Positions 1-64,000 of a stretch of DNA of 64,000 bases are shown in pieces. The stretch comes from Empedobacter falsenii (lineage in GTDB: Bacteria; Bacteroidota; Bacteroidia; Flavobacteriales; Weeksellaceae). The DNA is taken from the NCBI RefSeq assembly GCF_013488205.1, contig NZ_CP040908.1, positions 3,102,001-3,166,000 of the forward strand, in the 5' to 3' direction. Under the pieces are notes generated by a model. It was not told the origin of the DNA, searched no databases, and saw only the letters and a list, made by a program, of their open reading frames with translations. The translations under genes were made by a program, and so were the position numbers. Numbering within the stretch: the stretch's first letter is position 1; every line of letters starts with the position of its first letter.

Positions 1-406
1 AACTAATCTTGATAATGAAGTGATTAAAGGTTCACCAGATTTAGCAATGGCATTAGTTCCGACTTGGATCAAAAATAATCAATTGGATAAAGCTGCTTTA
101 ATTTCGGAATCTGCTGCGATGTATGAATTCGTAAAATTCCAAGATCCAGAAAAAGGAAAAATTGCTGAACAAGCTTTCAATTGGATTATGAACAATGACA
201 CACCAGATGCAACGGCTGAAATTGCTAAAACATATTCGCGTTATTATCCATATTTGAATGAACAAAATCCACAAGCAGGACAAGCTGTGAAAATGATGGC
301 TGAAAAAGCATTGCAAGTAAAAACGAATGCTGCAAAAACAATTAAATCAGCAACTATTGCAAAACAAGTGGAGCAATTACAAGATGCTATAAATAAAATG
401 AAATAA
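1..406 (+). CDS. C-terminal part of an unidentified protein (5' truncated)
   Basis: The frame is open to the left edge of the window (codons start at base 2), so this is the 3' part of a longer gene. The GTG at 20 is an internal valine codon in all likelihood, not a start. The visible 134 or so residues are soluble, rich in Ala, Lys and Gln, and look all-helical. Their spacing is reminiscent of helical-repeat (TPR-like) scaffolds, and the C-terminus is charged and possibly coiled coil. There are no catalytic motifs or membrane segments. I do not recognise the family. It is followed by a strong terminator at 431-461, so it is the last gene of its unit. Confidence 0.7.
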   Translation, partial: TNLDNEVIKGSPDLAMALVPTWIKNNQLDKAALISESAAMYEFVKFQDPEKGKIAEQAFNWIMNNDTPDATAEIAKTYSRYYPYLNEQNPQAGQAVKMMAEKALQVKTNAAKTIKSATIAKQVEQLQDAINKMK

Positions 407-430
407 TTCACTAAAATTATTATATTTGTT

Positions 431-461
431 AAGCTATCCTTGCAAGAGGATAGCTTTTTTT
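431..461 (+). terminator. Rho-independent terminator
   Basis: A 10-bp perfect stem (aagctatcct at 431-440, aggatagctt at 447-456) with a 6-nt loop runs into a T-tract. It ends the gene at the left edge. The T-tract stops only 13 bases before the folA start codon, so terminator and folA promoter must overlap. Confidence 0.9.
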
Positions 462-473
462 ACCTTATAACTT

Positions 474-962
474 ATGATAAACATTGTAGTAGCAAAAGCA
501 AGCAACAACGTAATTGGTGCAAAAAATGATTTGATTTGGCATTTACCAAATGATCTGAAACATTTCAAAAGTATAACTTCTGGGCATCCTATTATTATGG
601 GACGAAAAACGTTCGAATCATTGGGTAGACCTTTACCAAATCGTACCAATATTGTTGTGACAAGAGATCAGAATTGGAATACAGAAGGTATCGAAATTGC
701 GTCTTCTTTACCAAAAGCAATAGAAGTTGCGAAAAAAATTGACGATGATATTTACATTATCGGTGGTGGAAATATTTACAAACAAGCGATGGAATTTACT
801 GATATTTTGTACATCACAGAAGTTCATCACGAATTTGATGGAGACACTTATTTCCCAGAAATAGACTTGGACGAATGGGAAGAAGTAGAACGAGAAGATT
901 TCAAAAAAGATGAAAAACATCCATATGCTTACTCGTTTGTGACGTATAAAAGAATAGATTAG
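474..962 (+). CDS. folA: Dihydrofolate reductase
   Basis: Reduces 7,8-dihydrofolate to tetrahydrofolate with NADPH, supplying one-carbon carriers for thymidylate, purine and methionine synthesis; cytosolic. The 162-residue length is normal for chromosomal DHFR. Visible signatures are the N-terminal strand and Met20-type loop, then WHLPNDLKHFK with Asp27 as the expected proton-donor carboxylate. Next come IMGRKTFESLGRPLPNR (NADPH phosphate and adenine contacts) and IYIIGGGNIY for the pyrophosphate loop. It is flanked by terminators on both sides, so it appears monocistronic. The ATG at 474 is the only sensible start. This would be the target of trimethoprim; nothing here shows whether the enzyme is sensitive. 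Confidence 0.97.
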   Translation: MINIVVAKASNNVIGAKNDLIWHLPNDLKHFKSITSGHPIIMGRKTFESLGRPLPNRTNIVVTRDQNWNTEGIEIASSLPKAIEVAKKIDDDIYIIGGGNIYKQAMEFTDILYITEVHHEFDGDTYFPEIDLDEWEEVEREDFKKDEKHPYAYSFVTYKRID

Positions 963-979
963 AAACTTTCGTGCATAAA

Positions 980-1007
980 AAAAGCAAGAATTTTGATTCT
1001 TGCTTTT
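980..1007. terminator. Bidirectional terminator between convergent genes
   Basis: An 11-bp stem (aaaagcaagaa at 980-990, ttcttgctttt at 997-1007) has an A-run on the left and T-rich bases on the right. It serves folA on the plus strand and the MFS gene on the minus strand. Confidence 0.85.
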
Positions 1008-1021
1008 ATATTTTTTACACC

Positions 1022-2356
1022 TTAATGTTTTACATCTTGTACTTCGTCTGGATTGTGTTTGTATTTGAACACAATTGCGAACAATACCGTAACAACTAAT
1101 GCGTAGCCTGCGAAAATAAACCAAGAATGTCTCCATCCTTCTAGCTGCAATGTCAAATCAGTTTGACTATACACTAAATGATTCACGATGTATTGTGCAA
1201 TTAACATTCCGATTGTTGCTCCAAAACCATTGGTCATCATCATAAAAACTCCTTGTGCAGAAGAACGAATTTCTTCGTTTGTTTCTTTGTCTACATACAA
1301 CGAACCTGATACATTGAAAAAATCGAAAGCGATTCCGTAAACAATCATTGATAAGATAAACATCCAAACACCAGATCCTGGATCTCCTAATCCAAATAAT
1401 CCGAAACGTAAGACCCAACCTACCATTGCCATCAACATCACGATTTTGATTCCGAATCGTTTTAGCACGAAAGGAATTAATAAAATACACAATGTTTCAG
1501 AAACTTGAGACAACGAAATTAAAGCATTTGCATTACTTGCTCCCCACGTATTGGCATAATCTGGAATATCCTTAAACGTTGTGATAAATGGATTTGCATA
1601 TCCATTTGTAATTTGCAAAGAAACGCCTAAAAGCATTGAAAAGATAAAGAAAATTGCCATTTTTCTATCTTTAAATAATGCAAAAGCTTTTAAACCAAAT
1701 GCATCAGAAATAGATTGTTTTTCAGAACTTTTGTTAACTGGGCAATTAGGTAATAAGAAACTGTATAAAAACAATATAACTCCTAAAAATCCAGATACAA
1801 AGAACTGATAATAATTGGATTGAAAACTTACGAATGTTGGATCACTTGAAAAGTTAAATCCAAAAACACCATCTTTAAATCCAGAGAAATTAACAAATAA
1901 CATCGCTACAATAAAACCAACTGTTCCAAACGTTCTGATTGGAGGAAAGGATTTGATTGTGTCTAAATTATTTTGTTTTAAAATTGTGTAGGCTGTTGAG
2001 TTAGAAAGGGCGATTGTTGGCATAAAGAACGCCACACTAACCGAATAAAGTGCGAAGATTGTTGTAAAATCTACATCGTTTCCAGCTGTCATTCCGTAAT
2101 AACCTGCTGCAAACATAAAAATCGCAGCTAATAAATGATTCAATCCCAACAAACGTTGTACAGGAATCCATCTATCCGCTACAATACCCATTATTGCGGG
2201 CATAAAAATCGACACAATACCTTGCATCGCGTAAAAAAGACCAATTTTTGGACCTAAGCCAACTGATCCTAAGTAATTTCCCATAGAGGTTAGGTATGCT
2301 CCCCATACCGCAAACTCAAGGAAACTCATGATTGTAAGTCTAAGCTTTACAGACAT
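1022..2356 (-). CDS. MFS transporter, nucleoside:H+ symporter (NupG-like) family
   Basis: A 444-residue polytopic inner-membrane protein with about 12 hydrophobic segments. The N-terminus (MSVKLRLTIMSFLEFAVWGAYL) and the ADRWIPVQRLLG cytoplasmic loop after the second helix fit the nucleoside H+ symporter family (Nuc_H_symport), relatives of E. coli NupG/XapB. By family knowledge it imports nucleosides using the proton gradient; the substrate here is inferred. The gene lies 18 bp downstream of the DUF151 nuclease gene on the same strand, so the two are probably co-transcribed. That pairing would link degradation of nucleic acid with uptake of the products, which is my inference. It ends at a shared terminator with folA. 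Confidence 0.88.
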   Translation of the reverse strand: MSVKLRLTIMSFLEFAVWGAYLTSMGNYLGSVGLGPKIGLFYAMQGIVSIFMPAIMGIVADRWIPVQRLLGLNHLLAAIFMFAAGYYGMTAGNDVDFTTIFALYSVSVAFFMPTIALSNSTAYTILKQNNLDTIKSFPPIRTFGTVGFIVAMLFVNFSGFKDGVFGFNFSSDPTFVSFQSNYYQFFVSGFLGVILFLYSFLLPNCPVNKSSEKQSISDAFGLKAFALFKDRKMAIFFIFSMLLGVSLQITNGYANPFITTFKDIPDYANTWGASNANALISLSQVSETLCILLIPFVLKRFGIKIVMLMAMVGWVLRFGLFGLGDPGSGVWMFILSMIVYGIAFDFFNVSGSLYVDKETNEEIRSSAQGVFMMMTNGFGATIGMLIAQYIVNHLVYSQTDLTLQLEGWRHSWFIFAGYALVVTVLFAIVFKYKHNPDEVQDVKH

Positions 2357-2374
2357 AATTATTTGAAATAGTTA

Positions 2375-3007
2375 TTAGTTTCCCATGTTATCGATTTGAT
2401 CACGAAGGCGAGCTGCCAATTCATAATCTTCATTCTTCACAGCTTTTTCCATCTCAGTTTCAAGTTCAGATTTTGTCCAACCTTCATATTCATTGATATC
2501 AGACAAATCATTTTCCAAACCAGCCAAGATATCCAAATCATCTTCAAAGTTATTTGCTGCGCGACGTATATTTTCTTCTTCTTCAATAACGTCCAAATGA
2601 ATTCCAGCTTTTTCTACAACATTATCATAGGCATAGATAGGTGCATTGAAACGAACAGCCAACGCAATTGCATCAGAAGTTCTCGAATCAATTTCGGCAC
2701 GTTGTCCATCATTATTTACAAAAATAATATTCGAATAGAAAACGCCATCTTCTAATTTATAAATATAAATAGAATCAACATTCAATTGAAATTCTTTTCC
2801 TAATGAAATAAACAAATCGTGTGTTAATGGACGAGGTGGATTAATATCTTTCTCTAAAGCTAATGCGATTGATTGTGCCTCAAAGCTCCCAATAATAATT
2901 GGCAACTTTCTTCCTCCTACATTTTCCTCTAGAATCAACGCATATGCGCCAGTCTGAGTTTGACTGTAAGATATTCCTTTAATATTTAATCTAATTAAAT
3001 TGTCCAT
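2375..3007 (-). CDS. Bifunctional nuclease family protein (DUF151 plus UVR motif)
   Basis: A 210-residue soluble protein. Residues 1-135 form the DUF151/bifunctional nuclease domain, with DINPPRPLTHDL and the RTSDAIALAVR segment visible. This family was named for DNase and RNase activity in plant and Mycobacterium-type homologues. Residues about 175-208 (ETEMEKAVKNEDYELAARLRDQI) form a UvrB/UvrC-type UVR helical hairpin, a protein-interaction motif. This domain pair is common in Bacteroidota. It is the first gene of a likely two-gene unit with the nucleoside transporter. The biological substrate is unknown. Confidence 0.9.
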   Translation of the reverse strand: MDNLIRLNIKGISYSQTQTGAYALILEENVGGRKLPIIIGSFEAQSIALALEKDINPPRPLTHDLFISLGKEFQLNVDSIYIYKLEDGVFYSNIIFVNNDGQRAEIDSRTSDAIALAVRFNAPIYAYDNVVEKAGIHLDVIEEEENIRRAANNFEDDLDILAGLENDLSDINEYEGWTKSELETEMEKAVKNEDYELAARLRDQIDNMGN

Positions 3008-3060
3008 TTGGGCGTAAATCTATGAAAAACTGATGAATATTTAATCTTTTTTTAATGAAT

Positions 3061-3094
3061 AAAAAAAATCCGAACCACCTAAATGATTCGGATT
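3061..3094 (-). terminator. Terminator of the etfBA operon
   Basis: Arms aatccgaa (3067-3074) and ttcggatt (3087-3094) form a hairpin. Read on the minus strand it is followed by an eight-base U-run (A-run at 3061-3068). It lies 22 bp past the etfA stop codon. Confidence 0.85.
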
Positions 3095-3115
3095 GAATTT
3101 ATAAGCTTAAAATGA

Positions 3116-4072
3116 TTAAGCTTGACCTTTATATTTTTTTAACTCTTCAGTTAATTTAGGAACAATCTCAAAAGCATCTCCTACGATTCCGTAATCTGCT
3201 GCTTTGAAGAAAGGCGCTTCTGGATCATTGTTGATCACAACAATTGTTTTAGATCCGTTAACTCCAGCTAAGTGCTGAATAGCTCCTGAAATACCAACTG
3301 CGATGTATAAATTTGGCGCAATTGCTTTTCCTGTTTGTCCTACGTGCTCAGCATGAGGTCTCCAACCGATATCAGCAACTGGTTTAGATGATGCTGTAGC
3401 AGCTCCTAAAACTTTTGCTAAATCTTCGATCATTCCCCAGTTTTCAGGACCTTTCATTCCACGACCTGCAGAAACTACGATATCAGCTTCTTTCAAATCG
3501 ATTTTATCAGAAGAAGCCATTTCTGTTGAAACAACTTTTACTTTAGCATCTGCATCAGAAACTGATACTGAAGCTGATTCTTCTGAACCTGAAACTGCAT
3601 TTTCTTTTGCTCCGAATGCGTTTTGTAAAACTGTAACTACAACTTTTCCTGAAACTGCAACAGTCTCTACTCCTTTCCCTGAGAATGCTTTACGTGCAAC
3701 TGTGAATGGAGAAACTGCTGTTGGAGCTTTTTCTACATTTGTTACTAAAGATGCTCCTGTTTTGTATGCTAAAACTGGTGCTATAGTCGCTCCTTCGTTT
3801 GTTGATGGTAAAACTACAACATCTCCTTGAGCAACTTCAGCCAAAGCTTTTGCGTAAGAATTTGCATCAAATTTTACTAAAGCTGCATTCTCAACTTTAA
3901 CTACTTTAGATGCTCCATATTTATATAATTCGTCAGCAGCAGCATTTCCAAAAACGATTGCTGTAACAGTATCTCCAGCAACATCAGCTGTAGCTTTTGC
4001 ATAAGAAACTGCTTCTAATCCTGCTTTTTTATATTTTCCGTCGTGTGACTCTGCGTATACAAAAATTGCCAT
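3116..4072 (-). CDS. etfA: Electron transfer flavoprotein alpha subunit
   Basis: The FAD-carrying alpha subunit of the soluble EtfAB heterodimer. EtfAB accepts electrons from acyl-CoA dehydrogenases and passes them to ETF:quinone oxidoreductase. The 318-residue length is typical. The C-terminal FAD domain is clear: VVSAGRGMKGPENWGMIEDLA near residue 200, then PVADIGWRPHAEHVGQTGK, the VGISGAIQHLAGV loop, and INNDPEAPFFKAADYGIVGD near the end. It follows etfB by 26 bp and ends at a strong terminator. Codon use is strongly biased to a few codons (GCT, GTT, ACT), as in highly expressed genes. hbd at 25.8 kb would act in the same beta-oxidation or butyrate-type metabolism. Confidence 0.96.
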   Translation of the reverse strand: MAIFVYAESHDGKYKKAGLEAVSYAKATADVAGDTVTAIVFGNAAADELYKYGASKVVKVENAALVKFDANSYAKALAEVAQGDVVVLPSTNEGATIAPVLAYKTGASLVTNVEKAPTAVSPFTVARKAFSGKGVETVAVSGKVVVTVLQNAFGAKENAVSGSEESASVSVSDADAKVKVVSTEMASSDKIDLKEADIVVSAGRGMKGPENWGMIEDLAKVLGAATASSKPVADIGWRPHAEHVGQTGKAIAPNLYIAVGISGAIQHLAGVNGSKTIVVINNDPEAPFFKAADYGIVGDAFEIVPKLTEELKKYKGQA

Positions 4073-4098
4073 TTTTTAATTTCTTTTTAGGTGAATAA

Positions 4099-4845
4099 TT
4101 AGATTACTTTAGCTTCTTCGTGTAATAATCTTACCAATTCTGCTACATTGTCTTTGTCGATTAATGTTACATTACCTCTTTCAGCAGGTTTTACATAACC
4201 AACAACTTCAACTTTAGTTTCTGTTGCTTCTGGTGCAACAACTGTGATTTGTTTTGTACGCGCTTGCATAATTCCACGCATGTTAGGAATTCTTAATGCA
4301 GCTTCGTCAACCAATCCTTTTTGTCCTGCGATAACAGCTGGTAAAGCAACTTCTACAGTTTCTTTTCCTCCATCAATTTCGCGAACAGCTTTTGCAGAAG
4401 AACCTTCTACATCAAGACCGATACATCCGTTTACAAAACCATAATCTAACATTGCTGCAACTAATCCTGGTACAGAACCTCCATTATAATCAATTGATTC
4501 TTTTCCTGTCAATACTAAATCGAAACCACCATCTTTAGCAGCTTTTGCGATTTGTGTAGCAACAAAGAAATCATCACGAGCATCAGCATCAATACGAATT
4601 CCATCATTCGCACCAATTGCTAAAGCTTTACGCATAACTGGATCTACAGTTGCATCTCCAACAGTTAAAATTGTAACAGTAGCGCCTTGTTTTTCTTGTA
4701 ACTCTACTGCTTTGTTTAAACTAAATTCGTCGTGCGGGTTAATAACGAACTGAACGCCATTTTTGTCAAATGATTTTCCGTCAGCTGTGAAGTTGATTTT
4801 TGCTGTAGTATCTGGTACACTACTAATACAAACTAATATCTTCAT
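4099..4845 (-). CDS. etfB: Electron transfer flavoprotein beta subunit
   Basis: The AMP-binding beta subunit of EtfAB, 248 residues. It shows the N-terminal MKILVCISSVPDTTAKINF start, the VINPHDEFSLNKAVEL segment, and the LTGKESIDYNGGSVPG stretch characteristic of the family. The beta-subunit signature region (KAVREIDGGKETVEVALPAVI) is followed by a recognition-loop-like LRIPNMRGIMQA. It is the first gene of etfBA. A promoter of Bacteroidota type sits directly upstream at 4873-4902, which implies a short leader of about 20 bases. Confidence 0.96.
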   Translation of the reverse strand: MKILVCISSVPDTTAKINFTADGKSFDKNGVQFVINPHDEFSLNKAVELQEKQGATVTILTVGDATVDPVMRKALAIGANDGIRIDADARDDFFVATQIAKAAKDGGFDLVLTGKESIDYNGGSVPGLVAAMLDYGFVNGCIGLDVEGSSAKAVREIDGGKETVEVALPAVIAGQKGLVDEAALRIPNMRGIMQARTKQITVVAPEATETKVEVVGYVKPAERGNVTLIDKDNVAELVRLLHEEAKVI

Positions 4846-4872
4846 AATTTTGTGTTTACTCTTTCTTTTATG

Positions 4873-4902
4873 TAAAAATAACTAATTTATTTTATTATGC
4901 AA
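4873..4902 (-). promoter_or_regulatory. Predicted etfBA promoter with dyad over the -33 element
   Basis: Read on the minus strand, TTG (4902-4900) is followed after 19 nt by TATTTTTA (4880-4873). This is 7/8 to the Bacteroidota TAnnTTTG -7 box. The -33 TTG lies at the centre of a perfect dyad, TTATGC-AA-GCATAA at 4895-4908, which could be a regulator site. No experimental support is available here. Confidence 0.5.
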
Positions 4903-4913
4903 GCATAACATTG

Positions 4914-5747
4914 TTAATTCTTTACTAAGTCGTTACTTTTCGCTTTCAATTGTTTTTTATAAACTGAATTTGAAACCAATACACTTAGTTCGTACAATAA
5001 CCAAAGAGGAATTGTAACTAAAATCATACTGTACACATCGTTTGGTGTAATTGCAGCTGCAATCACTAATACAACGATAAATGCGTGTTTACGGTATTCT
5101 TTCAAGAATTTTGGTGTTAAGATTCCAATACTCGTTAAGAAGTAAACGAAAACTGGCATCAAAAACATAACTCCCATCGATAATAATAATTGAACAAATA
5201 AATCGATATAACTTGGCAATGTCCATGTATTTCCTACACCAAAAGGATCGTAAGTAAATAAGAATTGCGTACATAATGGTAGCAGCATATAGTAGCTAAA
5301 TAGTACTCCTGTCACAAAGAAAAACGAAACAGCAAAGATGGTAAATCCTGCATACTTTCGTTCAGCTTCTTTTAAGGCTGGTTTTACAAATCGCCAAATT
5401 TCAAAAATAATATAAGGAATTGCGATAATTACGCCACACACAATTACTGCAAAAAACTGTGAAGTAATCTGTCCTGATGGATTAAGATTGGTCAATTCTT
5501 TCGAAATGTCAAATGATTCAGTATAAATTTTTCCGAAACCTGTTAATTCACCAAATTGATTAAAAATATCAAACGTAGGAAAAGTTGATTTTAGTGGAGC
5601 CATTATTACATGTTCCACCAATTCGTCCCAATAAATAGCGACTGCAATAGATGTAATCACAATTGATAAAATAGAACGAACCAAATGTCCTCTCAACTCA
5701 CCAATATGAGCCAAAAATGACATACTCGATTTTGTATTATCTGCCAT
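4914..5747 (-). CDS. tatC: Sec-independent protein translocase TatC
   Basis: The core receptor of the twin-arginine translocase, which moves folded proteins across the inner membrane; 277 residues with six hydrophobic segments. The N-terminal SFLAHIGELRGHLVRS corresponds to the conserved cytoplasmic 'HLxELRxRL' substrate-recognition motif. FEIWRFVKPALKEAERKYA after the second membrane region matches the conserved 'FxxPALxxxER' loop. A conserved proline/asparagine segment ITPNDVYSMILVTIPLWLLYE lies near the end. It starts 4 bp after kdsD on the same strand, so they form a tight two-gene unit. No tatA/tatB gene is in the window. Confidence 0.96.
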   Translation of the reverse strand: MADNTKSSMSFLAHIGELRGHLVRSILSIVITSIAVAIYWDELVEHVIMAPLKSTFPTFDIFNQFGELTGFGKIYTESFDISKELTNLNPSGQITSQFFAVIVCGVIIAIPYIIFEIWRFVKPALKEAERKYAGFTIFAVSFFFVTGVLFSYYMLLPLCTQFLFTYDPFGVGNTWTLPSYIDLFVQLLLSMGVMFLMPVFVYFLTSIGILTPKFLKEYRKHAFIVVLVIAAAITPNDVYSMILVTIPLWLLYELSVLVSNSVYKKQLKAKSNDLVKN

Positions 5748-5751
5748 ACGC

Positions 5752-6717
5752 TTATTCGATTCCTTCGTTTAAAATTGAGTGAATATCCAAAATTCCATAA
5801 TAATGATTTTCTTCATCAACCACCACCAATTGTCCAATACTGTTGTGACGAAGAATCGCTAAAGCTTCTCTTGCTTTTTCAGTTTTTTGAATTGTTTTCG
5901 GATTCATTGAAGCAATATTTTTCGCTGTTAAATGCGCAAAAGTTTCATTATTTAATAACATTCGGCGCAAATCTCCGTCTGTTATCACACCAACAATTTT
6001 ATCATGATCAATCACAACTGTAATTCCATGACGACCTGATGTTAATGAATTAATCACTTCTGTAATCGAAGAATCTGGATGTACAAAAGGTTTTCTTTCT
6101 GGATCGACAATATTTTCAACTGTCCACAATAATCGTTTCCCTAATGCTCCACCTGGATGATATTTTGCAAAATCGTTTTGTGTAAATGCTCTCAATTTCA
6201 TCAAAGCAACTGCCAAAGCATCACCCATTACTAATTGAGCTGTTGTAGAAGTTGTTGGTGCCAAATTTACTGGACAAGCTTCTTTATCAATATTAACATC
6301 CAAAACAATGTCTGAATTTTTTGCTAATTCTGATTTCAAATTTGATGTCAATCCAATCAAAACCGAAGCATATTGTTTAAGAATCGGAGCCAAGTAAGTA
6401 ATCTCTGGCGTATTTCCACTTTTCGAGATGCAAATCACTACATCTTCTGGTCTTACAAGACCCAAATCGCCATGAATGGCTTCCGTCGCATGCAAAAATT
6501 GACTTGGAGTTCCGGTAGAATTTAACGTTGCTACAATTTTATTTGCAATATGTGCACTCTTTCCTACTCCAACAACTACCAACTTTCCTTTCGTGTTATA
6601 TATCGCATTTACCGCATCAACAAAAGACTCGCTAATACGAGAAGCTATTGCTTCCAGCGCTTGAATTTCTTCTCGAAAAACACCTTGCGCTATTTGTATT
6701 AATTCTGAATTTCCCAC
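5752..6717 (-). CDS. kdsD: Arabinose-5-phosphate isomerase, KpsF/GutQ family
   Basis: Interconverts D-ribulose 5-phosphate and D-arabinose 5-phosphate, the first committed step toward Kdo for lipopolysaccharide; cytosolic. The 321-residue protein has an SIS sugar-isomerase domain, with VVVGVGKSAHIANKI near residues 47-61, the family motif HATEAIHGDLGLV near 76-88, and CISKSGNTPEI. Two CBS domains follow from about residue 205 to the end. This is the classic KpsF/GutQ layout and length. It is the first gene of a kdsD-tatC unit and divergent from recQ. Confidence 0.94.
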   Translation of the reverse strand: MGNSELIQIAQGVFREEIQALEAIASRISESFVDAVNAIYNTKGKLVVVGVGKSAHIANKIVATLNSTGTPSQFLHATEAIHGDLGLVRPEDVVICISKSGNTPEITYLAPILKQYASVLIGLTSNLKSELAKNSDIVLDVNIDKEACPVNLAPTTSTTAQLVMGDALAVALMKLRAFTQNDFAKYHPGGALGKRLLWTVENIVDPERKPFVHPDSSITEVINSLTSGRHGITVVIDHDKIVGVITDGDLRRMLLNNETFAHLTAKNIASMNPKTIQKTEKAREALAILRHNSIGQLVVVDEENHYYGILDIHSILNEGIE

Positions 6718-6881
6718 AATAAAATTTCTATTGTCTATTTTTAAAATTTTTCGTACTTTTACTCTCCTTTTTTATTTACACTCAATTATATATAAATCAT
6801 ATAAAATTTATGTGTATATTTAAGAGTTATCAAATATAGGAACTATTTAATTTATAATATTAATTTTAGTCTTTTGTGTAG

Positions 6882-9083
6882 ATGGAAGCCACTTCGAAAA
6901 ACTTAACATCTTACCTAAAAAAATATTTTGGTTTCGACCAATTTAAAGGACAGCAGCACGAAATCATTACAAGCTTACTAAATAAAGAAGATGTATTTGT
7001 TTTGATGCCAACTGGAGGAGGTAAGTCTTTATGTTATCAATTACCGGCATTAATGTCAGATGGAGTTGCGATTATTGTATCCCCTTTAATCGCGCTGATG
7101 AAGAATCAAGTAGACGCTATACGTGGAATTTCTGAAAATGATGGAATTGCCCACGTATTAAACTCATCTTTAAATAAGTCAGAAACAAAAACAGTTATGA
7201 CAGATATTAAAGATGGAGTAACTAAAATGTTGTACGTTGCGCCCGAATCTTTGACAAAAGAAGAATACATCGATTTCTTTAAATCGGTGAAAATTTCTTT
7301 TTTTGCGATTGATGAAGCGCACTGTATTTCTGAATGGGGACACGATTTTCGACCAGAATATCGTAATCTAAAAGCGATTATCAACAAAATTGGTGATGCG
7401 CCAATTATTGCTTTAACAGCAACAGCAACACCAAAAGTACAAGAAGATATTCAGAAAACTTTGGGAATGCAAAGCGCTAAAGTTTTTAAAGATTCTTTTA
7501 ATCGTACGAATTTATTTTACGAAATCCGCCCAAAGGTTGATCAAGACAAACAAATCATCAAATTTATCAAACAAAACGATGGTAAATCTGGTGTCATTTA
7601 TTGCTTGAGTCGTAAAAAAGTTGAAGAAATTACGCAACTTTTACAAGTAAACGGAATCAATGCTATTCCTTATCACGCAGGTTTAGATGCCAAAACACGT
7701 AGCAAACATCAAGATATGTTTTTGATGGAAGATGCAAGTGTCGTTGTCGCTACAATTGCTTTCGGAATGGGAATTGACAAGCCAGATGTACGTTTTGTAA
7801 TGCATTACGATATGCCAAAATCGTTAGAAAGTTATTACCAAGAAACTGGTCGTGCAGGTCGCGATGGTGGTGAAGGTGTTTGTATTGCTTTCTATGATTA
7901 TAAAGATATCGAAAAGTTAGAAAAATTCTTAGCAAGTAAACCTGTTGCAGAACGCGAAGTTGGAATGCAATTACTTTCTGAGGTTGTAGCATATGCCGAA
8001 ACTTCGATGTCGCGTCGTAAATTTTTGTTACATTATTTTGGAGAAGAATTTGACGACAAAAACGGCGAAGGGGCAAATATGGACGACAATATGCGCAATC
8101 CTAAAAAAATGATTGAGGCAAAAGTTGATGCAGTAATTGCATTAGATGTTGTTCAGAAAACAAATCAAAAATTAAAATTAAATGATGTTGTAAATGTTAT
8201 AGTTGGTAAAGAAACTTCTATTACAAAATCATATAATTTGAGCTCTGAAGATTTCTTCGGAATTGGAAAAGCAAAAGAAGATTATTATTGGAAATCTATT
8301 TTACGCCAATTAATTGTACGTAATTTATTAGAGAAAGAAATCGAATCATATGGTATTTTAAAAATTACCAAATCTGGAAAAGATTTCATTAGTAAGCCAA
8401 CTTCTTTTGAAATTGCCGAAGATATTGATTTCAAAAAATTATTATCAGAAGGTAGCTTTGAAAAAGAAGAAACATCTTCTGCACCTATTGCTTTTGATGA
8501 TGTTTTATTGAAACAATTGAAAGATTTACGTAAAAAAATCTCTAAAAAACATCAAATTCCACCTTTTGCAGTTTTCCAAGATTCGAGTTTAGATGATATG
8601 ACAATGCAATATCCAACAACAGTTAAGGAGTTAACAAATGTATTTGGTGTTGGAGAAGGAAAAGCTCAGAAATTCGGGAAAGAATTTGTAGATTTTATTG
8701 CGCAATATGTTAAAGACAACGACATTATTCGACCTGAAGATATGGTGATTAAACAAGTTGCTGACAAATCGAGTCACAAAGTTTATATCATTCAATCGAC
8801 AGACAGAAAGTTAAATCTTGAAGATGTTGCGGAAGCAAAAAATATGACGATGAGCGATTTGCTTTCAGAAATGGAAAGTATCGTTTATCAAGGAACAAAA
8901 TTAAATATCAATTATTACATTGACGAAGTTTTGGACGAAGATCAACAAGAGGAAATTTATGAATTCTTGATGGACGCAGATTCTGACTCAATGTCATCAT
9001 TGTTAGATGAATTTGGTGACGATTATGATGAAGAAGAATTACGTTTAATGCGTATCAAATTCATCAGTGAAGTCGCAAATTAA
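6882..9083 (+). CDS. recQ: ATP-dependent DNA helicase RecQ
   Basis: A 3'-5' superfamily-2 helicase for recombination and fork repair. The 733-residue protein has Walker A TGGGKS at 44-49, the DEAH box near 143 (IDEAHCISEWGHDFRPEY), SAT-type motif ALTATATPKV, and motif VI YQETGRAGRDG. The RQC region comes next, followed by an HRDC domain (about 545-620). A C-terminal extension of about 110 acidic residues has a helical or winged-helix look. The cysteines that bind zinc in E. coli RecQ after the FGE motif are absent: HYFGEEFDDKNGEGANMDDN has none. The upstream 164-bp gap from kdsD must hold divergent promoters. Confidence 0.96.
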   Translation: MEATSKNLTSYLKKYFGFDQFKGQQHEIITSLLNKEDVFVLMPTGGGKSLCYQLPALMSDGVAIIVSPLIALMKNQVDAIRGISENDGIAHVLNSSLNKSETKTVMTDIKDGVTKMLYVAPESLTKEEYIDFFKSVKISFFAIDEAHCISEWGHDFRPEYRNLKAIINKIGDAPIIALTATATPKVQEDIQKTLGMQSAKVFKDSFNRTNLFYEIRPKVDQDKQIIKFIKQNDGKSGVIYCLSRKKVEEITQLLQVNGINAIPYHAGLDAKTRSKHQDMFLMEDASVVVATIAFGMGIDKPDVRFVMHYDMPKSLESYYQETGRAGRDGGEGVCIAFYDYKDIEKLEKFLASKPVAEREVGMQLLSEVVAYAETSMSRRKFLLHYFGEEFDDKNGEGANMDDNMRNPKKMIEAKVDAVIALDVVQKTNQKLKLNDVVNVIVGKETSITKSYNLSSEDFFGIGKAKEDYYWKSILRQLIVRNLLEKEIESYGILKITKSGKDFISKPTSFEIAEDIDFKKLLSEGSFEKEETSSAPIAFDDVLLKQLKDLRKKISKKHQIPPFAVFQDSSLDDMTMQYPTTVKELTNVFGVGEGKAQKFGKEFVDFIAQYVKDNDIIRPEDMVIKQVADKSSHKVYIIQSTDRKLNLEDVAEAKNMTMSDLLSEMESIVYQGTKLNINYYIDEVLDEDQQEEIYEFLMDADSDSMSSLLDEFGDDYDEEELRLMRIKFISEVAN

Positions 9084-9105
9084 ACCATACAAAAAATAAA
9101 CTTTC

Positions 9106-9132
9106 AGCCCAAGGAATGCTTATCTTTGGGCT
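9106..9132 (+). terminator. Hairpin after recQ, overlapping a -7-like box before gpmI
   Basis: A 10-bp stem with one G-U pair (agcccaagga at 9106-9115, tctttgggct at 9123-9132) closes a 7-nt loop, 22 bp past the recQ stop. The tail is TAATTATT rather than a pure T-run, so termination may be weak. TATCTTTG at 9121-9128 matches the TAnnTTTG -7 box exactly and would give gpmI a leader of about 16 bases. No good TTG is seen at the right distance. Confidence 0.5.
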
Positions 9133-9149
9133 TAATTATTACAAGAAAA

Positions 9150-10685
9150 ATGAACAATAAAGCAATATTAATGATTTTGGACGGATGGGGAATTGGACCA
9201 AACCCTGCTGTTTCTGCAATCGCGCAAGCAAATACACCTTTTATAGATAGCTGTTTCGAGAAATTTCCACATTCTACGTTGGATACGTTTGGTTTAGCCG
9301 TTGGTTTACCAGAAGGACAAATGGGTAATTCGGAAGTTGGACATATGAACTTGGGTGCTGGACGCGTAGTTTTCCAAAACTTAGTTCGAATCAATATGGC
9401 GGCTGAAAACGGAACGTTACAAAACGAACCTATCTTAAAAGATGCTTTTCAATATGCTTTAGAGAATAACAAAAAAGTACATTTCATCGGTTTAGTTTCT
9501 GATGGTGGTGTACACTCACATATCAATCATTTGAAAGGTTTGTTAGATGCAGCAAATCAATCAGGTTTACAACAAAATGTTTTTGTACATGCTTTCACAG
9601 ATGGTCGTGATACCGATCCAAAATCTGGCGAAGGATTTATCACAGAATTGATGAACCACATGACAAAATCAACAGGAGAAATCGCTTCGATTACTGGTCG
9701 TTATTATGCAATGGATCGTGATAAACGTTGGGAACGCGTGAAATTAGCATACGATGCAATGGTAAATGCAGTTGGTGAAACAACAACAAATCCATTAGAA
9801 GCAATTCGTGCATCTTATAATGAAGGCGTGACAGATGAATTCATCAAACCGATTATTGTAACGGATGAAAATGATCAGCCAAAAGCTAAAATCGAGAATG
9901 ATGATGTAGTGATTTGTTTCAATTTTAGAACTGATCGTGGACGTGAAATCACAGAAGTTTTAACGCAACATGATTTTCCAGAATTTGGAATGCATAAATT
10001 AAATCTAAAATATATCACTCTCACAGAATATGATGCTACATATACTGGAGTTGCGGTAATTTTTGACGAGAAAAATATTGTAAATACGTTAGGAGAAGTT
10101 ATTGCGAATGTTGGTCGTAAGCAAATTCGTATTGCTGAAACTGAAAAATATCCACACGTAACTTTCTTTTTCAATGGTGGTCGCGAAGAACCTTTCGTTG
10201 GTGAATCTCGTATTTTATGTGCTTCGCCAAGAGATGTTGCGACTTACGATTTGAAACCAGAAATGGCAGCATATGATATTACAAATGCAATTGTACCAGA
10301 AATCGAAAAAGAATCAGCGGATTTCATTTGTCTTAACTTCGCTAATACAGATATGGTTGGACATACAGGTGTTATGTCTGCGGCAATAAAAGCTGCTGAA
10401 GTAGTAGATTCTTGTGCGGAAAAAATTATAAATGCAGCTTTAGAACATGGTTACAATGTGGTGATTTTGGCTGATCACGGAAATTCAGATTTTATGATGA
10501 ACGAAGATGGATCACCGAATACGCAACATACAACGAATCCTGTTCCATTTATTTTGGCTCAGAAAAATATCGAATGGAATGTTGAACATGGTAAACTTGG
10601 AGATATTGCACCAACTATCTTAACTTTGATGGGAATTGAAATTCCAACTGAAATGACCGGAAACATTATTGTTCAAAAAAAATAA
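9150..10685 (+). CDS. gpmI: 2,3-bisphosphoglycerate-independent phosphoglycerate mutase
   Basis: Interconverts 3- and 2-phosphoglycerate in glycolysis and gluconeogenesis; cytosolic Mn-dependent alkaline-phosphatase-superfamily enzyme. From ATG 9150 it is 511 residues, the normal length. I chose this ATG because the in-frame TTG at 9126 lies inside the hairpin and -7-like box upstream, and the family starts with 'KxxLxILDGWG'. The metal site starts with LMILDGWGIGP, and the phosphorylated serine is in EGQMGNSEVGH. Later metal and substrate motifs are FTDGRDTDPKS, NFRTDRGREIT, NFANTDMVGHTG and ILADHGNSD. It heads a run of four co-oriented genes. Confidence 0.97.
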   Translation: MNNKAILMILDGWGIGPNPAVSAIAQANTPFIDSCFEKFPHSTLDTFGLAVGLPEGQMGNSEVGHMNLGAGRVVFQNLVRINMAAENGTLQNEPILKDAFQYALENNKKVHFIGLVSDGGVHSHINHLKGLLDAANQSGLQQNVFVHAFTDGRDTDPKSGEGFITELMNHMTKSTGEIASITGRYYAMDRDKRWERVKLAYDAMVNAVGETTTNPLEAIRASYNEGVTDEFIKPIIVTDENDQPKAKIENDDVVICFNFRTDRGREITEVLTQHDFPEFGMHKLNLKYITLTEYDATYTGVAVIFDEKNIVNTLGEVIANVGRKQIRIAETEKYPHVTFFFNGGREEPFVGESRILCASPRDVATYDLKPEMAAYDITNAIVPEIEKESADFICLNFANTDMVGHTGVMSAAIKAAEVVDSCAEKIINAALEHGYNVVILADHGNSDFMMNEDGSPNTQHTTNPVPFILAQKNIEWNVEHGKLGDIAPTILTLMGIEIPTEMTGNIIVQKK

Positions 10686-10712
10686 CCTAAATAACTTTAA
10701 ATACTTACAAAC

Positions 10713-11135
10713 ATGATTAATAAAATTATTGCTGTTGACTTTGATGGAACTGTGGTAGATGATAAATATCCAGAAATTGGAAAAGCTAAAATCTTCGCTT
10801 TCGAAACATTGAAACAATTACAAAACGACGGATATCGCCTTACTTTATGGACTTATCGTAGTGGTAAATACTTAGATGAGGCTGTAGAATTCTGTAAAAA
10901 AAATGGAATTGAGTTTTATGCCATCAACAATAGTTTTGACGGAGAGGATTTTGATAAAAATACGCAAAGTCGAAAAATAAATGCCGATATCTTTATCGAC
11001 GATAGAAATTTAGGAGGTTTCCCAGGTTGGAGTGACGTTTATCAAATCATTACAAAAAAGATTGAATTAAGTGTTCACGCAAACGGACAAAAAGCTCCTG
11101 AGAAGAAAAAGAAAAGAGGATTTTTCGGATTATGA
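10713..11135 (+). CDS. Small HAD-like hydrolase (BT0820-type)
   Basis: A 140-residue protein of the haloacid dehalogenase fold. The nucleophile loop is IIAVDFDGTVVDD (Asp9, acid/base Asp11). A Thr-containing second motif LTLWTYRSG and a C-terminal metal-site motif ADIFIDDRNLGG follow. It has no cap domain. Small HAD phosphatases of this shape are common in Bacteroidota, where a Bacteroides structure (BT0820) is the best-known relative. The substrate is not known. The C-terminus is a basic KKKKRGFFGL tail. Its stop overlaps the map start codon (ATGA at 11132-11135), which implies translational coupling. Confidence 0.85.
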   Translation: MINKIIAVDFDGTVVDDKYPEIGKAKIFAFETLKQLQNDGYRLTLWTYRSGKYLDEAVEFCKKNGIEFYAINNSFDGEDFDKNTQSRKINADIFIDDRNLGGFPGWSDVYQIITKKIELSVHANGQKAPEKKKKRGFFGL

Positions 11136-11941
11136 TACATTTAAAAAGTAAAGAAGAATTAGAACTAATGTACCTAAGCGCTCAATTGGTTTCAAAAACC
11201 TTGGGTATGTTAGCCAAAGAAGTAGTGCCTGGTGTTACAACCAATCATTTAGATAAATTAGGAGGCGAATTTATTCGCGACAATGGTGGATATCCTGCGT
11301 TTTTAGGAATGTACGATTTCCCTAAAAACCTTTGTATCTCTCCAAATCAACAAGTTGTTCATGGAATTCCAAACGACGAACCGCTTAACGAAGGAGATAT
11401 TGTTTCGGTAGATTGTGGTGTTTATATGAATGATTTTTATGGTGATCATGCTTATACATTTGCAGTTGGTGAAGTAGATGCTGAAACCGAAAAATTATTA
11501 CGCATTACGAAAGAATCGATGTTCAAAGGAATTGAACAAATGAAAAAAGGTAATCGTGTAGGTGATATCGGTTTTGCAATTCAACAATATTGTGAAAAAG
11601 AAGGTTACGGAATCGTTCGTGAATTAGTTGGACACGGATTAGGTCGTAAAATGCACGAAGAACCACAAGTTCCGAATTATGGACGTCGTGGATCTGGTAA
11701 AAAAATTGAAGAAGGAATGGTGTTAGCTATCGAACCAATGGTAAATATGGGAACTGAAAAAGTTTTCTTTCATCCAGATGGTTGGACAGTTACAACGCGC
11801 GATGATAAATATTCGGCTCACTTCGAACATGATGTTTGTGTGGTAGATGGCGAACCAAAATTATTGTCAACTTATCAGTTTATTTACGATGCGTTAGGTA
11901 TCGAATCTGATGAAGAAAAACCATTTTTATTCAAACCCTAA
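11132..11941 (+). CDS. map: Methionine aminopeptidase, type I
   Basis: Removes the initiator methionine from nascent proteins with small second residues. The 269-residue enzyme has the pita-bread-fold metal ligands: DCGVYMNDFYGDHAYTF (two Asp), GHGLGRKMHEEPQVPN (His), and the EEGMVLAIEPM and SAHFEHDVCV segments (Glu). It overlaps the upstream HAD gene by 4 bp. Its stop is 9 bp from the methyltransferase gene, so these probably form one transcript with gpmI. It is longer than E. coli MetAP only by small insertions near the C-terminus. Confidence 0.96.
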   Translation: MIHLKSKEELELMYLSAQLVSKTLGMLAKEVVPGVTTNHLDKLGGEFIRDNGGYPAFLGMYDFPKNLCISPNQQVVHGIPNDEPLNEGDIVSVDCGVYMNDFYGDHAYTFAVGEVDAETEKLLRITKESMFKGIEQMKKGNRVGDIGFAIQQYCEKEGYGIVRELVGHGLGRKMHEEPQVPNYGRRGSGKKIEEGMVLAIEPMVNMGTEKVFFHPDGWTVTTRDDKYSAHFEHDVCVVDGEPKLLSTYQFIYDALGIESDEEKPFLFKP

Positions 11942-11950
11942 AAAACTTTT

Positions 11951-12727
11951 GTGAAAAAGCTTTTAAAAAAAATCATGAATATTCTACCTCGTCCATTGTT
12001 GATTCAAGGTAGTTATATCGTTCGTCCAGTTTTAGTTTGGTTTATGAAAGGTAATCGTTTTGTAGATCCAATTGATGGACAAGGTTATTACAGTTTGTTG
12101 CCTTATGGTTACGAAAAACAGCGTGATAATGTACTTTCACCTGGAACTTTTTCGTTAGAAAGACATCGTTTGATGTGGTTGTACCTAAAAAATGAAACGT
12201 CTTTTTTTACCGAAAAAGCAAAAGTTTTGCATATTGCGCCAGAACAATCTTTTATCAAGCGTTTTCGTGCGATGAAGAACTTAGAATACATCACAAGTGA
12301 TATCGAATCGCCTTTGGCAGATGTAAAAGCAGATATTTGCGATTTACCTTTTGGTGATGATACATTTGACATTGTTTTTTGTAATCACGTTTTGGAACAT
12401 ATTCCTGACGATCACAAAGCGATGAGCGAATTATTTCGTGTCATGAAACCTGGAGGTTGGGGAATTTTGCAAGTTCCGATTTCATATCAACGAGATGTGA
12501 CGTACGAAGATCCAACGGTTACAACAAAAGAAGAACGTAAAGAAAAATTTGGACAATATGATCACGTTCGTGTTTATGGTTTAGATTATTACAAACGTTT
12601 GGAAGACGTAGGTTTTATCGTCGAAAAAGTAGATTACACAAAACAAATTCCTTCGGAAGATGTTCAAAAATATTGTTTAGAAAAAGGTGAAATTTTACCT
12701 GTGGTTCGTAAACCAAAAGCTGAATAA
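11951..12727 (+). CDS. Class I SAM-dependent methyltransferase
   Basis: A 258-residue cytosolic protein starting at GTG 11951. No nearer ATG keeps the basic N-terminal segment, so the start is moderately sure. The methyltransferase core is in the middle. Motif I is atypical (VLHIAPEQSF instead of a GxGxG loop), followed by an acidic end of strand beta2 (YITSDIE). DICDLPFGDDTFDIVFCNHVLEHIPDD and FRVMKPGGWGILQVPI then match Methyltransf_11-type motifs. The final third (TKEERKEKFGQYDHVRVYG) is seen in Bacteroidota proteins of this kind. The substrate is unknown. It is the last gene before a strong bidirectional terminator. Confidence 0.85.
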   Translation: MKKLLKKIMNILPRPLLIQGSYIVRPVLVWFMKGNRFVDPIDGQGYYSLLPYGYEKQRDNVLSPGTFSLERHRLMWLYLKNETSFFTEKAKVLHIAPEQSFIKRFRAMKNLEYITSDIESPLADVKADICDLPFGDDTFDIVFCNHVLEHIPDDHKAMSELFRVMKPGGWGILQVPISYQRDVTYEDPTVTTKEERKEKFGQYDHVRVYGLDYYKRLEDVGFIVEKVDYTKQIPSEDVQKYCLEKGEILPVVRKPKAE

Positions 12728-12732
12728 AATAT

Positions 12733-12762
12733 AAAATCCAAGAAATAATTTTCTTGGATTTT
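12733..12762. terminator. Bidirectional terminator between convergent units
   Basis: A 12-bp perfect stem (aaaatccaagaa at 12733-12744, ttcttggatttt at 12751-12762) with a 6-nt loop runs into further T residues. It ends the gpmI-methyltransferase run and, on the other strand, the three-gene secreted-protein operon. Confidence 0.9.
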
Positions 12763-12763
12763 T

Positions 12764-13786
12764 TTATTTAAAACTTCTACGAATATCCATTTTCTCATTC
12801 ACCGATTTATTAAATTCAGCGAAAGGTTGCGTACTGAAATCTTTAACTTCAAGGTTCATTTTTACATTAACATTATGATTACTTCCATCACCTCCTTTGT
12901 AATCTGTACTCCAATTGCGCATTAATTCTTTCAAAATATATTTCCCTTGATAAGGTCTATATCTGTAATAGGTATTAACAAAATTCACAGTTTGTTGACT
13001 CTTTTTTATTTCAATTCCTTCTGCATCTACTTTATATTCTACAATAGCAAAAGAATCCTTTGCCACCAAAAACCGATGAAACGAATTATTATCCAAATAA
13101 AATTCATACATCAACTCATCTCCATATTTTGTTAAGTTGACTTTTGAAGGTTTATATTTTTTATAATATTTCAGATAATCATTTACGAATTCTTTCAAAG
13201 AAACCATACCTAAAATGGGTAATAAATTTATTTTATATCCATAATTTGGCTCATTAATTATTCGTTCTTTAACCTGATTATTAGATTTTATACTCAAATT
13301 ATCTTTCTTAAAACGAAGCTGCAAATCTAAATCAATGAAATCTCTTTTCGTAGAATCTACAATTTCATCAATTATAAAATTTACTTTATAAAAATGTTGT
13401 TCTGTATTGAAGTTTTTATCATAATTATCAATCACTTTCTGCAAAATATCTTCTGCTTTTAGGTTTGTGACAAAAGCTTCTTTTAGCTCAACTTCAGATA
13501 CTTTTTCGAGTTTGATACTGAGTTCAGATTTTAGTTCTGAAACTTTAATTATTGCATCTTGATAATCTTTTTTCGAAACAATTAATTCATCTGTTTGCAA
13601 AACATTACTCAAATCAATAATCGCTTTTCCTTGCTGATCCGAAACAAAATTCTTCGTCGAATTCTTGAAATAAATATCCGCATCATCTAACGGTAAATTA
13701 TCCGACAAATCTGCGATTGTTATATTTACAATTTGTGCGTTCACCGAAACTGCAAATAATACAAAAAGGTAAAATAGTTTAGTCAT
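12764..13786 (-). CDS. Secreted carboxypeptidase-regulatory-like domain protein (340 aa)
   Basis: A signal peptide (MTKLFYLFVLFAVSVNAQ) is followed by a beta-rich domain of about 75 residues (VNITIADLSDNLPLDDADI through SELSIKLEKV). This resembles the CarboxypepD_reg-like/Cna-B-like fold that opens many Bacteroidota outer-membrane proteins. The remaining 240 residues are a periplasmic or surface domain rich in Lys, Asn and Tyr. I do not recognise a catalytic site. It is the last gene of a three-gene operon (3 bp after the previous stop). Its signal peptide is closely similar to those of the two upstream genes. Confidence 0.75.
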   Translation of the reverse strand: MTKLFYLFVLFAVSVNAQIVNITIADLSDNLPLDDADIYFKNSTKNFVSDQQGKAIIDLSNVLQTDELIVSKKDYQDAIIKVSELKSELSIKLEKVSEVELKEAFVTNLKAEDILQKVIDNYDKNFNTEQHFYKVNFIIDEIVDSTKRDFIDLDLQLRFKKDNLSIKSNNQVKERIINEPNYGYKINLLPILGMVSLKEFVNDYLKYYKKYKPSKVNLTKYGDELMYEFYLDNNSFHRFLVAKDSFAIVEYKVDAEGIEIKKSQQTVNFVNTYYRYRPYQGKYILKELMRNWSTDYKGGDGSNHNVNVKMNLEVKDFSTQPFAEFNKSVNEKMDIRRSFK

Positions 13787-13789
13787 ATG

Positions 13790-14602
13790 TTATTTAATTT
13801 TTAATAGTAATTCTACATTGATATAAGGAGATATTTTTAAAGGCATTTTATCCCATTCTTTATAATTTCGTCGTAAATATCCGTTTCTTCCAAGAAATCC
13901 TGCGCTCAACCAAACTGCTTCTTCCAATTCATTGTAAATTTCGACTGCAACATAAAAAGTTCCATTCACCATAATATTCTTATCTTTTAAATGTATTGTG
14001 TATACATTATTAGTTAAATCTTCTTCATTAATCTCGAACATCAAGTCTTGTTTCGAAATAATATTATTTGGATGCCCATCTTTTTCATCATAAATAGTTA
14101 ACCTAAAAGCAGTGCGTTCGTACTTTGGTAATTTCGTAAATTCAATATTTACTTTATCTATCTTAGCAATATTTCGTGCGTTAAGCCTTACAGCAACTTC
14201 TCTAATCCGATTTTCATCTGTTACAGGAAGAAAATCTACATGAATAGTAGCGCCAGAATTTCCTGTATTTACTTTTTTTGTGAATTTAGAAACAATCGCA
14301 ACTTCATTCAGTTGAATAATTTGAGGAATTAAAAAAATTTTAAAATTGTCACGTTCAATCTCATCAAGATTAATCTTTCTTAATTCAAAACCTTGTGCGT
14401 CTACAATAATCTGTTTTGTATGTTCTGTCTTCTGAAAAGAAAAATTTCCTACACTATCTGTAATAGTTAAATAATTATTATCATCAGCAAAAATTGATAT
14501 ATAAGACAATCCTTCATTCGTTTCTTTGGATAATATTTTTCCTTGAATAATTTGCGCATTTACCGAAATAGCAAAAAGTATAAAAAGATAGAATATTCTC
14601 AT
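13790..14602 (-). CDS. Secreted carboxypeptidase-regulatory-like domain protein (270 aa)
   Basis: A signal peptide (MRIFYLFILFAISVNAQ) is followed by a typical CarboxypepD_reg-like domain: IQGKILSKETNEGLSYISIF, the DSVGNFSF turn, and IIVDAQGFELRKINL. A second beta-rich domain of about 150 residues follows (YERTAFRLTIYDEKDGHP through the end), ending YINVELLLKIK. No enzyme motifs are seen. Proteins of this type usually sit in the periplasm or on the outer membrane. It is the middle gene of the operon, 4 bp from the TlpA-like gene and 3 bp from the next. Confidence 0.78.
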   Translation of the reverse strand: MRIFYLFILFAISVNAQIIQGKILSKETNEGLSYISIFADDNNYLTITDSVGNFSFQKTEHTKQIIVDAQGFELRKINLDEIERDNFKIFLIPQIIQLNEVAIVSKFTKKVNTGNSGATIHVDFLPVTDENRIREVAVRLNARNIAKIDKVNIEFTKLPKYERTAFRLTIYDEKDGHPNNIISKQDLMFEINEEDLTNNVYTIHLKDKNIMVNGTFYVAVEIYNELEEAVWLSAGFLGRNGYLRRNYKEWDKMPLKISPYINVELLLKIK

Positions 14603-14606
14603 TAGC

Positions 14607-15713
14607 TTATTTTTCTAAATTATTATTCAAAAACTTTTCTAATTCACTTGTTGAAATATCTCTAAAAATAATTTTCCCATTTTGGTCAACTAAAAAATTG
14701 GTTGGAAAAGATGTTATTTGATTTTTTGAGGTGAATTCTCTGTTTTCGTCTAATAAATTAACCCAAGGCAATTCATACTTTTTAATTGTATTTTTCCAAT
14801 TCGGAATATATTTTGTCGCTTCAGCTGAAATTGCAACAATCTCAAAACCTTTTGAATTATATTTTTGATAAACTTCTTTCAAATCTGGAAAAGAAACTAA
14901 ACAAGGCTTGCATGAATGAAACCAAAAATCGATTAATGTATATTTTGTTTTATAATTTATCTGAGCAGATTTTCCTGATTGATCCTTTAAATTTTTAATT
15001 TCAGGAAAAGTTCTCCCTTGCCCAAATATTTTATTTTCTTCAATATTACTGATCAATTTCTTAAATGGAAAAGATTGTTTTACAGAAGCATCAAACTGAT
15101 TTAAGATATTTTCGTAAGGATATTCTTTATAACGTTCATACTTTTCAACAATTTTCCAAAAAGCAATAACAGAACCCGGATTAGACTTCACATATTTATC
15201 CAATAACTCAATTTCATGCATCCAAACTTTATTGTACCATTTATTTATCGAATCGTTTACCTCTTTGGGAAATTCAAATTTATATTTCAAAAACATTTGA
15301 CCATAATATTCATTAAAAGCATCTTCTTCTATTTTATAATCTTTGAAAAATTCATTGTACTTCACTTTCTCTGGTAAATCATTCAGTATTTCACTTCTAA
15401 AATCATTTAAATTCAGATTCAAATTTTTATTTTTTAAAAAGAATGTTCGAGAAAGTTGAAACACATTTTCTTCCTCTTGATAGCTTAAAGTATAGGGATA
15501 ATAAAAAGTCGTTTTATCTATATGAAAAGTATTTTTATCTGCTGTATTTTCAATAGAATCATATACAGGATTTTCGTAATATGCTCTTATATATTGAGGT
15601 AATAATTCTAAAACGGTATTTTCGGGTAACTCTTCTACCTTAACTGTAACATTGATTTTTTGCGCATTCACACAAATTGCAAAAAAGATAAATAAGTAAA
15701 CTAGTTTTTTCAT
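14607..15713 (-). CDS. TlpA-like thiol-disulfide oxidoreductase, periplasmic
   Basis: A 368-residue secreted protein. The signal peptide is MKKLVYLFIFFAICVNAQ, and residues 20-220 form an N-terminal domain of the kind found in Bacteroidota TlpA/DUF4369-type proteins. Residues about 235-366 form a thioredoxin-fold domain with the redox motif CKPC in WFHSCKPCLVSFPDL. It ends with the cis-Pro region ITSFPTNFLVDQNGKIIFRD. It probably reduces or isomerises disulfides in exported proteins, with client unknown. It is the first gene of the three-gene operon; its transcription start lies near 15.75 kb and nothing else precedes it on that strand before polA's terminator. Confidence 0.87.
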   Translation of the reverse strand: MKKLVYLFIFFAICVNAQKINVTVKVEELPENTVLELLPQYIRAYYENPVYDSIENTADKNTFHIDKTTFYYPYTLSYQEEENVFQLSRTFFLKNKNLNLNLNDFRSEILNDLPEKVKYNEFFKDYKIEEDAFNEYYGQMFLKYKFEFPKEVNDSINKWYNKVWMHEIELLDKYVKSNPGSVIAFWKIVEKYERYKEYPYENILNQFDASVKQSFPFKKLISNIEENKIFGQGRTFPEIKNLKDQSGKSAQINYKTKYTLIDFWFHSCKPCLVSFPDLKEVYQKYNSKGFEIVAISAEATKYIPNWKNTIKKYELPWVNLLDENREFTSKNQITSFPTNFLVDQNGKIIFRDISTSELEKFLNNNLEK

Positions 15714-15796
15714 ATAGTTTTAAAATGATTTACGATAAAGATATATTTTAAAACTGTTAAGAATTTGTGAATCATGAAGTTTTAAATATATTTTAA

Positions 15797-15826
15797 CAAA
15801 AAAACGCCACTCTTCGAGTGGCGTTT
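15797..15826 (-). terminator. polA terminator
   Basis: An 11-bp perfect stem (aaacgccactc at 15802-15812, gagtggcgttt at 15816-15826) with a 3-nt loop has an A-run at 15798-15804, which is a U-run on the minus-strand transcript. It sits 26 bp beyond the polA stop. Confidence 0.9.
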
Positions 15827-15851
15827 ATAAAATATTGTAACAGTTAAAATT

Positions 15852-18689
15852 TTAGTGCGCTTCTAACCAATTTGCTCCTACTCCGACTTCTGCAATTAAC
15901 GGAACATCCATTTGCATTGCCGCTTCCATAGTCGATTTGATTAATTCAGAAACTTTTTCTACCTCATCTTTTGGAGCATCAAAAATTAACTCATCATGTA
16001 CTTGCAAAATCATTTTGGTTTGATAATTTTTCTTCAATTCTTTCTGAATTTGAATCATTGCCATTTTAACGATATCTGCCGCAGTTCCCTGTATTGGCGC
16101 ATTCACTGCATTTCGCTCTGCATGCGAACGAACAACTGCATTTCTCGAATTGATATCTTTCAAATAACGACGACGCCCCATCAACGTTTCTACAAAACCT
16201 TGATCACGAGCAATCTCAACTTGTTTTTCGATATATGCTTTCAACGTTGGATACGTTTCGTAATAGGCATCAATCAATGCTTTGGCTTCTTTACGCGAAA
16301 TATTCGCCTGATCTGCCAGACCGAAAGCCGAAACACCATAAATAATTCCGAAATTCACCGTTTTTGCCTGACTTCTTTGTTCACGCGTCACCTCATCCAA
16401 CGCCACATTAAAAACTTTTGCGGCAGTAGAAGCGTGAATATCTTCTCCATGTTTGAAAGCCTCTACCATTGCAGGATCTTGTGACATTTGCGCAATCAAA
16501 CGCAATTCAATTTGCGAATAATCGGCAGAAATAATCACATGATTTTCATCTCGCGCAACAAAGGCTTTACGAATCTGCTGTCCAGCTTCCGAACGAATCG
16601 GAATGTTTTGTAAATTCGGATTTACAGAAGACAAACGTCCCGTTGCAGCAACCGTTTGCGCATAAGTTGTATGCACACGACCAGTTTTTGAATTCACCAA
16701 TTCTGGCAATGCATCAATATAAGTCGATTTTAATTTTTGTAATTGGCGATACTCTAAAATATCATTGATAATTGGATGTTTATCTTTCAGTTTTGATAAA
16801 ATTTCTTCTCCTGTTGCGTATTGTCCAGTTTTGGTTTTCTTCGCTTTTGGATCTAATTGTAATTTATCAAATAAGATTTCTCCCAATTGTTTTGGCGAAT
16901 TAAGATTGAATTCTTCTCCAGCATCTACCTGAATTTTTGCTTCTAATTCTCTTAATTTAGCTTCGTGTTTTACCGAAAGTTCTTTCAAGAACGGAACATC
17001 CAAATTAACACCTTCCAATTCCATATCAGCTAAAACCTGCATCAATGGCATTTCAAGATCAGTAAATAATTTGTGTGTATTTGCTTTGATTAATTCAGGC
17101 TCAAAAAGATTTTTCAACTGATTTGTAATATCAGAATCTTCCACGCCATATTCGGTTTGCTCCATTAACGGAACATCGCGGAAATTCTTTTGATTTTTTC
17201 CTTTTTTACCAATCAAACTTTCAATTGAAACGGGTTGATAACTCAAATATGTTTCCGACAATACATCCATATTGTGACGCATATCTGGATTAATCAAATA
17301 ATGAGCAATCATCGTATCAAAATTTTGACCTAAAACAACAATGTCATATTTGTTTAAAACTTTGATATCATATTTTAAATTCTGACCAATTTTAGAAATT
17401 GATTCATCTTCAAAAAATGGTTTAAACTCGTTGATAATTGCTTTTGTTTCTTCGAAATCAGTTGAAAAAGGCACATAATATCCTTTTCCTTTTTCCCAAG
17501 AAAATGAAATTCCAACCAATTCAGCTTCTAAAGCGTCCAAAGAAGTTGTTTCAGTATCGAACGTCACTTCTTTTTGTTTTAGAATATTTCGTAATAAAAT
17601 TTCACGACCTTTTTTTGTATCGATTAATTGATATAAATGATTCGTTATTGAAATATCTGTAAACGCAGAATTTTGAGGAATAATCTCTTCATCTGACGTA
17701 AAATCAAACAAAGATTGTTGAGCTGTTTGCACTTGATTCGAAGAAATCTGACTTGCCGCAGAAATTTCTTCTTGCGCTTCTTTGATAATTCCAGAAGCAT
17801 CCAAACCATAAATTCTGTAAACCGTTTCTAACATTCTACGGAACTCTAACTCCGTGAAAAGTTCAGTTACTTTTTCAATATCTGGTGGACAAACCGTTAA
17901 ATCTTCTTCATCAAATTCAACTGGAGCATCTGTAATAATCGTTGCTAATTTTTTTGATAAAATTCCAAGTTCTTTATTTTCTTCAATCTTTTCTTTGGCT
18001 TTACCTTTCAGCTTATCTGTATTCGCTAAAAGTCCTTCCATCGAACCAAATTCTTTCAAATATTTACTTGCCGTTTTCGCTCCAACACCTGGTAATCCTG
18101 GAATATTATCGACAGCGTCACCCATCATTCCAAGATAATCTATCACTTGAATTGGATCATGGATTTCAAACTTTTCTTTGACTTCTTCGATTCCCCAAAT
18201 CTCCACACCTTTTCCATTTGCAGCAGGACGATACATCTTGATTTTGTCCGTTACCAATTGCGCAAAATCCTTATCAGGCGTTACCATATAGGTTGTATAA
18301 CCAGCTTTTTCGGCTTTTTGAGCCAAAGTTCCAATCACATCATCTGCTTCATAACCTTCGGCAAAAAGCACTGGAATTTTTAACGCGCGTAAAATATCTT
18401 GAATATAAGGAACACCTTGACGAATCGCTTCTGGTGTTTCATCACGATTTGCTTTATATTCAGGAAAATCTACCGTACGAACTGTTGCTTGACCAACATC
18501 AAAAACAACTGCTAAATGCGTTGGTTGTTCACGGCGAATAACATCAAACAAGGAATTTGTAAATCCCATAATTGCCGATGTATTGAACCCTTTTGAATTG
18601 ATTCGTGGATTTTTGATAAATGCATAATATCCTCTAAAAATTAAGGCATAAGCATCTAACAAAAAAAGTCTTTTATCTAATTGATTCAT
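15852..18689 (-). CDS. polA: DNA polymerase I
   Basis: A repair and Okazaki-fragment polymerase of 945 residues with all three domains. The 5'-3' exonuclease/FEN domain starts RLFLLDAYALIFRGYYAF, with GYEADDVIGT and the helix-hairpin-helix DNIPGLPGVGAKTA. The 3'-5' exonuclease domain begins VTFDTETTSLDALEAELVG near 375; the DxE pair is present, so proofreading is likely retained. The polymerase domain has motif A SADYSQIELRLIAQ, the O-helix REQRSQAKTVNFGIIYG, and motif C LQVHDELIFDAP near the end. It appears monocistronic, with its own terminator. Confidence 0.98.
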   Translation of the reverse strand: MNQLDKRLFLLDAYALIFRGYYAFIKNPRINSKGFNTSAIMGFTNSLFDVIRREQPTHLAVVFDVGQATVRTVDFPEYKANRDETPEAIRQGVPYIQDILRALKIPVLFAEGYEADDVIGTLAQKAEKAGYTTYMVTPDKDFAQLVTDKIKMYRPAANGKGVEIWGIEEVKEKFEIHDPIQVIDYLGMMGDAVDNIPGLPGVGAKTASKYLKEFGSMEGLLANTDKLKGKAKEKIEENKELGILSKKLATIITDAPVEFDEEDLTVCPPDIEKVTELFTELEFRRMLETVYRIYGLDASGIIKEAQEEISAASQISSNQVQTAQQSLFDFTSDEEIIPQNSAFTDISITNHLYQLIDTKKGREILLRNILKQKEVTFDTETTSLDALEAELVGISFSWEKGKGYYVPFSTDFEETKAIINEFKPFFEDESISKIGQNLKYDIKVLNKYDIVVLGQNFDTMIAHYLINPDMRHNMDVLSETYLSYQPVSIESLIGKKGKNQKNFRDVPLMEQTEYGVEDSDITNQLKNLFEPELIKANTHKLFTDLEMPLMQVLADMELEGVNLDVPFLKELSVKHEAKLRELEAKIQVDAGEEFNLNSPKQLGEILFDKLQLDPKAKKTKTGQYATGEEILSKLKDKHPIINDILEYRQLQKLKSTYIDALPELVNSKTGRVHTTYAQTVAATGRLSSVNPNLQNIPIRSEAGQQIRKAFVARDENHVIISADYSQIELRLIAQMSQDPAMVEAFKHGEDIHASTAAKVFNVALDEVTREQRSQAKTVNFGIIYGVSAFGLADQANISRKEAKALIDAYYETYPTLKAYIEKQVEIARDQGFVETLMGRRRYLKDINSRNAVVRSHAERNAVNAPIQGTAADIVKMAMIQIQKELKKNYQTKMILQVHDELIFDAPKDEVEKVSELIKSTMEAAMQMDVPLIAEVGVGANWLEAH

Positions 18690-18764
18690 ATAATTTTCGT
18701 TATGCGAAAAGCGATGAGCGTAAAGCGAAAATTCTCACAAATCGCTAACCGCAATACGTTTATT
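18690..18764. repeat. Intergenic CG-rich imperfect inverted repeat
   Basis: This 75-bp gap between polA and the ferredoxin gene contains attttcg near 18693 and its complement cgaaaat near 18729. The inner part is GCG-rich (ttatgcg, aaaagcg, gcgtaaagcg). The composition differs from the flanking AT-rich gaps and resembles the gcg-rich fragments at 26.7-26.9 kb. It may be a decayed dispersed repeat; this cannot be proven from one window. Confidence 0.35.
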
Positions 18765-19097
18765 TTAATATTCTGGCGCTAATTCAACAACCAATCCATC
18801 CATTTCATCCGAAAGATGTAACTGACAACCTAAACGAGAATTATCTTTCACATTAAAAGCCTCTGCTAACATTGCATCTTCATCAGGCGTCATTTCTGGT
18901 AATTGAATTTCTGGTGTCAACACATAACATTGACAAGAGGCACACATCGCCATTCCACCACAAATACCAATGGTTCCTTCTGGTGCTAATTCGTATGCAC
19001 GCACAAGCTCCATGATATTCATATTCATATCAGTAGGTGCGTCAACTTCGTGCGAAACACCTTCTCTATCTATAATTGTAATTTTAATATCTGCCAT
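18765..19097 (-). CDS. 2Fe-2S ferredoxin, adrenodoxin type
   Basis: A 110-residue electron carrier. The cluster ligands are visible as CGGMAMCASC (Cys-x5-Cys-x2-Cys) and the fourth Cys in RLGCQLHL, the spacing of ISC-type/adrenodoxin-like ferredoxins. The fold start DIKITIIDREGVSHEV is typical. It could be the partner of the ferredoxin-NADP reductase encoded at 21.6-22.7 kb; this is inference from proximity. A perfect -7-like box (TAnnTTTG on the minus strand, at 19124-19117) lies 20 bp upstream of the start, without a well-spaced TTG. Confidence 0.93.
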   Translation of the reverse strand: MADIKITIIDREGVSHEVDAPTDMNMNIMELVRAYELAPEGTIGICGGMAMCASCQCYVLTPEIQLPEMTPDEDAMLAEAFNVKDNSRLGCQLHLSDEMDGLVVELAPEY

Positions 19098-19239
19098 AAT
19101 ACTTTTTCAAGTTACACAAAAATACGGATTGTTTACTTTCAAAAAAAGAATATGCCTCATTGGTTCATATTTAATACTAATTTTAAATAAGAACTGTTAC
19201 GAATCACGAATTTTGTCTACTAATTGGTAAAATTAAAAA

Positions 19240-20031
19240 ATGAATGCACACGAAATAGATTATAAAATTTACGGAGAAGAAATGCAATTTGTCGAAATTG
19301 AATTAGATCCACAAGAAACTGTTGTAGCAGAAGCAGGAAGTTTTATGATGATGGATGATGGTATAAAAATGGAAACGATTTTTGGCGATGGTTCTCAACA
19401 AAGCGGTGGACTTTTCGGAAAATTATTAAATGCTGGAAAACGAATGTTAACAGGTGAAGGTTTGTTTATGACTTCGTACACGAATTACGGACAAGGCAAA
19501 AAGAAAGCTTCTTTTGCTGCTCCATATCCAGGAAAAATTGTTCCGATTGATTTACCAGAAGTGAACGGAAAATTTATTTGTCAGAAAGATGCTTTTCTTT
19601 GTGCTGCAAAAGGAGTTTCGGTTGGAATTGAATTTAATCGAAAATTAGGCACTGGACTTTTTGGAGGAGAAGGTTTCATTATGCAAAAATTAGAAGGCGA
19701 TGGAATGGCTTTTATTCATGCTGGTGGAACATTGCATCGTCGAGTTTTACAAGCTGGCGAAGTCTTAAAAGTTGATACAGGTTGCATTGTTGGTTTCGAA
19801 CAATCTGTTCATTACGACATCGAATTTATAGGCGGAATTAAAAATACATTTTTCGGAGGAGAAGGTGTTTTCTTTGCTACTTTGAGAGGTCCAGGAGTTG
19901 TGTATATTCAATCTTTACCTTTTAGCCGATTGGCTGATCGCATTATTGCTCATGCACCTTCTGCAGGCGGTTCTTCACAAGGTGAAGGTTCTATTTTAGG
20001 AGGTTTAGGAAGATTAATTGATGGCGATTAA
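19240..20031 (+). CDS. AIM24 / TIGR00266 family protein
   Basis: A 263-residue beta-rich protein with the DUF124/AIM24 fold. It starts with [28 protein letters not shown]-like strands and has the repeated 'GxGxxF' pattern ([26 protein letters not shown], then [16 protein letters not shown]). A Gly/Ser tail ([17 protein letters not shown]) closes it. The family is widespread in bacteria, and the mitochondrial AIM24 relative affects inner-membrane organisation. The bacterial function is not established. There is no signal peptide or membrane segment. It is monocistronic, with a weak terminator downstream. Confidence 0.9.
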
Positions 20032-20046
20032 AATTTAATTTTATAA

Positions 20047-20080
20047 AAAAGAGTTTCAAATTGATACTCTTTTATTTTTA
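20047..20080 (+). terminator. Terminator after the AIM24 gene
   Basis: Arms aaaagagt (20047-20054) and actctttt (20066-20073), with partly complementary inner bases ttcaa/ttgat, are followed by a T-rich tract. Confidence 0.6.
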
Positions 20081-20140
20081 TACGGAAAACCGTAATTTAT
20101 TTCGATTGATTTTTCTTATTTTTAATAAAAATTTCATCAT

Positions 20141-21586
20141 TTGAAAAAACTTCTATTAACCGTTATTTTTTGTTCAGGATTTACTTTTGGACAAAATATT
20201 TTATCTTTTAGTAATGATCAATATAGCGGGATTAACGGTAGTGTTTTTTCTCCGACAACTTCATATTTTAACCCGAACAAATGGGATGTTAATATTATTT
20301 CTGAAGATATTTTATTCAGAAATGATTACGCTTACATATCCGATCAAAACGTATTAGGTTTAATAAAAGGTGAAACAAAATCAGCAAATATAAAAGCTGG
20401 AATAAGAGGTGAAACGCATTCTAATATATTAGATTTCGCAACTAGAAATACGATTTCTTATCATTTGGAAAATGATCTTATGGGACCTTCCGTTTCTTTT
20501 AAAAAGAAAATTAATAATCAAACTTATCGCCTTGGTATTTTCACCCGACTTCGTACACAAGGTTCTATTAAAGATTTAGATAATTATTTTCGTTTTAGTA
20601 ATCAGAATGAAATAGAACCAAAAAATTATATGTTTGAACCTACAAAGACAAATGCAATGAATTGGGCTGAATTAGGCTTAAATGTTGCGACAAATTTGTA
20701 TACAACTAATACTTCTGAAGTTATTATTGGGGCAAATATTAAATATCTTATGGGTTTAGATGGCGCGTATATCAAGAGTAAAAACACGATAAAATTAGAA
20801 GCTGAACCAACTATAACAAGTACAATCGACAATCCTGATGCAAATATTTATGCGTCAAATTATGATATAAAAGCAGGATATTCTACCAATTATGATTTTG
20901 ATCGAGATAAATATGTTTTACGAAATAGAGGAAATGGAGTTGGAATAGATTTAGGAATTTCTTTTGTGAACAGAAGAACGAATGATGAATTATATGATTT
21001 CAAATTTTCGGCAAATTTATTAGATGTTGGATTAGTAAAATTCAGAGGCGATAACCATCATTTCTACAATCCTTCGCAAAGAGTTCAACTTCGTAATAAT
21101 CCAAATTTAGATGGAGTTGAATTTGAAAGTGTTGATCAATATTTAGGACTTTTAAGCAAAGAAGTTTATGGAGATGAAACAAAATCTAAAACGGGAAATA
21201 ATTTTTCGATGGGTTTACCAACAAGTTTACATCTTAATCTGAGTAAAAAAATTATCGAAAATCATTACTTAAATTTCAATTGGATGCAACGAATTCCAGT
21301 TTTTGAAAATAGTTTGAAACGTATCAATGTGCTACAAACTTCTTATACTATCCAAAAAGATGGATTTGGAATTGGACCTTCCCTTTCTATCTATGATTAT
21401 GAAAATATAACATTTGGTGGATATGTAAGAATTGGCCCTCTAATTTTGGGCAGTGATAATGCAATTCCAATCGTTTTTAAACAGAAAAAATTAACTTCTG
21501 CGAACTTTTATTTTGGATTAAAATTTTACCCTTTTTGGGATAATGAAGCTAAGAGACGAAGTAGAGAACCTTGTGAATGTGAATAA
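20141..21586 (+). CDS. DUF5723 family outer-membrane protein
   Basis: A 481-residue exported protein starting at TTG 20141, the only start that keeps the complete signal peptide MKKLLLTVIFCSGFTFGQ. The mature protein is beta-rich with alternating hydrophobic strands and ends in aromatic-rich strands (ANFYFGLKFYPFW), as in outer-membrane barrels. The opening (FSNDQYSGINGSVFSPTTSYFNPNKWDVNIIS) is the DUF5723 pattern, in which the protein begins with a 'NPA'-like phrase. The function is unknown; the fold is expected to be a FadL-like or PorV-like barrel. It is convergent with the ferredoxin-NADP reductase gene across a strong hairpin. Confidence 0.8.
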   Translation: MKKLLLTVIFCSGFTFGQNILSFSNDQYSGINGSVFSPTTSYFNPNKWDVNIISEDILFRNDYAYISDQNVLGLIKGETKSANIKAGIRGETHSNILDFATRNTISYHLENDLMGPSVSFKKKINNQTYRLGIFTRLRTQGSIKDLDNYFRFSNQNEIEPKNYMFEPTKTNAMNWAELGLNVATNLYTTNTSEVIIGANIKYLMGLDGAYIKSKNTIKLEAEPTITSTIDNPDANIYASNYDIKAGYSTNYDFDRDKYVLRNRGNGVGIDLGISFVNRRTNDELYDFKFSANLLDVGLVKFRGDNHHFYNPSQRVQLRNNPNLDGVEFESVDQYLGLLSKEVYGDETKSKTGNNFSMGLPTSLHLNLSKKIIENHYLNFNWMQRIPVFENSLKRINVLQTSYTIQKDGFGIGPSLSIYDYENITFGGYVRIGPLILGSDNAIPIVFKQKKLTSANFYFGLKFYPFWDNEAKRRSREPCECE

Positions 21587-21617
21587 AAAAACCTTTTACG
21601 CAAAACGTAAAAGGTTT
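21584..21617 (-). terminator. Terminator of the ferredoxin-NADP reductase gene
   Basis: A 12-bp perfect stem (aaaccttttacg at 21589-21600, cgtaaaaggttt at 21606-21617) closes a 5-nt loop. The A-run at 21585-21590 gives a U-run on the minus strand. The plus-strand DUF5723 gene ends within this hairpin and probably also uses it. Confidence 0.88.
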
Positions 21618-21646
21618 AAAAAATATTTCTATTTATTTTGTTAAAA

Positions 21647-22699
21647 TTAGTCAATAGCTTTGACAACCGCTTTTTCAGCTTCTTTTCTTGTCCCGTCGAA
21701 ACCATCAACACCAGAAACTGTTGTGTATTTCAAGACAAATTTTTTCCCAGGATTCATTCTATTGTAAACAGACTGACACATTAAAGTTGCTTCGTGAAAA
21801 CCACATAAAATCAACTTCAATTTTCCTGGATAAGTATTTACGTCACCAATTGCATAAATCCCTTCAATATTTGTTTGATAATCTAATGCATTATTTACTT
21901 TGATGGCATTTTTCTCAATTTCCAATCCCCAATTTGCAATAGGACCTAATTTTGGAGAAAGACCAAACAATGGAATAAAATAATCTGTTTCAAGTTCAAA
22001 AGTTTCTTCACCTTTTTCGATTACCAAACTTTCTACTTTTCCTTCACCTTTGATTCCAGTAATTTCAGCAGGAGTAACCAAATTAATTTTTCCTGCTTTT
22101 TTCAATTCAATTACTTTATCAACAGAATCCAACGCTCCACGAAACTCATTTCTTCTGTGTACTAACGTGACTTCCGCAGCTACATCAGCCAAGAAAATAG
22201 ACCAATCTAAAGCAGAATCTCCACCACCAGCAATTACGATTTTTTTATCACGGAACAATTCAGGATTTTTCACAAAATACTCTACTCCGTTTTCTTCGTA
22301 TGCTTCGATGTTTTCGATAATTGGTTTACGAGGCTCAAAAGATCCAAGACCACCCGCAATCGCAACTGCTTTTCCTTGTACTTGCGTTCCTTTATTAGTT
22401 GTTACAATAAAAGTTCCGTCTTCTTGCTTATCGATTGTTGCAGCTTGTTCGTTTAATGTAAAACCTGGCTCAAATTGTTTGATTTGCTCCATCAAATTAT
22501 CAATCAATTCACCTGCACCAACAGAAGGATAACCAGGAATATCAAAAATTGGTTTTTTGGGATACAATTCTGTCAATTGCCCTCCAGGCTGAGGAAGAGC
22601 ATCAATAATATGACATCTCATTTTTAATAAACCTGCTTCGAAAACGGCAAAAAGACCAGTTGGCCCAGCTCCGATTATAACTATATCTGTTTGAATCAT
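21647..22699 (-). CDS. Ferredoxin--NADP+ reductase (thioredoxin-reductase-like, type 2)
   Basis: A 350-residue flavoprotein. The N-terminal FAD motif is DIVIIGAGPTGLFAVFEAG, followed by PQPGGQLTELYPKKPIFDIPGYP, the pattern of Bacillus YumC-type reductases. The NADP motif is IVIAGGGDSALDWSIFL, and the second FAD motif is EGIYAIGDVNTYPGK. There is no CxxC redox pair in the NADP domain, which separates it from thioredoxin reductase. It probably exchanges electrons between NADPH and the 2Fe-2S ferredoxin encoded nearby (inference). A perfect TAAATTTG box lies upstream on the minus strand (22745-22738). Confidence 0.9.
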   Translation of the reverse strand: MIQTDIVIIGAGPTGLFAVFEAGLLKMRCHIIDALPQPGGQLTELYPKKPIFDIPGYPSVGAGELIDNLMEQIKQFEPGFTLNEQAATIDKQEDGTFIVTTNKGTQVQGKAVAIAGGLGSFEPRKPIIENIEAYEENGVEYFVKNPELFRDKKIVIAGGGDSALDWSIFLADVAAEVTLVHRRNEFRGALDSVDKVIELKKAGKINLVTPAEITGIKGEGKVESLVIEKGEETFELETDYFIPLFGLSPKLGPIANWGLEIEKNAIKVNNALDYQTNIEGIYAIGDVNTYPGKLKLILCGFHEATLMCQSVYNRMNPGKKFVLKYTTVSGVDGFDGTRKEAEKAVVKAID

Positions 22700-22858
22700 T
22701 TTTTTGAATTTTATTTAGAACGTTACTAAATTGAATGCAAATTTAATGAATTTGAACAGATTAATCGATGATTATCATCAGAAGTCCAATAATATTTATT
22801 GATAATAAAAAAGATAGGATTGATATCAAGCTCATCAAAATTCATTCAACTTTTAAGC
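22700..22858. other. Intergenic gap between co-oriented genes
   Basis: 159 bp of AT-rich sequence hold the -7-like box CAAATTTA (22738-22745, minus-strand TAAATTTG) for the downstream reductase gene. A well-spaced TTG is not seen. No hairpin terminator for the HxlR gene is clear, and I see no gene here. Confidence 0.4.
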
Positions 22859-23209
22859 TTAATCTTTAATAATTAAATTTCGATGTTCAACTCCCCAGCT
22901 AGATAAAAGACTTATAACATTCGTTAATTTTTTTCCATGATCAGTCAGCTTGTACTCAATTGTAATTGGTCTTGTACTTATAATTTCTCTGGTAACAAGT
23001 TTATTTATCTCTAACTCTTTTAGCTCTTTGCTCAACATTTTGTTAGATATTCCTTCAAGATCTTTTAATATTTCAGAAAATCTTCTTTTTTTATTGTAGC
23101 ATATAGATGCTAAAACTGGTATTTTCCATTTCCCACTCAACACATACATCGCATCATTCACGGACTTTACATGAGAAAAACATTCGTCTTTTGAAAAAAC
23201 TTTATCCAT
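22859..23209 (-). CDS. HxlR family transcriptional regulator
   Basis: A 116-residue winged-helix DNA-binding protein of the HxlR (MarR-related) family. It shows the family path CFSHVKSVNDAMYVLSGKWK, then LASICYNKKRRFSEILKDLEGISNKMLSKELKELE (recognition helix), and the wing ISTRPITIEYKLTDHGKKL. Cys8 and a second Cys near residue 38 could make it redox- or electrophile-responsive, as in some HxlR proteins. It is divergent from a small monooxygenase gene across 96 bp, the classic arrangement of a repressor and its target. Repeats of GTTACT in that gap are candidate operators. Confidence 0.92.
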   Translation of the reverse strand: MDKVFSKDECFSHVKSVNDAMYVLSGKWKIPVLASICYNKKRRFSEILKDLEGISNKMLSKELKELEINKLVTREIISTRPITIEYKLTDHGKKLTNVISLLSSWGVEHRNLIIKD

Positions 23210-23305
23210 AAGTTACTTTGTTTACTTTTTGTTACTGTATATTATCTATACTTAGTTACAAAAATAAACAAGGATATTGTAGGTTTGCCTAAAAAGTAAC
23301 AATAA
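23210..23305. promoter_or_regulatory. Divergent promoter region with repeated GTTACT half-sites
   Basis: Rightward promoter: TTA (23256-23258), 21 nt, then TAGGTTTG (23280-23287), an exact -7 box. Leftward: CAAAAATA at 23259-23266 is an exact -7 box on the minus strand. Half-sites: GTTACT at 23212 and 23231, a variant TTTACT at 23221, AGTTAC at 23254, and the inverted AGTAAC at 23295-23300 next to the expected start of transcription. The first three are spaced 9-10 bp apart, about one helical turn. HxlR auto-control is the likely meaning. Confidence 0.55.
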
Positions 23306-23620
23306 ATGGAGAAATTTATATTAATCATAAAATTTGAAACAGAGGAAAAAAACAAGGACAGATTTTTACAAGAATTGATCAATCTATTTCATCAACTCTA
23401 CAAAAATGAAGAAAACTTTGTGAAAGCTAGCATTCATCAAAATGAACATAACAAAAATGAAATTCTAGTTTATGAAGTTTGGAAAAATATTTCTTTTGAA
23501 GATTTTATAACTATTCAATTAAAAAAGCAATACGCTTTAGAATGGGAAAAATTATTAGTTGAAATGGACATAAAAAGAGAACCAAAAGTATATTCTACTC
23601 TGGCTAATTTCAATTCATAA
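23306..23620 (+). CDS. Antibiotic biosynthesis monooxygenase (ABM) domain protein
   Basis: A 104-residue single-domain protein with the dimeric alpha+beta barrel pattern of ABM/quinol monooxygenases. The first strand is KFILIIKFETEEKNKDRF, followed by a helix FLQELINLFHQLY, then FVKASIHQNEHNKNEILVYEVWKN and the final helix and strand. The family includes YgiN-type quinol oxygenases, where the fold alone acts on quinones without a cofactor; the substrate here is unknown. Control by the divergent HxlR regulator would suit a quinone or electrophile response. A 14-bp-stem terminator lies immediately after the stop. Confidence 0.8.
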   Translation: MEKFILIIKFETEEKNKDRFLQELINLFHQLYKNEENFVKASIHQNEHNKNEILVYEVWKNISFEDFITIQLKKQYALEWEKLLVEMDIKREPKVYSTLANFNS

Positions 23621-23621
23621 A

Positions 23622-23653
23622 AAAAGACAAATTCAATAATGAATTTGTCTTTT
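23622..23653 (+). terminator. Terminator of the ABM gene
   Basis: A 14-bp perfect stem (aaaagacaaattca at 23622-23635, tgaatttgtctttt at 23640-23653) with an ATAA loop begins 2 bp beyond the stop codon. The A-run at its left could also end the minus-strand tRNA transcript. Confidence 0.9.
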
Positions 23654-23660
23654 GAAGTTG

Positions 23661-23734
23661 TAGCGAAGAGCAGAATCGAACTGCCGACCTCAGGGTTATG
23701 AATCCTGCGCTCTAACCATCTGAGCTACCTCGCC
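23661..23734 (-). tRNA. tRNA with CAU anticodon (elongator tRNA-Met, less likely tRNA-Ile2)
   Basis: A 74-nt cloverleaf can be folded by eye. The acceptor GGCGAGG pairs with CTTCGCT (a G-U first pair), the D-stem is GCTC/GAGC, the anticodon loop is TTCATAA, and the T-loop is TTCGATT in stem GGCAG/CTGCT, with discriminator A. CCA is not encoded. The anticodon stem CAGGA/CCCTG carries an A31-C39 mismatch beside the loop. The three G-C pairs and the 1-72 mismatch of initiator tRNA are absent. A CAU anticodon cannot by itself exclude the lysidine-modified isoleucine tRNA. Confidence 0.93.
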
Positions 23735-23886
23735 TTGTTTTTAGTGGTGCAAATATAAGAGGTTATTTTCGATTAAAACAAATCTTTTTTGAAATATTTT
23801 CAATAAAAAGTCGCTTAAATAGGCTAATCAATTGAATTTCATTAAAATTAAAATCACATTTTTTTGAAGAAAATATTATCCACAAA

Positions 23887-23915
23887 AAAATCCTCAAGCA
23901 AAACTTGAGGATTTT
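23887..23915 (-). terminator. Terminator of the aminotransferase gene
   Basis: A 12-bp perfect stem (aaaatcctcaag at 23887-23898, cttgaggatttt at 23904-23915) has an A-run on the left that becomes the U-run on the minus strand. Confidence 0.9.
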
Positions 23916-23937
23916 GATATTTTATCTGCTTTTCTAC

Positions 23938-25119
23938 TTACGCTAAAGCATTTTTGATACGTGTCATTGCTTCTTTCAACTCTTCTACAGACGCCGCATA
24001 CGAAATACGAATACAATTTTTAGATCCGAAAGCCGAACCTGAAACAACCGCAACTTGCGCATGCTCTAATAAATATAAAGCCAAATCATCTGCATTGTTA
24101 ATTGTAACACCATTGTACGTATTTCCGAAAGTTGCCGTAACATCTGGGAACAAATAGAAAGCTCCTTTTGGTTCGTTCACTTTGAACGTTGGAATTTCTC
24201 TTGCCCAACCCAACATCAATTCACGACGTTCTGCAAACGCATCAACCATGTATTGAACTGAACTTGGATCTGCTTCTAAAGCCGTAATTGCTGCACGTTG
24301 CGCAATAGATGTTGCTCCCGAAGTCACTTGCCCTTGTAATGTTTCGCATGCTTTTGCTAACCAAGCTGGCGCTCCAATGAAACCGATTCTCCAACCTGTC
24401 ATCGCGAAAGCTTTTGCTAAACCATTTACAGTTACCGTTTGGTTATAAACTTCTGGGAAAGATGCTATCGAAACATTTTTTTCTCCGTAAACAATGTGCT
24501 CATAAATCTCGTCCGAAATAATAATTACATCTGGATATTTAGCTAAAACAGTCGCTAAACCTTGCAATTCTTCTCTTGTATAAACAGATCCTGATGGATT
24601 ACAAGGAGATGAATAAATAATTGCACGCGTTTTATCTGTAATTGCAGCCTCTAATTGTGCTGGTGTAATTTTGAAATCAGCTTCTAAAGTTCCTTCCACA
24701 AAAACTGGCGTTCCTCCTGATAATTCTACGATATCTGAATAAGAAACCCAATAAGGTGTTGGAATAATTACTTCAGTTCCTTCGTCTACAATTGCTTGTA
24801 AAACATTATAAATAGATTGTTTTGCTCCTGTAGAAACAACAACTTGATTTGCTGTATATTCAATATTGTTATCACGTTTAAACTTTTTACAAATCGTTTC
24901 CTTCAAATCTGCATACCCTGCAATTGGAGGATATCCTGAATAATTTTCGTCGATAGCTTTTTTAGCCGCCTCCTTGATAAAATCTGGTGTATTGAAATCT
25001 GGTTCTCCAATACTTAAACTAATCACATCGATTCCCTGTGATTTTAATTCTCTTGCTTTCGCAGACATTGCAATAGTTGCAGATGGTTTCAAATTCTGTA
25101 AACGCTTTGAAAGTTGCAT
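23938..25119 (-). CDS. Pyridoxal-phosphate-dependent aminotransferase, class I (aspartate aminotransferase type)
   Basis: A 393-residue fold-type I enzyme. It shows LSIGEPDFNTPDFIKEAA and GYPPIAGYADLKETI at the N-terminus, and SSPCNPSGSVYTREEL for carboxylate and phosphate contacts. The PLP-ring Asp/Tyr are in IISDEIYEHIVY, the Schiff-base Lys is in VNGLAKAFAMTGWRIGF, and the substrate Arg is in NCIRISYA near the end. Sequence and length fit the subgroup Ib aspartate/prephenate aminotransferases. Transfer from aspartate to 2-oxoglutarate is the likely main reaction, but the amino-acid preference cannot be fixed from sequence. It is monocistronic. Confidence 0.93.
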   Translation of the reverse strand: MQLSKRLQNLKPSATIAMSAKARELKSQGIDVISLSIGEPDFNTPDFIKEAAKKAIDENYSGYPPIAGYADLKETICKKFKRDNNIEYTANQVVVSTGAKQSIYNVLQAIVDEGTEVIIPTPYWVSYSDIVELSGGTPVFVEGTLEADFKITPAQLEAAITDKTRAIIYSSPCNPSGSVYTREELQGLATVLAKYPDVIIISDEIYEHIVYGEKNVSIASFPEVYNQTVTVNGLAKAFAMTGWRIGFIGAPAWLAKACETLQGQVTSGATSIAQRAAITALEADPSSVQYMVDAFAERRELMLGWAREIPTFKVNEPKGAFYLFPDVTATFGNTYNGVTINNADDLALYLLEHAQVAVVSGSAFGSKNCIRISYAASVEELKEAMTRIKNALA

Positions 25120-25231
25120 AATATTTGTGTGTTATTTGTAATGTAACAATTTATTATTGCGAAGATACTTTTTTCTCCGTAGAATTTTGTTACTTTTAAT
25201 CATTAAAAATCTAAGAATAAAATAAAAAATT

Positions 25232-25732
25232 ATGGCTGAAATTACATTCAAAGGAAATCCTATTCATACAGGCGGAAATTTACCAACAGTTGGTGAAAAA
25301 GCCCCAAGTTTTGCTTTAACAGCAGGCGATTTAAGCGACAAAACATTGGCTGATTATGCTGGAAAAAATGTTGTTTTAAATATTTTCCCAAGTGTTGACA
25401 CTGGTGTTTGTGCGCAATCTGTACGAACTTTCAACAAAGAAGTTTCTTCTGCTGCAAATACAATTGTGTTATGTATTTCGAAAGATTTACCTTTCGCTTT
25501 ATCTCGTTTTTGTGCTGCGGAAGGTTTGGATAATGTAGTCACTTTATCTGATTTCAAAAATGAAGAATTCACAAATGCTTATGGTGTGAAAATGGTTGAT
25601 GGACCATTAAATGGTTTATTTTCTCGCGCAGTTGTGGTAATTAATCCAAATGGAGAAGTTGCTTACACAGAGCAAGTTCCTGAAATTGGACAAGAACCAG
25701 ATTACACACATGCTTTAGCAGCAATTAAGTAA
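25232..25732 (+). CDS. tpx: Thiol peroxidase
   Basis: An atypical 2-Cys peroxiredoxin that reduces hydrogen peroxide and lipid hydroperoxides using thioredoxin. At 166 residues it has the peroxidatic Cys60 in PSVDTGVCAQSVR and the resolving Cys94 in LSRFCAAEGL, matching the Cys61/Cys95 pair of E. coli Tpx. The start MAEITFKGNPIHTGG is the family N-terminus. It is monocistronic, followed by a very strong terminator. Confidence 0.97.
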   Translation: MAEITFKGNPIHTGGNLPTVGEKAPSFALTAGDLSDKTLADYAGKNVVLNIFPSVDTGVCAQSVRTFNKEVSSAANTIVLCISKDLPFALSRFCAAEGLDNVVTLSDFKNEEFTNAYGVKMVDGPLNGLFSRAVVVINPNGEVAYTEQVPEIGQEPDYTHALAAIK

Positions 25733-25751
25733 TCAAAATAGTTTTCAAAAT

Positions 25752-25782
25752 AAAAAGCGTTACCCGATAAGTAACGCTTTTT
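25752..25782. terminator. Bidirectional terminator between tpx and hbd
   Basis: A 12-bp perfect stem (aaaaagcgttac at 25752-25763, gtaacgcttttt at 25771-25782) closes a 7-nt loop between two convergent genes. Confidence 0.92.
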
Positions 25783-25806
25783 GTTTTGACTATTTTGTAA
25801 GATAAA

Positions 25807-26697
25807 TTACTTCGCAAACTGAGCAGCTAATTTTTCTGCTTTCTTCGACTCAGAATAATCATAGAATCCTTCTCCAGACTTCACTCCTTTTTTACCTGCT
25901 GTTACCATGTTTACTAACAATGGACAAGGTGCATACTTTGGATTTTTGAATCCGTCGTACAATACTTCTAAGATTGATAAACAAACGTCCAAACCAATAA
26001 AATCAGCTAATTGTAATGGTCCCATAGGATGAGCCATTCCTAATTTCATTACTTCGTCGATTTCTTTTACGCCCGCAACACCTTCATATAAAGAATAAAT
26101 TGCTTCGTTAATCATTGGCATTAAAATACGATTGGCGATAAAACCAGGATAATCGTTCACTTCAACTGGAACTTTCCCTAATTTTTCTGACATTTCCATA
26201 ATCGCTTTCGTTACTTCATCTGTTGTATCGTAACCACGAATAATTTCGACCAATTTCATCATCGGAACTGGATTCATAAAGTGCATTCCAATCACTTGTT
26301 TTGGACGACTTGTAACAGACGCAATTTTTGTAATCGAAATAGAAGACGTATTTGACGCTAGAATTGCATTTACAGGCGCAGCTTCATCAATTTGTTTGAA
26401 GATTTTCAATTTCAAATCTAAATTTTCTGTTGCAGCTTCTACAACTAAATCCGCATTTTTCACCGCTTCCGCAGTATCCGTAAATGTTGTAATATTATTT
26501 AAAGTTGCTGTTTTATCAGCTTCTGTAATTTTTTCTTTGGCGATCATACGCTCCAAATTTCCAGCGATTGTTTTCAATCCACGCTCCAAACTATCTTGAG
26601 AAACGTCAACCAAATTCACTGCAAATCCTGATTGTGCGAAAACGTGAGCAATTCCGTTACCCATCGTTCCAGCTCCAATAACTGTAATGTTTTTCAT
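25807..26697 (-). CDS. hbd: 3-hydroxybutyryl-CoA dehydrogenase
   Basis: Interconverts acetoacetyl-CoA and 3-hydroxybutyryl-CoA with NAD(P)H. The 296-residue protein has the Rossmann motif VIGAGTMGNGIAHVFAQSG. The catalytic His-Glu dyad lies in IGMHFMNPVPMMKLVEIIRG, followed by the family motif PGFIANRILMPMINEA and the C-terminal dimer domain with GMAHPMGPLQLADFIGLD. Length and layout match the single-domain PaaH/Hbd family rather than the FadB fusion. It probably works with EtfAB, though the cluster is not contiguous. Confidence 0.93.
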   Translation of the reverse strand: MKNITVIGAGTMGNGIAHVFAQSGFAVNLVDVSQDSLERGLKTIAGNLERMIAKEKITEADKTATLNNITTFTDTAEAVKNADLVVEAATENLDLKLKIFKQIDEAAPVNAILASNTSSISITKIASVTSRPKQVIGMHFMNPVPMMKLVEIIRGYDTTDEVTKAIMEMSEKLGKVPVEVNDYPGFIANRILMPMINEAIYSLYEGVAGVKEIDEVMKLGMAHPMGPLQLADFIGLDVCLSILEVLYDGFKNPKYAPCPLLVNMVTAGKKGVKSGEGFYDYSESKKAEKLAAQFAK

Positions 26698-26918
26698 CTT
26701 TTTGTATGTTTGTTTTTATTATTTATGTTTTTTTCGAGATTCGAAGCTCGTTTTGCGAAGTTCGACTTTTTAGGATGAGAAGCTGAAATAAATTCAGCTT
26801 GACAAACTTTCGTCATTCTGAACTTGTTTCAGAACCACATCATATTTTTTGCGAAGTTCGAGATTCGTTTTGCGTTTTGCGTTTTTCAAAATTCGTACTT
26901 CTAAAATCTAACTTCAAT
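26698..26918. repeat. Intergenic segment of short dispersed-repeat fragments
   Basis: 221 bp without a gene. The string ttttgcgaagttcga occurs twice (near 26753 and near 26849), and ttcgagattcg also occurs twice. A segment near 26812 (cgtcattctgaacttg, then tttcagaac) looks like an intergenic repeat I associate with Bacteroidota genomes, by recollection only. The last part (cgtacttct and ctaacttc) resembles the hairpin at 37334-37368. The region looks like an accumulation of decayed interspersed repeats. I see no terminator or promoter that can be trusted in it. Confidence 0.45.
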
Positions 26919-27923
26919 TTATTCTTTCTCGATTGTTTGATTTTTGATGACTTGCTGCTCTTTTTCAAAATAAGCAATAATCTCCAATGCAACTTTCAAT
27001 GCATTTCGTCCATCTTGTAACGAAACTTTGATTGGCGAATTATTCACAATAGAATCTGCAAAACTTTCTAATTCATCCAAAATTGCATTATTTGGTAAAA
27101 CTTCTGGATGTTCGAAACAAATTTCTCTACGATCTCCTTTATCATTTTCCAAAATCATTGCAAATTCGCTTGGATTTTCTGGCGCTTTGTGCATTTTAAT
27201 AATTTCAGTCTTTTTCGTCAAGAAATCAATTGAAATATACGCATTTCGTTGAAAAACACGCATTTTTCGCATATTTTTCATTGACATTCTACTTGTCGAA
27301 ACATTAACCACACAACCATTCTCAAACTCAATTCTAGCATTTGCAATATCAGGCGTATCACTAATCACCGATACTCCAGACGAATGAATTGATTTAATTT
27401 CTGATTTTACAATCGATAAAATCACATCTAAATCATGAATCATCAAATCCAACACAACAGGAACATCTGTTCCGCGCGGATTAAATTCTGCCAAACGGTG
27501 CGTTTCTATAAACAATGGTTCTTCGATAAAAGGTGCAGCCGCTGTAAATGCAGGATTGAAACGCTCTACGTGTCCAACTTGCGCTTTCAAACCTTTTTCA
27601 TTTGTCAATTTCAACAAATGATCTGCCTCTTCTAAGGTATGCGTAACTGGTTTTTCGATGAAAAAATGTTTATTTTTTTCGATCACTTTCAATGCAACTT
27701 CATAATGTGATAACGTTGGTGTCACAATATCAACAACATCAACAGCATCAATTAATTCGTCCATCGAACTAAAATATTTATACCCAAATTCAGCTTCAAC
27801 TTTCTTTCCATTTTCTTCAAAAGAATCAAAGAAGCCAATTAATTCGTATCTTTCCGATTGATTTAATAACTTTAAATGGATTTTTCCAAGGTGCCCAGCA
27901 CCGATCACTCCTACTTTTAACAT
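26919..27923 (-). CDS. Gfo/Idh/MocA family oxidoreductase
   Basis: A 334-residue NAD(P)-dependent sugar or polyol dehydrogenase family member. The N-terminal Rossmann motif is VGVIGAGHLGKIHLKLLN, the conserved EKP motif is in FFIEKPVTHTLEEAD, and the substrate-domain start is GHVERFNPAF. The segment PVVLDLMIHDLDVILSIV contains the candidate catalytic His. The substrate is unknown. The order hbd then Gfo/Idh/MocA on the same strand is broken by the repeat-rich gap, so co-transcription is doubtful. It is divergent from pcm. Confidence 0.9.
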   Translation of the reverse strand: MLKVGVIGAGHLGKIHLKLLNQSERYELIGFFDSFEENGKKVEAEFGYKYFSSMDELIDAVDVVDIVTPTLSHYEVALKVIEKNKHFFIEKPVTHTLEEADHLLKLTNEKGLKAQVGHVERFNPAFTAAAPFIEEPLFIETHRLAEFNPRGTDVPVVLDLMIHDLDVILSIVKSEIKSIHSSGVSVISDTPDIANARIEFENGCVVNVSTSRMSMKNMRKMRVFQRNAYISIDFLTKKTEIIKMHKAPENPSEFAMILENDKGDRREICFEHPEVLPNNAILDELESFADSIVNNSPIKVSLQDGRNALKVALEIIAYFEKEQQVIKNQTIEKE

Positions 27924-27994
27924 TTGGTAGATTTTGCCGTTAAAATTAATGAGAATAAGTTGTATTTAATGCATTTTTGTAAAAATTTTGGAAT

Positions 27995-28642
27995 ATGTCT
28001 GTAGACGATTTTAAACACAGAGGACGACGCAAAATGTTGGTTGATTTGTTGCGCTCGAAAGGAATTGAAGATGAAAACGTGCTGGAAGCTATTAATTTAG
28101 TACCACGACATTTGTTTTTGGATAGCGCTTTTACGGAATTCGCATATCGTGACGAAGCGTTTCCCATTGCTGCTGGACAAACAATTTCGCATCCGTTTAC
28201 AGTTGCTTTTCAGACACAATTATTAGATATTCAGCCAAATGAAAAAGTCTTAGAAATCGGAACTGGTTCGGGTTATCAAACTGCTGTTTTGGTTGCTTTA
28301 GGTGTTGAAGTTTTTACGATTGAAAGACAAAAAGATTTGTTTGATTTCTCAAAAATCATGTTGAAAAAAATCAATTTCGAGCCACGTTATCAAACGTATG
28401 GAGATGGTTACAAAGGTTTACCTTCTTTTGCTCCTTTTGATAAAATTATTGTAACTGCAGGCGCACCAGAAATTCCGGAAGAATTAAAAAAACAATTGAA
28501 TATTGGTGGAATAATGGTGATTCCTGTTGGTGAACAATCGCAACGAATGATTGTCATTATGAGATTATCAGAAGATCAATTTGAGCATTACGAATTTGGA
28601 GATTTCAAATTTGTGCCAATGTTAGAAAGTCGAGATAAATAG
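27995..28642 (+). CDS. pcm: Protein-L-isoaspartate O-methyltransferase
   Basis: Repairs isoaspartyl damage in aged proteins by SAM-dependent methylation. The 215-residue protein shows the family N-terminus (RGRRKMLVDLLRSKGIEDENVLEAI, then VPRHLFLD). The substrate loop AGQTISHPFTVAFQTQLL, motif I VLEIGTGSGYQTAVL, and FDKIIVTAGAPEIPEEL with GGIMVIPVG complete the pattern. It is divergent from the oxidoreductase gene with 71 bp between them and ends in a strong shared terminator. Confidence 0.96.
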   Translation: MSVDDFKHRGRRKMLVDLLRSKGIEDENVLEAINLVPRHLFLDSAFTEFAYRDEAFPIAAGQTISHPFTVAFQTQLLDIQPNEKVLEIGTGSGYQTAVLVALGVEVFTIERQKDLFDFSKIMLKKINFEPRYQTYGDGYKGLPSFAPFDKIIVTAGAPEIPEELKKQLNIGGIMVIPVGEQSQRMIVIMRLSEDQFEHYEFGDFKFVPMLESRDK

Positions 28643-28646
28643 AATA

Positions 28647-28679
28647 AAAAACTCCAACTAATATTTAGTTGGAGTTTTT
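28647..28679. terminator. Bidirectional terminator between pcm and the PepSY-like gene
   Basis: A 14-bp perfect stem (aaaaactccaacta at 28647-28660, tagttggagttttt at 28666-28679) closes a 5-nt loop. Confidence 0.92.
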
Positions 28680-28697
28680 CTTTGAATATATTTTTTA

Positions 28698-29126
28698 TTA
28701 ATCATCAATTTTCTTAAAATTTCCGTTTTTATCAAATTTTAATTCAAGTCCATTGTTCAATTTCACTTCAATTTCTTTTCGGTCTCTTTCAATTTTTGTG
28801 ATTGTAGTATTCGGAAAACTTCTTTTCACATAATTCGAAATTTTAGCTGGAATAAATCCTGTTGGAATAGCATTTCGTTTTCCATCAACTTCTTTCCAAG
28901 CTCCGTCTCCGTCAAATTCTACCTTTGTTCCATTTGCCAAATACACTTTATATTCTTTCGAAAAATAATCGTCGTCCAACATCACAGAACCAACTTGTTT
29001 TGCTCCAAAATACTTATTGATAAATTGCTGTCCTGTTTTTGGAACTTGGTTATATTTTATCGCTTTATCTTGAGCAAAAGAAATCAACGTTGCACTTAAC
29101 ATGATAACACTTAAAAACTTTTTCAT
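28698..29126 (-). CDS. PepSY-like (DUF2874) periplasmic protein
   Basis: From ATG 29126 the protein has 142 residues; the 12-residue extension upstream lacks a signal-peptide start and was dropped. The signal peptide is MKKFLSVIMLSATLISFAQ. The mature part holds two similar halves (KAIKYNQVPKTGQQFINKYFG through VEFDGDGAWKEVDG, and IPTGFIPAKISNYVKRSFP through LKFDKNGNFKKID). This is the doubled PepSY-like/BLIP-like fold of the PF11396 family. It lies directly downstream of a response regulator-histidine kinase pair on the same strand. It may therefore be a periplasmic accessory or target of that system (inference). Confidence 0.85.
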   Translation of the reverse strand: MKKFLSVIMLSATLISFAQDKAIKYNQVPKTGQQFINKYFGAKQVGSVMLDDDYFSKEYKVYLANGTKVEFDGDGAWKEVDGKRNAIPTGFIPAKISNYVKRSFPNTTITKIERDRKEIEVKLNNGLELKFDKNGNFKKIDD

Positions 29127-29190
29127 TTTGTTTGATTTTATAATTATAAGACAAAGTTGCAAAGTGAATTAGGAAAGATTTGGGAATAAT

Positions 29191-30465
29191 TTATTTTTTC
29201 AGAATAAATTGATGAAAAGGAAACTCATAATTGTAATCTAACTTTAGATTTTGTTGATTTCTGATAATCGTGTCCACAATTGAAAGCCCCAGTCCATTAT
29301 TACCATCGCTTGTTCCTTGTTTATAAAAACGACTAAAAATAAGATTCGAATCCAACGTTGCGTTTTTTCCTGTATTCGAAATTATAAATTGATTTGAATC
29401 ACTTTCTATCTTAATAATTTTCTCTTCACTATTATGTTTGATCGCATTTCTAATCAAATTTGAAATTAAAATTCGCGCCAAATCGATATTAAAATCAAGG
29501 ATAAAATCTGCTTTAAAATTCGTTTCTAATTTAATTTCTTCTGCTTCTAAAATATCTTCATAATCTTCGATCAAATCTTTTGTCAAAGTTGTAAAATTAA
29601 CTTCAACATTATTTTTGTATTGATTATTCTCGATTCGAGACAACATTAACAACGACTTATTAAGATTCACCATTCGCCAAAGAGTTTGTTTTGTTTCTAC
29701 TAAACTCATCACTTCTTTTTCTTTTAAATCTGAATTTTCTATTAGCAAATCAAGCTTATTTAGTGCAATCGTCAAAGGCGTTTGCAATTCGTGCGAAGCA
29801 TTTTCGATGAATAATTTTTGCGAGTTAAAAACCTCATCATTTCGATTAATCATTCGCTCAATTTCTTTTTGCAAATAAGAAAACTCTTTCACATTCGTTT
29901 CGACAAGTTTTGGTTTTTCGTTATTTCCCACTTCATATTTTCTTAATTGAGAAATAATTTGCCCAAAAGGTTTGAAGGCTTTTTTCAATCCAAAATGATT
30001 AATCAACAATATACTAATCAAGATAAAAAAATACAACGCAATCAAAGAAAGAGACAAATCATAAATCAATTCATCTTCTTCGACGGTTGAAGTTCTAATT
30101 TCTAATGAATACGGATGATTTTCTTTGTCATAAAAACCAGTTCTCAATACACGATAAGGCTCCATATCATCATCGTATCCCATGTAAACTAACTCATTTG
30201 AAAAATGATTTCTTTCATCATATTTACTTGGATCAACTTTGGTAATTTTGAATTGACTTAATCCAAATTCAGTTGTATTTAATAAATTCGGATCGCGATA
30301 AGCTTCTCGAATAATTTCAATTTTTTGATTCTTCAACCCGTCATCTACATTGTCATAAACTTCATCCAAAATCAAGGAATGAAAAAGAAATGCCCAAATC
30401 GCAATAATGATAAGCAGCCAAAATGTAAGGTAACGAAATGTATAATTTTTTAGTGATATTTTCAT
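29191..30465 (-). CDS. Sensor histidine kinase
   Basis: A 424-residue inner-membrane sensor. The first membrane helix is at about 13-32, a periplasmic segment of about 105 residues follows, and the second helix is at about 137-158. The HisKA dimer domain has the phospho-acceptor His in ENASHELQTPLTIAL (about residue 224). The ATPase domain has the N-box LIRNAIKHNS and the G-boxes NTGKNATLD and GLGLSIVDTII. The HATPase domain is short and ends shortly after the last G-box. It pairs with the response regulator 1 bp upstream. The signal is unknown. Confidence 0.94.
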   Translation of the reverse strand: MKISLKNYTFRYLTFWLLIIIAIWAFLFHSLILDEVYDNVDDGLKNQKIEIIREAYRDPNLLNTTEFGLSQFKITKVDPSKYDERNHFSNELVYMGYDDDMEPYRVLRTGFYDKENHPYSLEIRTSTVEEDELIYDLSLSLIALYFFILISILLINHFGLKKAFKPFGQIISQLRKYEVGNNEKPKLVETNVKEFSYLQKEIERMINRNDEVFNSQKLFIENASHELQTPLTIALNKLDLLIENSDLKEKEVMSLVETKQTLWRMVNLNKSLLMLSRIENNQYKNNVEVNFTTLTKDLIEDYEDILEAEEIKLETNFKADFILDFNIDLARILISNLIRNAIKHNSEEKIIKIESDSNQFIISNTGKNATLDSNLIFSRFYKQGTSDGNNGLGLSIVDTIIRNQQNLKLDYNYEFPFHQFILKK

Positions 30466-30466
30466 G

Positions 30467-31138
30467 TTAAATCAACTTATAACCAATCCCATAAACCGCC
30501 TGTAAATCGGCTTCAGAATTCGCTTCTTTCATTTTTTTTCTTAGATTCTTTATTTGCGAATAAATAAAATCTAAATTATCTGACAGCTCAATATGATCTC
30601 CCCAAACACTTTCTGCTAAAGTCGTTTTCTGAAAAACACGTTCGGGTCTCAACATAAAATAATACAGCAAATCATATTCCTTTCTATTCAATTTCAGTTC
30701 GATATTATTTACTTTAACCAAACGATCTTCGGGAAAAATTTGAATATTTTTATAACTCAAAATATCTTCTCCTTTTTGTAGATTTTTGCGCAAAGCAACT
30801 TTAATTCGAGCCAATAATTCAGCAAAATGAAATGGTTTCGCCAAATAATCATCCGCGCCAACCAATAATCCTTCTACTTTATCATCAACCGAATCTTTTG
30901 CCGACAAAATAATCACCGAAGTTTCTTTATGAAGATTCTTCAATTCCTTCAACAAAGGCATCCCATCACCATCTGGCAACATCATATCCAATAAAATGCA
31001 ATCATAATCGAACGAAATTATTTTATCCAAAGCTTGCTGATAATTATCCGCAGTTTCGACAATCATCTTTTCCTTTTCTAAAAACTCAACAATCGTTTCT
31101 TGCAATTTTATTTCATCTTCTACGACTAAAATCTTCAT
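30467..31138 (-). CDS. OmpR-family response regulator
   Basis: A 223-residue DNA-binding response regulator. The receiver domain has acidic residues VVEDE at 5-9, the phospho-acceptor Asp51 in DCILLDMMLPDGDG, a Ser in the VIILSAKD switch, and Lys in YLAKPFHFAEL. The C-terminal winged helix contains LKLNRKEYDLLYYFMLRPERVFQKTTLAESVWG and ends VYGIGYKLI. It is the first gene of a unit with the histidine kinase and the PepSY-like protein, and divergent from the threonine aldolase gene (93 bp). Confidence 0.95.
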   Translation of the reverse strand: MKILVVEDEIKLQETIVEFLEKEKMIVETADNYQQALDKIISFDYDCILLDMMLPDGDGMPLLKELKNLHKETSVIILSAKDSVDDKVEGLLVGADDYLAKPFHFAELLARIKVALRKNLQKGEDILSYKNIQIFPEDRLVKVNNIELKLNRKEYDLLYYFMLRPERVFQKTTLAESVWGDHIELSDNLDFIYSQIKNLRKKMKEANSEADLQAVYGIGYKLI

Positions 31139-31231
31139 AATTCAGTTTAAATAATTGGTAAAAATAGATAGTAAAATAGGAAAGAATTAGGAAAACTCCT
31201 ACTTTTATTCTCAAAATTTAAGATTTCAATT

Positions 31232-32248
31232 TTGAAAAAATATAGCTTTAAAAATGATTATAGCGAAGGCGCTCACCCAGCAATTTTGCAACGATTAATC
31301 GATACAAATTTAGAACAAACAATTGGTTATGGCGAAGATGAATTTTGCAATGAAGCAAGAGAATTGATCAAAAAATATCTGAAAAAAGATGCTGCAATTC
31401 ATTTTGTTTCTGGTGGAACACAAGCCAATTTAATTGTAATTTCTTCTATTCTAAAACCACACGAATCTGTAATTGCAGCCGAAAGCGGGCATATTGCTGT
31501 TCACGAAACGGGCGCGATAGAAGCAACAGGTCATAAAGTAAATACCATTGCGACGGATAATGGAAAAATAACTCCTGAGCAAATTTCGGTTGTTCTTGCC
31601 ACGCACACGGACGAGCACATGGTAAAGCCAAAATTGGTTTATATTTCTAATTCTACGGAAGTTGGAAGTGTTTATTCGAAAAAGGAATTGCAAGAACTTT
31701 ATCATTTTTGCCAAGAGAATAATTTATATCTTTTCGTCGATGGCGCGCGTTTAGCTTCTGCTTTAACTTCTTCTAAATGTGATTTAAGCTTAGAAGATAT
31801 GGCGAATTTTACAGATGTTTTTTACATTGGGGGGACTAAAAATGGTGCACTTTTAGGTGAAGCAATTGTGATAAATAACTTGAAATTGGATGAAGATTTT
31901 CGTTATCATATCAAGCAAAAAGGCGGAATGTTAGCGAAAGGACGTTTAATTGGAATACAGTTTTCGGAAATGTTTCGAGATGATTTATTTTTCGAGATGG
32001 GAAAACACGCTAATCAAATGGCAGAAAAATTAGCAAATGCTATTTCAGCAAAAGGTCACTACTTTTTGACAGAACCATCTTCCAATCAAATTTTCCCTAT
32101 TTTACCAAATTCAATTATCGAAAAACTACAACAAGATTTTGAGTTTTATATTTGGCAAAAAATTGATGATCAAAATTCTGCAATTAGATTGGTTACTTCT
32201 TGGATAACGCCAGAGGAACAGGTAGAAAATTTTATCAAATCAATATAA
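31232..32248 (+). CDS. Low-specificity L-threonine aldolase
   Basis: Cleaves threonine or allo-threonine to glycine and acetaldehyde. The 338-residue PLP enzyme starts at TTG 31232; no in-frame ATG keeps the conserved N-terminus MKKYSFKNDYSEGAHPAIL, so TTG is chosen. Family features are IGYGEDEFCNEA, HFVSGGTQANLI, the Asp in LFVDGARLASAL, and the Schiff-base Lys in DVFYIGGTKNGALLGEA. It is monocistronic, ending in a shared terminator. Confidence 0.92.
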   Translation: MKKYSFKNDYSEGAHPAILQRLIDTNLEQTIGYGEDEFCNEARELIKKYLKKDAAIHFVSGGTQANLIVISSILKPHESVIAAESGHIAVHETGAIEATGHKVNTIATDNGKITPEQISVVLATHTDEHMVKPKLVYISNSTEVGSVYSKKELQELYHFCQENNLYLFVDGARLASALTSSKCDLSLEDMANFTDVFYIGGTKNGALLGEAIVINNLKLDEDFRYHIKQKGGMLAKGRLIGIQFSEMFRDDLFFEMGKHANQMAEKLANAISAKGHYFLTEPSSNQIFPILPNSIIEKLQQDFEFYIWQKIDDQNSAIRLVTSWITPEEQVENFIKSI

Positions 32249-32253
32249 AAAAT

Positions 32254-32281
32254 AAAGGATCCATAAATTATTGGATCCTTT
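32254..32281. terminator. Bidirectional terminator
   Basis: Arms aaaggatcca (32254-32263) and tggatccttt (32272-32281) with an 8-nt loop lie between the threonine aldolase gene and the convergent small secreted-protein gene. Confidence 0.85.
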
Positions 32282-32285
32282 TATT

Positions 32286-32795
32286 TTAATAATAATCTTT
32301 CACATTTTTCAAACGCTCTTTATCTCGTTTATATTGAGACTTTCTGATTTCTTTTTTACGTTTCATCAAATTTTTATCGTAAGAATAATTACGTTCTATT
32401 CGCTTGATATCTCTTTCATATTCGTCTTCTAAACGCTCTAATCGATTATCAATTCTATCTTTGTAATAATCGTCACGATGAGAATTTGACCATTTGTAAC
32501 GTTGATTATCATTTAAGATTTTATCAATATCACGTTGTAAATTGTAAGAAATCTCTCTGTTTCTTCTACCTTTTTCGTAACCAGATAAATTGCGATCTCT
32601 TCCAACTCTTTCGAAATCTTTACTTGCTTGTTTTTTTAAGGCTATTATTTTATTTTTTTGACTTGATGATATCTCATAATAGTCTGATCGTTCAATTAAA
32701 ACATCGACATTTCTATTATTCCCATCATTTGGTCTGTTTTGCGCGTAACTTGACATTGTAAACAACGCAAAACCAAAAATTAAAAACTTCTTCAT
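32286..32795 (-). CDS. Small secreted charged helical protein
   Basis: 169 residues with signal peptide MKKFLIFGFALFTMSSYAQ. The mature part is extremely charged (Arg, Lys, Asp, Glu) and predicted almost fully helical, with stretches such as RLERLEDEYERDIKRIERNY. This resembles Spy/CpxP-like or DUF4890-like periplasmic helical proteins of Bacteroidota, but no LTxxQ motif is clear (SSSQKNKIIAL is the nearest). The function is unknown, and a periplasmic chaperone-like role is only a guess. It is monocistronic. Confidence 0.75.
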   Translation of the reverse strand: MKKFLIFGFALFTMSSYAQNRPNDGNNRNVDVLIERSDYYEISSSQKNKIIALKKQASKDFERVGRDRNLSGYEKGRRNREISYNLQRDIDKILNDNQRYKWSNSHRDDYYKDRIDNRLERLEDEYERDIKRIERNYSYDKNLMKRKKEIRKSQYKRDKERLKNVKDYY

Positions 32796-32884
32796 ATTCT
32801 AAACTTTCATTTAAACAATGCAAAGCCCGTGCTGAAATGAATAAATTTTTAATAATTATACATAATCAACAAGTAATCAGCTTA

Positions 32885-34060
32885 TTAAATTTTAGTTTTT
32901 TCTAATGCTTGCAAAATATCTTCGATAATATCTGCTTTATCTTCCAAGCCTACTGATAAACGGATAGAACCTGGCATAATTCCTAAATCTGCACGTTCTG
33001 CATCTGATAATTTTGCGTGAGTTGTAGTCGCTGGATGCGTTGCAATCGATCTTGAATCTCCTAAATTTGACGTATATAAAATCATTTCTAATGCATCAAT
33101 AAATTTGAAAGCACGCTCTTTTCCTCCTTTCACTTCAAATGTTACGATTCCACCACCGCCTTTCATTTGCTTTTTCGCCAACTCATATTGAGGATGCGAT
33201 GGTAAAAATGGATATTTTACATCTGCAATTTCAGGATGATTTTCCAAAGCTTCTGCCAACGCCAACGCATTTTCGCAATGACGATCCATACGAAGTGGCA
33301 ACGTTTCTAAACTTTTAGAAATTGTCCACGCATTAAAAGCAGACATCGCTGGACCTGTATGACGAATAAAAAACATCATTTCGTTGATTAATTCTTCATT
33401 CCCTACAACTACTCCACCCAAAACGCGACCTTGTCCGTCCATATATTTTGTTGCAGAATGAATAGATAAATCAAATCCAAATTGCAAAGGTTGTTGTAAA
33501 TATGGTGTTGCGAAACAATTGTCTATTGCAAAAATAACATGAGGATGTTTTTCTTTCAATTTTGCCAAAGCTTCTAAATCAAATAATTCTAATCCCGGAT
33601 TTGAAGGAGATTCTAAGAAAACAATTTTCGTATTTGGTTGAATTGCTTTTTCCCAATCTTCGATATTTGGCGTTTCTACATATGTATAGGTTACACCCCA
33701 ACGCGGAAACAATTGCGTAATTAATTGATGCGTAGAACCAAAAATTGCACGACTTGACACAATATGATCTCCACTTTTGATATACGATGCAAATGACGCA
33801 AAAACAGCCGCCATTCCCGATGCAAAAGCCAAACCAGCATCAGCTTTTTCTAACGCACAAACGCGATTAATAAACTCTGTTGTATTTGGATTTGCATAAC
33901 GCGAATAAACCATTCCTTGCTCTTCTTCCGCAAAAATTGCACGACCTTGTTCTGCACTATCAAAAATAAAACTTGATGTTAAATATAATGGAACCGAATG
34001 CTCGCGAGTAGCTGATCTTGGCGCTTGCTCACGAATTATCTTAGACTGATCTTTTTTCAT
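32885..34060 (-). CDS. metZ: Trans-sulfuration enzyme, O-succinylhomoserine sulfhydrylase type
   Basis: A 391-residue PLP enzyme of the Cys/Met metabolism family. It has YSRYANPNTTEFINRVCALE, the PLP-stacking FASGMAAVFASFASY, LESPSNPGLELFD, IDNCFATPYLQQP, the Schiff-base Lys in LSIHSATKYMDGQGRVLGG, and GDSRSIATHPATTTHA. The motifs fit MetZ (homocysteine from O-succinylhomoserine and sulfide) better than cystathionine gamma-lyase, but cystathionine gamma-synthase is possible. I take ATG 34060 rather than TTG 34069, because an exact -7 box (TAACTTTG, minus strand 34074-34067) overlaps the TTG. If that box is used, the mRNA would be almost leaderless. Confidence 0.88.
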   Translation of the reverse strand: MKKDQSKIIREQAPRSATREHSVPLYLTSSFIFDSAEQGRAIFAEEEQGMVYSRYANPNTTEFINRVCALEKADAGLAFASGMAAVFASFASYIKSGDHIVSSRAIFGSTHQLITQLFPRWGVTYTYVETPNIEDWEKAIQPNTKIVFLESPSNPGLELFDLEALAKLKEKHPHVIFAIDNCFATPYLQQPLQFGFDLSIHSATKYMDGQGRVLGGVVVGNEELINEMMFFIRHTGPAMSAFNAWTISKSLETLPLRMDRHCENALALAEALENHPEIADVKYPFLPSHPQYELAKKQMKGGGGIVTFEVKGGKERAFKFIDALEMILYTSNLGDSRSIATHPATTTHAKLSDAERADLGIMPGSIRLSVGLEDKADIIEDILQALEKTKI

Positions 34061-34228
34061 AAGAATCAAAGTTAACGATAGTTTTATTAAGCTAAAAGAG
34101 AATATTAAAGTTTTATTCCGAAAGTTTTTCTAATTTAACAGAACATCATACTTATCTAAATGATAAAATCCACTTAAAACAGAAAGAATTTATTTCAGCT
34201 AGATTTTATCAAAAATAGTATATAGAAA

Positions 34229-35116
34229 TTAATCCGTTCCTAAGAAAATAATAGACATTGAATTTGCTAAAACTCTATTATATGAGTTTATTTCCACATT
34301 TAAATTATATTGATACGTATCAACAGTAGAACCCGGAGTAACATTCTTAACTAAAGCAACAGTTTTAGAACCAGCCGTCATATATATAATATTCTTCATA
34401 CTCATATAAGTAATAAAATTAGGACCTGTAGCAGGATCTATAAATTCTTTCTGCGTATAAAAATTGGCATTTGTTAAGCCTGAAGTAGGAAACGTACTCG
34501 TATATGATTTTGCTAAACCAATAGCTAGCACTCTTACTGTGGTATCGCCACTTTTACGCCAAGGTTTTAAAATTGTATTAATATTAAACATATAGAAACC
34601 TGTATAAGGCGCTGTAAACTCTCCAGTTGTTGAATTGTAAGCATTTAAATTATCTGATACTTTGTTATCAAAAATAAATCTCCTTATGTTATTTCCTAAA
34701 TCTGAACTTACAAAAGAATTATCATTACCACTCGATTTCATGTTTGCTAAAGTTATTAACTTGTTTAGACTAACCTTAGTTATACTATTATCTAAATCAG
34801 ATTGATTTACAATCTGATTCCATTTTCCGTCATAAAAATAATACAACTCATTTGCTCTTACATCATCAGATGTATCATTTGTTGTTCCATTATTTCCATT
34901 AGATAAATTATACACTAATAAAGATTGCGCAGGATTTTTTACAGTTGTAGTATCGTTAATACCTGTTAATGATACTCTGGGAATCAATACACCTTTATTT
35001 GAACTATAAATATCAAGTACAGAACTTTTGTCAGGGTCTAGCGTATTAATACCAATTTGAGCACTTAATACATTACTAAGAACTATTATTCCTAAAAAGG
35101 ATAATACAAATTTCAT
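34229..35116 (-). CDS. Secreted protein with C1q-like C-terminal domain (295 aa)
   Basis: A signal peptide (MKFVLSFLGIIVLSNVLSAQ) is followed by the Bacteroidota surface-protein opening QIGINTLDPDKSSVLDI and GVLIPRVSLTGIND, then a short linker region with WNQIVNQSDLDNSI. The C-terminal 140 residues contain YNSTTGEFTAPYTGFYMFNINTIL, the strand pattern of C1q/TNF-like jelly rolls. Several beta strands follow to the end (SYNRVLANSMSIIFLGTD). It is a tandem paralogue of the neighbouring gene and follows it by 11 bp. It is probably surface-exposed and trimeric, with ligand unknown. Confidence 0.75.
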   Translation of the reverse strand: MKFVLSFLGIIVLSNVLSAQIGINTLDPDKSSVLDIYSSNKGVLIPRVSLTGINDTTTVKNPAQSLLVYNLSNGNNGTTNDTSDDVRANELYYFYDGKWNQIVNQSDLDNSITKVSLNKLITLANMKSSGNDNSFVSSDLGNNIRRFIFDNKVSDNLNAYNSTTGEFTAPYTGFYMFNINTILKPWRKSGDTTVRVLAIGLAKSYTSTFPTSGLTNANFYTQKEFIDPATGPNFITYMSMKNIIYMTAGSKTVALVKNVTPGSTVDTYQYNLNVEINSYNRVLANSMSIIFLGTD

Positions 35117-35127
35117 TTTACAAATAA

Positions 35128-36030
35128 TTATAGTGTTGGAAAATAAGTAATTGTCAAAGTGTTAGAATCATTTCTATTAATTCCATAAGGGGTTTCAATA
35201 TCAGCTGAATAACTGTTTCCACTTGTACCAGGAGTTATATAACGTGATAATACCATTATTTTCTCATTCTTATTCATGTAAATAACTCCAGTTACATGAA
35301 CACTCAATGGATCATCAACTGTAACAACTGGATTAAGAGGCTGATTCAAAAAAGCAAAAGTATTATTAAGATAAGTTGATGGTTCAACACCTGTAAATGG
35401 TTTACTAATTCCTAACCTTACAAAATTACTTGTCGGTTGCGCTTGATTACTTTTTAATAATGTATTTGCTTCTATTTGATAATAACCATTATAAGGCGCT
35501 GTGAAAGTAGAATTAGAAACATCATATGAATTTACTACTTTTTCGTAAACCTTATTTTTAAAATACATTTGACGAATATTATTAGTAGTAGTACCCAGAG
35601 CTGCACTTAAATAATCTGTATTATTATTAGATACTGATTTACTTATAAAACTTGCTATTAACAACAATTTAGGAACCCCTAATTTATCTACAGACTCTTC
35701 TAATTTGGATTGATTAATCAATAAATTCCAACTAGTTGTAGAGGCAGAATAATAATAAAAGTTGTTTGCATATACATCATCAGATGTTGTAGTTGTAGTA
35801 TTGTTATTACCATCCGTAAGATTGTAAACTAATAATCCATTTGCAGGATTAGAAATAGTAGTAAGATCTGACTTTCCTGTTAATTTTACTCGAGGTATAA
35901 GAAGTCCTTTATTCGAATCTTTCATTTCGAGAATTGCACTAGGATCAGGAGTAGAGGTATTTATACCAACTTGCGCGTAGCCAAAAGCATTAGCTACAAT
36001 TAACCCTAAGGTTAATGATATCTTTTTCAT
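35128..36030 (-). CDS. Secreted protein with C1q-like C-terminal domain (300 aa)
   Basis: A paralogue of the downstream gene, with signal peptide MKKISLTLGLIVANAFGYAQ. The same blocks follow: VGINTSTPDPSAILEMKDSNKGLLIPRVKLTGKSD, LLVYNLTDGNNNTTTTTSDD with a Thr run, YYYSASTTSWNLLINQSKLEESV, and the C1q-like VSNSTFTAPYNGYYQIEANTLL. Identity between the two is obvious in the N-terminal 120 residues and weaker later, so the N-terminus is the conserved part and the C-terminus diverges. It is the first gene of the pair. Confidence 0.77.
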   Translation of the reverse strand: MKKISLTLGLIVANAFGYAQVGINTSTPDPSAILEMKDSNKGLLIPRVKLTGKSDLTTISNPANGLLVYNLTDGNNNTTTTTSDDVYANNFYYYSASTTSWNLLINQSKLEESVDKLGVPKLLLIASFISKSVSNNNTDYLSAALGTTTNNIRQMYFKNKVYEKVVNSYDVSNSTFTAPYNGYYQIEANTLLKSNQAQPTSNFVRLGISKPFTGVEPSTYLNNTFAFLNQPLNPVVTVDDPLSVHVTGVIYMNKNEKIMVLSRYITPGTSGNSYSADIETPYGINRNDSNTLTITYFPTL

Positions 36031-36146
36031 TTGTTGATTAATTGGTTTGGTATCATTTAATTATCAACATTCAAACCAAAATCTTGAAATCTATCATGAA
36101 TAAAATCATATTAAAATTCTAACATTATGTATTGATATTTAATCTC

Positions 36147-36154
36147 TACCTTTG
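36147..36154 (+). promoter_or_regulatory. -7 box of the DEAD-box gene promoter
   Basis: TACCTTTG is an exact match to TAnnTTTG, 17 bp before the start codon. TTG lies only 12 nt upstream, so the -33 element is uncertain. Confidence 0.45.
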
Positions 36155-36171
36155 CAATCTTATATCAATTT

Positions 36172-37314
36172 ATGTCATTCGAAAATTTAGGATTATCACC
36201 ATATTTATCAAAAGCAATTACAAAACTTGGATTTTTAAAACCTTTTGAAATTCAGACCGAAACAATTCCATCTATTTTAAAAGGAAAAGATGTGATGGGA
36301 ATTGCGAAAACTGGTTCTGGAAAAACCTTGTGTTTTGTTGCGCCTTTGCTACAAAAAATTCAGCATCAATCGTACGAAAAATCTCGTAACATAAAAGCGT
36401 TAATTTTAGTTCCGACGCGTGAATTAGCAGTTCAAATTGAACAAACTTTTGAAGGATTACAAACTGCTTTACGTCGTGAAGTACAAACACAAGCGGTGTA
36501 TGGAGGAACTTCGATTAATCCGCAGATGAAAAATTTGTATGGTACAGAAATTTTGATTGCAACACCTGGTCGTTTATTGGATTTGATGGATCATAATGCT
36601 TTATCATTAGATCAATTGCAATATTTGGTGATTGACGAAGCAGACAAAATGTTTCAATTAGGATTTGGTGATGAAATGAACCGAATTTTGAAAAGTGTTC
36701 CGAAAAAGAAACAATCGATTCTTTTTTCTGCAACTTTGAATGATAAAATTGATGAAATAAAATCTACATTAAACATTGATCCAATTGTTGTTGAAATCAA
36801 AAAGCAAGAAATTGATTTGGAGCAAATCGAGCAAGTTGCTTACAAAGTTGATGCAGAAACAAAAGGTCCTTTTTTACGTTATTTAATCAAATCTGAAAAC
36901 TTAGAGCAAGTGTTGGTTTTTGTTTCTTCGACACGAACTGCTGATAATTTGGTTGAAAAATTAAAAAAGAATAAAATCTCTGCAATGGCGATTCATAGTA
37001 AGAAATCCCAAGGCGCGAGAATGGATAATTTGGAAGATTTTAAACTAGGTGATGTTAACGTTTTGGTTGCAACAGATTTGATTGGACGCGGTATTCATAT
37101 CGAAGGTTTACCAACTGTTATTAATTACGAATTACCTCGTTCGCCTTTAGATTATGTGCACAGAATTGGACGTACAGGTCGTGCAAATGCAAACGGAAAA
37201 GCAATTAGCTTGATTACAGAAGAAGATTTGCATCATTTCAAAATCATTCAGAAAAAAATGGGTAAAAAAGTTGATTTACTTCCAACTGATGAGGTGAATT
37301 TACACGGATACTAA
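36172..37314 (+). CDS. DEAD-box ATP-dependent RNA helicase (RhlE-like)
   Basis: 380 residues with the Q-motif region (FLKPFEIQTETIP) and motif I IAKTGSGKT. Motif Ia is LVPTRELAVQ, with TPGRLLD, motif II DEADKM, motif III SATL, motif V ATDLIGRGIHIEGLP and motif VI HRIGRTGRA. This is a core RecA-pair helicase that ends soon after the second domain. It lacks the long basic or Gly-rich tail seen in many Bacteroidota RhlE proteins, so it is a minimal form. It probably acts on ribosome assembly or mRNA decay. It is monocistronic. Confidence 0.94.
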   Translation: MSFENLGLSPYLSKAITKLGFLKPFEIQTETIPSILKGKDVMGIAKTGSGKTLCFVAPLLQKIQHQSYEKSRNIKALILVPTRELAVQIEQTFEGLQTALRREVQTQAVYGGTSINPQMKNLYGTEILIATPGRLLDLMDHNALSLDQLQYLVIDEADKMFQLGFGDEMNRILKSVPKKKQSILFSATLNDKIDEIKSTLNIDPIVVEIKKQEIDLEQIEQVAYKVDAETKGPFLRYLIKSENLEQVLVFVSSTRTADNLVEKLKKNKISAMAIHSKKSQGARMDNLEDFKLGDVNVLVATDLIGRGIHIEGLPTVINYELPRSPLDYVHRIGRTGRANANGKAISLITEEDLHHFKIIQKKMGKKVDLLPTDEVNLHGY

Positions 37315-37333
37315 AAAAATACGAAACTCGAAT

Positions 37334-37368
37334 TACGAAGTTAGAAACTCAACAACTCTAACTTCGTA
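37334..37368. terminator. Hairpin between DEAD-box gene and aspA
   Basis: A 12-bp perfect inverted repeat (tacgaagttaga at 37334-37345, tctaacttcgta at 37357-37368) with an 11-nt loop lies between two convergent genes. The flanks repeat variants of ctaacttc and aactcg, as in a dispersed repeat, and there is no clean T-run, so it could be a repeat as well as a terminator. Confidence 0.5.
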
Positions 37369-37385
37369 TTTCTAATTTCTAACTT

Positions 37386-38774
37386 CTATATATGCGGTCC
37401 AAGCATATTTTTAGGATCAAGGATTTCGTCCAAACGTTCTTTCGACAACAAACCATGATCTAAAACCAATTGATAAACACTTCCACCAGTCTCTAAAGCT
37501 TCTTTCGCTATTTTTGTACTTGCTTTATAACCAATATAAGGATTTAGCGCAGTCACAATTCCAATACTATTTTGAACTTCATTTTTCAAATGTTCAACAT
37601 TCGCTGTAATTCCATCTATACATTCAACACGTAGCGTATTCATCGCATTTGTTAAATATTGAATCGATTCCATAATCGAAAAACCAATAATCGGCTCCAT
37701 CACATTCAACTGTAATTGTCCAGCTTCTGCAGCCATTGTTATTGATAAATCATTTCCAATTACTTTAAAACAAACTTGATTGACAACTTCTGGAATTACC
37801 GGATTTACTTTCCCTGGCATAATCGAAGATCCCGGTTGTTTTGGAGGTAAATTAATCTCAAACAAACCTGTTCTCGGACCTGAAGTCAACAGACGTAAAT
37901 CATTACAAATTTTAGACAACTTCACACAAAGACGTTTCAGAGCTGAAGAATAATCCACAAACGAACTTGTATCCGAAGTTGCTTCCACTAAATTATCAGC
38001 CAACGAAACATCTTCATTCATAATTTCAGCAATTTTAGTTGTACACAATTGCGCATAACCCGGAACAGCGTTCAATCCAGTTCCAATTGCAGTTGCCCCC
38101 ATATTAATTACTAATAATTCAGCAGCAATTCGATTCAAATTATCAACTTCTTTATGCAACGTATTCGAAAATCCTTCAAACTCTTGACCAAGCGTCATTG
38201 GAACCGCATCTTGCAATTGCGTACGTCCCATTTTTATAACATTACCAAATTGTTTTCCTTTTTTATCAAACGCTTCATACAACGAAGTTAATGCATCAAT
38301 CAAAGGCTTATTCATATTAAATAATGCTAATTTCAAGGCAGATGGATACGCATCATTCGTAGATTGCGAAAGGTTGACATGATCATTTGGCGAACAAAAT
38401 TGATACTCACCTTTTTGTTTTCCTAAATGCTCCAAAGCAATATTTGCAATCACTTCATTGGCGTTCATATTTGTAGAAGTTCCTGCACCACCTTGTATCA
38501 TATCGATCGGAAATTGCTCTGTATATTTACCAGCAATTAATTCATTTGAAGCAAAAGAAATCGCATCAAATAATTCTTTCGATAAAATTCCTAATTCATG
38601 ATTAGCTTGTGCAGCCCCTAATTTCACAACACCAAGCGCCTTTACAAATTCGGGATAATGCGACAAATAATTATTGGAAATTTTGAAATTATTAATGGCG
38701 CGTTGCGTTTGCACACCATAATAAGCCGTTTCAGGAATTTGTAATTCTCCTAATAAATCAGACTCCGTTCTCAT
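37386..38774 (-). CDS. aspA: Aspartate ammonia-lyase
   Basis: Deaminates aspartate to fumarate. The 462-residue protein belongs to the fumarase/aspartase superfamily. It has YYGVQTQRAINNF at the start, QGGAGTSTNMNANEV, the catalytic loop PGSSIMPGKVNPVIPEVVNQV, and GYKASTKIAKEAL. The signature continues IPEVVNQVCFKVIGND, as in aspartases, rather than the TQCEAL of class II fumarases. That is why I call it AspA with good but not full certainty. It is monocistronic and divergent from the DUF5009 gene. Confidence 0.9.
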   Translation of the reverse strand: MRTESDLLGELQIPETAYYGVQTQRAINNFKISNNYLSHYPEFVKALGVVKLGAAQANHELGILSKELFDAISFASNELIAGKYTEQFPIDMIQGGAGTSTNMNANEVIANIALEHLGKQKGEYQFCSPNDHVNLSQSTNDAYPSALKLALFNMNKPLIDALTSLYEAFDKKGKQFGNVIKMGRTQLQDAVPMTLGQEFEGFSNTLHKEVDNLNRIAAELLVINMGATAIGTGLNAVPGYAQLCTTKIAEIMNEDVSLADNLVEATSDTSSFVDYSSALKRLCVKLSKICNDLRLLTSGPRTGLFEINLPPKQPGSSIMPGKVNPVIPEVVNQVCFKVIGNDLSITMAAEAGQLQLNVMEPIIGFSIMESIQYLTNAMNTLRVECIDGITANVEHLKNEVQNSIGIVTALNPYIGYKASTKIAKEALETGGSVYQLVLDHGLLSKERLDEILDPKNMLGPHI

Positions 38775-38840
38775 TTTATTTATTGTTTGTTATTGACAAT
38801 TAAAGGTAAGGAATAATCTAGTATCTTTTTGAAAAGCATT

Positions 38841-38872
38841 TTGTCAAAAAATTCAAAAAATCTATATCTTTA
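38841..38872 (+). promoter_or_regulatory. Predicted promoter of the DUF5009 gene
   Basis: TTG (38841-38843), 21 nt, then TATCTTTA (38865-38872), 7/8 to the -7 box, ending 19 bp before the ATG at 38892. Confidence 0.5.
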
Positions 38873-38891
38873 AAACATTAACACAAAAGAG

Positions 38892-40100
38892 ATGAAAGCA
38901 GCTCGTTATTATTCATTAGACGTTTTTCGTGGCGCAACTGTTGCGTTGATGATTTTGGTAAATAATCCAGGAAACTGGTCAGCTATGTTTGATCCTTTGG
39001 AACATGCAGATTGGCACGGATGCACACCAACAGATTTGGTTTTTCCATTCTTTTTGTTTGCTGTAGGAAATGCGATGGCTTTTGTGATTCCGAAATTGCA
39101 ACAACAGCCTCAACAGATTTTTTGGCAAAAAGTAATAAAACGAACAATTTTAATTTTCGGAATTGGATTATTCATCAATTGGTGGCCATTTTTCAAGTGG
39201 GATAATAATGAACTAATTTTCAAAGCATGGAAAGATTCAGAAGAAAGCGGAATCCGAATTATGGGCGTTTTACAACGAATTGCAATTGCTTATTTTTTCG
39301 CTTCGGTTATTGCTTTTTATTTTAAACAAAAACAAGTTTTATTGATAAGTTGTGCGATTCTTCTACTTTATTGGGTTTTAACTTTCGGACTTGGAACTTC
39401 TGATCCTTATTCGTTAGAAGGTTTTATCGGAACTAAAATCGATAATCAATTGCTTGGTTTAGCGCATATTTACAAAGGAGAAGGTGTTCCGTTTGATCCA
39501 GAAGGAATTTTCAGTACAATTTCTACCATTCCACAAGTTTTATTTGGGTATTTGGTTGGTGACTATATTCAGAAACAAGGAAATATCAATTGGTTGAATC
39601 GTCCGTTACCAAAAACAGACAATCCGCAATATAAAATGTTAGCTGGTTTATTTGTTTTAGGAACAATTGCGTTGACAATTGGTTACATTTGGCAATGGGA
39701 CTTTCCGTACAATAAAAAGATTTGGAGCAGCTCTTATGTTTTCAACACAACTGGTTTAGCAATTTTGACAATTGGCGCAATGATTTGGTTCATCGAAATT
39801 TTAGGAATCAAAAATGGTTTCATGAAATTCTTTGATGTTTTCGGAAAAAATCCTTTATTTATCTTTGTTTTGAGTGGATTATTACCTCGATTATTAGGTT
39901 TAATCAGAATTGAAGCTGGTTTAAACGACAAAGGAGAAGTCAAATTCATTTCACCATTGGGTTGGTTTTACGAAAACATTTGCGCAAAGATTCCTGGAAT
40001 TCCAGAAATTGGTTCATTTGTTTATTCGCTAATTTTCTTAGCCTTCTTTTGGTGGTTAGCTTATTTATTAGATAAAAAGAAGATTTATATTAAAGTTTAA
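38892..40100 (+). CDS. DUF5009 / heparan-alpha-glucosaminide N-acetyltransferase-like membrane protein
   Basis: A 402-residue inner-membrane protein with about 10 hydrophobic helices. The N-terminus RYYSLDVFRGATVALMILVNNPGNW, followed by LEHADWHGCTPTDLVFPFFLFAVGNAM, is the family signature, with the His in HADWHG. Relatives include lysosomal HGSNAT and bacterial NagX, which acetylate amino sugars across membranes. The substrate here is unknown; glucosamine-containing glycans are a reasonable guess. The next gene, a small lipoprotein, begins 10 bp later and may be co-transcribed. Confidence 0.87.
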   Translation: MKAARYYSLDVFRGATVALMILVNNPGNWSAMFDPLEHADWHGCTPTDLVFPFFLFAVGNAMAFVIPKLQQQPQQIFWQKVIKRTILIFGIGLFINWWPFFKWDNNELIFKAWKDSEESGIRIMGVLQRIAIAYFFASVIAFYFKQKQVLLISCAILLLYWVLTFGLGTSDPYSLEGFIGTKIDNQLLGLAHIYKGEGVPFDPEGIFSTISTIPQVLFGYLVGDYIQKQGNINWLNRPLPKTDNPQYKMLAGLFVLGTIALTIGYIWQWDFPYNKKIWSSSYVFNTTGLAILTIGAMIWFIEILGIKNGFMKFFDVFGKNPLFIFVLSGLLPRLLGLIRIEAGLNDKGEVKFISPLGWFYENICAKIPGIPEIGSFVYSLIFLAFFWWLAYLLDKKKIYIKV

Positions 40101-40110
40101 AATCTTAATT

Positions 40111-40677
40111 ATGAAGTATTTTATTATTGGATTATTAAGTCTTTTCTATTTTTTCTCTTGCAATGAACAAAAAGAAATCAATGATATTATTGCGTCTTTT
40201 CCTCCTAATTACGTAGATTATAATATTCCTCCTGAATGTCAAGAAAACAATGGGTATTATAATAAAGATTCTGAAATTGTTTTAATTAATGAGAACGAAT
40301 TTAATTCAATTATTAATCGTTTGAAAAAATTAAAATCTTCTAAAGAAATCAATGATTGTCCAAGTGATTTTAGCTTTTCCGTTGGAAAGGACAAATACTG
40401 TTCGTGCCTCTATGAAGAACGATTAATTTTTAAAAATGGACAATTACACGAAATTTCAGATACCTTATTATATGACATTAAATCTGCATTGACTTTTTAT
40501 AATTCCAGACCGAAAGAATATTTAAAATACGATAATTTAATTCAAAAGTTCGGATTGCCTAAAAATTATAAGTATCAACAAGCTGGTGAGACTCTTATAT
40601 CTTATGACCAAGATGGAAATAAAACAGTAGATTTTATTGATTTTAAAATGCGATTAGTTACTTTAAAAACAAAATAA
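40111..40677 (+). CDS. Putative lipoprotein, unknown function
   Basis: 188 residues with a lipoprotein signal (MKYFIIGLLSLFYFFSCNEQ), in which Cys17 would be the lipidated residue. The mature part has several Cys (PECQ, DCPSD, CSCLY), which could form disulfides in the periplasm. No domain is recognised. It is rich in Asn, Lys and Tyr, as in Bacteroidota lipoproteins with no assigned role. It probably forms an operon with the DUF5009 gene. Confidence 0.72.
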   Translation: MKYFIIGLLSLFYFFSCNEQKEINDIIASFPPNYVDYNIPPECQENNGYYNKDSEIVLINENEFNSIINRLKKLKSSKEINDCPSDFSFSVGKDKYCSCLYEERLIFKNGQLHEISDTLLYDIKSALTFYNSRPKEYLKYDNLIQKFGLPKNYKYQQAGETLISYDQDGNKTVDFIDFKMRLVTLKTK

Positions 40678-40707
40678 AAACAAACCACAATCAATCGTAT
40701 ATTCTAG

Positions 40708-41367
40708 CTAAACTTTCTTATAAACCGCATAAAACTGATAAAAATGTTGAATATTCTCAACATCAAAAATGATTTGTTTCCATTGGTTTAATTCCAAAAT
40801 CAATTGATTTTCGTGTTGAATAAACTTTCCAACAAAAATTTCATCATCATTCAAATACAAACCAAATTTATCATTGACCAAATGTAAATTTTCCACTTCC
40901 AAATGCTCAAAAAATAAAATAGACGATTCTTCTTCTGTAAAATCAATAGGAGAAGCGATACTCGAAGAATATTCTAACGCAATAAATTGATGTGAATTAT
41001 AAATTGGAAAATAGATTGAAGGATAATTTTCTAAGTTCGAAAACAACTCTTTTTTTGCTTGGATAACTTCTCGAGATAAAAAAGGAATCGCGCTCAAATT
41101 TTTAACATTTCGCAACATATCAGCTTCCTCGAAATAGTTATCAAAGTGTAATATTTCGTTAACTGTTAAGTTTTTTTCGATTAAATGACTTATCGGAATG
41201 CTAAAATATTTAGCAATTTGAGAAATTGTTTCAATTTTTGGTTCTGCACGTTTTTCTTCATAAGATGAAATATTTCCTCTACTAACTTCAAATAAGTCAG
41301 CAAAAGCCTGTTGAGTTAAGTTCTTAACCTGTCTTAATTTTTTTATATTTTCACCTATTTTTGTCAT
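40708..41367 (-). CDS. XRE-family transcriptional regulator
   Basis: 219 residues. The first 68 are a lambda-repressor-type HTH: IGENIKKLRQVKNLTQQAFADLFEVSRGNISSYEEKRAEP, then TISQIAKYFSIPISHL. The C-terminal 145 residues are acidic and may bind a signal; an S24 peptidase dyad is not visible. It is divergent from the chaperone-PspA-flotillin-ATPase series, with 93 bp between start codons. The dyad TTGCTAA-N5-TTAGCAA lies in that gap. It is a likely regulator of the island (inference from layout). Confidence 0.88.
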   Translation of the reverse strand: MTKIGENIKKLRQVKNLTQQAFADLFEVSRGNISSYEEKRAEPKIETISQIAKYFSIPISHLIEKNLTVNEILHFDNYFEEADMLRNVKNLSAIPFLSREVIQAKKELFSNLENYPSIYFPIYNSHQFIALEYSSSIASPIDFTEEESSILFFEHLEVENLHLVNDKFGLYLNDDEIFVGKFIQHENQLILELNQWKQIIFDVENIQHFYQFYAVYKKV

Positions 41368-41391
41368 TATTTAAAATTTTAACATTTTTAA

Positions 41392-41410
41392 TTGCTAATT
41401 ATTTTAGCAA
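41392..41410. promoter_or_regulatory. Perfect dyad, candidate XRE operator
   Basis: ttgctaa (41392-41398), 5-nt spacer, ttagcaa (41404-41410). Arms of 7 bp are perfect, centred between the two divergent genes. XRE repressors commonly bind such dyads. Confidence 0.5.
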
Positions 41411-41460
41411 GTTGTTTAATTTTATGGAAACAAATTACAAAAAACACGAATAACAACAAA

Positions 41461-41853
41461 ATGAATTATTTTTCGAAGATTGAAAATTTTATTCAAAACA
41501 TCAATTACACCATCAGTTACAAAGACGAAAAAGAAGGTGTTTTTATGATTGAAAATTTATTGGATGGTGTTCAAAATCTGATTGTAGGAATTGCACCACC
41601 TGTCATCATTTTCGAGTTGTATTTATTTACAATTACAAATGATAATCTGGAAATGCTAAAAGCGTTGTTGATGAAAAATCGCGATATCATTCATGGTGCT
41701 TTTGCAATAACAGAAGACGGAAACAAAGTTATTTATCGTTACACACTTCAAATTGCGAATCTTGATCAAAACGAATTTGAAGCAACGTTAAACTCTTTGA
41801 GTTTATTGATGAGCGAATATTCTGCTCAATTAATCGAATTTTCTAAACAATAA
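41461..41853 (+). CDS. YbjN / CesT-Tir-type chaperone-like protein
   Basis: From ATG 41461 the protein has 130 residues; the 23-residue upstream extension is not similar to the family and overlaps the putative operator. The fold pattern (KIENFIQNINYTISYKDEKEGVFMIEN, then FELYLFTITNDNLEMLKALLMKN, and QIANLDQNEFEATLNSL) resembles the YbjN/type III secretion chaperone superfamily. Such proteins are known to occur beside PspA. It is the first gene of the series and precedes pspA by 12 bp. A partner-binding role is inferred. Confidence 0.75.
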   Translation: MNYFSKIENFIQNINYTISYKDEKEGVFMIENLLDGVQNLIVGIAPPVIIFELYLFTITNDNLEMLKALLMKNRDIIHGAFAITEDGNKVIYRYTLQIANLDQNEFEATLNSLSLLMSEYSAQLIEFSKQ

Positions 41854-41865
41854 AACAATATCACT

Positions 41866-42570
41866 ATGAATATTTTCAAACGTATTTTTAGAATTGGACA
41901 AGCAGAAATACATTCGGTTGTCGAAAAAATGGAAGACCCAATTAAAATGACTGAACAAGGAATTCGCGAAATGCGCGACGATCTTAATCAATCATTAGAA
42001 GCTTATGCAAAAGTAAAAGCGATGGCAATTCGTTCGCAAAATAGCGTAGACAAAAAGAAAGAAGAAGCGGCAGATTACGAACGAAAAGCAATTCTTTTGT
42101 TAGAAAAAGCTGGGCGAAGTGAAATTACAGTTGAACAAGCCGAAAGTTTAGCGAAAGAAGCTTTGGGCTTAAAGAAGCAATTGTTAGAAGAAATTACTGA
42201 ATTAGAAAATCAAGTAATTATTCATGAAAAATCTGCAAATGAAGTCCATAAAAATGTCGAAGTTCTAAAATTCAACATTAATAAATGGGAAAATGAATTG
42301 ACAACGTTAAAAGCGCGTGTAAAAGTTGCTGATGCGACAAAACAGGTAAACAAACAAATGGCAAAAATTGATGCAAATAGCACAATTAGCATGTTAGAAC
42401 GCATGAAAGCCAAAGTAGAAGAAGACGAAGCGCTTGCGCAAGCTTACGGAAGTTTGGCGGATAATTCGAAAACAGCTGATGATGAAATTAATGAAACCTT
42501 GAAAGGAGATTTGATTCAAAATGAATTAGAAGCTTTGAAGCTAAAAATTCTATCGAAAAATCAAGAATAA
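41866..42570 (+). CDS. PspA/IM30 family protein
   Basis: 234 residues, nearly all helical coiled coil, without a membrane segment. NIFKRIFRIGQAEIHSVVEKMEDPIKMTEQGIREMRDDL at the N-terminus is the membrane-binding amphipathic helix and first helical hairpin of the PspA/Vipp1/ESCRT-III fold. EQAESLAKEALGLKKQLLEEITELENQV continues the hairpin. PspA relatives bind stressed inner membranes and assemble into rods and rings. The chaperone-like gene lies upstream and flotillin downstream, which places it in a membrane-maintenance module. Confidence 0.92.
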   Translation: MNIFKRIFRIGQAEIHSVVEKMEDPIKMTEQGIREMRDDLNQSLEAYAKVKAMAIRSQNSVDKKKEEAADYERKAILLLEKAGRSEITVEQAESLAKEALGLKKQLLEEITELENQVIIHEKSANEVHKNVEVLKFNINKWENELTTLKARVKVADATKQVNKQMAKIDANSTISMLERMKAKVEEDEALAQAYGSLADNSKTADDEINETLKGDLIQNELEALKLKILSKNQE

Positions 42571-42639
42571 ATCACTTTTTATAGTGAGTTTTATTTCTTT
42601 AAAATAATAGAACTTAATCATTTTTAATTTTGAAACTAT

Positions 42640-42834
42640 ATGCCAAAATTTGAATACAAAACAATCGAAATAAAAGCTGAACAAGGAATTTTCAAAGTCT
42701 CTATCGACCAAGAATATTTAGATAAATTATTGAATCAATACGGAGCAGAAGGCTGGGAATTAACCTCCTCTACTCCATTGTCAAATAATGGAATAACTTA
42801 CAGAATTTATTTTACCTTTAAAAGACAACTTTAA
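42640..42834 (+). CDS. DUF4177 domain protein
   Basis: 64 residues, one domain. The pattern FEYKTIEIKAEQGIFKVSIDQEYLDKLLNQYGAEGWELTS is the DUF4177 fold, a small beta-alpha-beta unit whose hallmark is GAEGWEL. Its function is unknown. It starts 69 bp after pspA, with a weak hairpin between (tcact/agtga near 42572-42587), and is 18 bp from the next gene. Small GWEL-type proteins recur near membrane-stress modules, but its role here is unassigned. Confidence 0.8.
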   Translation: MPKFEYKTIEIKAEQGIFKVSIDQEYLDKLLNQYGAEGWELTSSTPLSNNGITYRIYFTFKRQL

Positions 42835-42852
42835 CACTAAAAATCAACGCTA

Positions 42853-43545
42853 ATGAGCGAAATTTTAAACCTTCTTTTCAATCCATTGGCCAATGGAATT
42901 ATGACCATTCTGATGGGATTTTCTCTCGTCTATTGGGTGTTTCAATTGTTGGCTGGTGACGGAATTGACCTTGGAACTGATTCAGATTTTCATATCGGAG
43001 ACATCAATGATGTTGATGCGCACCACGAAATTGACGCCGATCACGATGCTGATGCTGACGTGCATCACGAGCCAGGTTTTTGGGCAAAATGTTTAGAATT
43101 TATCAATGTTGGTAAAGTTCCGTTAATGGTAATTATTACCTTGTTCAAATTTATCAGTTGGGTGATTACCATTATTTCTTCGATTGTTTTTGGATTAAGC
43201 AAGTTAGGATTGTATTCTGTTTTAGTTTTAATTCCAGTTTTCATCATCGCTTATTTTATGATGCATTGGATTACAAAACCACTCGTAAGAGTTTATGCAG
43301 AATTAGGCTATCACGGAGAAGACGAAACAGATTTTATTGGAAGAGTCGGAAAATCGAAGTCTAAAATCACTGGTGATAAAATAGGTTCTGCTGAATTTCA
43401 AATCGAGAAAGATATTATTACGCTTAACATCAAAAGTCAAAATGGCGAAGAAATTAATTTTGGTGACACCATTATTATTACTGACGAATCGCCGTCAAAT
43501 CATTATTATTTCGTCATCAAACACATTACTTTAAACAATATTTAA
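42853..43545 (+). CDS. YqiJ/NfeD-like membrane protein with OB-fold
   Basis: 230 residues. An N-terminal membrane helix (about 12-34) is followed by an acidic His/Asp-rich loop (residues 45-75, repeated DADHD/HHE patterns) that could bind metal. Two or three further helices (about 82-140) come next, and then a C-terminal OB-fold domain (DFIGRVGKSKSKITGDKIGSAEFQIEKDI through FGDTIIITDE). This matches the YqiJ arrangement, which pairs with flotillins of the YqiK type much as NfeD pairs with stomatins. The His/Asp loop is notable. A flotillin gene follows 99 bp later. Confidence 0.83.
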   Translation: MSEILNLLFNPLANGIMTILMGFSLVYWVFQLLAGDGIDLGTDSDFHIGDINDVDAHHEIDADHDADADVHHEPGFWAKCLEFINVGKVPLMVIITLFKFISWVITIISSIVFGLSKLGLYSVLVLIPVFIIAYFMMHWITKPLVRVYAELGYHGEDETDFIGRVGKSKSKITGDKIGSAEFQIEKDIITLNIKSQNGEEINFGDTIIITDESPSNHYYFVIKHITLNNI

Positions 43546-43552
43546 CCTAATT

Positions 43553-43618
43553 ATGATACTATTATTTCAACTTACTTCGTTTATTATCGAAGATATTTTA
43601 ACCTTAATTATTAACTAA
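43553..43618 (+). CDS. Possible 21-codon micro-ORF
   Basis: An ATG-initiated 21-codon frame sits in the 99-bp gap between the YqiJ-like and flotillin genes. It encodes a hydrophobic, mostly Ile/Leu peptide (begins MILLFQLTSF, ends LIIN). Its hydrophobic nature would suit a small membrane peptide, but AT-rich gaps produce such frames by chance and no ribosome-binding site is convincing. Low support. Confidence 0.15.
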   Translation: MILLFQLTSFIIEDILTLIIN

Positions 43619-43644
43619 ATCAATCAAAATATAATAAAAATCTC

Positions 43645-45729
43645 ATGACAAATTTTATTCTTTTAGCAGTTGGTGTCATCGTTTTCATCTTTATTGCTTT
43701 CATCGTCGTTTTAAGCGTTTTCTATAAAAAAGTTCCGCAAGGAAAAGCCATCGTTCGTACTGGTGTTGGTGGATCGCAAGTAGCTTTCAACAAAGGAATG
43801 TATGTAATTCCTGTTTTCCACAAAATGGAAATTATGGACATTTCGATTAAGAAAATTGATATTACTCGTCAACAACACGATGGTTTAATTTGTAAAGACA
43901 ACATTCGTGCAGATATCAAAGTTGCATTTTTTGTTCGCGTTAATAAATCGGTGAATGATGTAATCAATGTTGCACAAAACTTAGGAACAGAACGAGCATC
44001 AGAACCAGAAACATTAAAAAGTATTTTCGAAGCAAAATTCTCAGAAGCTTTAAAAACAGTTGGAAAAAAATTCGATTTTATCGAATTATACGAAGCTCGT
44101 CGCGAATTTAGAGATGAAATTTTAAATATCATCGGAACAGACTTGAATGGATATATTTTAGATGACTGTGCGATTGATTATTTAGAACAAACTGAATTAC
44201 AATTCTTGAGCCCTGATAATATTTTAGATTCGGAAGGTATTAAAAAAATCACGGAATTAACGGCTCAACAAAATATGAACGCCAACTTAATTCGTCGTGA
44301 AGAAGAAAAAGTAATCAAAAAACAAAACGTTGAAGCGCGCGAAGCAATCTTAGAATTAGAGCGACAATTAGCCGAAAAAGAAGAGCGTCAACGCAGAGAA
44401 ATCGAAAATATAAAAGCGCGCGAAGAGGCAGAAATTGCAAAAGTTCGCGAAGAAGAACGTCTAAAAGCTGAATCTGTTCGTATTACAACAGAAGAGCAAT
44501 TGGCGGTACAAGAAGAAAATAAATTGCGTCAAATTATTATCGCAGAAAAAAATAAAGTTCGTACTGATGCAATCGAAACGGAACGCGTTGAAAAAGATCG
44601 TGCATTAGAGCAAACAGAACGTGAGCGAATTGTGACTTTAGCTCAGATTGATAAAGAAAGGTCTATCGAAGTTGAGAAGAAAAATATTCAAGGCGTTATC
44701 AAAGAACGCGTTCTTTTAGAAAAAGGCGTGATTGAAGAGCAACAAGGTGTGAAAGATGTTGAAGTTTACCGTGAAGTTGAGCGTCAGAAACAAGCCGGAA
44801 TTATTGCTGCATCGCAAGAAGCGGAAGAGCGTTTAATCGAAACTGTAAAAGCTGCGGAAGCGGCAAAAATTGCGGCAGAGCAAGAAGCTGCTCGTCAAGT
44901 TATCGAAGCAGATGCACAAAAACAAGTTGCAGAACGCAAAGCGCAAGAGTTATTAATTGATGCGGAAGCTAAAAAAGAAGCTTCTGCAAAAGAAGCTGAA
45001 GCTCGTAAAATAATTGCTGAAGCACAAGCAAAAGAAGAAGCTGCAATTGGTCTATCTGAAGCAGAAGTAATGGTTGCAAAAGCAGAAGCAGAAGAAAAAC
45101 AAGGAACTGTAGAAGCATCTGTTATCGAGAAAAAAGCAGAAGCGTTACGTAAAGAAGGCTTAGCACAAGCAGAAGTTGTTCGTGAAAAAGCGTTGGCAGA
45201 AGCGAAAGGAATCGAGGAAAAAGCAGAAGCAATGAAGAAATTGGACGGTGTTGGAAAAGAGCACGAAGAGTTCAAACTTCAATTACAAAAAGAAAAAGAT
45301 ATCGAATTGGCTCAAATAAACATTCAAAAAGATATTGCTGGAGCGCAAGCTGAGGTGTTATCAACTGCATTAAAATCTGCAAAAATTGATATTGTTGGTG
45401 GAGAAACGATGTTCTTCGAAAATATTGTCAAACAAGTTTCGAATGCAAAAGGTTTCGATCATTTAATCGACAATTCTAAACATGCAACAGATATCAAAAA
45501 TGCGTTGATTGACGAAGATGGTGGAAGCGATTTAGCTGGAAAAGTGAGAAGTCTTGCCGATAAATATGGTATTTCGTCAAACGACATCAAAAACTTAACA
45601 ATTACTGCTGCATTAATTAAATTGCAGCAAGCTGCTTCGGCTTCTGGAAACAACGAAGACACAGGATTTATCAATTCTCTTTTCGGAATTGCGAATCAAT
45701 TAGGTGTTTCAAATAAAAAAATAGGTTAA
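43645..45729 (+). CDS. Flotillin family protein (YqiK-like)
   Basis: 694 residues. A single N-terminal membrane helix at about 4-27 is followed by an SPFH/Band-7 domain (VPQGKAIVRTGVGGSQVAFNKGMYVIPVFHKMEIMDISIKKIDI through ILDDCAIDYLEQTELQFLSPDNILDSEGI). A long charged heptad helix (about 210-560, Glu/Ala/Lys rich) and a short C-terminal region (DIKNLTITAALIKL) complete it. This is the flotillin layout of the E. coli YqiK group, a lipid-microdomain scaffold. YqiJ-like protein upstream is its usual partner. The C-terminal region probably recruits clients. Confidence 0.93.
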   Translation: MTNFILLAVGVIVFIFIAFIVVLSVFYKKVPQGKAIVRTGVGGSQVAFNKGMYVIPVFHKMEIMDISIKKIDITRQQHDGLICKDNIRADIKVAFFVRVNKSVNDVINVAQNLGTERASEPETLKSIFEAKFSEALKTVGKKFDFIELYEARREFRDEILNIIGTDLNGYILDDCAIDYLEQTELQFLSPDNILDSEGIKKITELTAQQNMNANLIRREEEKVIKKQNVEAREAILELERQLAEKEERQRREIENIKAREEAEIAKVREEERLKAESVRITTEEQLAVQEENKLRQIIIAEKNKVRTDAIETERVEKDRALEQTERERIVTLAQIDKERSIEVEKKNIQGVIKERVLLEKGVIEEQQGVKDVEVYREVERQKQAGIIAASQEAEERLIETVKAAEAAKIAAEQEAARQVIEADAQKQVAERKAQELLIDAEAKKEASAKEAEARKIIAEAQAKEEAAIGLSEAEVMVAKAEAEEKQGTVEASVIEKKAEALRKEGLAQAEVVREKALAEAKGIEEKAEAMKKLDGVGKEHEEFKLQLQKEKDIELAQINIQKDIAGAQAEVLSTALKSAKIDIVGGETMFFENIVKQVSNAKGFDHLIDNSKHATDIKNALIDEDGGSDLAGKVRSLADKYGISSNDIKNLTITAALIKLQQAASASGNNEDTGFINSLFGIANQLGVSNKKIG

Positions 45730-45732
45730 TAC

Positions 45733-45920
45733 AACCTATTGTACATTTTGAATTAAAATTCGTCAATTCGAGTGATTTTTAGAAATGAAATGAATAAAAA
45801 TTGTATCGAGAATTAAGTCGAATTTTATCTTCCAAAACCTTATTCTCGATACAAAATTCTAAAAGAATTTCACTCGAATTGACGGTTTTATTGATAAAAT
45901 CATCAAAATGTACAATGGTT
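45733..45920. repeat. 188-bp nested inverted repeat
   Basis: Three pairs of arms nest in order. Outer: aacctattgtacattttga (45733-45751) with tcaaaatgtacaatggtt (45903-45920), one indel. Middle: cgtcaattcgagtga (45761-45775) with tcactcgaattgacg (45870-45884), perfect. Inner: ttgtatcgagaatta (45801-45815) with tattctcgatacaa (45841-45854), nearly perfect. The single-stranded form would be a long hairpin. It fills most of the 281-bp gap between the flotillin and ATPase genes. It looks like a MITE-like or REP-type element; no target-site duplication is evident. Confidence 0.8.
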
Positions 45921-46010
45921 TAATTTATTAAACAACAATAGAGTGATTGAAATTTTACCGTTTCAATCGCTCTTATCAACACGTTTAATCACCTTTTAGA
46001 TTTTAATTTA

Positions 46011-49000
46011 ATGCAAGAAGAAAAAAATATTAACGTTACCGAAACGCTTGATGCAGGCGCGTACGAAATCATCCGAAAAAGACTTCTTACACAAAAAGAT
46101 TTTCTTTCGGAAAGATTAACGAAATTGAACGAAGCTCGTAAAGAGGTGTTCAATTCTACCAATTTTGCATTAAGCGCAAACCAAAGAATTACGACAGAAA
46201 ACACTTGTATTTCACGTGGAATTATCGCGTTCGATAAATTATGTATTTTTGGGTACAACGTCCATTTCGGTTTACGCACAGACATTCAGTTGAGCGATGT
46301 TTTTAGTATTTATCTGTTTCAAGAAAATCAATTTATACCTCAACCTCTCGACTTAATTAACGATCAGAATTTCTTTACAGATTTTCAGAATTTATATAAA
46401 TATTACCGCGATTCTATCTTTTCTAAATTTCGTAGAACAGATAATTATTTATACATGGTTTTCCAAACCAGCAAAAGCGCACAAGATTTAAAAGCGTTTA
46501 AATGGTTAATCAAAGACGGAAAATTAATTTATCAAGATGATCGCAGCATTCACGAAGTAAAAAAAGCAGATCAATTTGATTTCGAATGGCAAAAAACGTC
46601 AATTGATGATCGTCGATTAGGTAAATTTCCACACATTTCTATTTTAGATAAAATTTTTATCGAAGCGATTGGTGGCGATATTACGTTCAAAATTGAGGAT
46701 AATACGGATACAGGAAAAGGAATTTTCACTGAAAAAGTTACGCATTTAGATCAACAATTAGACGATGCCGAATATTATTACGCCGATTTAGGAAATCTGA
46801 TTGCGGTTAAAATCAAACCTTTTCAAGAAGATTTCAGAGCGTATATTTACAATGTTCGCACCAAGGAAGTCATCAATATTCCTGCTCTTTTGGATGCAGC
46901 AGTTTTGTTGCCAGACAATCAAGGTTTGATTTTTTCGAATGGCTATTATTTACAAAACGGAACCTATCATATATTCGAAAATAAGTTAGATAATTTTCAA
47001 TTTTTCCGTCGTGTAAATTCTCCAAACGGAGAAGATTTTATGTATATTTTCAATCAAGATGAAACCAATACATACATTCTTTTATCGTACAATATCATTC
47101 AACAAAATGTCGAAACGCCTATTGTTTGCAATGGTTTTACTATTTTTAAAGACGGAAGTTTAATCTATTTCCGCACAGAAGAAGAAGCAACGCGACATCA
47201 TCAAGTTCAGATTTGGGAAACGCCTTATGTCGAGCGTTTGGTGGAAAATCAAGAAAAAACAAATCATCCATTATACAAAATTGGAAACAAAGACATTGTA
47301 AAAGCAATGGCTGAATCTCAAGAAGTTATCCAATTAATTAACAAAGAAGATTCGTACGAAGGTTTGTATGAGGACATTGTAAAAAAAGCGAATAATATTG
47401 TTGATGGATATTTTTGGATCAATGACAAAGATACCTTTGAGCTAGCTATTCCTTTGCTAGAAATCAAAACGGTTGCCAATACAGCGATTGATGAATTTGC
47501 AAAAGTCCAAGTTCAGAAAAAATTTGCGCAAGAAACGTTAGAAAAAACGGAAAAATCGATTGAAGAAATCGTTTTCAAAGTAAATAGTACAACGTATAAT
47601 CAATTGGATTTATTGGTTGAACATTTGGCTGAAGCGCGTAAAATTCAAGGAAAAGTGATTGATTTACGTTCGATTCGTTATATCAATTTAGAACGTGTTC
47701 AGGAATTAGAAAATCAATTGCAAGAAGTCAACGAAAATTTATCAACCAAAACAATTGAGTTTCTTTTATTGGATGAAGCGCTGATTCCGTATGAAGAAAA
47801 AGTTGCGGAACAGAAAAATTTAGTGGCTTCGATTGAGAAAGTTGTTGACGCTAAAGTAATCGAAGAATCTTGTCTTAAAATTGCTTCCGAATTAGAGTTA
47901 TTGATTGACATTCTGAACAGTTTAAAAATTGAAGACGCCACGCAAACAACAAAAATTATTGAGAAAATTTCTGTCATTTTTGCTTCGCTTAACGAAGTTC
48001 GTGCGCAATTAACACGTCAAACTTCTGCCTTAAAAAGCAAGGAAGCGGTTGCCGAATTTTCTGCTCAAATTACGTTGTTGGAACAAAGTGTGGTCAACTT
48101 TTTAGAGTTATCAACAACTGCCGAAAAAACGGAAGAATACAATACAAAAATCATTGTTCAGCTCGAAGAATTAGAAAGTAAATTCTCTGATTTTGATGAT
48201 TTCGCTTTAAAAATTGCAGATAAACGCGACGAAATTATCAAAGCGTTCAATTCGAAGCGCGAACAATTGGTTGAACAAACCAACAAACGCACCAATTCTT
48301 TAGAGCAAATTGGTTTGCGAGTCTTGAAAAATATCGAAAATAAATCCAAAACTTTTTTAGAAAAAGAAGAAATTTTAGCGTTTTATTCTTCGGATTTGAT
48401 GATTGATAAAATGCGTCAAATCATTCAAGAATTAAAGGATTTGAAAGATGTTTCGAAAGCCGAAAATCTTGAAAATCTCTTGAAAAAATCTCAAGAAGAT
48501 ACGCTTCGTGTTTTACGTGATAAAACTGAACTTTTTGTTGATGGACAAAATATTATTGCGCTCGGACAAAATAAATTTACGGTCAATACGCAGCAATTAG
48601 CGCTGACTTTGCTGAATCGTAACAACGAATTATTTTATCATTTAACAGGAACAAGTTTCTATCAAAAAGTTAAAAACGAAGAAATTTATCGTTACCAAGA
48701 TATTTGGAATCAAGAATTTGTTTCGGAAAATCAATTGGTTTATCGCGCTGAATATTTGGCTTATCAAGCTTTTTTAGCGAGAAATGAAAAAGATTTCGAT
48801 GCTGAAAAATTCATCAATCAAATCATTGAACAAAATTATTCGGAAGGTTATATAAAAGGCGTTCACAATTTTGATGCGTTGCGAATTTTCACTGAATTAG
48901 TAAATATTAATTCGAAATTGGATGTCTTACAATTTGATGCTCAAACACGCACAACTGCTCAAGTTTTTTGGCATTCATTAGAAAAGAATTTACAAGAAAA

Positions 49001-50846
49001 ATTGAACGCGATGATTAATTCAGCTCAATTAATTTTGAAAAATTTTCCGAATTCAAATCGTTTTGAAAATATTCTAAATGAAATCAAATCGCTTTTTGAA
49101 AATTGGGAAACCGAATGGGATAAATCGCAAACATCATCAGAAAAAGTTTCTCACTATTTGTTTACAACTTTCACGAAATATCAAGCTTTTTCGATGAGTA
49201 GAGAAGCTGAAAAATTTCAAAAAGAGTTTGTAAATTATTTAGAAAAAAATAAAAATTCGGAAGATTTTAATGCATTGATTACAGATCAACAATTTTCTTC
49301 AACCGAAAAATTTTACTTGATCGAAAACTGGATTCATTCTTTTATTGATGAAAACGAAAATTATTCGTCATATAGAAATGTGGTGAATGAAGTGGCGGCA
49401 ATGCTTTTATTTTCGAAAGATCTATATTATATAAATGATGGAAATTCTGTCATCAAAATTGAAGATTTGAAAGGAAATCATGTGGTAATTGTTGAAGGAA
49501 TTTATACTCAAAATTATCATGAAATCATTTCGAAATTAGAGCATTTTTCAACTGTTGATGTTCCAAATTTTAAATCATTCCAAAAGCTAAAAGAAGAAAT
49601 TTCTAAATCGTATGAAAAAGATTTAAAAATCGCAGAATTTGAACCAAAAGTTTTGACATCATTTGTTCGAAATAAATTAATCAACGAAGTTTATTTTCCT
49701 TTAATCGGAAATAATTTAGCCAAACAATTGGGAACAGCAGGCGAAAACAAGCGCACCGCACGTATGGGAATGTTGTTGTTAATTTCGCCTCCAGGTTATG
49801 GAAAAACGACGTTGATGGAATATTTAGCCAAAACAATGGGCTTGCATTTTGTGAAAGTGAATGGACCTACAATTGGACATAACATTACGTCAATCGATCC
49901 AATCGAAGCCAAAACTTCTGGAGAAAGAGAAGAATTGAAAAAGATCAATCTTTCGTTTGAAATGGCGGATAATGTAATGTTGTACTTGGACGATATTCAG
50001 CATTTGAGTGCAGAATTTTTGCAGAAATTTATTTCATTAGCCGATGGACAGCGAAAAATTGATGGAATTTTCGAAGGAGAAAGTAAAACCTACGATTTAC
50101 GTGGAAAACGTTTTTGTATTGTAATGGCTGGAAATCCATATACGGAAAGCGGTTCTAAATTTCAGATTCCAGATATGTTAGCCAATCGTGCCGATGTATA
50201 TAATTTGGGTGATGTAATTGGTGATACGGAAACTTTGTTCAATTTAAGTTTGATTGAAAATGCGACAGGCGATAATCCTTATTTGGATAAAATTGCTTCA
50301 AAAAGTTTAACCGATTTTTACAAGTTAGCAAATTTTGTAACCGAAAATCAAGAACAACTTCCAAATTTGGAAGGCAATTATTTGAAACAAGAAATTGACG
50401 ATTTTATTGCTGTTTTGAAACATGTGATTAAGATTAGAAATATAGTCGTAAAAGTCAATCAAAATTATATTGCAAGCGCAGCAATGCAAGATGATTACAG
50501 AACTGAACCGCCTTTCAAGATGCAAGGTTCGTACAGAAATATGTCAAAATTAGTTTCGAAAATTGTTCCGATGATGAACGAAAAAGAAATTAATGAAACG
50601 ATTTTGGCGCATTACGAAAGTGAATCTCAAACGTTGACAACAGATGCAGAATCGAATCTTTTGCGCTTAAAAGAAATTGCAGGTTTGATGACTTCCGAGG
50701 AAAAAGAACGTTGGGAAACGATAAAAGCAACGTTTGTCAAAAACAATAAACATGGCGGCTTGAATAAAGACGATAAAGTTTTTTCTCAACTGCTCGAATT
50801 CAATGAAAATTTGGAAGGAATTATCAAAGCAATCTTGAAAAAGTAA
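46011..50846 (+). CDS. Giant AAA+ ATPase with coiled coils (annotated elsewhere as 'DNA repair ATPase')
   Basis: 1611 residues, no signal peptide or membrane helix. Residues 1-470 are beta-rich and may form a propeller-like domain. Residues about 480-900 are long charged helices (coiled coil). Residues about 900-1220 are a helical domain. An AAA+ domain occupies about 1225-1480: Walker A ISPPGYGKTTLMEYLA near 1258, Walker B MLYLDDIQHL near 1325, sensor 1 VMAGNPYTES near 1373, and the second-box Arg in LANRADVYNLGDV. It is the last gene of the PspA-flotillin series. The 'DNA repair' label, which I know from database usage, is not supported by anything visible; membrane or protein remodelling is as likely. 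Confidence 0.85.
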   Translation: MQEEKNINVTETLDAGAYEIIRKRLLTQKDFLSERLTKLNEARKEVFNSTNFALSANQRITTENTCISRGIIAFDKLCIFGYNVHFGLRTDIQLSDVFSIYLFQENQFIPQPLDLINDQNFFTDFQNLYKYYRDSIFSKFRRTDNYLYMVFQTSKSAQDLKAFKWLIKDGKLIYQDDRSIHEVKKADQFDFEWQKTSIDDRRLGKFPHISILDKIFIEAIGGDITFKIEDNTDTGKGIFTEKVTHLDQQLDDAEYYYADLGNLIAVKIKPFQEDFRAYIYNVRTKEVINIPALLDAAVLLPDNQGLIFSNGYYLQNGTYHIFENKLDNFQFFRRVNSPNGEDFMYIFNQDETNTYILLSYNIIQQNVETPIVCNGFTIFKDGSLIYFRTEEEATRHHQVQIWETPYVERLVENQEKTNHPLYKIGNKDIVKAMAESQEVIQLINKEDSYEGLYEDIVKKANNIVDGYFWINDKDTFELAIPLLEIKTVANTAIDEFAKVQVQKKFAQETLEKTEKSIEEIVFKVNSTTYNQLDLLVEHLAEARKIQGKVIDLRSIRYINLERVQELENQLQEVNENLSTKTIEFLLLDEALIPYEEKVAEQKNLVASIEKVVDAKVIEESCLKIASELELLIDILNSLKIEDATQTTKIIEKISVIFASLNEVRAQLTRQTSALKSKEAVAEFSAQITLLEQSVVNFLELSTTAEKTEEYNTKIIVQLEELESKFSDFDDFALKIADKRDEIIKAFNSKREQLVEQTNKRTNSLEQIGLRVLKNIENKSKTFLEKEEILAFYSSDLMIDKMRQIIQELKDLKDVSKAENLENLLKKSQEDTLRVLRDKTELFVDGQNIIALGQNKFTVNTQQLALTLLNRNNELFYHLTGTSFYQKVKNEEIYRYQDIWNQEFVSENQLVYRAEYLAYQAFLARNEKDFDAEKFINQIIEQNYSEGYIKGVHNFDALRIFTELVNINSKLDVLQFDAQTRTTAQVFWHSLEKNLQEKLNAMINSAQLILKNFPNSNRFENILNEIKSLFENWETEWDKSQTSSEKVSHYLFTTFTKYQAFSMSREAEKFQKEFVNYLEKNKNSEDFNALITDQQFSSTEKFYLIENWIHSFIDENENYSSYRNVVNEVAAMLLFSKDLYYINDGNSVIKIEDLKGNHVVIVEGIYTQNYHEIISKLEHFSTVDVPNFKSFQKLKEEISKSYEKDLKIAEFEPKVLTSFVRNKLINEVYFPLIGNNLAKQLGTAGENKRTARMGMLLLISPPGYGKTTLMEYLAKTMGLHFVKVNGPTIGHNITSIDPIEAKTSGEREELKKINLSFEMADNVMLYLDDIQHLSAEFLQKFISLADGQRKIDGIFEGESKTYDLRGKRFCIVMAGNPYTESGSKFQIPDMLANRADVYNLGDVIGDTETLFNLSLIENATGDNPYLDKIASKSLTDFYKLANFVTENQEQLPNLEGNYLKQEIDDFIAVLKHVIKIRNIVVKVNQNYIASAAMQDDYRTEPPFKMQGSYRNMSKLVSKIVPMMNEKEINETILAHYESESQTLTTDAESNLLRLKEIAGLMTSEEKERWETIKATFVKNNKHGGLNKDDKVFSQLLEFNENLEGIIKAILKK

Positions 50847-50850
50847 TATT

Positions 50851-50879
50851 AAAACTGCTCAAAATGAGCAGTTTTTTTT
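50851..50879 (+). terminator. Terminator after the giant ATPase
   Basis: Arms aaaactgctc (50851-50860) and gagcagtttt (50866-50875), a 5-nt loop and an eight-base T-run. It ends the island. Confidence 0.9.
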
Positions 50880-50907
50880 ACATTTAACCTCAACCAAAAC
50901 ATTTACT

Positions 50908-52041
50908 ATGAAAAAAATAACCTTTCTTTTTGTACTATTTAGTTCAATTTTTTCCTATTCTCAAGACACGATTTTCATTAATCATAGAGGCGATACAATT
51001 TCAGGTAAAGACTTAAGTAAATTAGAAAAAAAGCGAACAACAAAAAAAATAGTTCAAAACAATCAACTAAAATCCGTTATCTATTCTAATTTTTTAATTA
51101 AAGAAAAACCTCAAGCTTCTTACACTGGGATTTTTCAAAATGGAAAACCTTATGATGGATATTTCATCAATAAGATTATTCTGAACGAAATTCCTTTAGT
51201 TGATTTTTACGAAAAAGGCGAACTAAAATATCAGTATTCTTTTGATTTTTTGAAGCAATTAGATAATTATCAATTTTATGAATATGATCAAAAAAGTGTC
51301 TACAAAAATGGCAAAATTGTAGACGGTTTTGAGTTTTTCGATAGCGAAGAAGGTTTTTTAATTCGAATTGGATATAAAAATGAAAAGGCAAATTACCTTG
51401 AAATGAATCTTTTCGCAATGCACGCTTTTAACCGATTATCATTTGATTATAATGGAAAAGAAATCGTGGTGAAAGATTTTGAGAAGCAAACTTCAATCAA
51501 ATTAACAGAAAAAAATAATGGCATTTTTGCAGAAGTTTTTGATGAAAACGGAAAATTGATTGTCAATAATCAACAAAAAGAAGTACAAAAAAGTTCACCT
51601 AATTCTACTACAATTTTTAAAATAGAAAATAATCAACTGAAAGAAGAGAACATATCTCCAGAGAGTTTAAACCCTTTAATCGAAAAAGTTTATAAAGAAA
51701 TCAACCCATTAATTGTGTTGATTTATTCTGCTGTTGCATGTAATCGAACGATGAAAATAGATGATTTGTTTAATCAATTTGCAGAAATTTTTAAATCAAA
51801 TAATATTCAAAAATTATTTTCTCAAGAATCATTTATAGAAGGTCCAAATAAAGTGCTTTCAAGTTTGAGTTATAATAAAAATGGAAATCCTGATTGGGGA
51901 ATTAAAATTTCTGAAACAGAAAAAAAGTATTTGGTTGAATTTTATAAAGAAGGAAAAGTGACTTTTACTAAAAAAGTAAATTCTATCGACGAAGTTCAAG
52001 AAACGATTAATTCTCTTTTAGTAAAACCTGAAGAAGAATAA
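50908..52041 (+). CDS. Secreted protein of unknown function (377 aa)
   Basis: 377 residues with signal peptide MKKITFLFVLFSSIFSYSQ. The mature part is basic and Lys/Asn-rich with beta-like segments and pieces recalling MORN/toxin-immunity-type repeats (TGIFQNGKPYDGYFINK, GKIVDGFEFFDSEEG, ENGKLIVNNQQ). These may be weak 'NGK' repeat units. There is no catalytic motif. It is probably periplasmic or outer-membrane associated. It is separated from the ATPase by a terminator, so not part of that operon, and followed by a bidirectional terminator. Confidence 0.7.
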   Translation: MKKITFLFVLFSSIFSYSQDTIFINHRGDTISGKDLSKLEKKRTTKKIVQNNQLKSVIYSNFLIKEKPQASYTGIFQNGKPYDGYFINKIILNEIPLVDFYEKGELKYQYSFDFLKQLDNYQFYEYDQKSVYKNGKIVDGFEFFDSEEGFLIRIGYKNEKANYLEMNLFAMHAFNRLSFDYNGKEIVVKDFEKQTSIKLTEKNNGIFAEVFDENGKLIVNNQQKEVQKSSPNSTTIFKIENNQLKEENISPESLNPLIEKVYKEINPLIVLIYSAVACNRTMKIDDLFNQFAEIFKSNNIQKLFSQESFIEGPNKVLSSLSYNKNGNPDWGIKISETEKKYLVEFYKEGKVTFTKKVNSIDEVQETINSLLVKPEEE

Positions 52042-52043
52042 AC

Positions 52044-52066
52044 AAAGCCGCTCATTGAGCGGCTTT
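52044..52066. terminator. Hairpin terminator between convergent genes
   Basis: A 10-bp stem aaagccgctc (52044-52053), gagcggcttt (52057-52066) closes a 3-nt loop. The T-run is short; it serves the plus-strand secreted-protein gene and the minus-strand RNA-repair operon. Confidence 0.8.
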
Positions 52067-52070
52067 ATTA

Positions 52071-52712
52071 TTAATTAAATTTATCTCCTCTGAATATTTT
52101 CACAGGATTTCCTCTTGCAATAGACGTTTGATTGTTCCATTTTTCTTGAACCAAGTCCTTCAATTTATTGGTTTCAAATTCTTGTAATTTCAATAACAAA
52201 CGTGTTGTTGCAATTTTTTTGTTCTGATGTTGCGAACGCGAATCCATCGAAACAACAGAAATTCCACTTGGTTGATGCGTTGCACGAACAGCCGAATTTA
52301 CTTTGTTTACATTTTGTCCACCATTTCCAGAACTTCGCATTGTTTGGTAAACAATTTCATTTGGATTAATTGAATTTTCTTTCGGAATTTCTAATTCAAA
52401 ACAACCAATAAACCAGTTTTTTCGTTGATGAAATTTTCGATACGGACTTTTACCAATCCATAAAATTGTTCCAATCCATAAAATTGTTCCAATCCAAGGT
52501 ATCAAAAATGTGTTTAAATCATTCCCTTCAAGTTCTATAATCACAGATGAAAGTTGATTAAAATCTTTATCAATTTCTCTTTCGATTACGTCAAACTTAA
52601 TATCGGATTTTGTGCACGCTTCCGAAAACTTTTTAAAAACATTAGTTACCACAAAATTGCATTCTGCAGGTCCTCTACCCGATGTAAGTTGAATAATTTT
52701 TTTCATCATCAT
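52071..52712 (-). CDS. prfH: Peptide chain release factor homologue PrfH
   Basis: 213 residues of the RF-family peptidyl-hydrolase domain. The catalytic GGQ is in [20 protein letters not shown], and the family phrases [16 protein letters not shown] and [11 protein letters not shown] are present. Stop-codon recognition domains are absent. By published family work, PrfH releases peptides from ribosomes whose 16S decoding centre is cleaved, and RtcB then ligates the break. It starts with three ATG codons, and the rtcB stop overlaps the first by 1 nt (TAATG), so translation is coupled. The coding region carries an 18-bp tandem duplication at 52453-52488 giving WIGTIL twice. Confidence 0.93.
52453..52496 (-). 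repeat. 18-bp in-frame tandem duplication inside prfH
   Basis: On the plus strand ccaatccataaaattgtt occurs at 52453-52470 and again at 52471-52488 without a mismatch, and ccaatcca follows at 52489-52496. The protein gains six residues (WIGTIL repeated) ahead of WIGKSPYR. Confidence 0.9.
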
Positions 52713-54103
52713 TATTTATCCATTCGTACAATTTTCGGCGTAAAAGTTCCCAACACTTTCACTAATTCGGTTTGTAAATTCATCACCGTTTTGATGTTTT
52801 TATACGCAAATGGCGCTTCATCAACACTTCCTCCTATCAGCTCAATTTCTGCATCTTTCAATTGTGCATTCATAAAGCTTTTGGTAATCGTTGATTTACA
52901 TTTTGCACGTGACATTTTTCGTCCCGCACCATGCGAAGCCGAATTAATACTCGATTCATTTCCCAATCCTTCGACAATATAACCGTTCGCGGTCATCGAA
53001 CCTGGGATAATTCCTAAAACTCCTTCTCCAGCTGGCGTTGCACCTTTGCGATGAACAATTCGTTCCGTTCCATCAACCATTTCCTTCCACGCAAAATTGT
53101 GATGATTTTCGATGTTAAAAACGATACGTTTTCCTATAGCTTTCGCAATTCTTCGGTGAATATCGTCGTGACAAGCCTTTGCATAATCTCCTGCCAAATT
53201 CATCGCAGCCCAATACTCTTGTCCATCGTGCGTACCCAAATCCAACCAAGCCAAATGCTGAACTTGTTTCGGAAGCGGACATTGTTTCGCCGCCAAATAT
53301 GTGTAATATTTTGCAATATTTGCACCCAAACCACGCGAACCACTATGCGATAAAACAGCCAAATATTCACCTGGAATCAAGTTCCATTCTGGTTTTACCT
53401 CGTCTAATTTTACAATCCCAAACTCAACAAAATGATTCCCTCCGCCCGAAGTTCCCAATTGTTGATAAGCTTTTGTTTTCAAACTTTTCAAGATTGGAAT
53501 TTCATCAAAAATAGAACGTTCAAAAATTTCGTGATCAGCTTTTAATTTATGCGTTTCATACATTCCGAATTTGGTATGATCTTGCAAAATCTGAATCAAT
53601 TGATGCGATTTTCCTTTCAAAAAACTGGCTGGTAAATCGTAAACCGAAAGACTCATTCTACAACCAATATCCACACCAACTCCATACGGAATCACCGCAT
53701 TATCCGTCGCCAAAACGCCACCAATCGGCAATCCATAACCTGAATGTGCATCTGGCATCAAAGCGCCTTTTACCGAAATCGGCAATTTCAACGCGTCATA
53801 CAATTGAAATTTTGCTTGTTCATCAATTTCATTTTCACCAAAAATCGAAAAAGGCGAACGCGTCGTTTTCAATTCTTGTAATCTAACCTCAACTGGTTTT
53901 ATCAATCCTTCCGCAACTTTTCCCCAAATTCCGTGACCAATGTACTTTTCTGGTTCGAGTAAAACTTCTTTTGCTTCGTTGAGAATCGTTTGTTTCTTTT
54001 CTTTTTTTCTGTATCGATGAATTTGCCCAATTGCAATATTGATCGAATTATTTTTTGGAAAGCCTAATTTTATGAAGTCCTTTCCAGAGATTTTATTTCC
54101 CAT
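52712..54103 (-). CDS. rtcB: RtcB-family RNA ligase
   Basis: 463 residues. Joins 2',3'-cyclic phosphate (or 3'-phosphate) ends to 5'-OH using GTP and Mn. Motifs: metal-site [17 protein letters not shown] and [33 protein letters not shown], and [22 protein letters not shown] and [15 protein letters not shown] close it; the His of HGAGR is the guanylylation site in the family. There is no archease gene in the window. It follows the basic-protein gene by 2 bp and overlaps prfH by 1 nt. The rtcB-prfH pair is a known RNA-repair and ribosome-rescue module. Confidence 0.95.
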
Positions 54104-54105
54104 GA

Positions 54106-54867
54106 TTAATGTCTTTTAGATAGCTGATGTTCTTGTTCTATCAGCATTTCAGCGATTTCTGTCGCCGAATTTTTGTTGTTAAAAAATTTCCTTTTGGTAA
54201 AAGGGTTTTTAAATTTTGATTTTCGTTCATACGAATAACCCCCTCCAACTATTTTTTTCAAGAGGATTCCTTGATTTTTATACTTATCAAAAAAGTGATC
54301 GATTTGTGCTTCTTCGCGCTTCAAATCAATATCAAGTGGTTTGTAATGCGTAATCATGTTTGGTTTGATGATTAATCGAAAACGCCACGGTTGTAGAAAT
54401 TCATAAATTCCTTTGAAACGTTTTGTTTTTGGATCATACACCTGAATACACGCAAAATATCGACGTTCTTCATCATTCAAAATTGAATGCGAACCTGAAT
54501 ATTCGTAAGGTTGTAATTGTTTCAATTCTTGAATTCTCGGAACATAAATTCGTTTTCCGTTTCGTTTTCGTTTTTTTACAAACTTTCGTGTTTCTGCATA
54601 TTGAGAGGTATTAATTTTCTTCAGAATTTGAGTAAAAAACTTAATGTCATTTTCCTTTTTAATATCTTCTCTCAATACAAAATAACGTTCGAAACCTTTT
54701 TGATACGGCTCTTTTAAAGGAACAAGCGGAATAGCTTTTTGCTCTTTAAAGATTTCTTTTCGACGTTTATATTTATCTCTTACATTTTTTTCTTTTGCTG
54801 TTTTTACACTTCTTTTCCTTGCTCTTTTTGTTCGCAAACGAGTAGAAAAGAAAATTGAATCTTCCAT
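54106..54867 (-). CDS. Very basic protein of unknown function, first gene of the rtcB-prfH operon
   Basis: 253 residues without a recognisable domain. The first 45 residues are extremely basic (RLRTKRARKRSVKTAKEKNV and RDKYKRRKEIFKEQ), and further Lys/Arg clusters occur near residues 97-105 (FVKKRKRNGKR) and 216-230. The middle has LKEPYQKGFERYFVLREDIKKENDIKFF and FLQPWRFRLIIKPNMITHYKPLD. The composition suggests RNA or ribosome binding. The gene ends 2 bp before rtcB, so it belongs to the operon. There is no signal peptide or membrane helix. The start ATG 54867 is supported by the palindrome 33 bp upstream. A third partner in this repair module would be a new component; I have no database check. 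Confidence 0.78.
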   Translation of the reverse strand: MEDSIFFSTRLRTKRARKRSVKTAKEKNVRDKYKRRKEIFKEQKAIPLVPLKEPYQKGFERYFVLREDIKKENDIKFFTQILKKINTSQYAETRKFVKKRKRNGKRIYVPRIQELKQLQPYEYSGSHSILNDEERRYFACIQVYDPKTKRFKGIYEFLQPWRFRLIIKPNMITHYKPLDIDLKREEAQIDHFFDKYKNQGILLKKIVGGGYSYERKSKFKNPFTKRKFFNNKNSATEIAEMLIEQEHQLSKRH

Positions 54868-54900
54868 AACATGGATTATTTGATTGCAAATAATTGTTTT

Positions 54901-54924
54901 GAAATAATTAGCGCTAATTATTTC
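54901..54924. promoter_or_regulatory. 24-bp perfect palindrome upstream of the RNA-repair operon
   Basis: A perfect 12+12 palindrome (GAAATAATTAGC joined to GCTAATTATTTC) lies 33 bp before the first start codon of the operon. No clear T-run follows it on either strand, so it is more likely a protein-binding site than a terminator. Chance occurrence of a 24-bp perfect palindrome is low even in AT-rich DNA. Confidence 0.65.
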
Positions 54925-54977
54925 TTCTTCGGAAGTTTTTAGAAGTTATTCTGAATCTAGAATAGAATAATAAAAGA

Positions 54978-55005
54978 AAAAGCCCGAAGAATCCTCCGGG
55001 CTTTT
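54978..55005 (-). terminator. Terminator downstream of the 26-codon gene
   Basis: A 9-bp stem (aaaagcccg at 54978-54986, cgggctttt at 54997-55005) is followed on the minus strand by TTTTTCTTTT. It lies 19 bp after the small ORF and 110 bp before the RNA-repair operon's first codon. It could end a small transcript or act as an attenuator in front of the operon. Confidence 0.82.
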
Positions 55006-55024
55006 GATATAATAAGTAAATTAT

Positions 55025-55105
55025 TTACGATTTATAAGCACGAAGAATGCTCATTGCAAAATCTGTTGCAATAGCTGAAAACTGATATGTCGTTTCTTTG
55101 AACAT
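55025..55105 (-). CDS. Small 26-codon ORF with its own promoter and terminator
   Basis: A frame of 26 codons, ATG at 55105 to TAA at 55025, encodes a peptide that starts MFKETTYQ and ends LRAYKS. It has mixed charge and no obvious signal or membrane segment. A promoter of exact Bacteroidota type lies 49-80 bp upstream (55154-55185), a purine-rich stretch (AACGAAGAAATAAA) precedes the ATG, and a strong terminator follows. Codons look ordinary for this genome. Whether it is a free small protein or a leader peptide for the downstream operon is open. I do not recognise the family. Confidence 0.55.
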   Translation of the reverse strand: MFKETTYQFSAIATDFAMSILRAYKS

Positions 55106-55153
55106 TTTATTTCTTCGTTATTAAATTGTTATACGTTATGATTTTTATCAGTG

Positions 55154-55185
55154 CAAATTTAAGTCAATAAAATTCACATTTCCAA
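55154..55185 (-). promoter_or_regulatory. Predicted promoter of the 26-codon gene
   Basis: On the minus strand TTG (55185-55183), 21 nt, then TAAATTTG (55161-55154), an exact -7 box. The expected start of transcription near 55148 gives a leader of about 43 bases. Confidence 0.6.
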
Positions 55186-55224
55186 ATCGTTTGTGAAATT
55201 TCACTAAAAATAGGGATAAAAATA

Positions 55225-57705
55225 TTATTGATTTTCAGCATTCATAGTGTCATACAACGAATAAATTTTTAGATTTTGAATTGATTTTTCTCCTGTTATA
55301 ATACGAGTTTCATTTGGTATTAAATCAAAAAAATTATCATCAAATTGATTGTTTTCGTCCAATAAATAAACATCTTTTGCCAAAACATTTGTCGAAATTT
55401 CGAATTGATTATGATTAATCTTTTTAATTTTAATTGTTGGTTTTGTTAAAGCTAAATCTTTCGGTTTTTCGAAGAAATAATTTCTCGAATATTTTTCTCC
55501 ATTTGATTCAAATTCAATTCGAATAAAAGCTTTAATTGAAGAAGTTCCTTTTAAAATTTCATTAGTTAATTCCGATATTTTAGTAGAAGAATTAGACGAA
55601 ATCGTTACATCTTTATCATTAGTCCAATGTTGGTTTCCATTAAAATCAATTACAGAAAACTTTGCTTTTCCTTTCAAATCTTTCAATAAATCATTTACGA
55701 TATAAATTTTGTACACTTTTTCTTCTTTCTCAACTGAAATCAATACTTTTTCGAAACTTCTTTTCACTTGATAATGTAATGCTTTCCAATTTCCTAATTT
55801 ATCCAAAGACGCCCACGAAGTCACAGGCCAAACGTCATTCAATTGCCAATATAAACTTCCCATATTGTACGGTTTTGCGCGTCGATGTGCCTCAATCGCA
55901 ATCTGAATTCCGCGCGCTTGCAACAATTGCGAAACGTAGTTATACTGCACAAAATCGGTCGGAACAATATAATCGCGTTGCATATATTCGTTGATTGTTT
56001 CCCAACCTTTTGGATGTTTTTGATGCGCTAAAATTGTTGTAGAATTCCTACTCAATGTGTCTTGTTCAGAAAACATAGATATTACGGTTTCTAATGTTGG
56101 CATTCCTTGAAAACCATATTCAGAAGCGAATCGTGGAACTTTTTTCTCATACATTTCAAATGGTTCCATTCCCCACCAAACGCCCCAATAATGTGAATCT
56201 CCTTGTGTTAAACTTTCTTTTTTTCCCCAACCAATCGAAGGTGAAGACGGCCAATAACGGTTCTCTGATTTTGGTAAAATAGAATCCAAAACATTCGGAA
56301 TAATATGATGAAAAGTCGTTTGATAATCGTTCCAAATACTCAACGAATCTTGTTTCGACCAGCCCATTTGTTTCTGATATCCCCAATTGTGCCACGCCTC
56401 ATCAATTTCATTATTTCCACACCAAAGCGCGATAGAAGTATGATTTTTTAGTCGATTCACTTGATCAATTGTTTCTTGTTTTACATTGTTAAGAAAATCT
56501 TGATCACCAGGATAAAAAGCACAAGCGTACATAAAATCTTGCCAAACCAATAAACCTTTTTCGTCGCATAATTCATAAAAATAATCATCCTCATAAATTC
56601 CTCCGCCCCAAATACGAATCATATTCATATTAGCTTCAACCGAACTATTTATCAGCTTTTCGTAATCATTTTTTGAAACTCGTGAAACAAAATTATCTTG
56701 CGGAATATAATTTGCACCTTTCATATAGGTCGGAATTCCATTTATTTTAAAATAAAAACTCGATTCAGCTTTATCTTTTTCTTGAACCAATTCTATCGTA
56801 CGTAAACCAAATTTCAAATGCTTAGAAACCTGTTCATTTCCTTGTTTAATTTTAAACTGATAATCGTACAAATACTGTTCGCCCATTCCATTTGGCCACC
56901 ATAATTTTGGATTTTGAATTATTTCATCAATCGAAAAATGATTAATTCCTTTGATTAATTTTTGAGTAATTTTTTTCTGATTAAAAATAATTTCTATAGC
57001 TGTGCTTTGCTCTGATTGAATGATGAATTTAAAATTCACTTTCGCTTGTTTTTTTTCTAATTTGACAATTTCATGAGACAACTCATTTAGCTTAAAATTA
57101 CTCCAAGAAATAAGTTCAATTGGTTTATAAACTCCAGCTGTCACCAATCTTGGTCCCCAATCCCAACCATACTGATATTGCGCTTTTCGAGTAAAAACAC
57201 GCTCGCCTTCTGGTAATTTATATGGAAGTAAATTTGCTAAACGTTTTCCTTCATTTGACGACGATTTGAATTGTATTTCGAGTAGATTATTTTTATCTTT
57301 CAAAAAATCTTTGACCGAAACTTCCCAAATTCGAAACATATTATTCGCATCCAGGATCAAATTTCCGTTCAGAAAAACTTTTGCATAGGTATCCAATCCA
57401 TTAAATTTTAACTGAATATTTTGTGCTTTTCGTTCAGCATCAGTCAAATCAAAAGAAGTTTTGTAGTTCCAATCTTCGTTTTCTACCCATTGCACTTTTA
57501 CATCATTAACGTCTTTGTAAGGATTTGGAATGATATTATTTAACATCAAATCAGTATGAACAGAGCCAGGAACCTCAGCTTTCAACCATTTTGAATCTCC
57601 TTTTTGTTGAAAAGTCCAATTTTCTGAATTCAAATTTCGAGTCGTTTGAGCAGAAAGTTGAATAAATGTAAAAAAAGTAATAACAAAAAATAGTAATCTC
57701 CTCAT
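55225..57705 (-). CDS. Beta-mannosidase, glycoside hydrolase family 2
   Basis: From ATG 57705 the protein has 826 residues with signal peptide MRRLLFFVITFFTFIQLSAQ; an 18-residue extension from 57759 lacks a signal and was dropped. GH2 layout: N-terminal jelly roll (SENWTFQQKGDSKWLKAEVPGSVHTDL), immunoglobulin-like part, then the TIM barrel. The acid/base Glu is in LWCGNNEIDEAWHNWG near residue 427, and the candidate nucleophile Glu is in RFASEYGFQGMP near 528. C-terminal beta domains follow. It is an exported exo-enzyme that removes terminal beta-mannose from glycans. No SusC/D genes are near, so it is not in a classical PUL here. Confidence 0.93.
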   Translation of the reverse strand: MRRLLFFVITFFTFIQLSAQTTRNLNSENWTFQQKGDSKWLKAEVPGSVHTDLMLNNIIPNPYKDVNDVKVQWVENEDWNYKTSFDLTDAERKAQNIQLKFNGLDTYAKVFLNGNLILDANNMFRIWEVSVKDFLKDKNNLLEIQFKSSSNEGKRLANLLPYKLPEGERVFTRKAQYQYGWDWGPRLVTAGVYKPIELISWSNFKLNELSHEIVKLEKKQAKVNFKFIIQSEQSTAIEIIFNQKKITQKLIKGINHFSIDEIIQNPKLWWPNGMGEQYLYDYQFKIKQGNEQVSKHLKFGLRTIELVQEKDKAESSFYFKINGIPTYMKGANYIPQDNFVSRVSKNDYEKLINSSVEANMNMIRIWGGGIYEDDYFYELCDEKGLLVWQDFMYACAFYPGDQDFLNNVKQETIDQVNRLKNHTSIALWCGNNEIDEAWHNWGYQKQMGWSKQDSLSIWNDYQTTFHHIIPNVLDSILPKSENRYWPSSPSIGWGKKESLTQGDSHYWGVWWGMEPFEMYEKKVPRFASEYGFQGMPTLETVISMFSEQDTLSRNSTTILAHQKHPKGWETINEYMQRDYIVPTDFVQYNYVSQLLQARGIQIAIEAHRRAKPYNMGSLYWQLNDVWPVTSWASLDKLGNWKALHYQVKRSFEKVLISVEKEEKVYKIYIVNDLLKDLKGKAKFSVIDFNGNQHWTNDKDVTISSNSSTKISELTNEILKGTSSIKAFIRIEFESNGEKYSRNYFFEKPKDLALTKPTIKIKKINHNQFEISTNVLAKDVYLLDENNQFDDNFFDLIPNETRIITGEKSIQNLKIYSLYDTMNAENQ

Positions 57706-57754
57706 TTTATGCTGATTTTCATAAAGATAAAAATAGCTTAATAATTCATAAAAA

Positions 57755-57789
57755 AACAAAAGAGATTGTTTTTAATAATCTCTTTTGTT
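57755..57789 (-). terminator. Hairpin terminator upstream of the beta-mannosidase gene
   Basis: A 13-bp perfect stem (aacaaaagagatt at 57755-57767, aatctcttttgtt at 57777-57789) with a 9-nt loop has an A-run on its left, making it a minus-strand terminator. It would end the DUF4870 transcript about 160 bp after that gene's stop. Confidence 0.8.
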
Positions 57790-57951
57790 GAATACATAAT
57801 ATAAACTTCGTTAATTATGGGAATAACGAATATGCTAAACTTAGGTTGATCCGGTTATATTTTAATTTTTCAAAGAATAGGGATTCAGAAAAAGATTCTT
57901 AAAATCCCTAAACTATTTATAAAAAATAACCTTTTAAAATAATTTGATGTT
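57790..57951. other. Gap between DUF4870 and its distal terminator
   Basis: 162 bp with no ORF. It contains the near-palindromic pair tagggatt / aatcccta around 57883-57920, which could fold in the 3' untranslated part of the minus-strand transcript. Otherwise I see nothing in it. Confidence 0.4.
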
Positions 57952-58272
57952 CTACCCAATAAATGCAAATTTATCTTCGAATATAGAACCTATGATTGGT
58001 AAAGGTTTTTTAACACCATTTGCAGCATTGATAATCCCGATTATCATTAAAATTAAAGAAGCAAATCCTAAAATTCCGATAAAAGGAATATTAACTGCAT
58101 ACATAATAATGTTCAAAAGTATTCCCCAAATAAATGAGAAAATTACTAATCCTAAAGCTTGTTTCAAATGAAATTTTAATAAATCATCTGCTTTATCTTT
58201 TCCTATAACGAAAGCTATAATCCAGCCAATAATAGTAATGTACGATACGATTGATAATGTTTTGTTATCCAT
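57952..58272 (-). CDS. DUF4870 domain membrane protein
   Basis: 106 residues from ATG 58272 (the 15-residue extension from 58317 was dropped). Three hydrophobic helices (about 6-22, 43-68, 70-92) and the pattern DKADDLLKFHLKQALGLVIF, then ILGFASLILMIIGIINAANGVKKPLP, match the DUF4870 (TIC20-like) family of small inner-membrane proteins. The function is unknown. It is monocistronic; no clear promoter is visible. Confidence 0.85.
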   Translation of the reverse strand: MDNKTLSIVSYITIIGWIIAFVIGKDKADDLLKFHLKQALGLVIFSFIWGILLNIIMYAVNIPFIGILGFASLILMIIGIINAANGVKKPLPIIGSIFEDKFAFIG

Positions 58273-58509
58273 AGTTATAATTTTGTTGGTTATGTTTTGA
58301 TTTATTTTCTGATACAAATTTGTTCGAAATCAAAATCAAAAAAAAGTTTAGACTTACTACTTTATTACTACAGTCATAAATATCAATGACTACAGATTAA
58401 CTACAGATTTAAACAACAGTCTAATTGTCAATATTATACATTTTTATAATTCAGGAAATTTTATAGAAGAATTCTTTTATTTCAAACAAAATTTCCCGAT
58501 TTTTGAAAT
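58273..58509. other. Intergenic gap between divergent genes
   Basis: 237 bp, about 80 percent A+T, between the DUF4870 gene and the TPR/HTH gene. It should hold both promoters. GATTTTTG at 58498-58505 is 7/8 to the -7 box but lies right at the TPR gene's start. No repeat or hairpin is convincing. Confidence 0.35.
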
Positions 58510-60366
58510 ATGAAAACTCTACCCACCTACCTATATACTATTTTTTTCGTCTTTTATTCTACGATTTTATTTGCTCAGAATAAATACACTGATAGTTTAA
58601 AATCAGAATTAAAAAAATCGACTATTTCTGTAAAATCTAAATTTGATTTACTAAATAAATTAGCAGAATTCAGTAGAACTTCCGATCAATATAAGCAAGC
58701 TGACTACTATATAAATGAGCAAATAAAACTAAGTAAAAAAGAAAATAATCAGCTCGAATTAGTGAAAGCTTATGTGCAAAGAGGTGTTTCGTACGAAAAT
58801 CGACAATTGTTTGAGAATGTGCAGAAATCATTGGATACAATTCAAAATATCACCAAAGATTCAAATGAATTTCTCCCAAAAGCTTATCTAAAATATCTAT
58901 TAGCCTATCATTATATAAATCTTGGAGAATTTGAGAAAAGTCAAAAAATGGTTTTACAATTTATTGCTCAACTCGAAAAAACGCCTGATGAATATATTCT
59001 AAAATCTAAAGCAAATTATCTCCTATATGCGGTTCATGCGACTTGGAATGATGCGAAAAATTCTATTCTATATGCTGAAAAATCGTTGAAATTTGCCGAA
59101 TTATCATCCGACAAAAATCTTCTTGTCCCTGCTTATGCAAATCTTGGTGTGGCACAATCGTTAAAATATATGGAATCTAAAAATTCTAAGGATTTAGATG
59201 AGTTAATAAAAACTAGTAAAAAGGCGGTGCAGATTAGTGAACAATATCAAAATCAAGTTACAAACTACAACTATGCTATTGCTTTACTAAATTTAGCTGA
59301 TTATCAACGTAATTATACCAAATTAACGGTTAATGATAAAAATGAAATCAAGCAAAATAGTTTCAAAATTATAGAATTATGTAAAACGATTCCGAATTCA
59401 CAAGAAATTTCTGCTGGCGCATTGGGATTATTGAGTGGTTTGGCAAAAGATGAAAATCAGATAGAACTTGCCGAAAAATATTTGCTAGAAGCTAATATTA
59501 TTTTGCACACACAAAAAATCAAGAATTTTTATGCGCTTGTTGCAAATTCAACTGAATTAGCCAATTTGTATCAACAAAAAGGAGAATTTCAAAAAGCGTT
59601 TGAATTTCAGAAAAAAGCAACTGATTATTCAACAGATTTATACAATCAAGATCAAGCAGAAACTTCAAAAAAATTGGAAGCTCAATTTCAATCAGAACGA
59701 AAAGAAGAAGAATTAACCAATTTGGAAGCAAAAAACAAAAGTCTGCAAAAAGAAAGAATTTTATACATCTGTCTTGCTTTTATAGGAATTATTGGTGCGT
59801 TTTTTATGTTTCGTTCTTATCATTTCAAACTGCGTTATTCAGTTGGTCGAGAAAATCAACTTAATTCAGAAAAACAAGAAGCACATCTAAAATTACAATT
59901 GCAAGAAGAAGAACAAGCCCGAATTTTGGCGGAACAAGAGTTATTAACATTACAACAGCAGAAATTGCAAGACGAAGTTTTGGCTAGTCAACTACATTTG
60001 GAACATAAAAATCAAGTTTTAAAAAATCTGAAAGATAAGATTGGGAATGAATCTTCTATCAATTTAAAACAAGTTATGCGAGAAGAAAATTTATTAGATA
60101 ATGATTTTGAAAGTGCTAAATTTAGAATTCAAGAATTACATCCAAACTTTTTCAAAACGCTAAACGAACATTCTAAGCAAAAACTAACACCTCTAGATTT
60201 GAAATATTGTTCGTATATCTATCTTGGTTTAGACACCAAACAAATTGCAACTATTCTTAATATTGAACCAAAAAGTGTACGAATGACAAAGTATCGTTTG
60301 AAGCAAAAATTTGGTCTAGTAAAAGAAGATGAATTGTATACTTTTTTCCATCAGATAATTGCTTAA
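58510..60366 (+). CDS. TPR / transmembrane / HTH one-component regulator
   Basis: 618 residues. A signal-anchor-like N-terminus (MKTLPTYLYTIFFVFYSTILFAQ) is followed by a TPR-rich region from about 30 to 380 (helices such as AYVQRGVSYENRQLFENVQKSL and AYANLGVAQSLKYM). A membrane helix (ILYICLAFIGIIGAFFMF, about 417-434) and coiled coil (about 440-520) come next. A C-terminal LuxR-type helix-turn-helix (LTPLDLKYCSYIYLGLDTKQIATILNIEPKSVRMTKYRLKQKFGL) closes it. This layout, a periplasmic TPR sensor and cytoplasmic HTH in one chain, is a known Bacteroidota regulator class. The target is unknown, possibly the small gene 32 bp downstream. Confidence 0.87.
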   Translation: MKTLPTYLYTIFFVFYSTILFAQNKYTDSLKSELKKSTISVKSKFDLLNKLAEFSRTSDQYKQADYYINEQIKLSKKENNQLELVKAYVQRGVSYENRQLFENVQKSLDTIQNITKDSNEFLPKAYLKYLLAYHYINLGEFEKSQKMVLQFIAQLEKTPDEYILKSKANYLLYAVHATWNDAKNSILYAEKSLKFAELSSDKNLLVPAYANLGVAQSLKYMESKNSKDLDELIKTSKKAVQISEQYQNQVTNYNYAIALLNLADYQRNYTKLTVNDKNEIKQNSFKIIELCKTIPNSQEISAGALGLLSGLAKDENQIELAEKYLLEANIILHTQKIKNFYALVANSTELANLYQQKGEFQKAFEFQKKATDYSTDLYNQDQAETSKKLEAQFQSERKEEELTNLEAKNKSLQKERILYICLAFIGIIGAFFMFRSYHFKLRYSVGRENQLNSEKQEAHLKLQLQEEEQARILAEQELLTLQQQKLQDEVLASQLHLEHKNQVLKNLKDKIGNESSINLKQVMREENLLDNDFESAKFRIQELHPNFFKTLNEHSKQKLTPLDLKYCSYIYLGLDTKQIATILNIEPKSVRMTKYRLKQKFGLVKEDELYTFFHQIIA

Positions 60367-60398
60367 AACAATTATTGTTTTATTACTTTTATAAAAAA

Positions 60399-60827
60399 AT
60401 GAAAAAAAATTTATTATTTATTCTACTTACAACAATTTCAACTTTTTGTTTTGGTCAAGAATCTGTTAAATATCCAATATTTCCAGGTTGTAATAAATAT
60501 AAAACAAATGAAGAATTGAGCAAATGCTTTTCTGAAAAATTATGGTATGAATTGAATGACCAAACCCAAGATTCTAGTGAGGATTTTTTCAAAGAAAATA
60601 AATCTGTACATGAGTTAACTTTATATTTTACAGTTAAAAAAGATGGAAAAGTAACAAATTATAGCTTTTCAAAAGATAGTGACGCATTGATTTCAACAAC
60701 TTATCTTAAACGAATTTCGAAAGTTTTTAAATACTACGAACAAAAAGGTAAAAAAATAATTCCAGCTTCTGAGAATAATAAATATAAAGATTTTACAATC
60801 ACGTTTAAGGTTAAATATAAAGGTTAA
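60399..60827 (+). CDS. Secreted protein with TonB-C-like segment
   Basis: 142 residues from ATG 60399 (the 8-residue extension upstream is dropped). The signal peptide is MKKNLLFILLTTISTFCFGQ. SVKYPIFPGCNKYKT and YFTVKKDGKVTNYSF recall the 'PxFPGC' and 'VxxDGxV' blocks that Bacteroidota TonB-like proteins show before their TonB-C fold. The remainder is Lys-rich. The molecular role is not clear. It lies 32 bp after the TPR/HTH gene on the same strand. Confidence 0.7.
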   Translation: MKKNLLFILLTTISTFCFGQESVKYPIFPGCNKYKTNEELSKCFSEKLWYELNDQTQDSSEDFFKENKSVHELTLYFTVKKDGKVTNYSFSKDSDALISTTYLKRISKVFKYYEQKGKKIIPASENNKYKDFTITFKVKYKG

Positions 60828-60948
60828 AACTTATTTACAGAGAGTTTTTCAAAGAAAAATGATGATATTACTTATTTTTAACTCAGCATTTCTCACTTCA
60901 ACTCTCGTTAATTTATTAAAATATAATTCATAATATTTTTCAAAATAC
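60828..60948. other. Gap before the lepA promoter
   Basis: 121 AT-rich bases with no ORF and no convincing terminator. Confidence 0.3.
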
Positions 60949-60978
60949 TTGCAGTCTGCACGGAAAAGATTATTTTTG
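60949..60978 (+). promoter_or_regulatory. lepA promoter
   Basis: TTG (60949-60951), 19 nt, TATTTTTG (60971-60978) is a full match to the Bacteroidota consensus. It lies 19 bp before the ATG, so the leader is very short. This is the best promoter match in the window. Confidence 0.7.
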
Positions 60979-60997
60979 CCTATTCGACAAATAGAAT

Positions 60998-62794
60998 ATG
61001 AAAAATATCCGTAATTTCTGTATTATCGCCCATATTGACCATGGTAAAAGTACCTTGGCCGATCGTTTATTGCAAGTAACAAACACGATTTCTGATCGCG
61101 AGTTACAAAATCAAACTTTAGACGATATGGATTTGGAACGCGAACGCGGAATCACAATTAAATCACACGCCATCCAAATGGAATATGAAAAAGATGGTGA
61201 AAAATATATTTTAAATTTAATTGACACTCCTGGTCACGTGGATTTTTCTTACGAGGTTTCTCGTTCGATTGCCGCTTGTGAAGGAGCTTTGTTAATTGTA
61301 GATGCTGCGCAAAGTATACAAGCACAAACTATTTCTAACCTTTATTTGGCTTTAGAAAATGATTTGGAAATCATTCCAGTTTTGAACAAAATCGATTTAC
61401 CTTCTGCAAATCCGGAAGAAGTAACAGACGATATTGTTGATTTGATTGGTTGTGATCCCGAAGACGTTTTGCGTGTAAGTGGAAAAACAGGTGAAGGTGT
61501 GTTAGAATTGTTACACACAATTATCGAAAAAGTTCCTGCGCCAGTTGGTGATCCAGATGCACCGTTACAAGCCTTGATTTTTGACTCTGTTTATAATCCT
61601 TTCCGAGGAATTGAAGCTTTTTATAAAGTGGTAAATGGAGAAATCAAAAAAGGAGATCAAGTAAAATTCATGGCAACCAACAAAAAATATGGTGCCGATG
61701 AAATTGGAACCTTAAAACTGAATCAAGTTGAAAAGAAAGTCATTAAAACTGGTGATGTAGGTTATATTATTTCTGGAATTAAGGAAGCTTCTGAGGTAAA
61801 AGTTGGAGATACAATTACATTAGTAGAGAATCCTGCAAGCGAAGCTATTGATGGTTTTGAGGAAGTAAAACCAATGGTTTTCGCAGGTATTTATCCAGTT
61901 GACACAGAAGATTACGAAGATTTGCGTGCTTCTATTGAAAAGTTACGTTTGAATGATGCTTCATTAACTTTTGAGGCTGAATCTTCTGCTGCTTTAGGTT
62001 TCGGTTTCCGTTGTGGATTCTTAGGAATGTTACACTTAGAAATTATTCAGGAGCGTTTAGAGCGTGAGTTCAACATGACAGTAATTACGACTGTTCCTAA
62101 CGTTTCGTATGAAGCTTATTTGGAGAAAGATCCAGAAAAAATGATTCCGGTTCATAATCCATCTGAATTACCAGATCCATCAGGATTAAATCGTGTTGAA
62201 GAACCATATATTCGTGCAGCAATCATTACAAAATCTGAATTCGTAGGTCCTGTAATGAGTTTATGTATTGAAAAACGTGGTGAATTACAATCTCAAAATT
62301 ATTTAACTCAACATAGAGTAGAAATGATTTTCAATATGCCTTTGGCTGAAGTTGTTTTTGATTTTTATGATCGATTAAAATCTATTTCAAAAGGATATGC
62401 ATCGTTTGATTATGCCCCTTCTGGAATGAAAGCTTCGAAATTGGTAAAAGTTGATATCATGATTAATGGTGAAGTTGTGGATGCTTTATCTGCCTTAATT
62501 CACGTTGATAATGCTTACAATATTGGAAAAAAAATGTGTGAGAAATTACGCGAATTAATTCCTCGTCAACAGTTTGATATTCCAATTCAGGCAGCGATTG
62601 GTGCAAAAATTATTGCGCGTGAAACAATTAAAGCGTTGCGTAAAGACGTTACGGCGAAATGTTACGGTGGTGATATTTCTCGTAAACGTAAATTATTAGA
62701 AAAGCAAAAAGCTGGTAAGAAGAAAATGCGTCAAATTGGACGTGTAGAAGTTCCACAATCTGCTTTCTTAGCTGTTTTGAAATTGAATGATTAA
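60998..62794 (+). CDS. lepA: Elongation factor 4 (LepA)
   Basis: A ribosome-associated translational GTPase of 598 residues. G-domain: [16 protein letters not shown] (P-loop), the [12 protein letters not shown] switch, DTPGHVDF, and [11 protein letters not shown]-like domains II and III follow. The LepA-specific C-terminal domain with [25 protein letters not shown] and [21 protein letters not shown] completes it. All parts are present at full length. It is monocistronic, with a strong terminator. Confidence 0.97.
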
Positions 62795-62813
62795 AATTTT
62801 TATATAATTATAT

Positions 62814-62845
62814 AAGAGCTACTTTTTTAAGTAGCTCTTTTTTTT
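62814..62845 (+). terminator. lepA terminator
   Basis: An 11-bp stem (aagagctactt at 62814-62824, aagtagctctt at 62829-62839) with a TTTT loop runs into a T-run. Confidence 0.9.
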
Positions 62846-62912
62846 GAACTCACTGTAACAAATATCACAGATATTTTAAAACAATTTAATGAACTTTGAT
62901 AAAAAAGTAATA

Positions 62913-63212
62913 ATGATTTTAATTCAAATAAATTTTGATTTTCCTATTCAAATGATGGGAGAAAATTTAACAAAAAATGCTCGTTCATTAGCAGAAAGTA
63001 TAAATACTGAAAAAGGATTCATCTCAAAAATATGGATCGAAAATTCAGACACTGCAAGAAGTGGAGGTATTTATATATTTGACACTTTAGAAAATGCTCA
63101 AAATTATGCTGAAATGCATAGCGAACGAGTAAAACAAATAGGAGCAACAAATATCAATGTTGAATACTTTTCTATAAATGAAACTCTTTCCTCACTAAAT
63201 AATGGGATATAA
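62913..63212 (+). CDS. YdhR-like monooxygenase family protein
   Basis: 99 residues from ATG 62913; the earlier ATG at 62889 adds eight residues not seen in the family. The layout follows E. coli YdhR: FPIQMMGENLTKNARSLAESINTEKGFISKIWIENSDTARSGGIYIF, then DTLENAQNYAEMHSERVKQIGATNINVEYFSINETLS. This dimeric alpha+beta barrel family is suspected to act on aromatic substrates, but no reaction is established. The gene is flanked by two strong terminators, so it is monocistronic. Confidence 0.85.
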   Translation: MILIQINFDFPIQMMGENLTKNARSLAESINTEKGFISKIWIENSDTARSGGIYIFDTLENAQNYAEMHSERVKQIGATNINVEYFSINETLSSLNNGI

Positions 63213-63221
63213 ATAATTATC

Positions 63222-63251
63222 AAAGCCACTCACAATAGAGTGGCTTTTTTT
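63222..63251 (+). terminator. Terminator of the YdhR-like gene
   Basis: Arms aaagccactc (63222-63231) and gagtggcttt (63238-63247), a 6-nt loop and a T-run. Confidence 0.9.
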
Positions 63252-63298
63252 GTAACAATTGGTAAAATATTTGTACTAGTAAACTAAATACCAATCGC

Positions 63299-63643
63299 AT
63301 GAAAAACTTACTAAAGCTAGAACAACTTGCTGTATTAATTTTTATGATCGTTTTATATGGTCTACTAAAATTATCATGGATGTGGTTTGCAATTCTTTTT
63401 CTTGCTCCCGATATTTTTATGTTAGGTTATCTTTTTGGAAATAAGATTGGCGCAATATCCTATAATTTTATTCATAATTATTTTACGACAATTGCATTAA
63501 TTCTTATTGGTTATTTTTTACATATTGAATGGTGTTTGATGATTGGATTTATATTTTCCGCTCATATTGCGTTCGATCGTTATCTAGGATTTGGTCTCAA
63601 AAAATATGATGGTTTCAAGTCCACTCATTTAGGAGATTTATAA
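63299..63643 (+). CDS. DUF4260 family membrane protein
   Basis: 114 residues with about four hydrophobic helices. MLGYLFGNKIGAISYNFIHNY and HIAFDRYLGFGLKKYDGFKSTHLGDL are the family's conserved segments, with a DR and a terminal THLG motif. The function is unknown. Its stop codon overlaps the convergent dehydrogenase's stop by a few bases (63638-63643), leaving no room for a terminator between them. Confidence 0.88.
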   Translation: MKNLLKLEQLAVLIFMIVLYGLLKLSWMWFAILFLAPDIFMLGYLFGNKIGAISYNFIHNYFTTIALILIGYFLHIEWCLMIGFIFSAHIAFDRYLGFGLKKYDGFKSTHLGDL

Positions 63644-64000
63644 CATCACAACCTCATCTGTCGAACCTTTTTCCTTAATTTCTGAAATACTTCGCATCGT
63701 AATTTCTGAAATTTGTTCCAACGCTTCTTGTGTAAAAAAAGCTTGATGTGCAGTGACCAAAACATTTGGAAAACTCATCAATCGTTGAATCATATCATCC
63801 TGAATAATTTCTGCTGATAAATCTTTGAAAAACAATTTTTCTTCTTGCTCATAAACATCAATTCCCAAATAACCAATTTTATGATTTTTCAAGGCTTCAA
63901 TCGCTTCATGTGTATTGATTAATCCTCCTCTACTCGTATTAATAATCGTTACACCATCTTTCATCATCGCAATCGTTTCTTGATTAATCATGTAATGATT
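63638..64000 (-). CDS. ldhA: D-lactate dehydrogenase / 2-hydroxyacid dehydrogenase, 3' part (truncated by window edge)
   Basis: The C-terminal 120 residues of an NAD-dependent D-2-hydroxyacid dehydrogenase; the frame continues through the right edge (codons before the internal ATG at 63991 read Asn-His-Tyr). Motifs: INQETIAMMKDGVTIINTSRGGLINT, IGYLGIDVYEQEEKLFFKDL, and VLVTAHQAFFTQEAL, where the His is the expected catalytic acid. The GIDVYEQEEKLFF phrase points to LdhA rather than a phosphoglycerate dehydrogenase. It would make D-lactate from pyruvate in fermentation. Confidence 0.9.
   Translation of the reverse strand, partial: NHYMINQETIAMMKDGVTIINTSRGGLINTHEAIEALKNHKIGYLGIDVYEQEEKLFFKDLSAEIIQDDMIQRLMSFPNVLVTAHQAFFTQEALEQISEITMRSISEIKEKGSTDEVVML

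What the first reader, a model, noticed from the sequence alone, without database searches (positions are those of the whole stretch)
40708..50846. A PspA-flotillin-AAA+ membrane-stress island with its own divergent XRE regulator
Seen: a divergent XRE gene, then five small-to-medium genes and one very large gene on one strand: YbjN/CesT-like, PspA, DUF4177, YqiJ-like, flotillin, and a 1611-residue AAA+ protein. Established: PspA/ESCRT-III-like proteins and flotillins work on stressed membranes, YqiJ pairs with YqiK, and PspA is reported beside AAA+ ATPases. Inference: the ATPase remodels PspA or flotillin assemblies, as Vps4 or PspF-like ATPases do for their partners, and the small CesT-like and DUF4177 proteins are adaptors.
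Basis: partly seen in the sequence, partly recalled or inferred. Interest (0 to 1): 0.75.

Follow-up and report, generated by a model that had tools for sequence, protein, structure and literature searches.

The report
Flotillin–PspA–ATPase membrane-stress operon
This is a real, conserved set of bacterial genes that probably looks after the cell membrane; the gene set was already described in 2024, but here its giant motor protein turns out to be tied to the flotillin scaffold rather than to PspA, and the neighbouring regulator gene has a previously unnoted, conserved DNA switch in front of the operon.

Summary
In detail: a divergent XRE gene, then CesT/Tir-like, PspA, DUF4177, YqiJ-like, flotillin and a 1611-residue DUF3686-AAA+ gene, in an Empedobacter-like chromosome. 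The gene set is not new. Ravi et al. 2024 (PMC11237479) describe CesT/Tir-PspA + band-7/flotillin + YqiJ + "novel AAA+ ATPase" with coiled coil and beta-propeller. The mechanism needs correcting. Of 86 ATPase loci, flotillin is upstream in 85, PspA in 67, DUF4177 in 31. Eight genomes (Myroides-type, Dysgonomonas) keep YqiJ-flotillin-ATPase with no PspA gene detected anywhere, so the ATPase's standing partner is flotillin/YqiJ. The AAA+ fold tentatively resembles MoxR ATPases (CbbQ/NorQ) more than Vps4. New here: XRE accompanies the operon only when both modules are joined (10/10 with the ATPase versus 0/12 CesT-PspA dyads without it, phylum survey). A palindrome, TTTGCWAA-N5-TTWGCAAA, lies between XRE and CesT; its core is perfect in 67/76 loci (about 1 expected), absent from 20 control loci, has its only perfect genome copy here, and overlaps the predicted promoter. 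XRE is therefore probably a dedicated CI-like local regulator. Function remains untested.

The parts
40708..41367 (-). Divergent XRE/CI-like regulator, 219 aa; HTH + CI/S24-like C-terminal domain (degenerate in this member)
   Evidence: HTH_19/HTH_3; aligns to a phage repressor profile over residues 2-205 (phrog_4); Peptidase_S24 found in 2 of 24 homologues; present in every locus with the joined operon whose upstream side is visible, save L080
41391..41411 (.). Predicted operator palindrome (window copy ATTGCTAATTATTTTAGCAAG; consensus TTTGCWAA-N5-TTWGCAAA)
   Evidence: core perfect in 67/76 XRE+ loci vs 1.2 in shuffles, spacer 5 in 74/76; 0 of 20 control loci; only perfect copy in the genome
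41417..41424 (+). Candidate -7 box TAATTTTA (consensus TAnnTTTG), 25 nt after the operator's TTG
   Evidence: TAnnTTTG consensus from PMC9723704; one mismatch
41461..41853 (+). CesT/Tir-like chaperone-fold protein
   Evidence: PF22550 E=2e-46; start at ATG 41461 inferred
41866..42570 (+). PspA/IM30 family (ESCRT-III-like) protein, only PspA gene in the genome
   Evidence: PF04012 E=2e-46; single genome hit
42640..42834 (+). DUF4177 small protein, optional
   Evidence: PF13783 E=2e-9; 31 of 86 loci
42853..43545 (+). YqiJ/YuaF (NfeD-like) membrane protein
   Evidence: PF21001 E=2e-5; conserved beside flotillin
43645..45729 (+). Flotillin/YqiK-type SPFH protein, 694 aa
   Evidence: 37% identity over 615 aa to a Band_7 protein; upstream of the ATPase in 85/86 loci
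46011..50846 (+). DUF3686-DUF7902-AAA+ ATPase, 1611 aa: N-terminal beta-propeller (~50-405), long helices/coiled coils, C-terminal AAA+ (~1220-1560)
   Evidence: model pLDDT 84 for residues 1-680; invariant Walker A 1259-1266, D1327/D1328, N1375, R1393, R1509

Best explanation
An accessory, horizontally moving envelope-maintenance operon made of two modules under one local regulator. Core module (YqiJ-flotillin-AAA+): flotillin and the NfeD-like YqiJ form a scaffold on the inner membrane, and the ATPase, whose beta-propeller and coiled coils would dock on that scaffold or its clients, uses ATP to remodel or disassemble it (or proteins gathered in it), as MoxR-type AAA+ proteins do for their dedicated partners. 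Second module (CesT/Tir-like + PspA): PspA polymerises on damaged membrane while the CesT-like protein holds or delivers it; in most Bacteroidota carriers it has been joined to the core. The CI-like XRE protein binds the palindrome over the promoter between the two divergent genes and keeps both low until its C-terminal domain registers stress. Shown here: gene order, co-occurrence, intact ATPase motifs, predicted propeller, conserved palindrome and its exclusive link to XRE+ loci. Inferred: all biochemical activities, the ATPase's client, repression rather than activation, and the signal.
For: Flotillin upstream of the ATPase in 85/86 loci, YqiJ detected in 80, PspA in 67. Eight genomes with YqiJ-flotillin-ATPase and no PspA hit, in at least two separate branches, Myroides-type and Dysgonomonas. 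Same core in Actinomycetota, Deinococcota and Pseudomonadota. Catalytic residues invariant in 87 ATPases. AAA+ closest to CbbQ/NorQ: ten best entries Z 8.6-9.6, next 7.7. Predicted beta-propeller. In the 345-genome survey all 10 genomes with DUF3686 carry CesT-PspA beside it; XRE in 10/10 of these and in 0/12 CesT-PspA dyads without the ATPase. Operator. Precedents: deleting the CesT-fold BacA raises its PspA-operon proteins 6-13 fold (PMC10948618); an SPFH protein links PspA to the membrane in B. subtilis (PMC8581546, title); the MoxR protein RavA and its partner bind anionic phospholipids (PMC9489729).
Against: No expression, binding or enzymatic data. The AAA+ model is mediocre (pLDDT 71, pTM 0.58), sequence profiles cannot choose between classic AAA and AAA_5, and the profile search of solved structures leans to p97/Rix7-type AAA at about E=1e-5. 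Conserved neighbourhood does not prove contact. The ATPase can stand apart from flotillin by 1.5-3 kb of inserted genes in some loci. The 79-locus set is biased to close relatives, and genomes reached by locus carry no stated completeness.
Confidence: 0.55

Rival explanations
1. One reading: the ATPase is a Vps4-like disassembly factor for PspA polymers, and flotillin only anchors the complex.
For: PspA beside the ATPase in 67/86 loci and in 10/10 survey genomes with the ATPase; Ravi et al. propose ATP-dependent remodelling by PspA-linked AAA+ proteins.
Against: ATPase kept without any detected PspA in eight genomes and without a nearby detected PspA in 9 of 11 plasmid-collection loci; the best structural matches are MoxR-type, not Vps4.
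Confidence: 0.2
2. The ATPase is a MoxR-like maturation chaperone for some membrane enzyme complex (like NorQ, CbbQ or RavA); flotillin/YqiJ provide the platform and are not its substrate.
For: Fold similarity to NorQ/CbbQ; RavA-ViaA acts on respiratory complexes and the inner membrane.
Against: No constant enzyme neighbour among the inspected loci; flotillin is the only constant neighbour. No VWA partner gene was noticed, though neighbours were not scanned with VWA models.
Confidence: 0.2
3. The operon is an anti-phage or anti-toxin defence island.
For: Patchy (10/345 genomes), on plasmids, gene tree at odds with taxonomy, CI-like regulator.
Against: None of the operon's proteins matches a PADLOC defence model convincingly (only generic HTH hits for XRE and a weak coiled-coil hit for PspA); no homologue of the ATPase in 50,697 phage records.
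Confidence: 0.05

Closest known systems
CesT/Tir-PspA + band-7/flotillin + YqiJ/YuaF + AAA+ (beta-propeller) operon, Ravi et al. 2024 mSystems (PMC11237479)
   Same: CesT/Tir-PspA dyad, flotillin, YqiJ-like 3TM protein and coiled-coil/propeller AAA+; abbreviated flotillin-YqiJ-AAA+ forms are also described there
   Different: The main text does not mention an XRE gene or DUF4177, and no operator; the PspA-free genomes and the flotillin-first ranking are worked out here
E. coli yqiJ-yqiK and B. subtilis yuaF-yuaG SPFH2 operons (PMC2636767)
   Same: NfeD-like protein plus flotillin, adjacent
   Different: No DUF3686 ATPase, PspA or XRE in those pairs as described
P. aeruginosa bac operon (BacA, CesT-fold, with PspA-like partner; PMC10948618)
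   Same: CesT-fold protein encoded with a PspA-like protein; the CesT-fold protein negatively affects its operon
   Different: Different further partners; no flotillin-DUF3686 ATPase reported in the parts read
MoxR AAA+ proteins (CbbQ, NorQ, RavA)
   Same: Closest solved folds to the AAA+ module; dedicated-partner remodelling; RavA-ViaA acts at the membrane
   Different: MoxR proteins are much shorter and pair with VWA proteins; this one is 1611 aa with propeller and coiled coils; no VWA partner noticed

Membership tests
Ravi 2024 CesT/Tir-PspA-flotillin-AAA+ operon class | CesT/Tir gene directly before a pspA gene | tested here: met
   PF22550 E=2e-46, PF04012 E=2e-46, 12 nt apart
Ravi 2024 CesT/Tir-PspA-flotillin-AAA+ operon class | Flotillin/band-7 protein and YqiJ/YuaF protein in the operon | tested here: met
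   YqiJ_N E=2e-5; flotillin via a Band_7-bearing homologue, 37% identity
Ravi 2024 CesT/Tir-PspA-flotillin-AAA+ operon class | AAA+ ATPase fused to coiled coil and beta-propeller | tested here: met
   AAA motifs; predicted propeller ~50-405 followed by long helices
MoxR AAA+ clade | MoxR-type AAA+ core fold | tested here: inconclusive
   Ten best entries are CbbQ/NorQ, Z 8.6-9.6 vs 7.7 next, but the model is mediocre and Pfam scores AAA and AAA_5 alike
MoxR AAA+ clade | VWA-domain partner encoded nearby | not tested
   Neighbouring ORFs were listed and clustered but not scanned with VWA models
Vps4/ESCRT-IV | MIT domain | tested here: inconclusive
   No MIT model among Pfam hits at E<=1; a divergent domain cannot be excluded
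CI/LexA-like regulators | HTH plus S24-like C-terminal domain | tested here: met
   HTH; phrog_4 repressor aligned over 2-205; PF00717 in 2/24 homologues
CI/LexA-like regulators | Self-cleaving Ser/Lys dyad | tested here: inconclusive
   No invariant Ser or Lys in the C-terminal half of the alignment; alignment there is poor

The most novel reading that the evidence does not exclude
The DUF3686 protein is a dedicated ATP-driven remodeller of flotillin scaffolds, a kind of machine not known (to my knowledge) for bacterial membrane microdomains, onto which PspA repair has been grafted in Bacteroidota under a single-target CI-like switch.
Probability: 0.3. Interest if true: 0.7.

Novelty: new member of a known kind. 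Interest (0 to 1): 0.42.

Why it matters
Databases call this ATPase a 'DNA repair ATPase', but its constant neighbour is a flotillin and no DNA link was seen here. How bacterial flotillin scaffolds are assembled and taken apart is unclear, and this operon offers a candidate motor in culturable bacteria, some of which (Myroides, Dysgonomonas) lack detectable PspA altogether and so separate the two activities. The predicted operator makes the operon's control directly testable.

Tried and rejected
PADLOC gave no defence assignment beyond generic HTH hits. No phage record carries the ATPase. The flotillin found no solved relative by sequence. Literature searches for 'DUF3686' and for flotillin + 'DNA repair ATPase' returned nothing. 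Vps4 membership was considered and not adopted: Vps4 chains appear in the Foldseek list but not among the 50 entries shown by the second aligner, which does not exclude kinship. Near-matches to the operator elsewhere in the genome are fewer than those of the reversed control pattern (48 vs 101), so no wider regulon is claimed. L077 was labelled PspA-free in the tree, but its genome holds an XRE-CesT-PspA-YqiJ-flotillin stretch on another contig (L094); this looks like an assembly break, not a loss.

Full report
OBSERVATION. The seven genes are present as described, with families confirmed by Pfam. The window lies in a two-contig, 3.76-Mb genome whose nearest relatives are Empedobacter species. 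The genome has one DUF3686 protein and one PspA. The flotillin matches no Pfam model, but is 37% identical over 615 residues to the pQBR103 SPFH protein that carries Band_7. The CesT frame can start at TTG 41392, but that codon lies inside the palindrome described below, so ATG 41461 is the likelier start.

ALREADY KNOWN. Ravi et al. [quoted passage not shown] The main text does not mention XRE or DUF4177. The gene set is therefore not a discovery of this window.

CONSERVATION. A scan of genome contigs gave 79 Bacteroidota loci of the ATPase; eleven plasmid-collection records were added from Hymenobacter, Pseudomonas, Proteus, Halomonas, Vibrio, Photobacterium, Nonomuraea, Streptomyces and Deinococcus. 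With profiles built from the window's proteins, among 86 loci with at least 5.5 kb upstream of the ATPase, flotillin is found in 85, YqiJ in 80, PspA in 67, CesT in 65, XRE in 64 and DUF4177 in 31 (in L031 the XRE gene lies just beyond the counting limit). The one locus without flotillin, L068, is a metagenome contig. This set leans to close relatives. In an even draw of 345 Bacteroidota genomes, DUF3686 is rare: 10 genomes, 5 genera. All 10 carry CesT and PspA roughly 4-6 kb upstream on the same strand (coordinates).

WHICH PARTNER. Eight genomes (Myroides-type and Dysgonomonas) have YqiJ-flotillin-ATPase only, and a whole-genome search finds no PspA in them, while the same search does find PspA in two other genomes of that batch. 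On the ATPase tree they fall on at least two separate branches (quick tree; L047 is not in it because its ATPase frame is broken). Of the eleven plasmid-collection loci only two show a nearby detected PspA (Hymenobacter and pQBR103). The ATPase therefore does not need PspA; its constant neighbour is flotillin. This is neighbourhood evidence, not proof of contact.

THE ATPASE. Walker A SPPGYGKT (1259-1266), D1327-D1328, the sensor-1-like N1375, R1393 (candidate arginine finger) and R1509 (candidate sensor 2) are invariant or nearly so in 87 sequences over four phyla (roles of the last three are inferred). The model of residues 1-680 (pLDDT 84) has a propeller at about 50-405 (best clean matches are WD40 domains, Z~8), then long helices. 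The AAA+ model is weaker (pLDDT 71.5, pTM 0.58); its ten best entries after realignment are all CbbQ/NorQ of the MoxR group (Z 8.6-9.6, next 7.7), while sequence search leans to p97/Rix7-type AAA at about 1e-5. The MoxR reading is tentative. The label 'DNA repair ATPase' has no support in these neighbourhoods.

THE REGULATOR AND ITS OPERATOR. The XRE protein has an HTH and a CI/S24-like C-terminal half. In the even draw, XRE lies divergent next to CesT in all 10 loci with the ATPase and in none of the 12 strong CesT-PspA dyads without it (1.5-kb flanks, so a more distant XRE would be missed). It is also absent from the PspA-free loci. Upstream of XRE sits a palindrome, TTTGCWAA-N5-TTWGCAAA. 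The core TGCWAA-N5-TTWGCA is perfect in 67 of 76 XRE+ loci against 1.2 (maximum 4) in shuffles, and the best spacer, free from 0 to 10, is 5 in 74 of 76. The consensus was read from these same loci, so the shuffle test is not fully independent, and many loci are close kin, but they span several families. It is absent upstream of CesT in the 12 XRE-free dyads and upstream of YqiJ in the 8 PspA-free loci. In XRE+ loci, 69 sites are intergenic and 34 lie elsewhere in 1.54 Mb. The window's copy is the only perfect one in the genome. It starts with TTG at 41392 and is followed 25 nt later by TAATTTTA, one mismatch from the flavobacterial -7 box TAnnTTTG (PMC9723704). A protein bound there would cover the promoter. 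Repression is the natural reading, but activation is not excluded.

MECHANISM. Most likely flotillin and YqiJ build a membrane scaffold that the ATPase remodels, with PspA and the CesT-like protein added as a membrane-repair arm. Precedents: a CesT-fold partner of a PspA-like protein lowers its own operon's output in P. aeruginosa (PMC10948618), and the MoxR protein RavA works at the inner membrane (PMC9489729). The ATPase's client, the signal and the XRE sensing step are inferred.

MOBILITY. Rarity, plasmid copies and a tree in which Paenimyroides falls in two places and Fulvivirgaceae lie inside Chitinophagaceae indicate horizontal transfer.

VERDICT. Real, conserved and interesting, but the gene set is published. 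What is added is the ranking of partners and a specific, testable regulator-operator prediction.

Noticed in passing
window 41199-41215: A second copy of the operator core (TGCTAAAATATTTAGCA) lies inside the XRE coding sequence, 194-195 nt from the first in Empedobacter, Paenimyroides tangerinum, Chishuiella and Algoriella. It falls on codons for the conserved peptide IAKYFSI, so coding constraint may explain it; a looping auxiliary site is the other possibility.
   Followed up: partly
window 52071-54103: PrfH-like release factor and RtcB-like RNA ligase genes overlap on the minus strand downstream, identified by reading the sequence; conserved in related loci.
   Followed up: no
window 45730-46010: A 281-nt gap separates flotillin and ATPase, and unrelated genes are inserted there in some Sphingobacterium and Bacteroidales loci, so the ATPase may have a promoter of its own.
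   Followed up: partly
window 50908-52041: A predicted secreted protein (weak MORN_2 match) follows the ATPase; only 9 matches in all searched loci, the window included.
   Followed up: no
L083 986-14190: Plasmid pQBR103 joins YjfI-PspA-polyamine-type genes (glutathionylspermidine synthase, DUF350, DUF1190, DUF2491) and SPFH-ATPase in one array, merging two operon classes listed separately in PMC11237479.
   Followed up: no
L082 and L105, XRE upstream regions: Hymenobacter-type loci lack the standard palindrome but show GCTCAA-N3-TTGAGC-like repeats, and their XRE recognition-helix region differs.
   Followed up: partly
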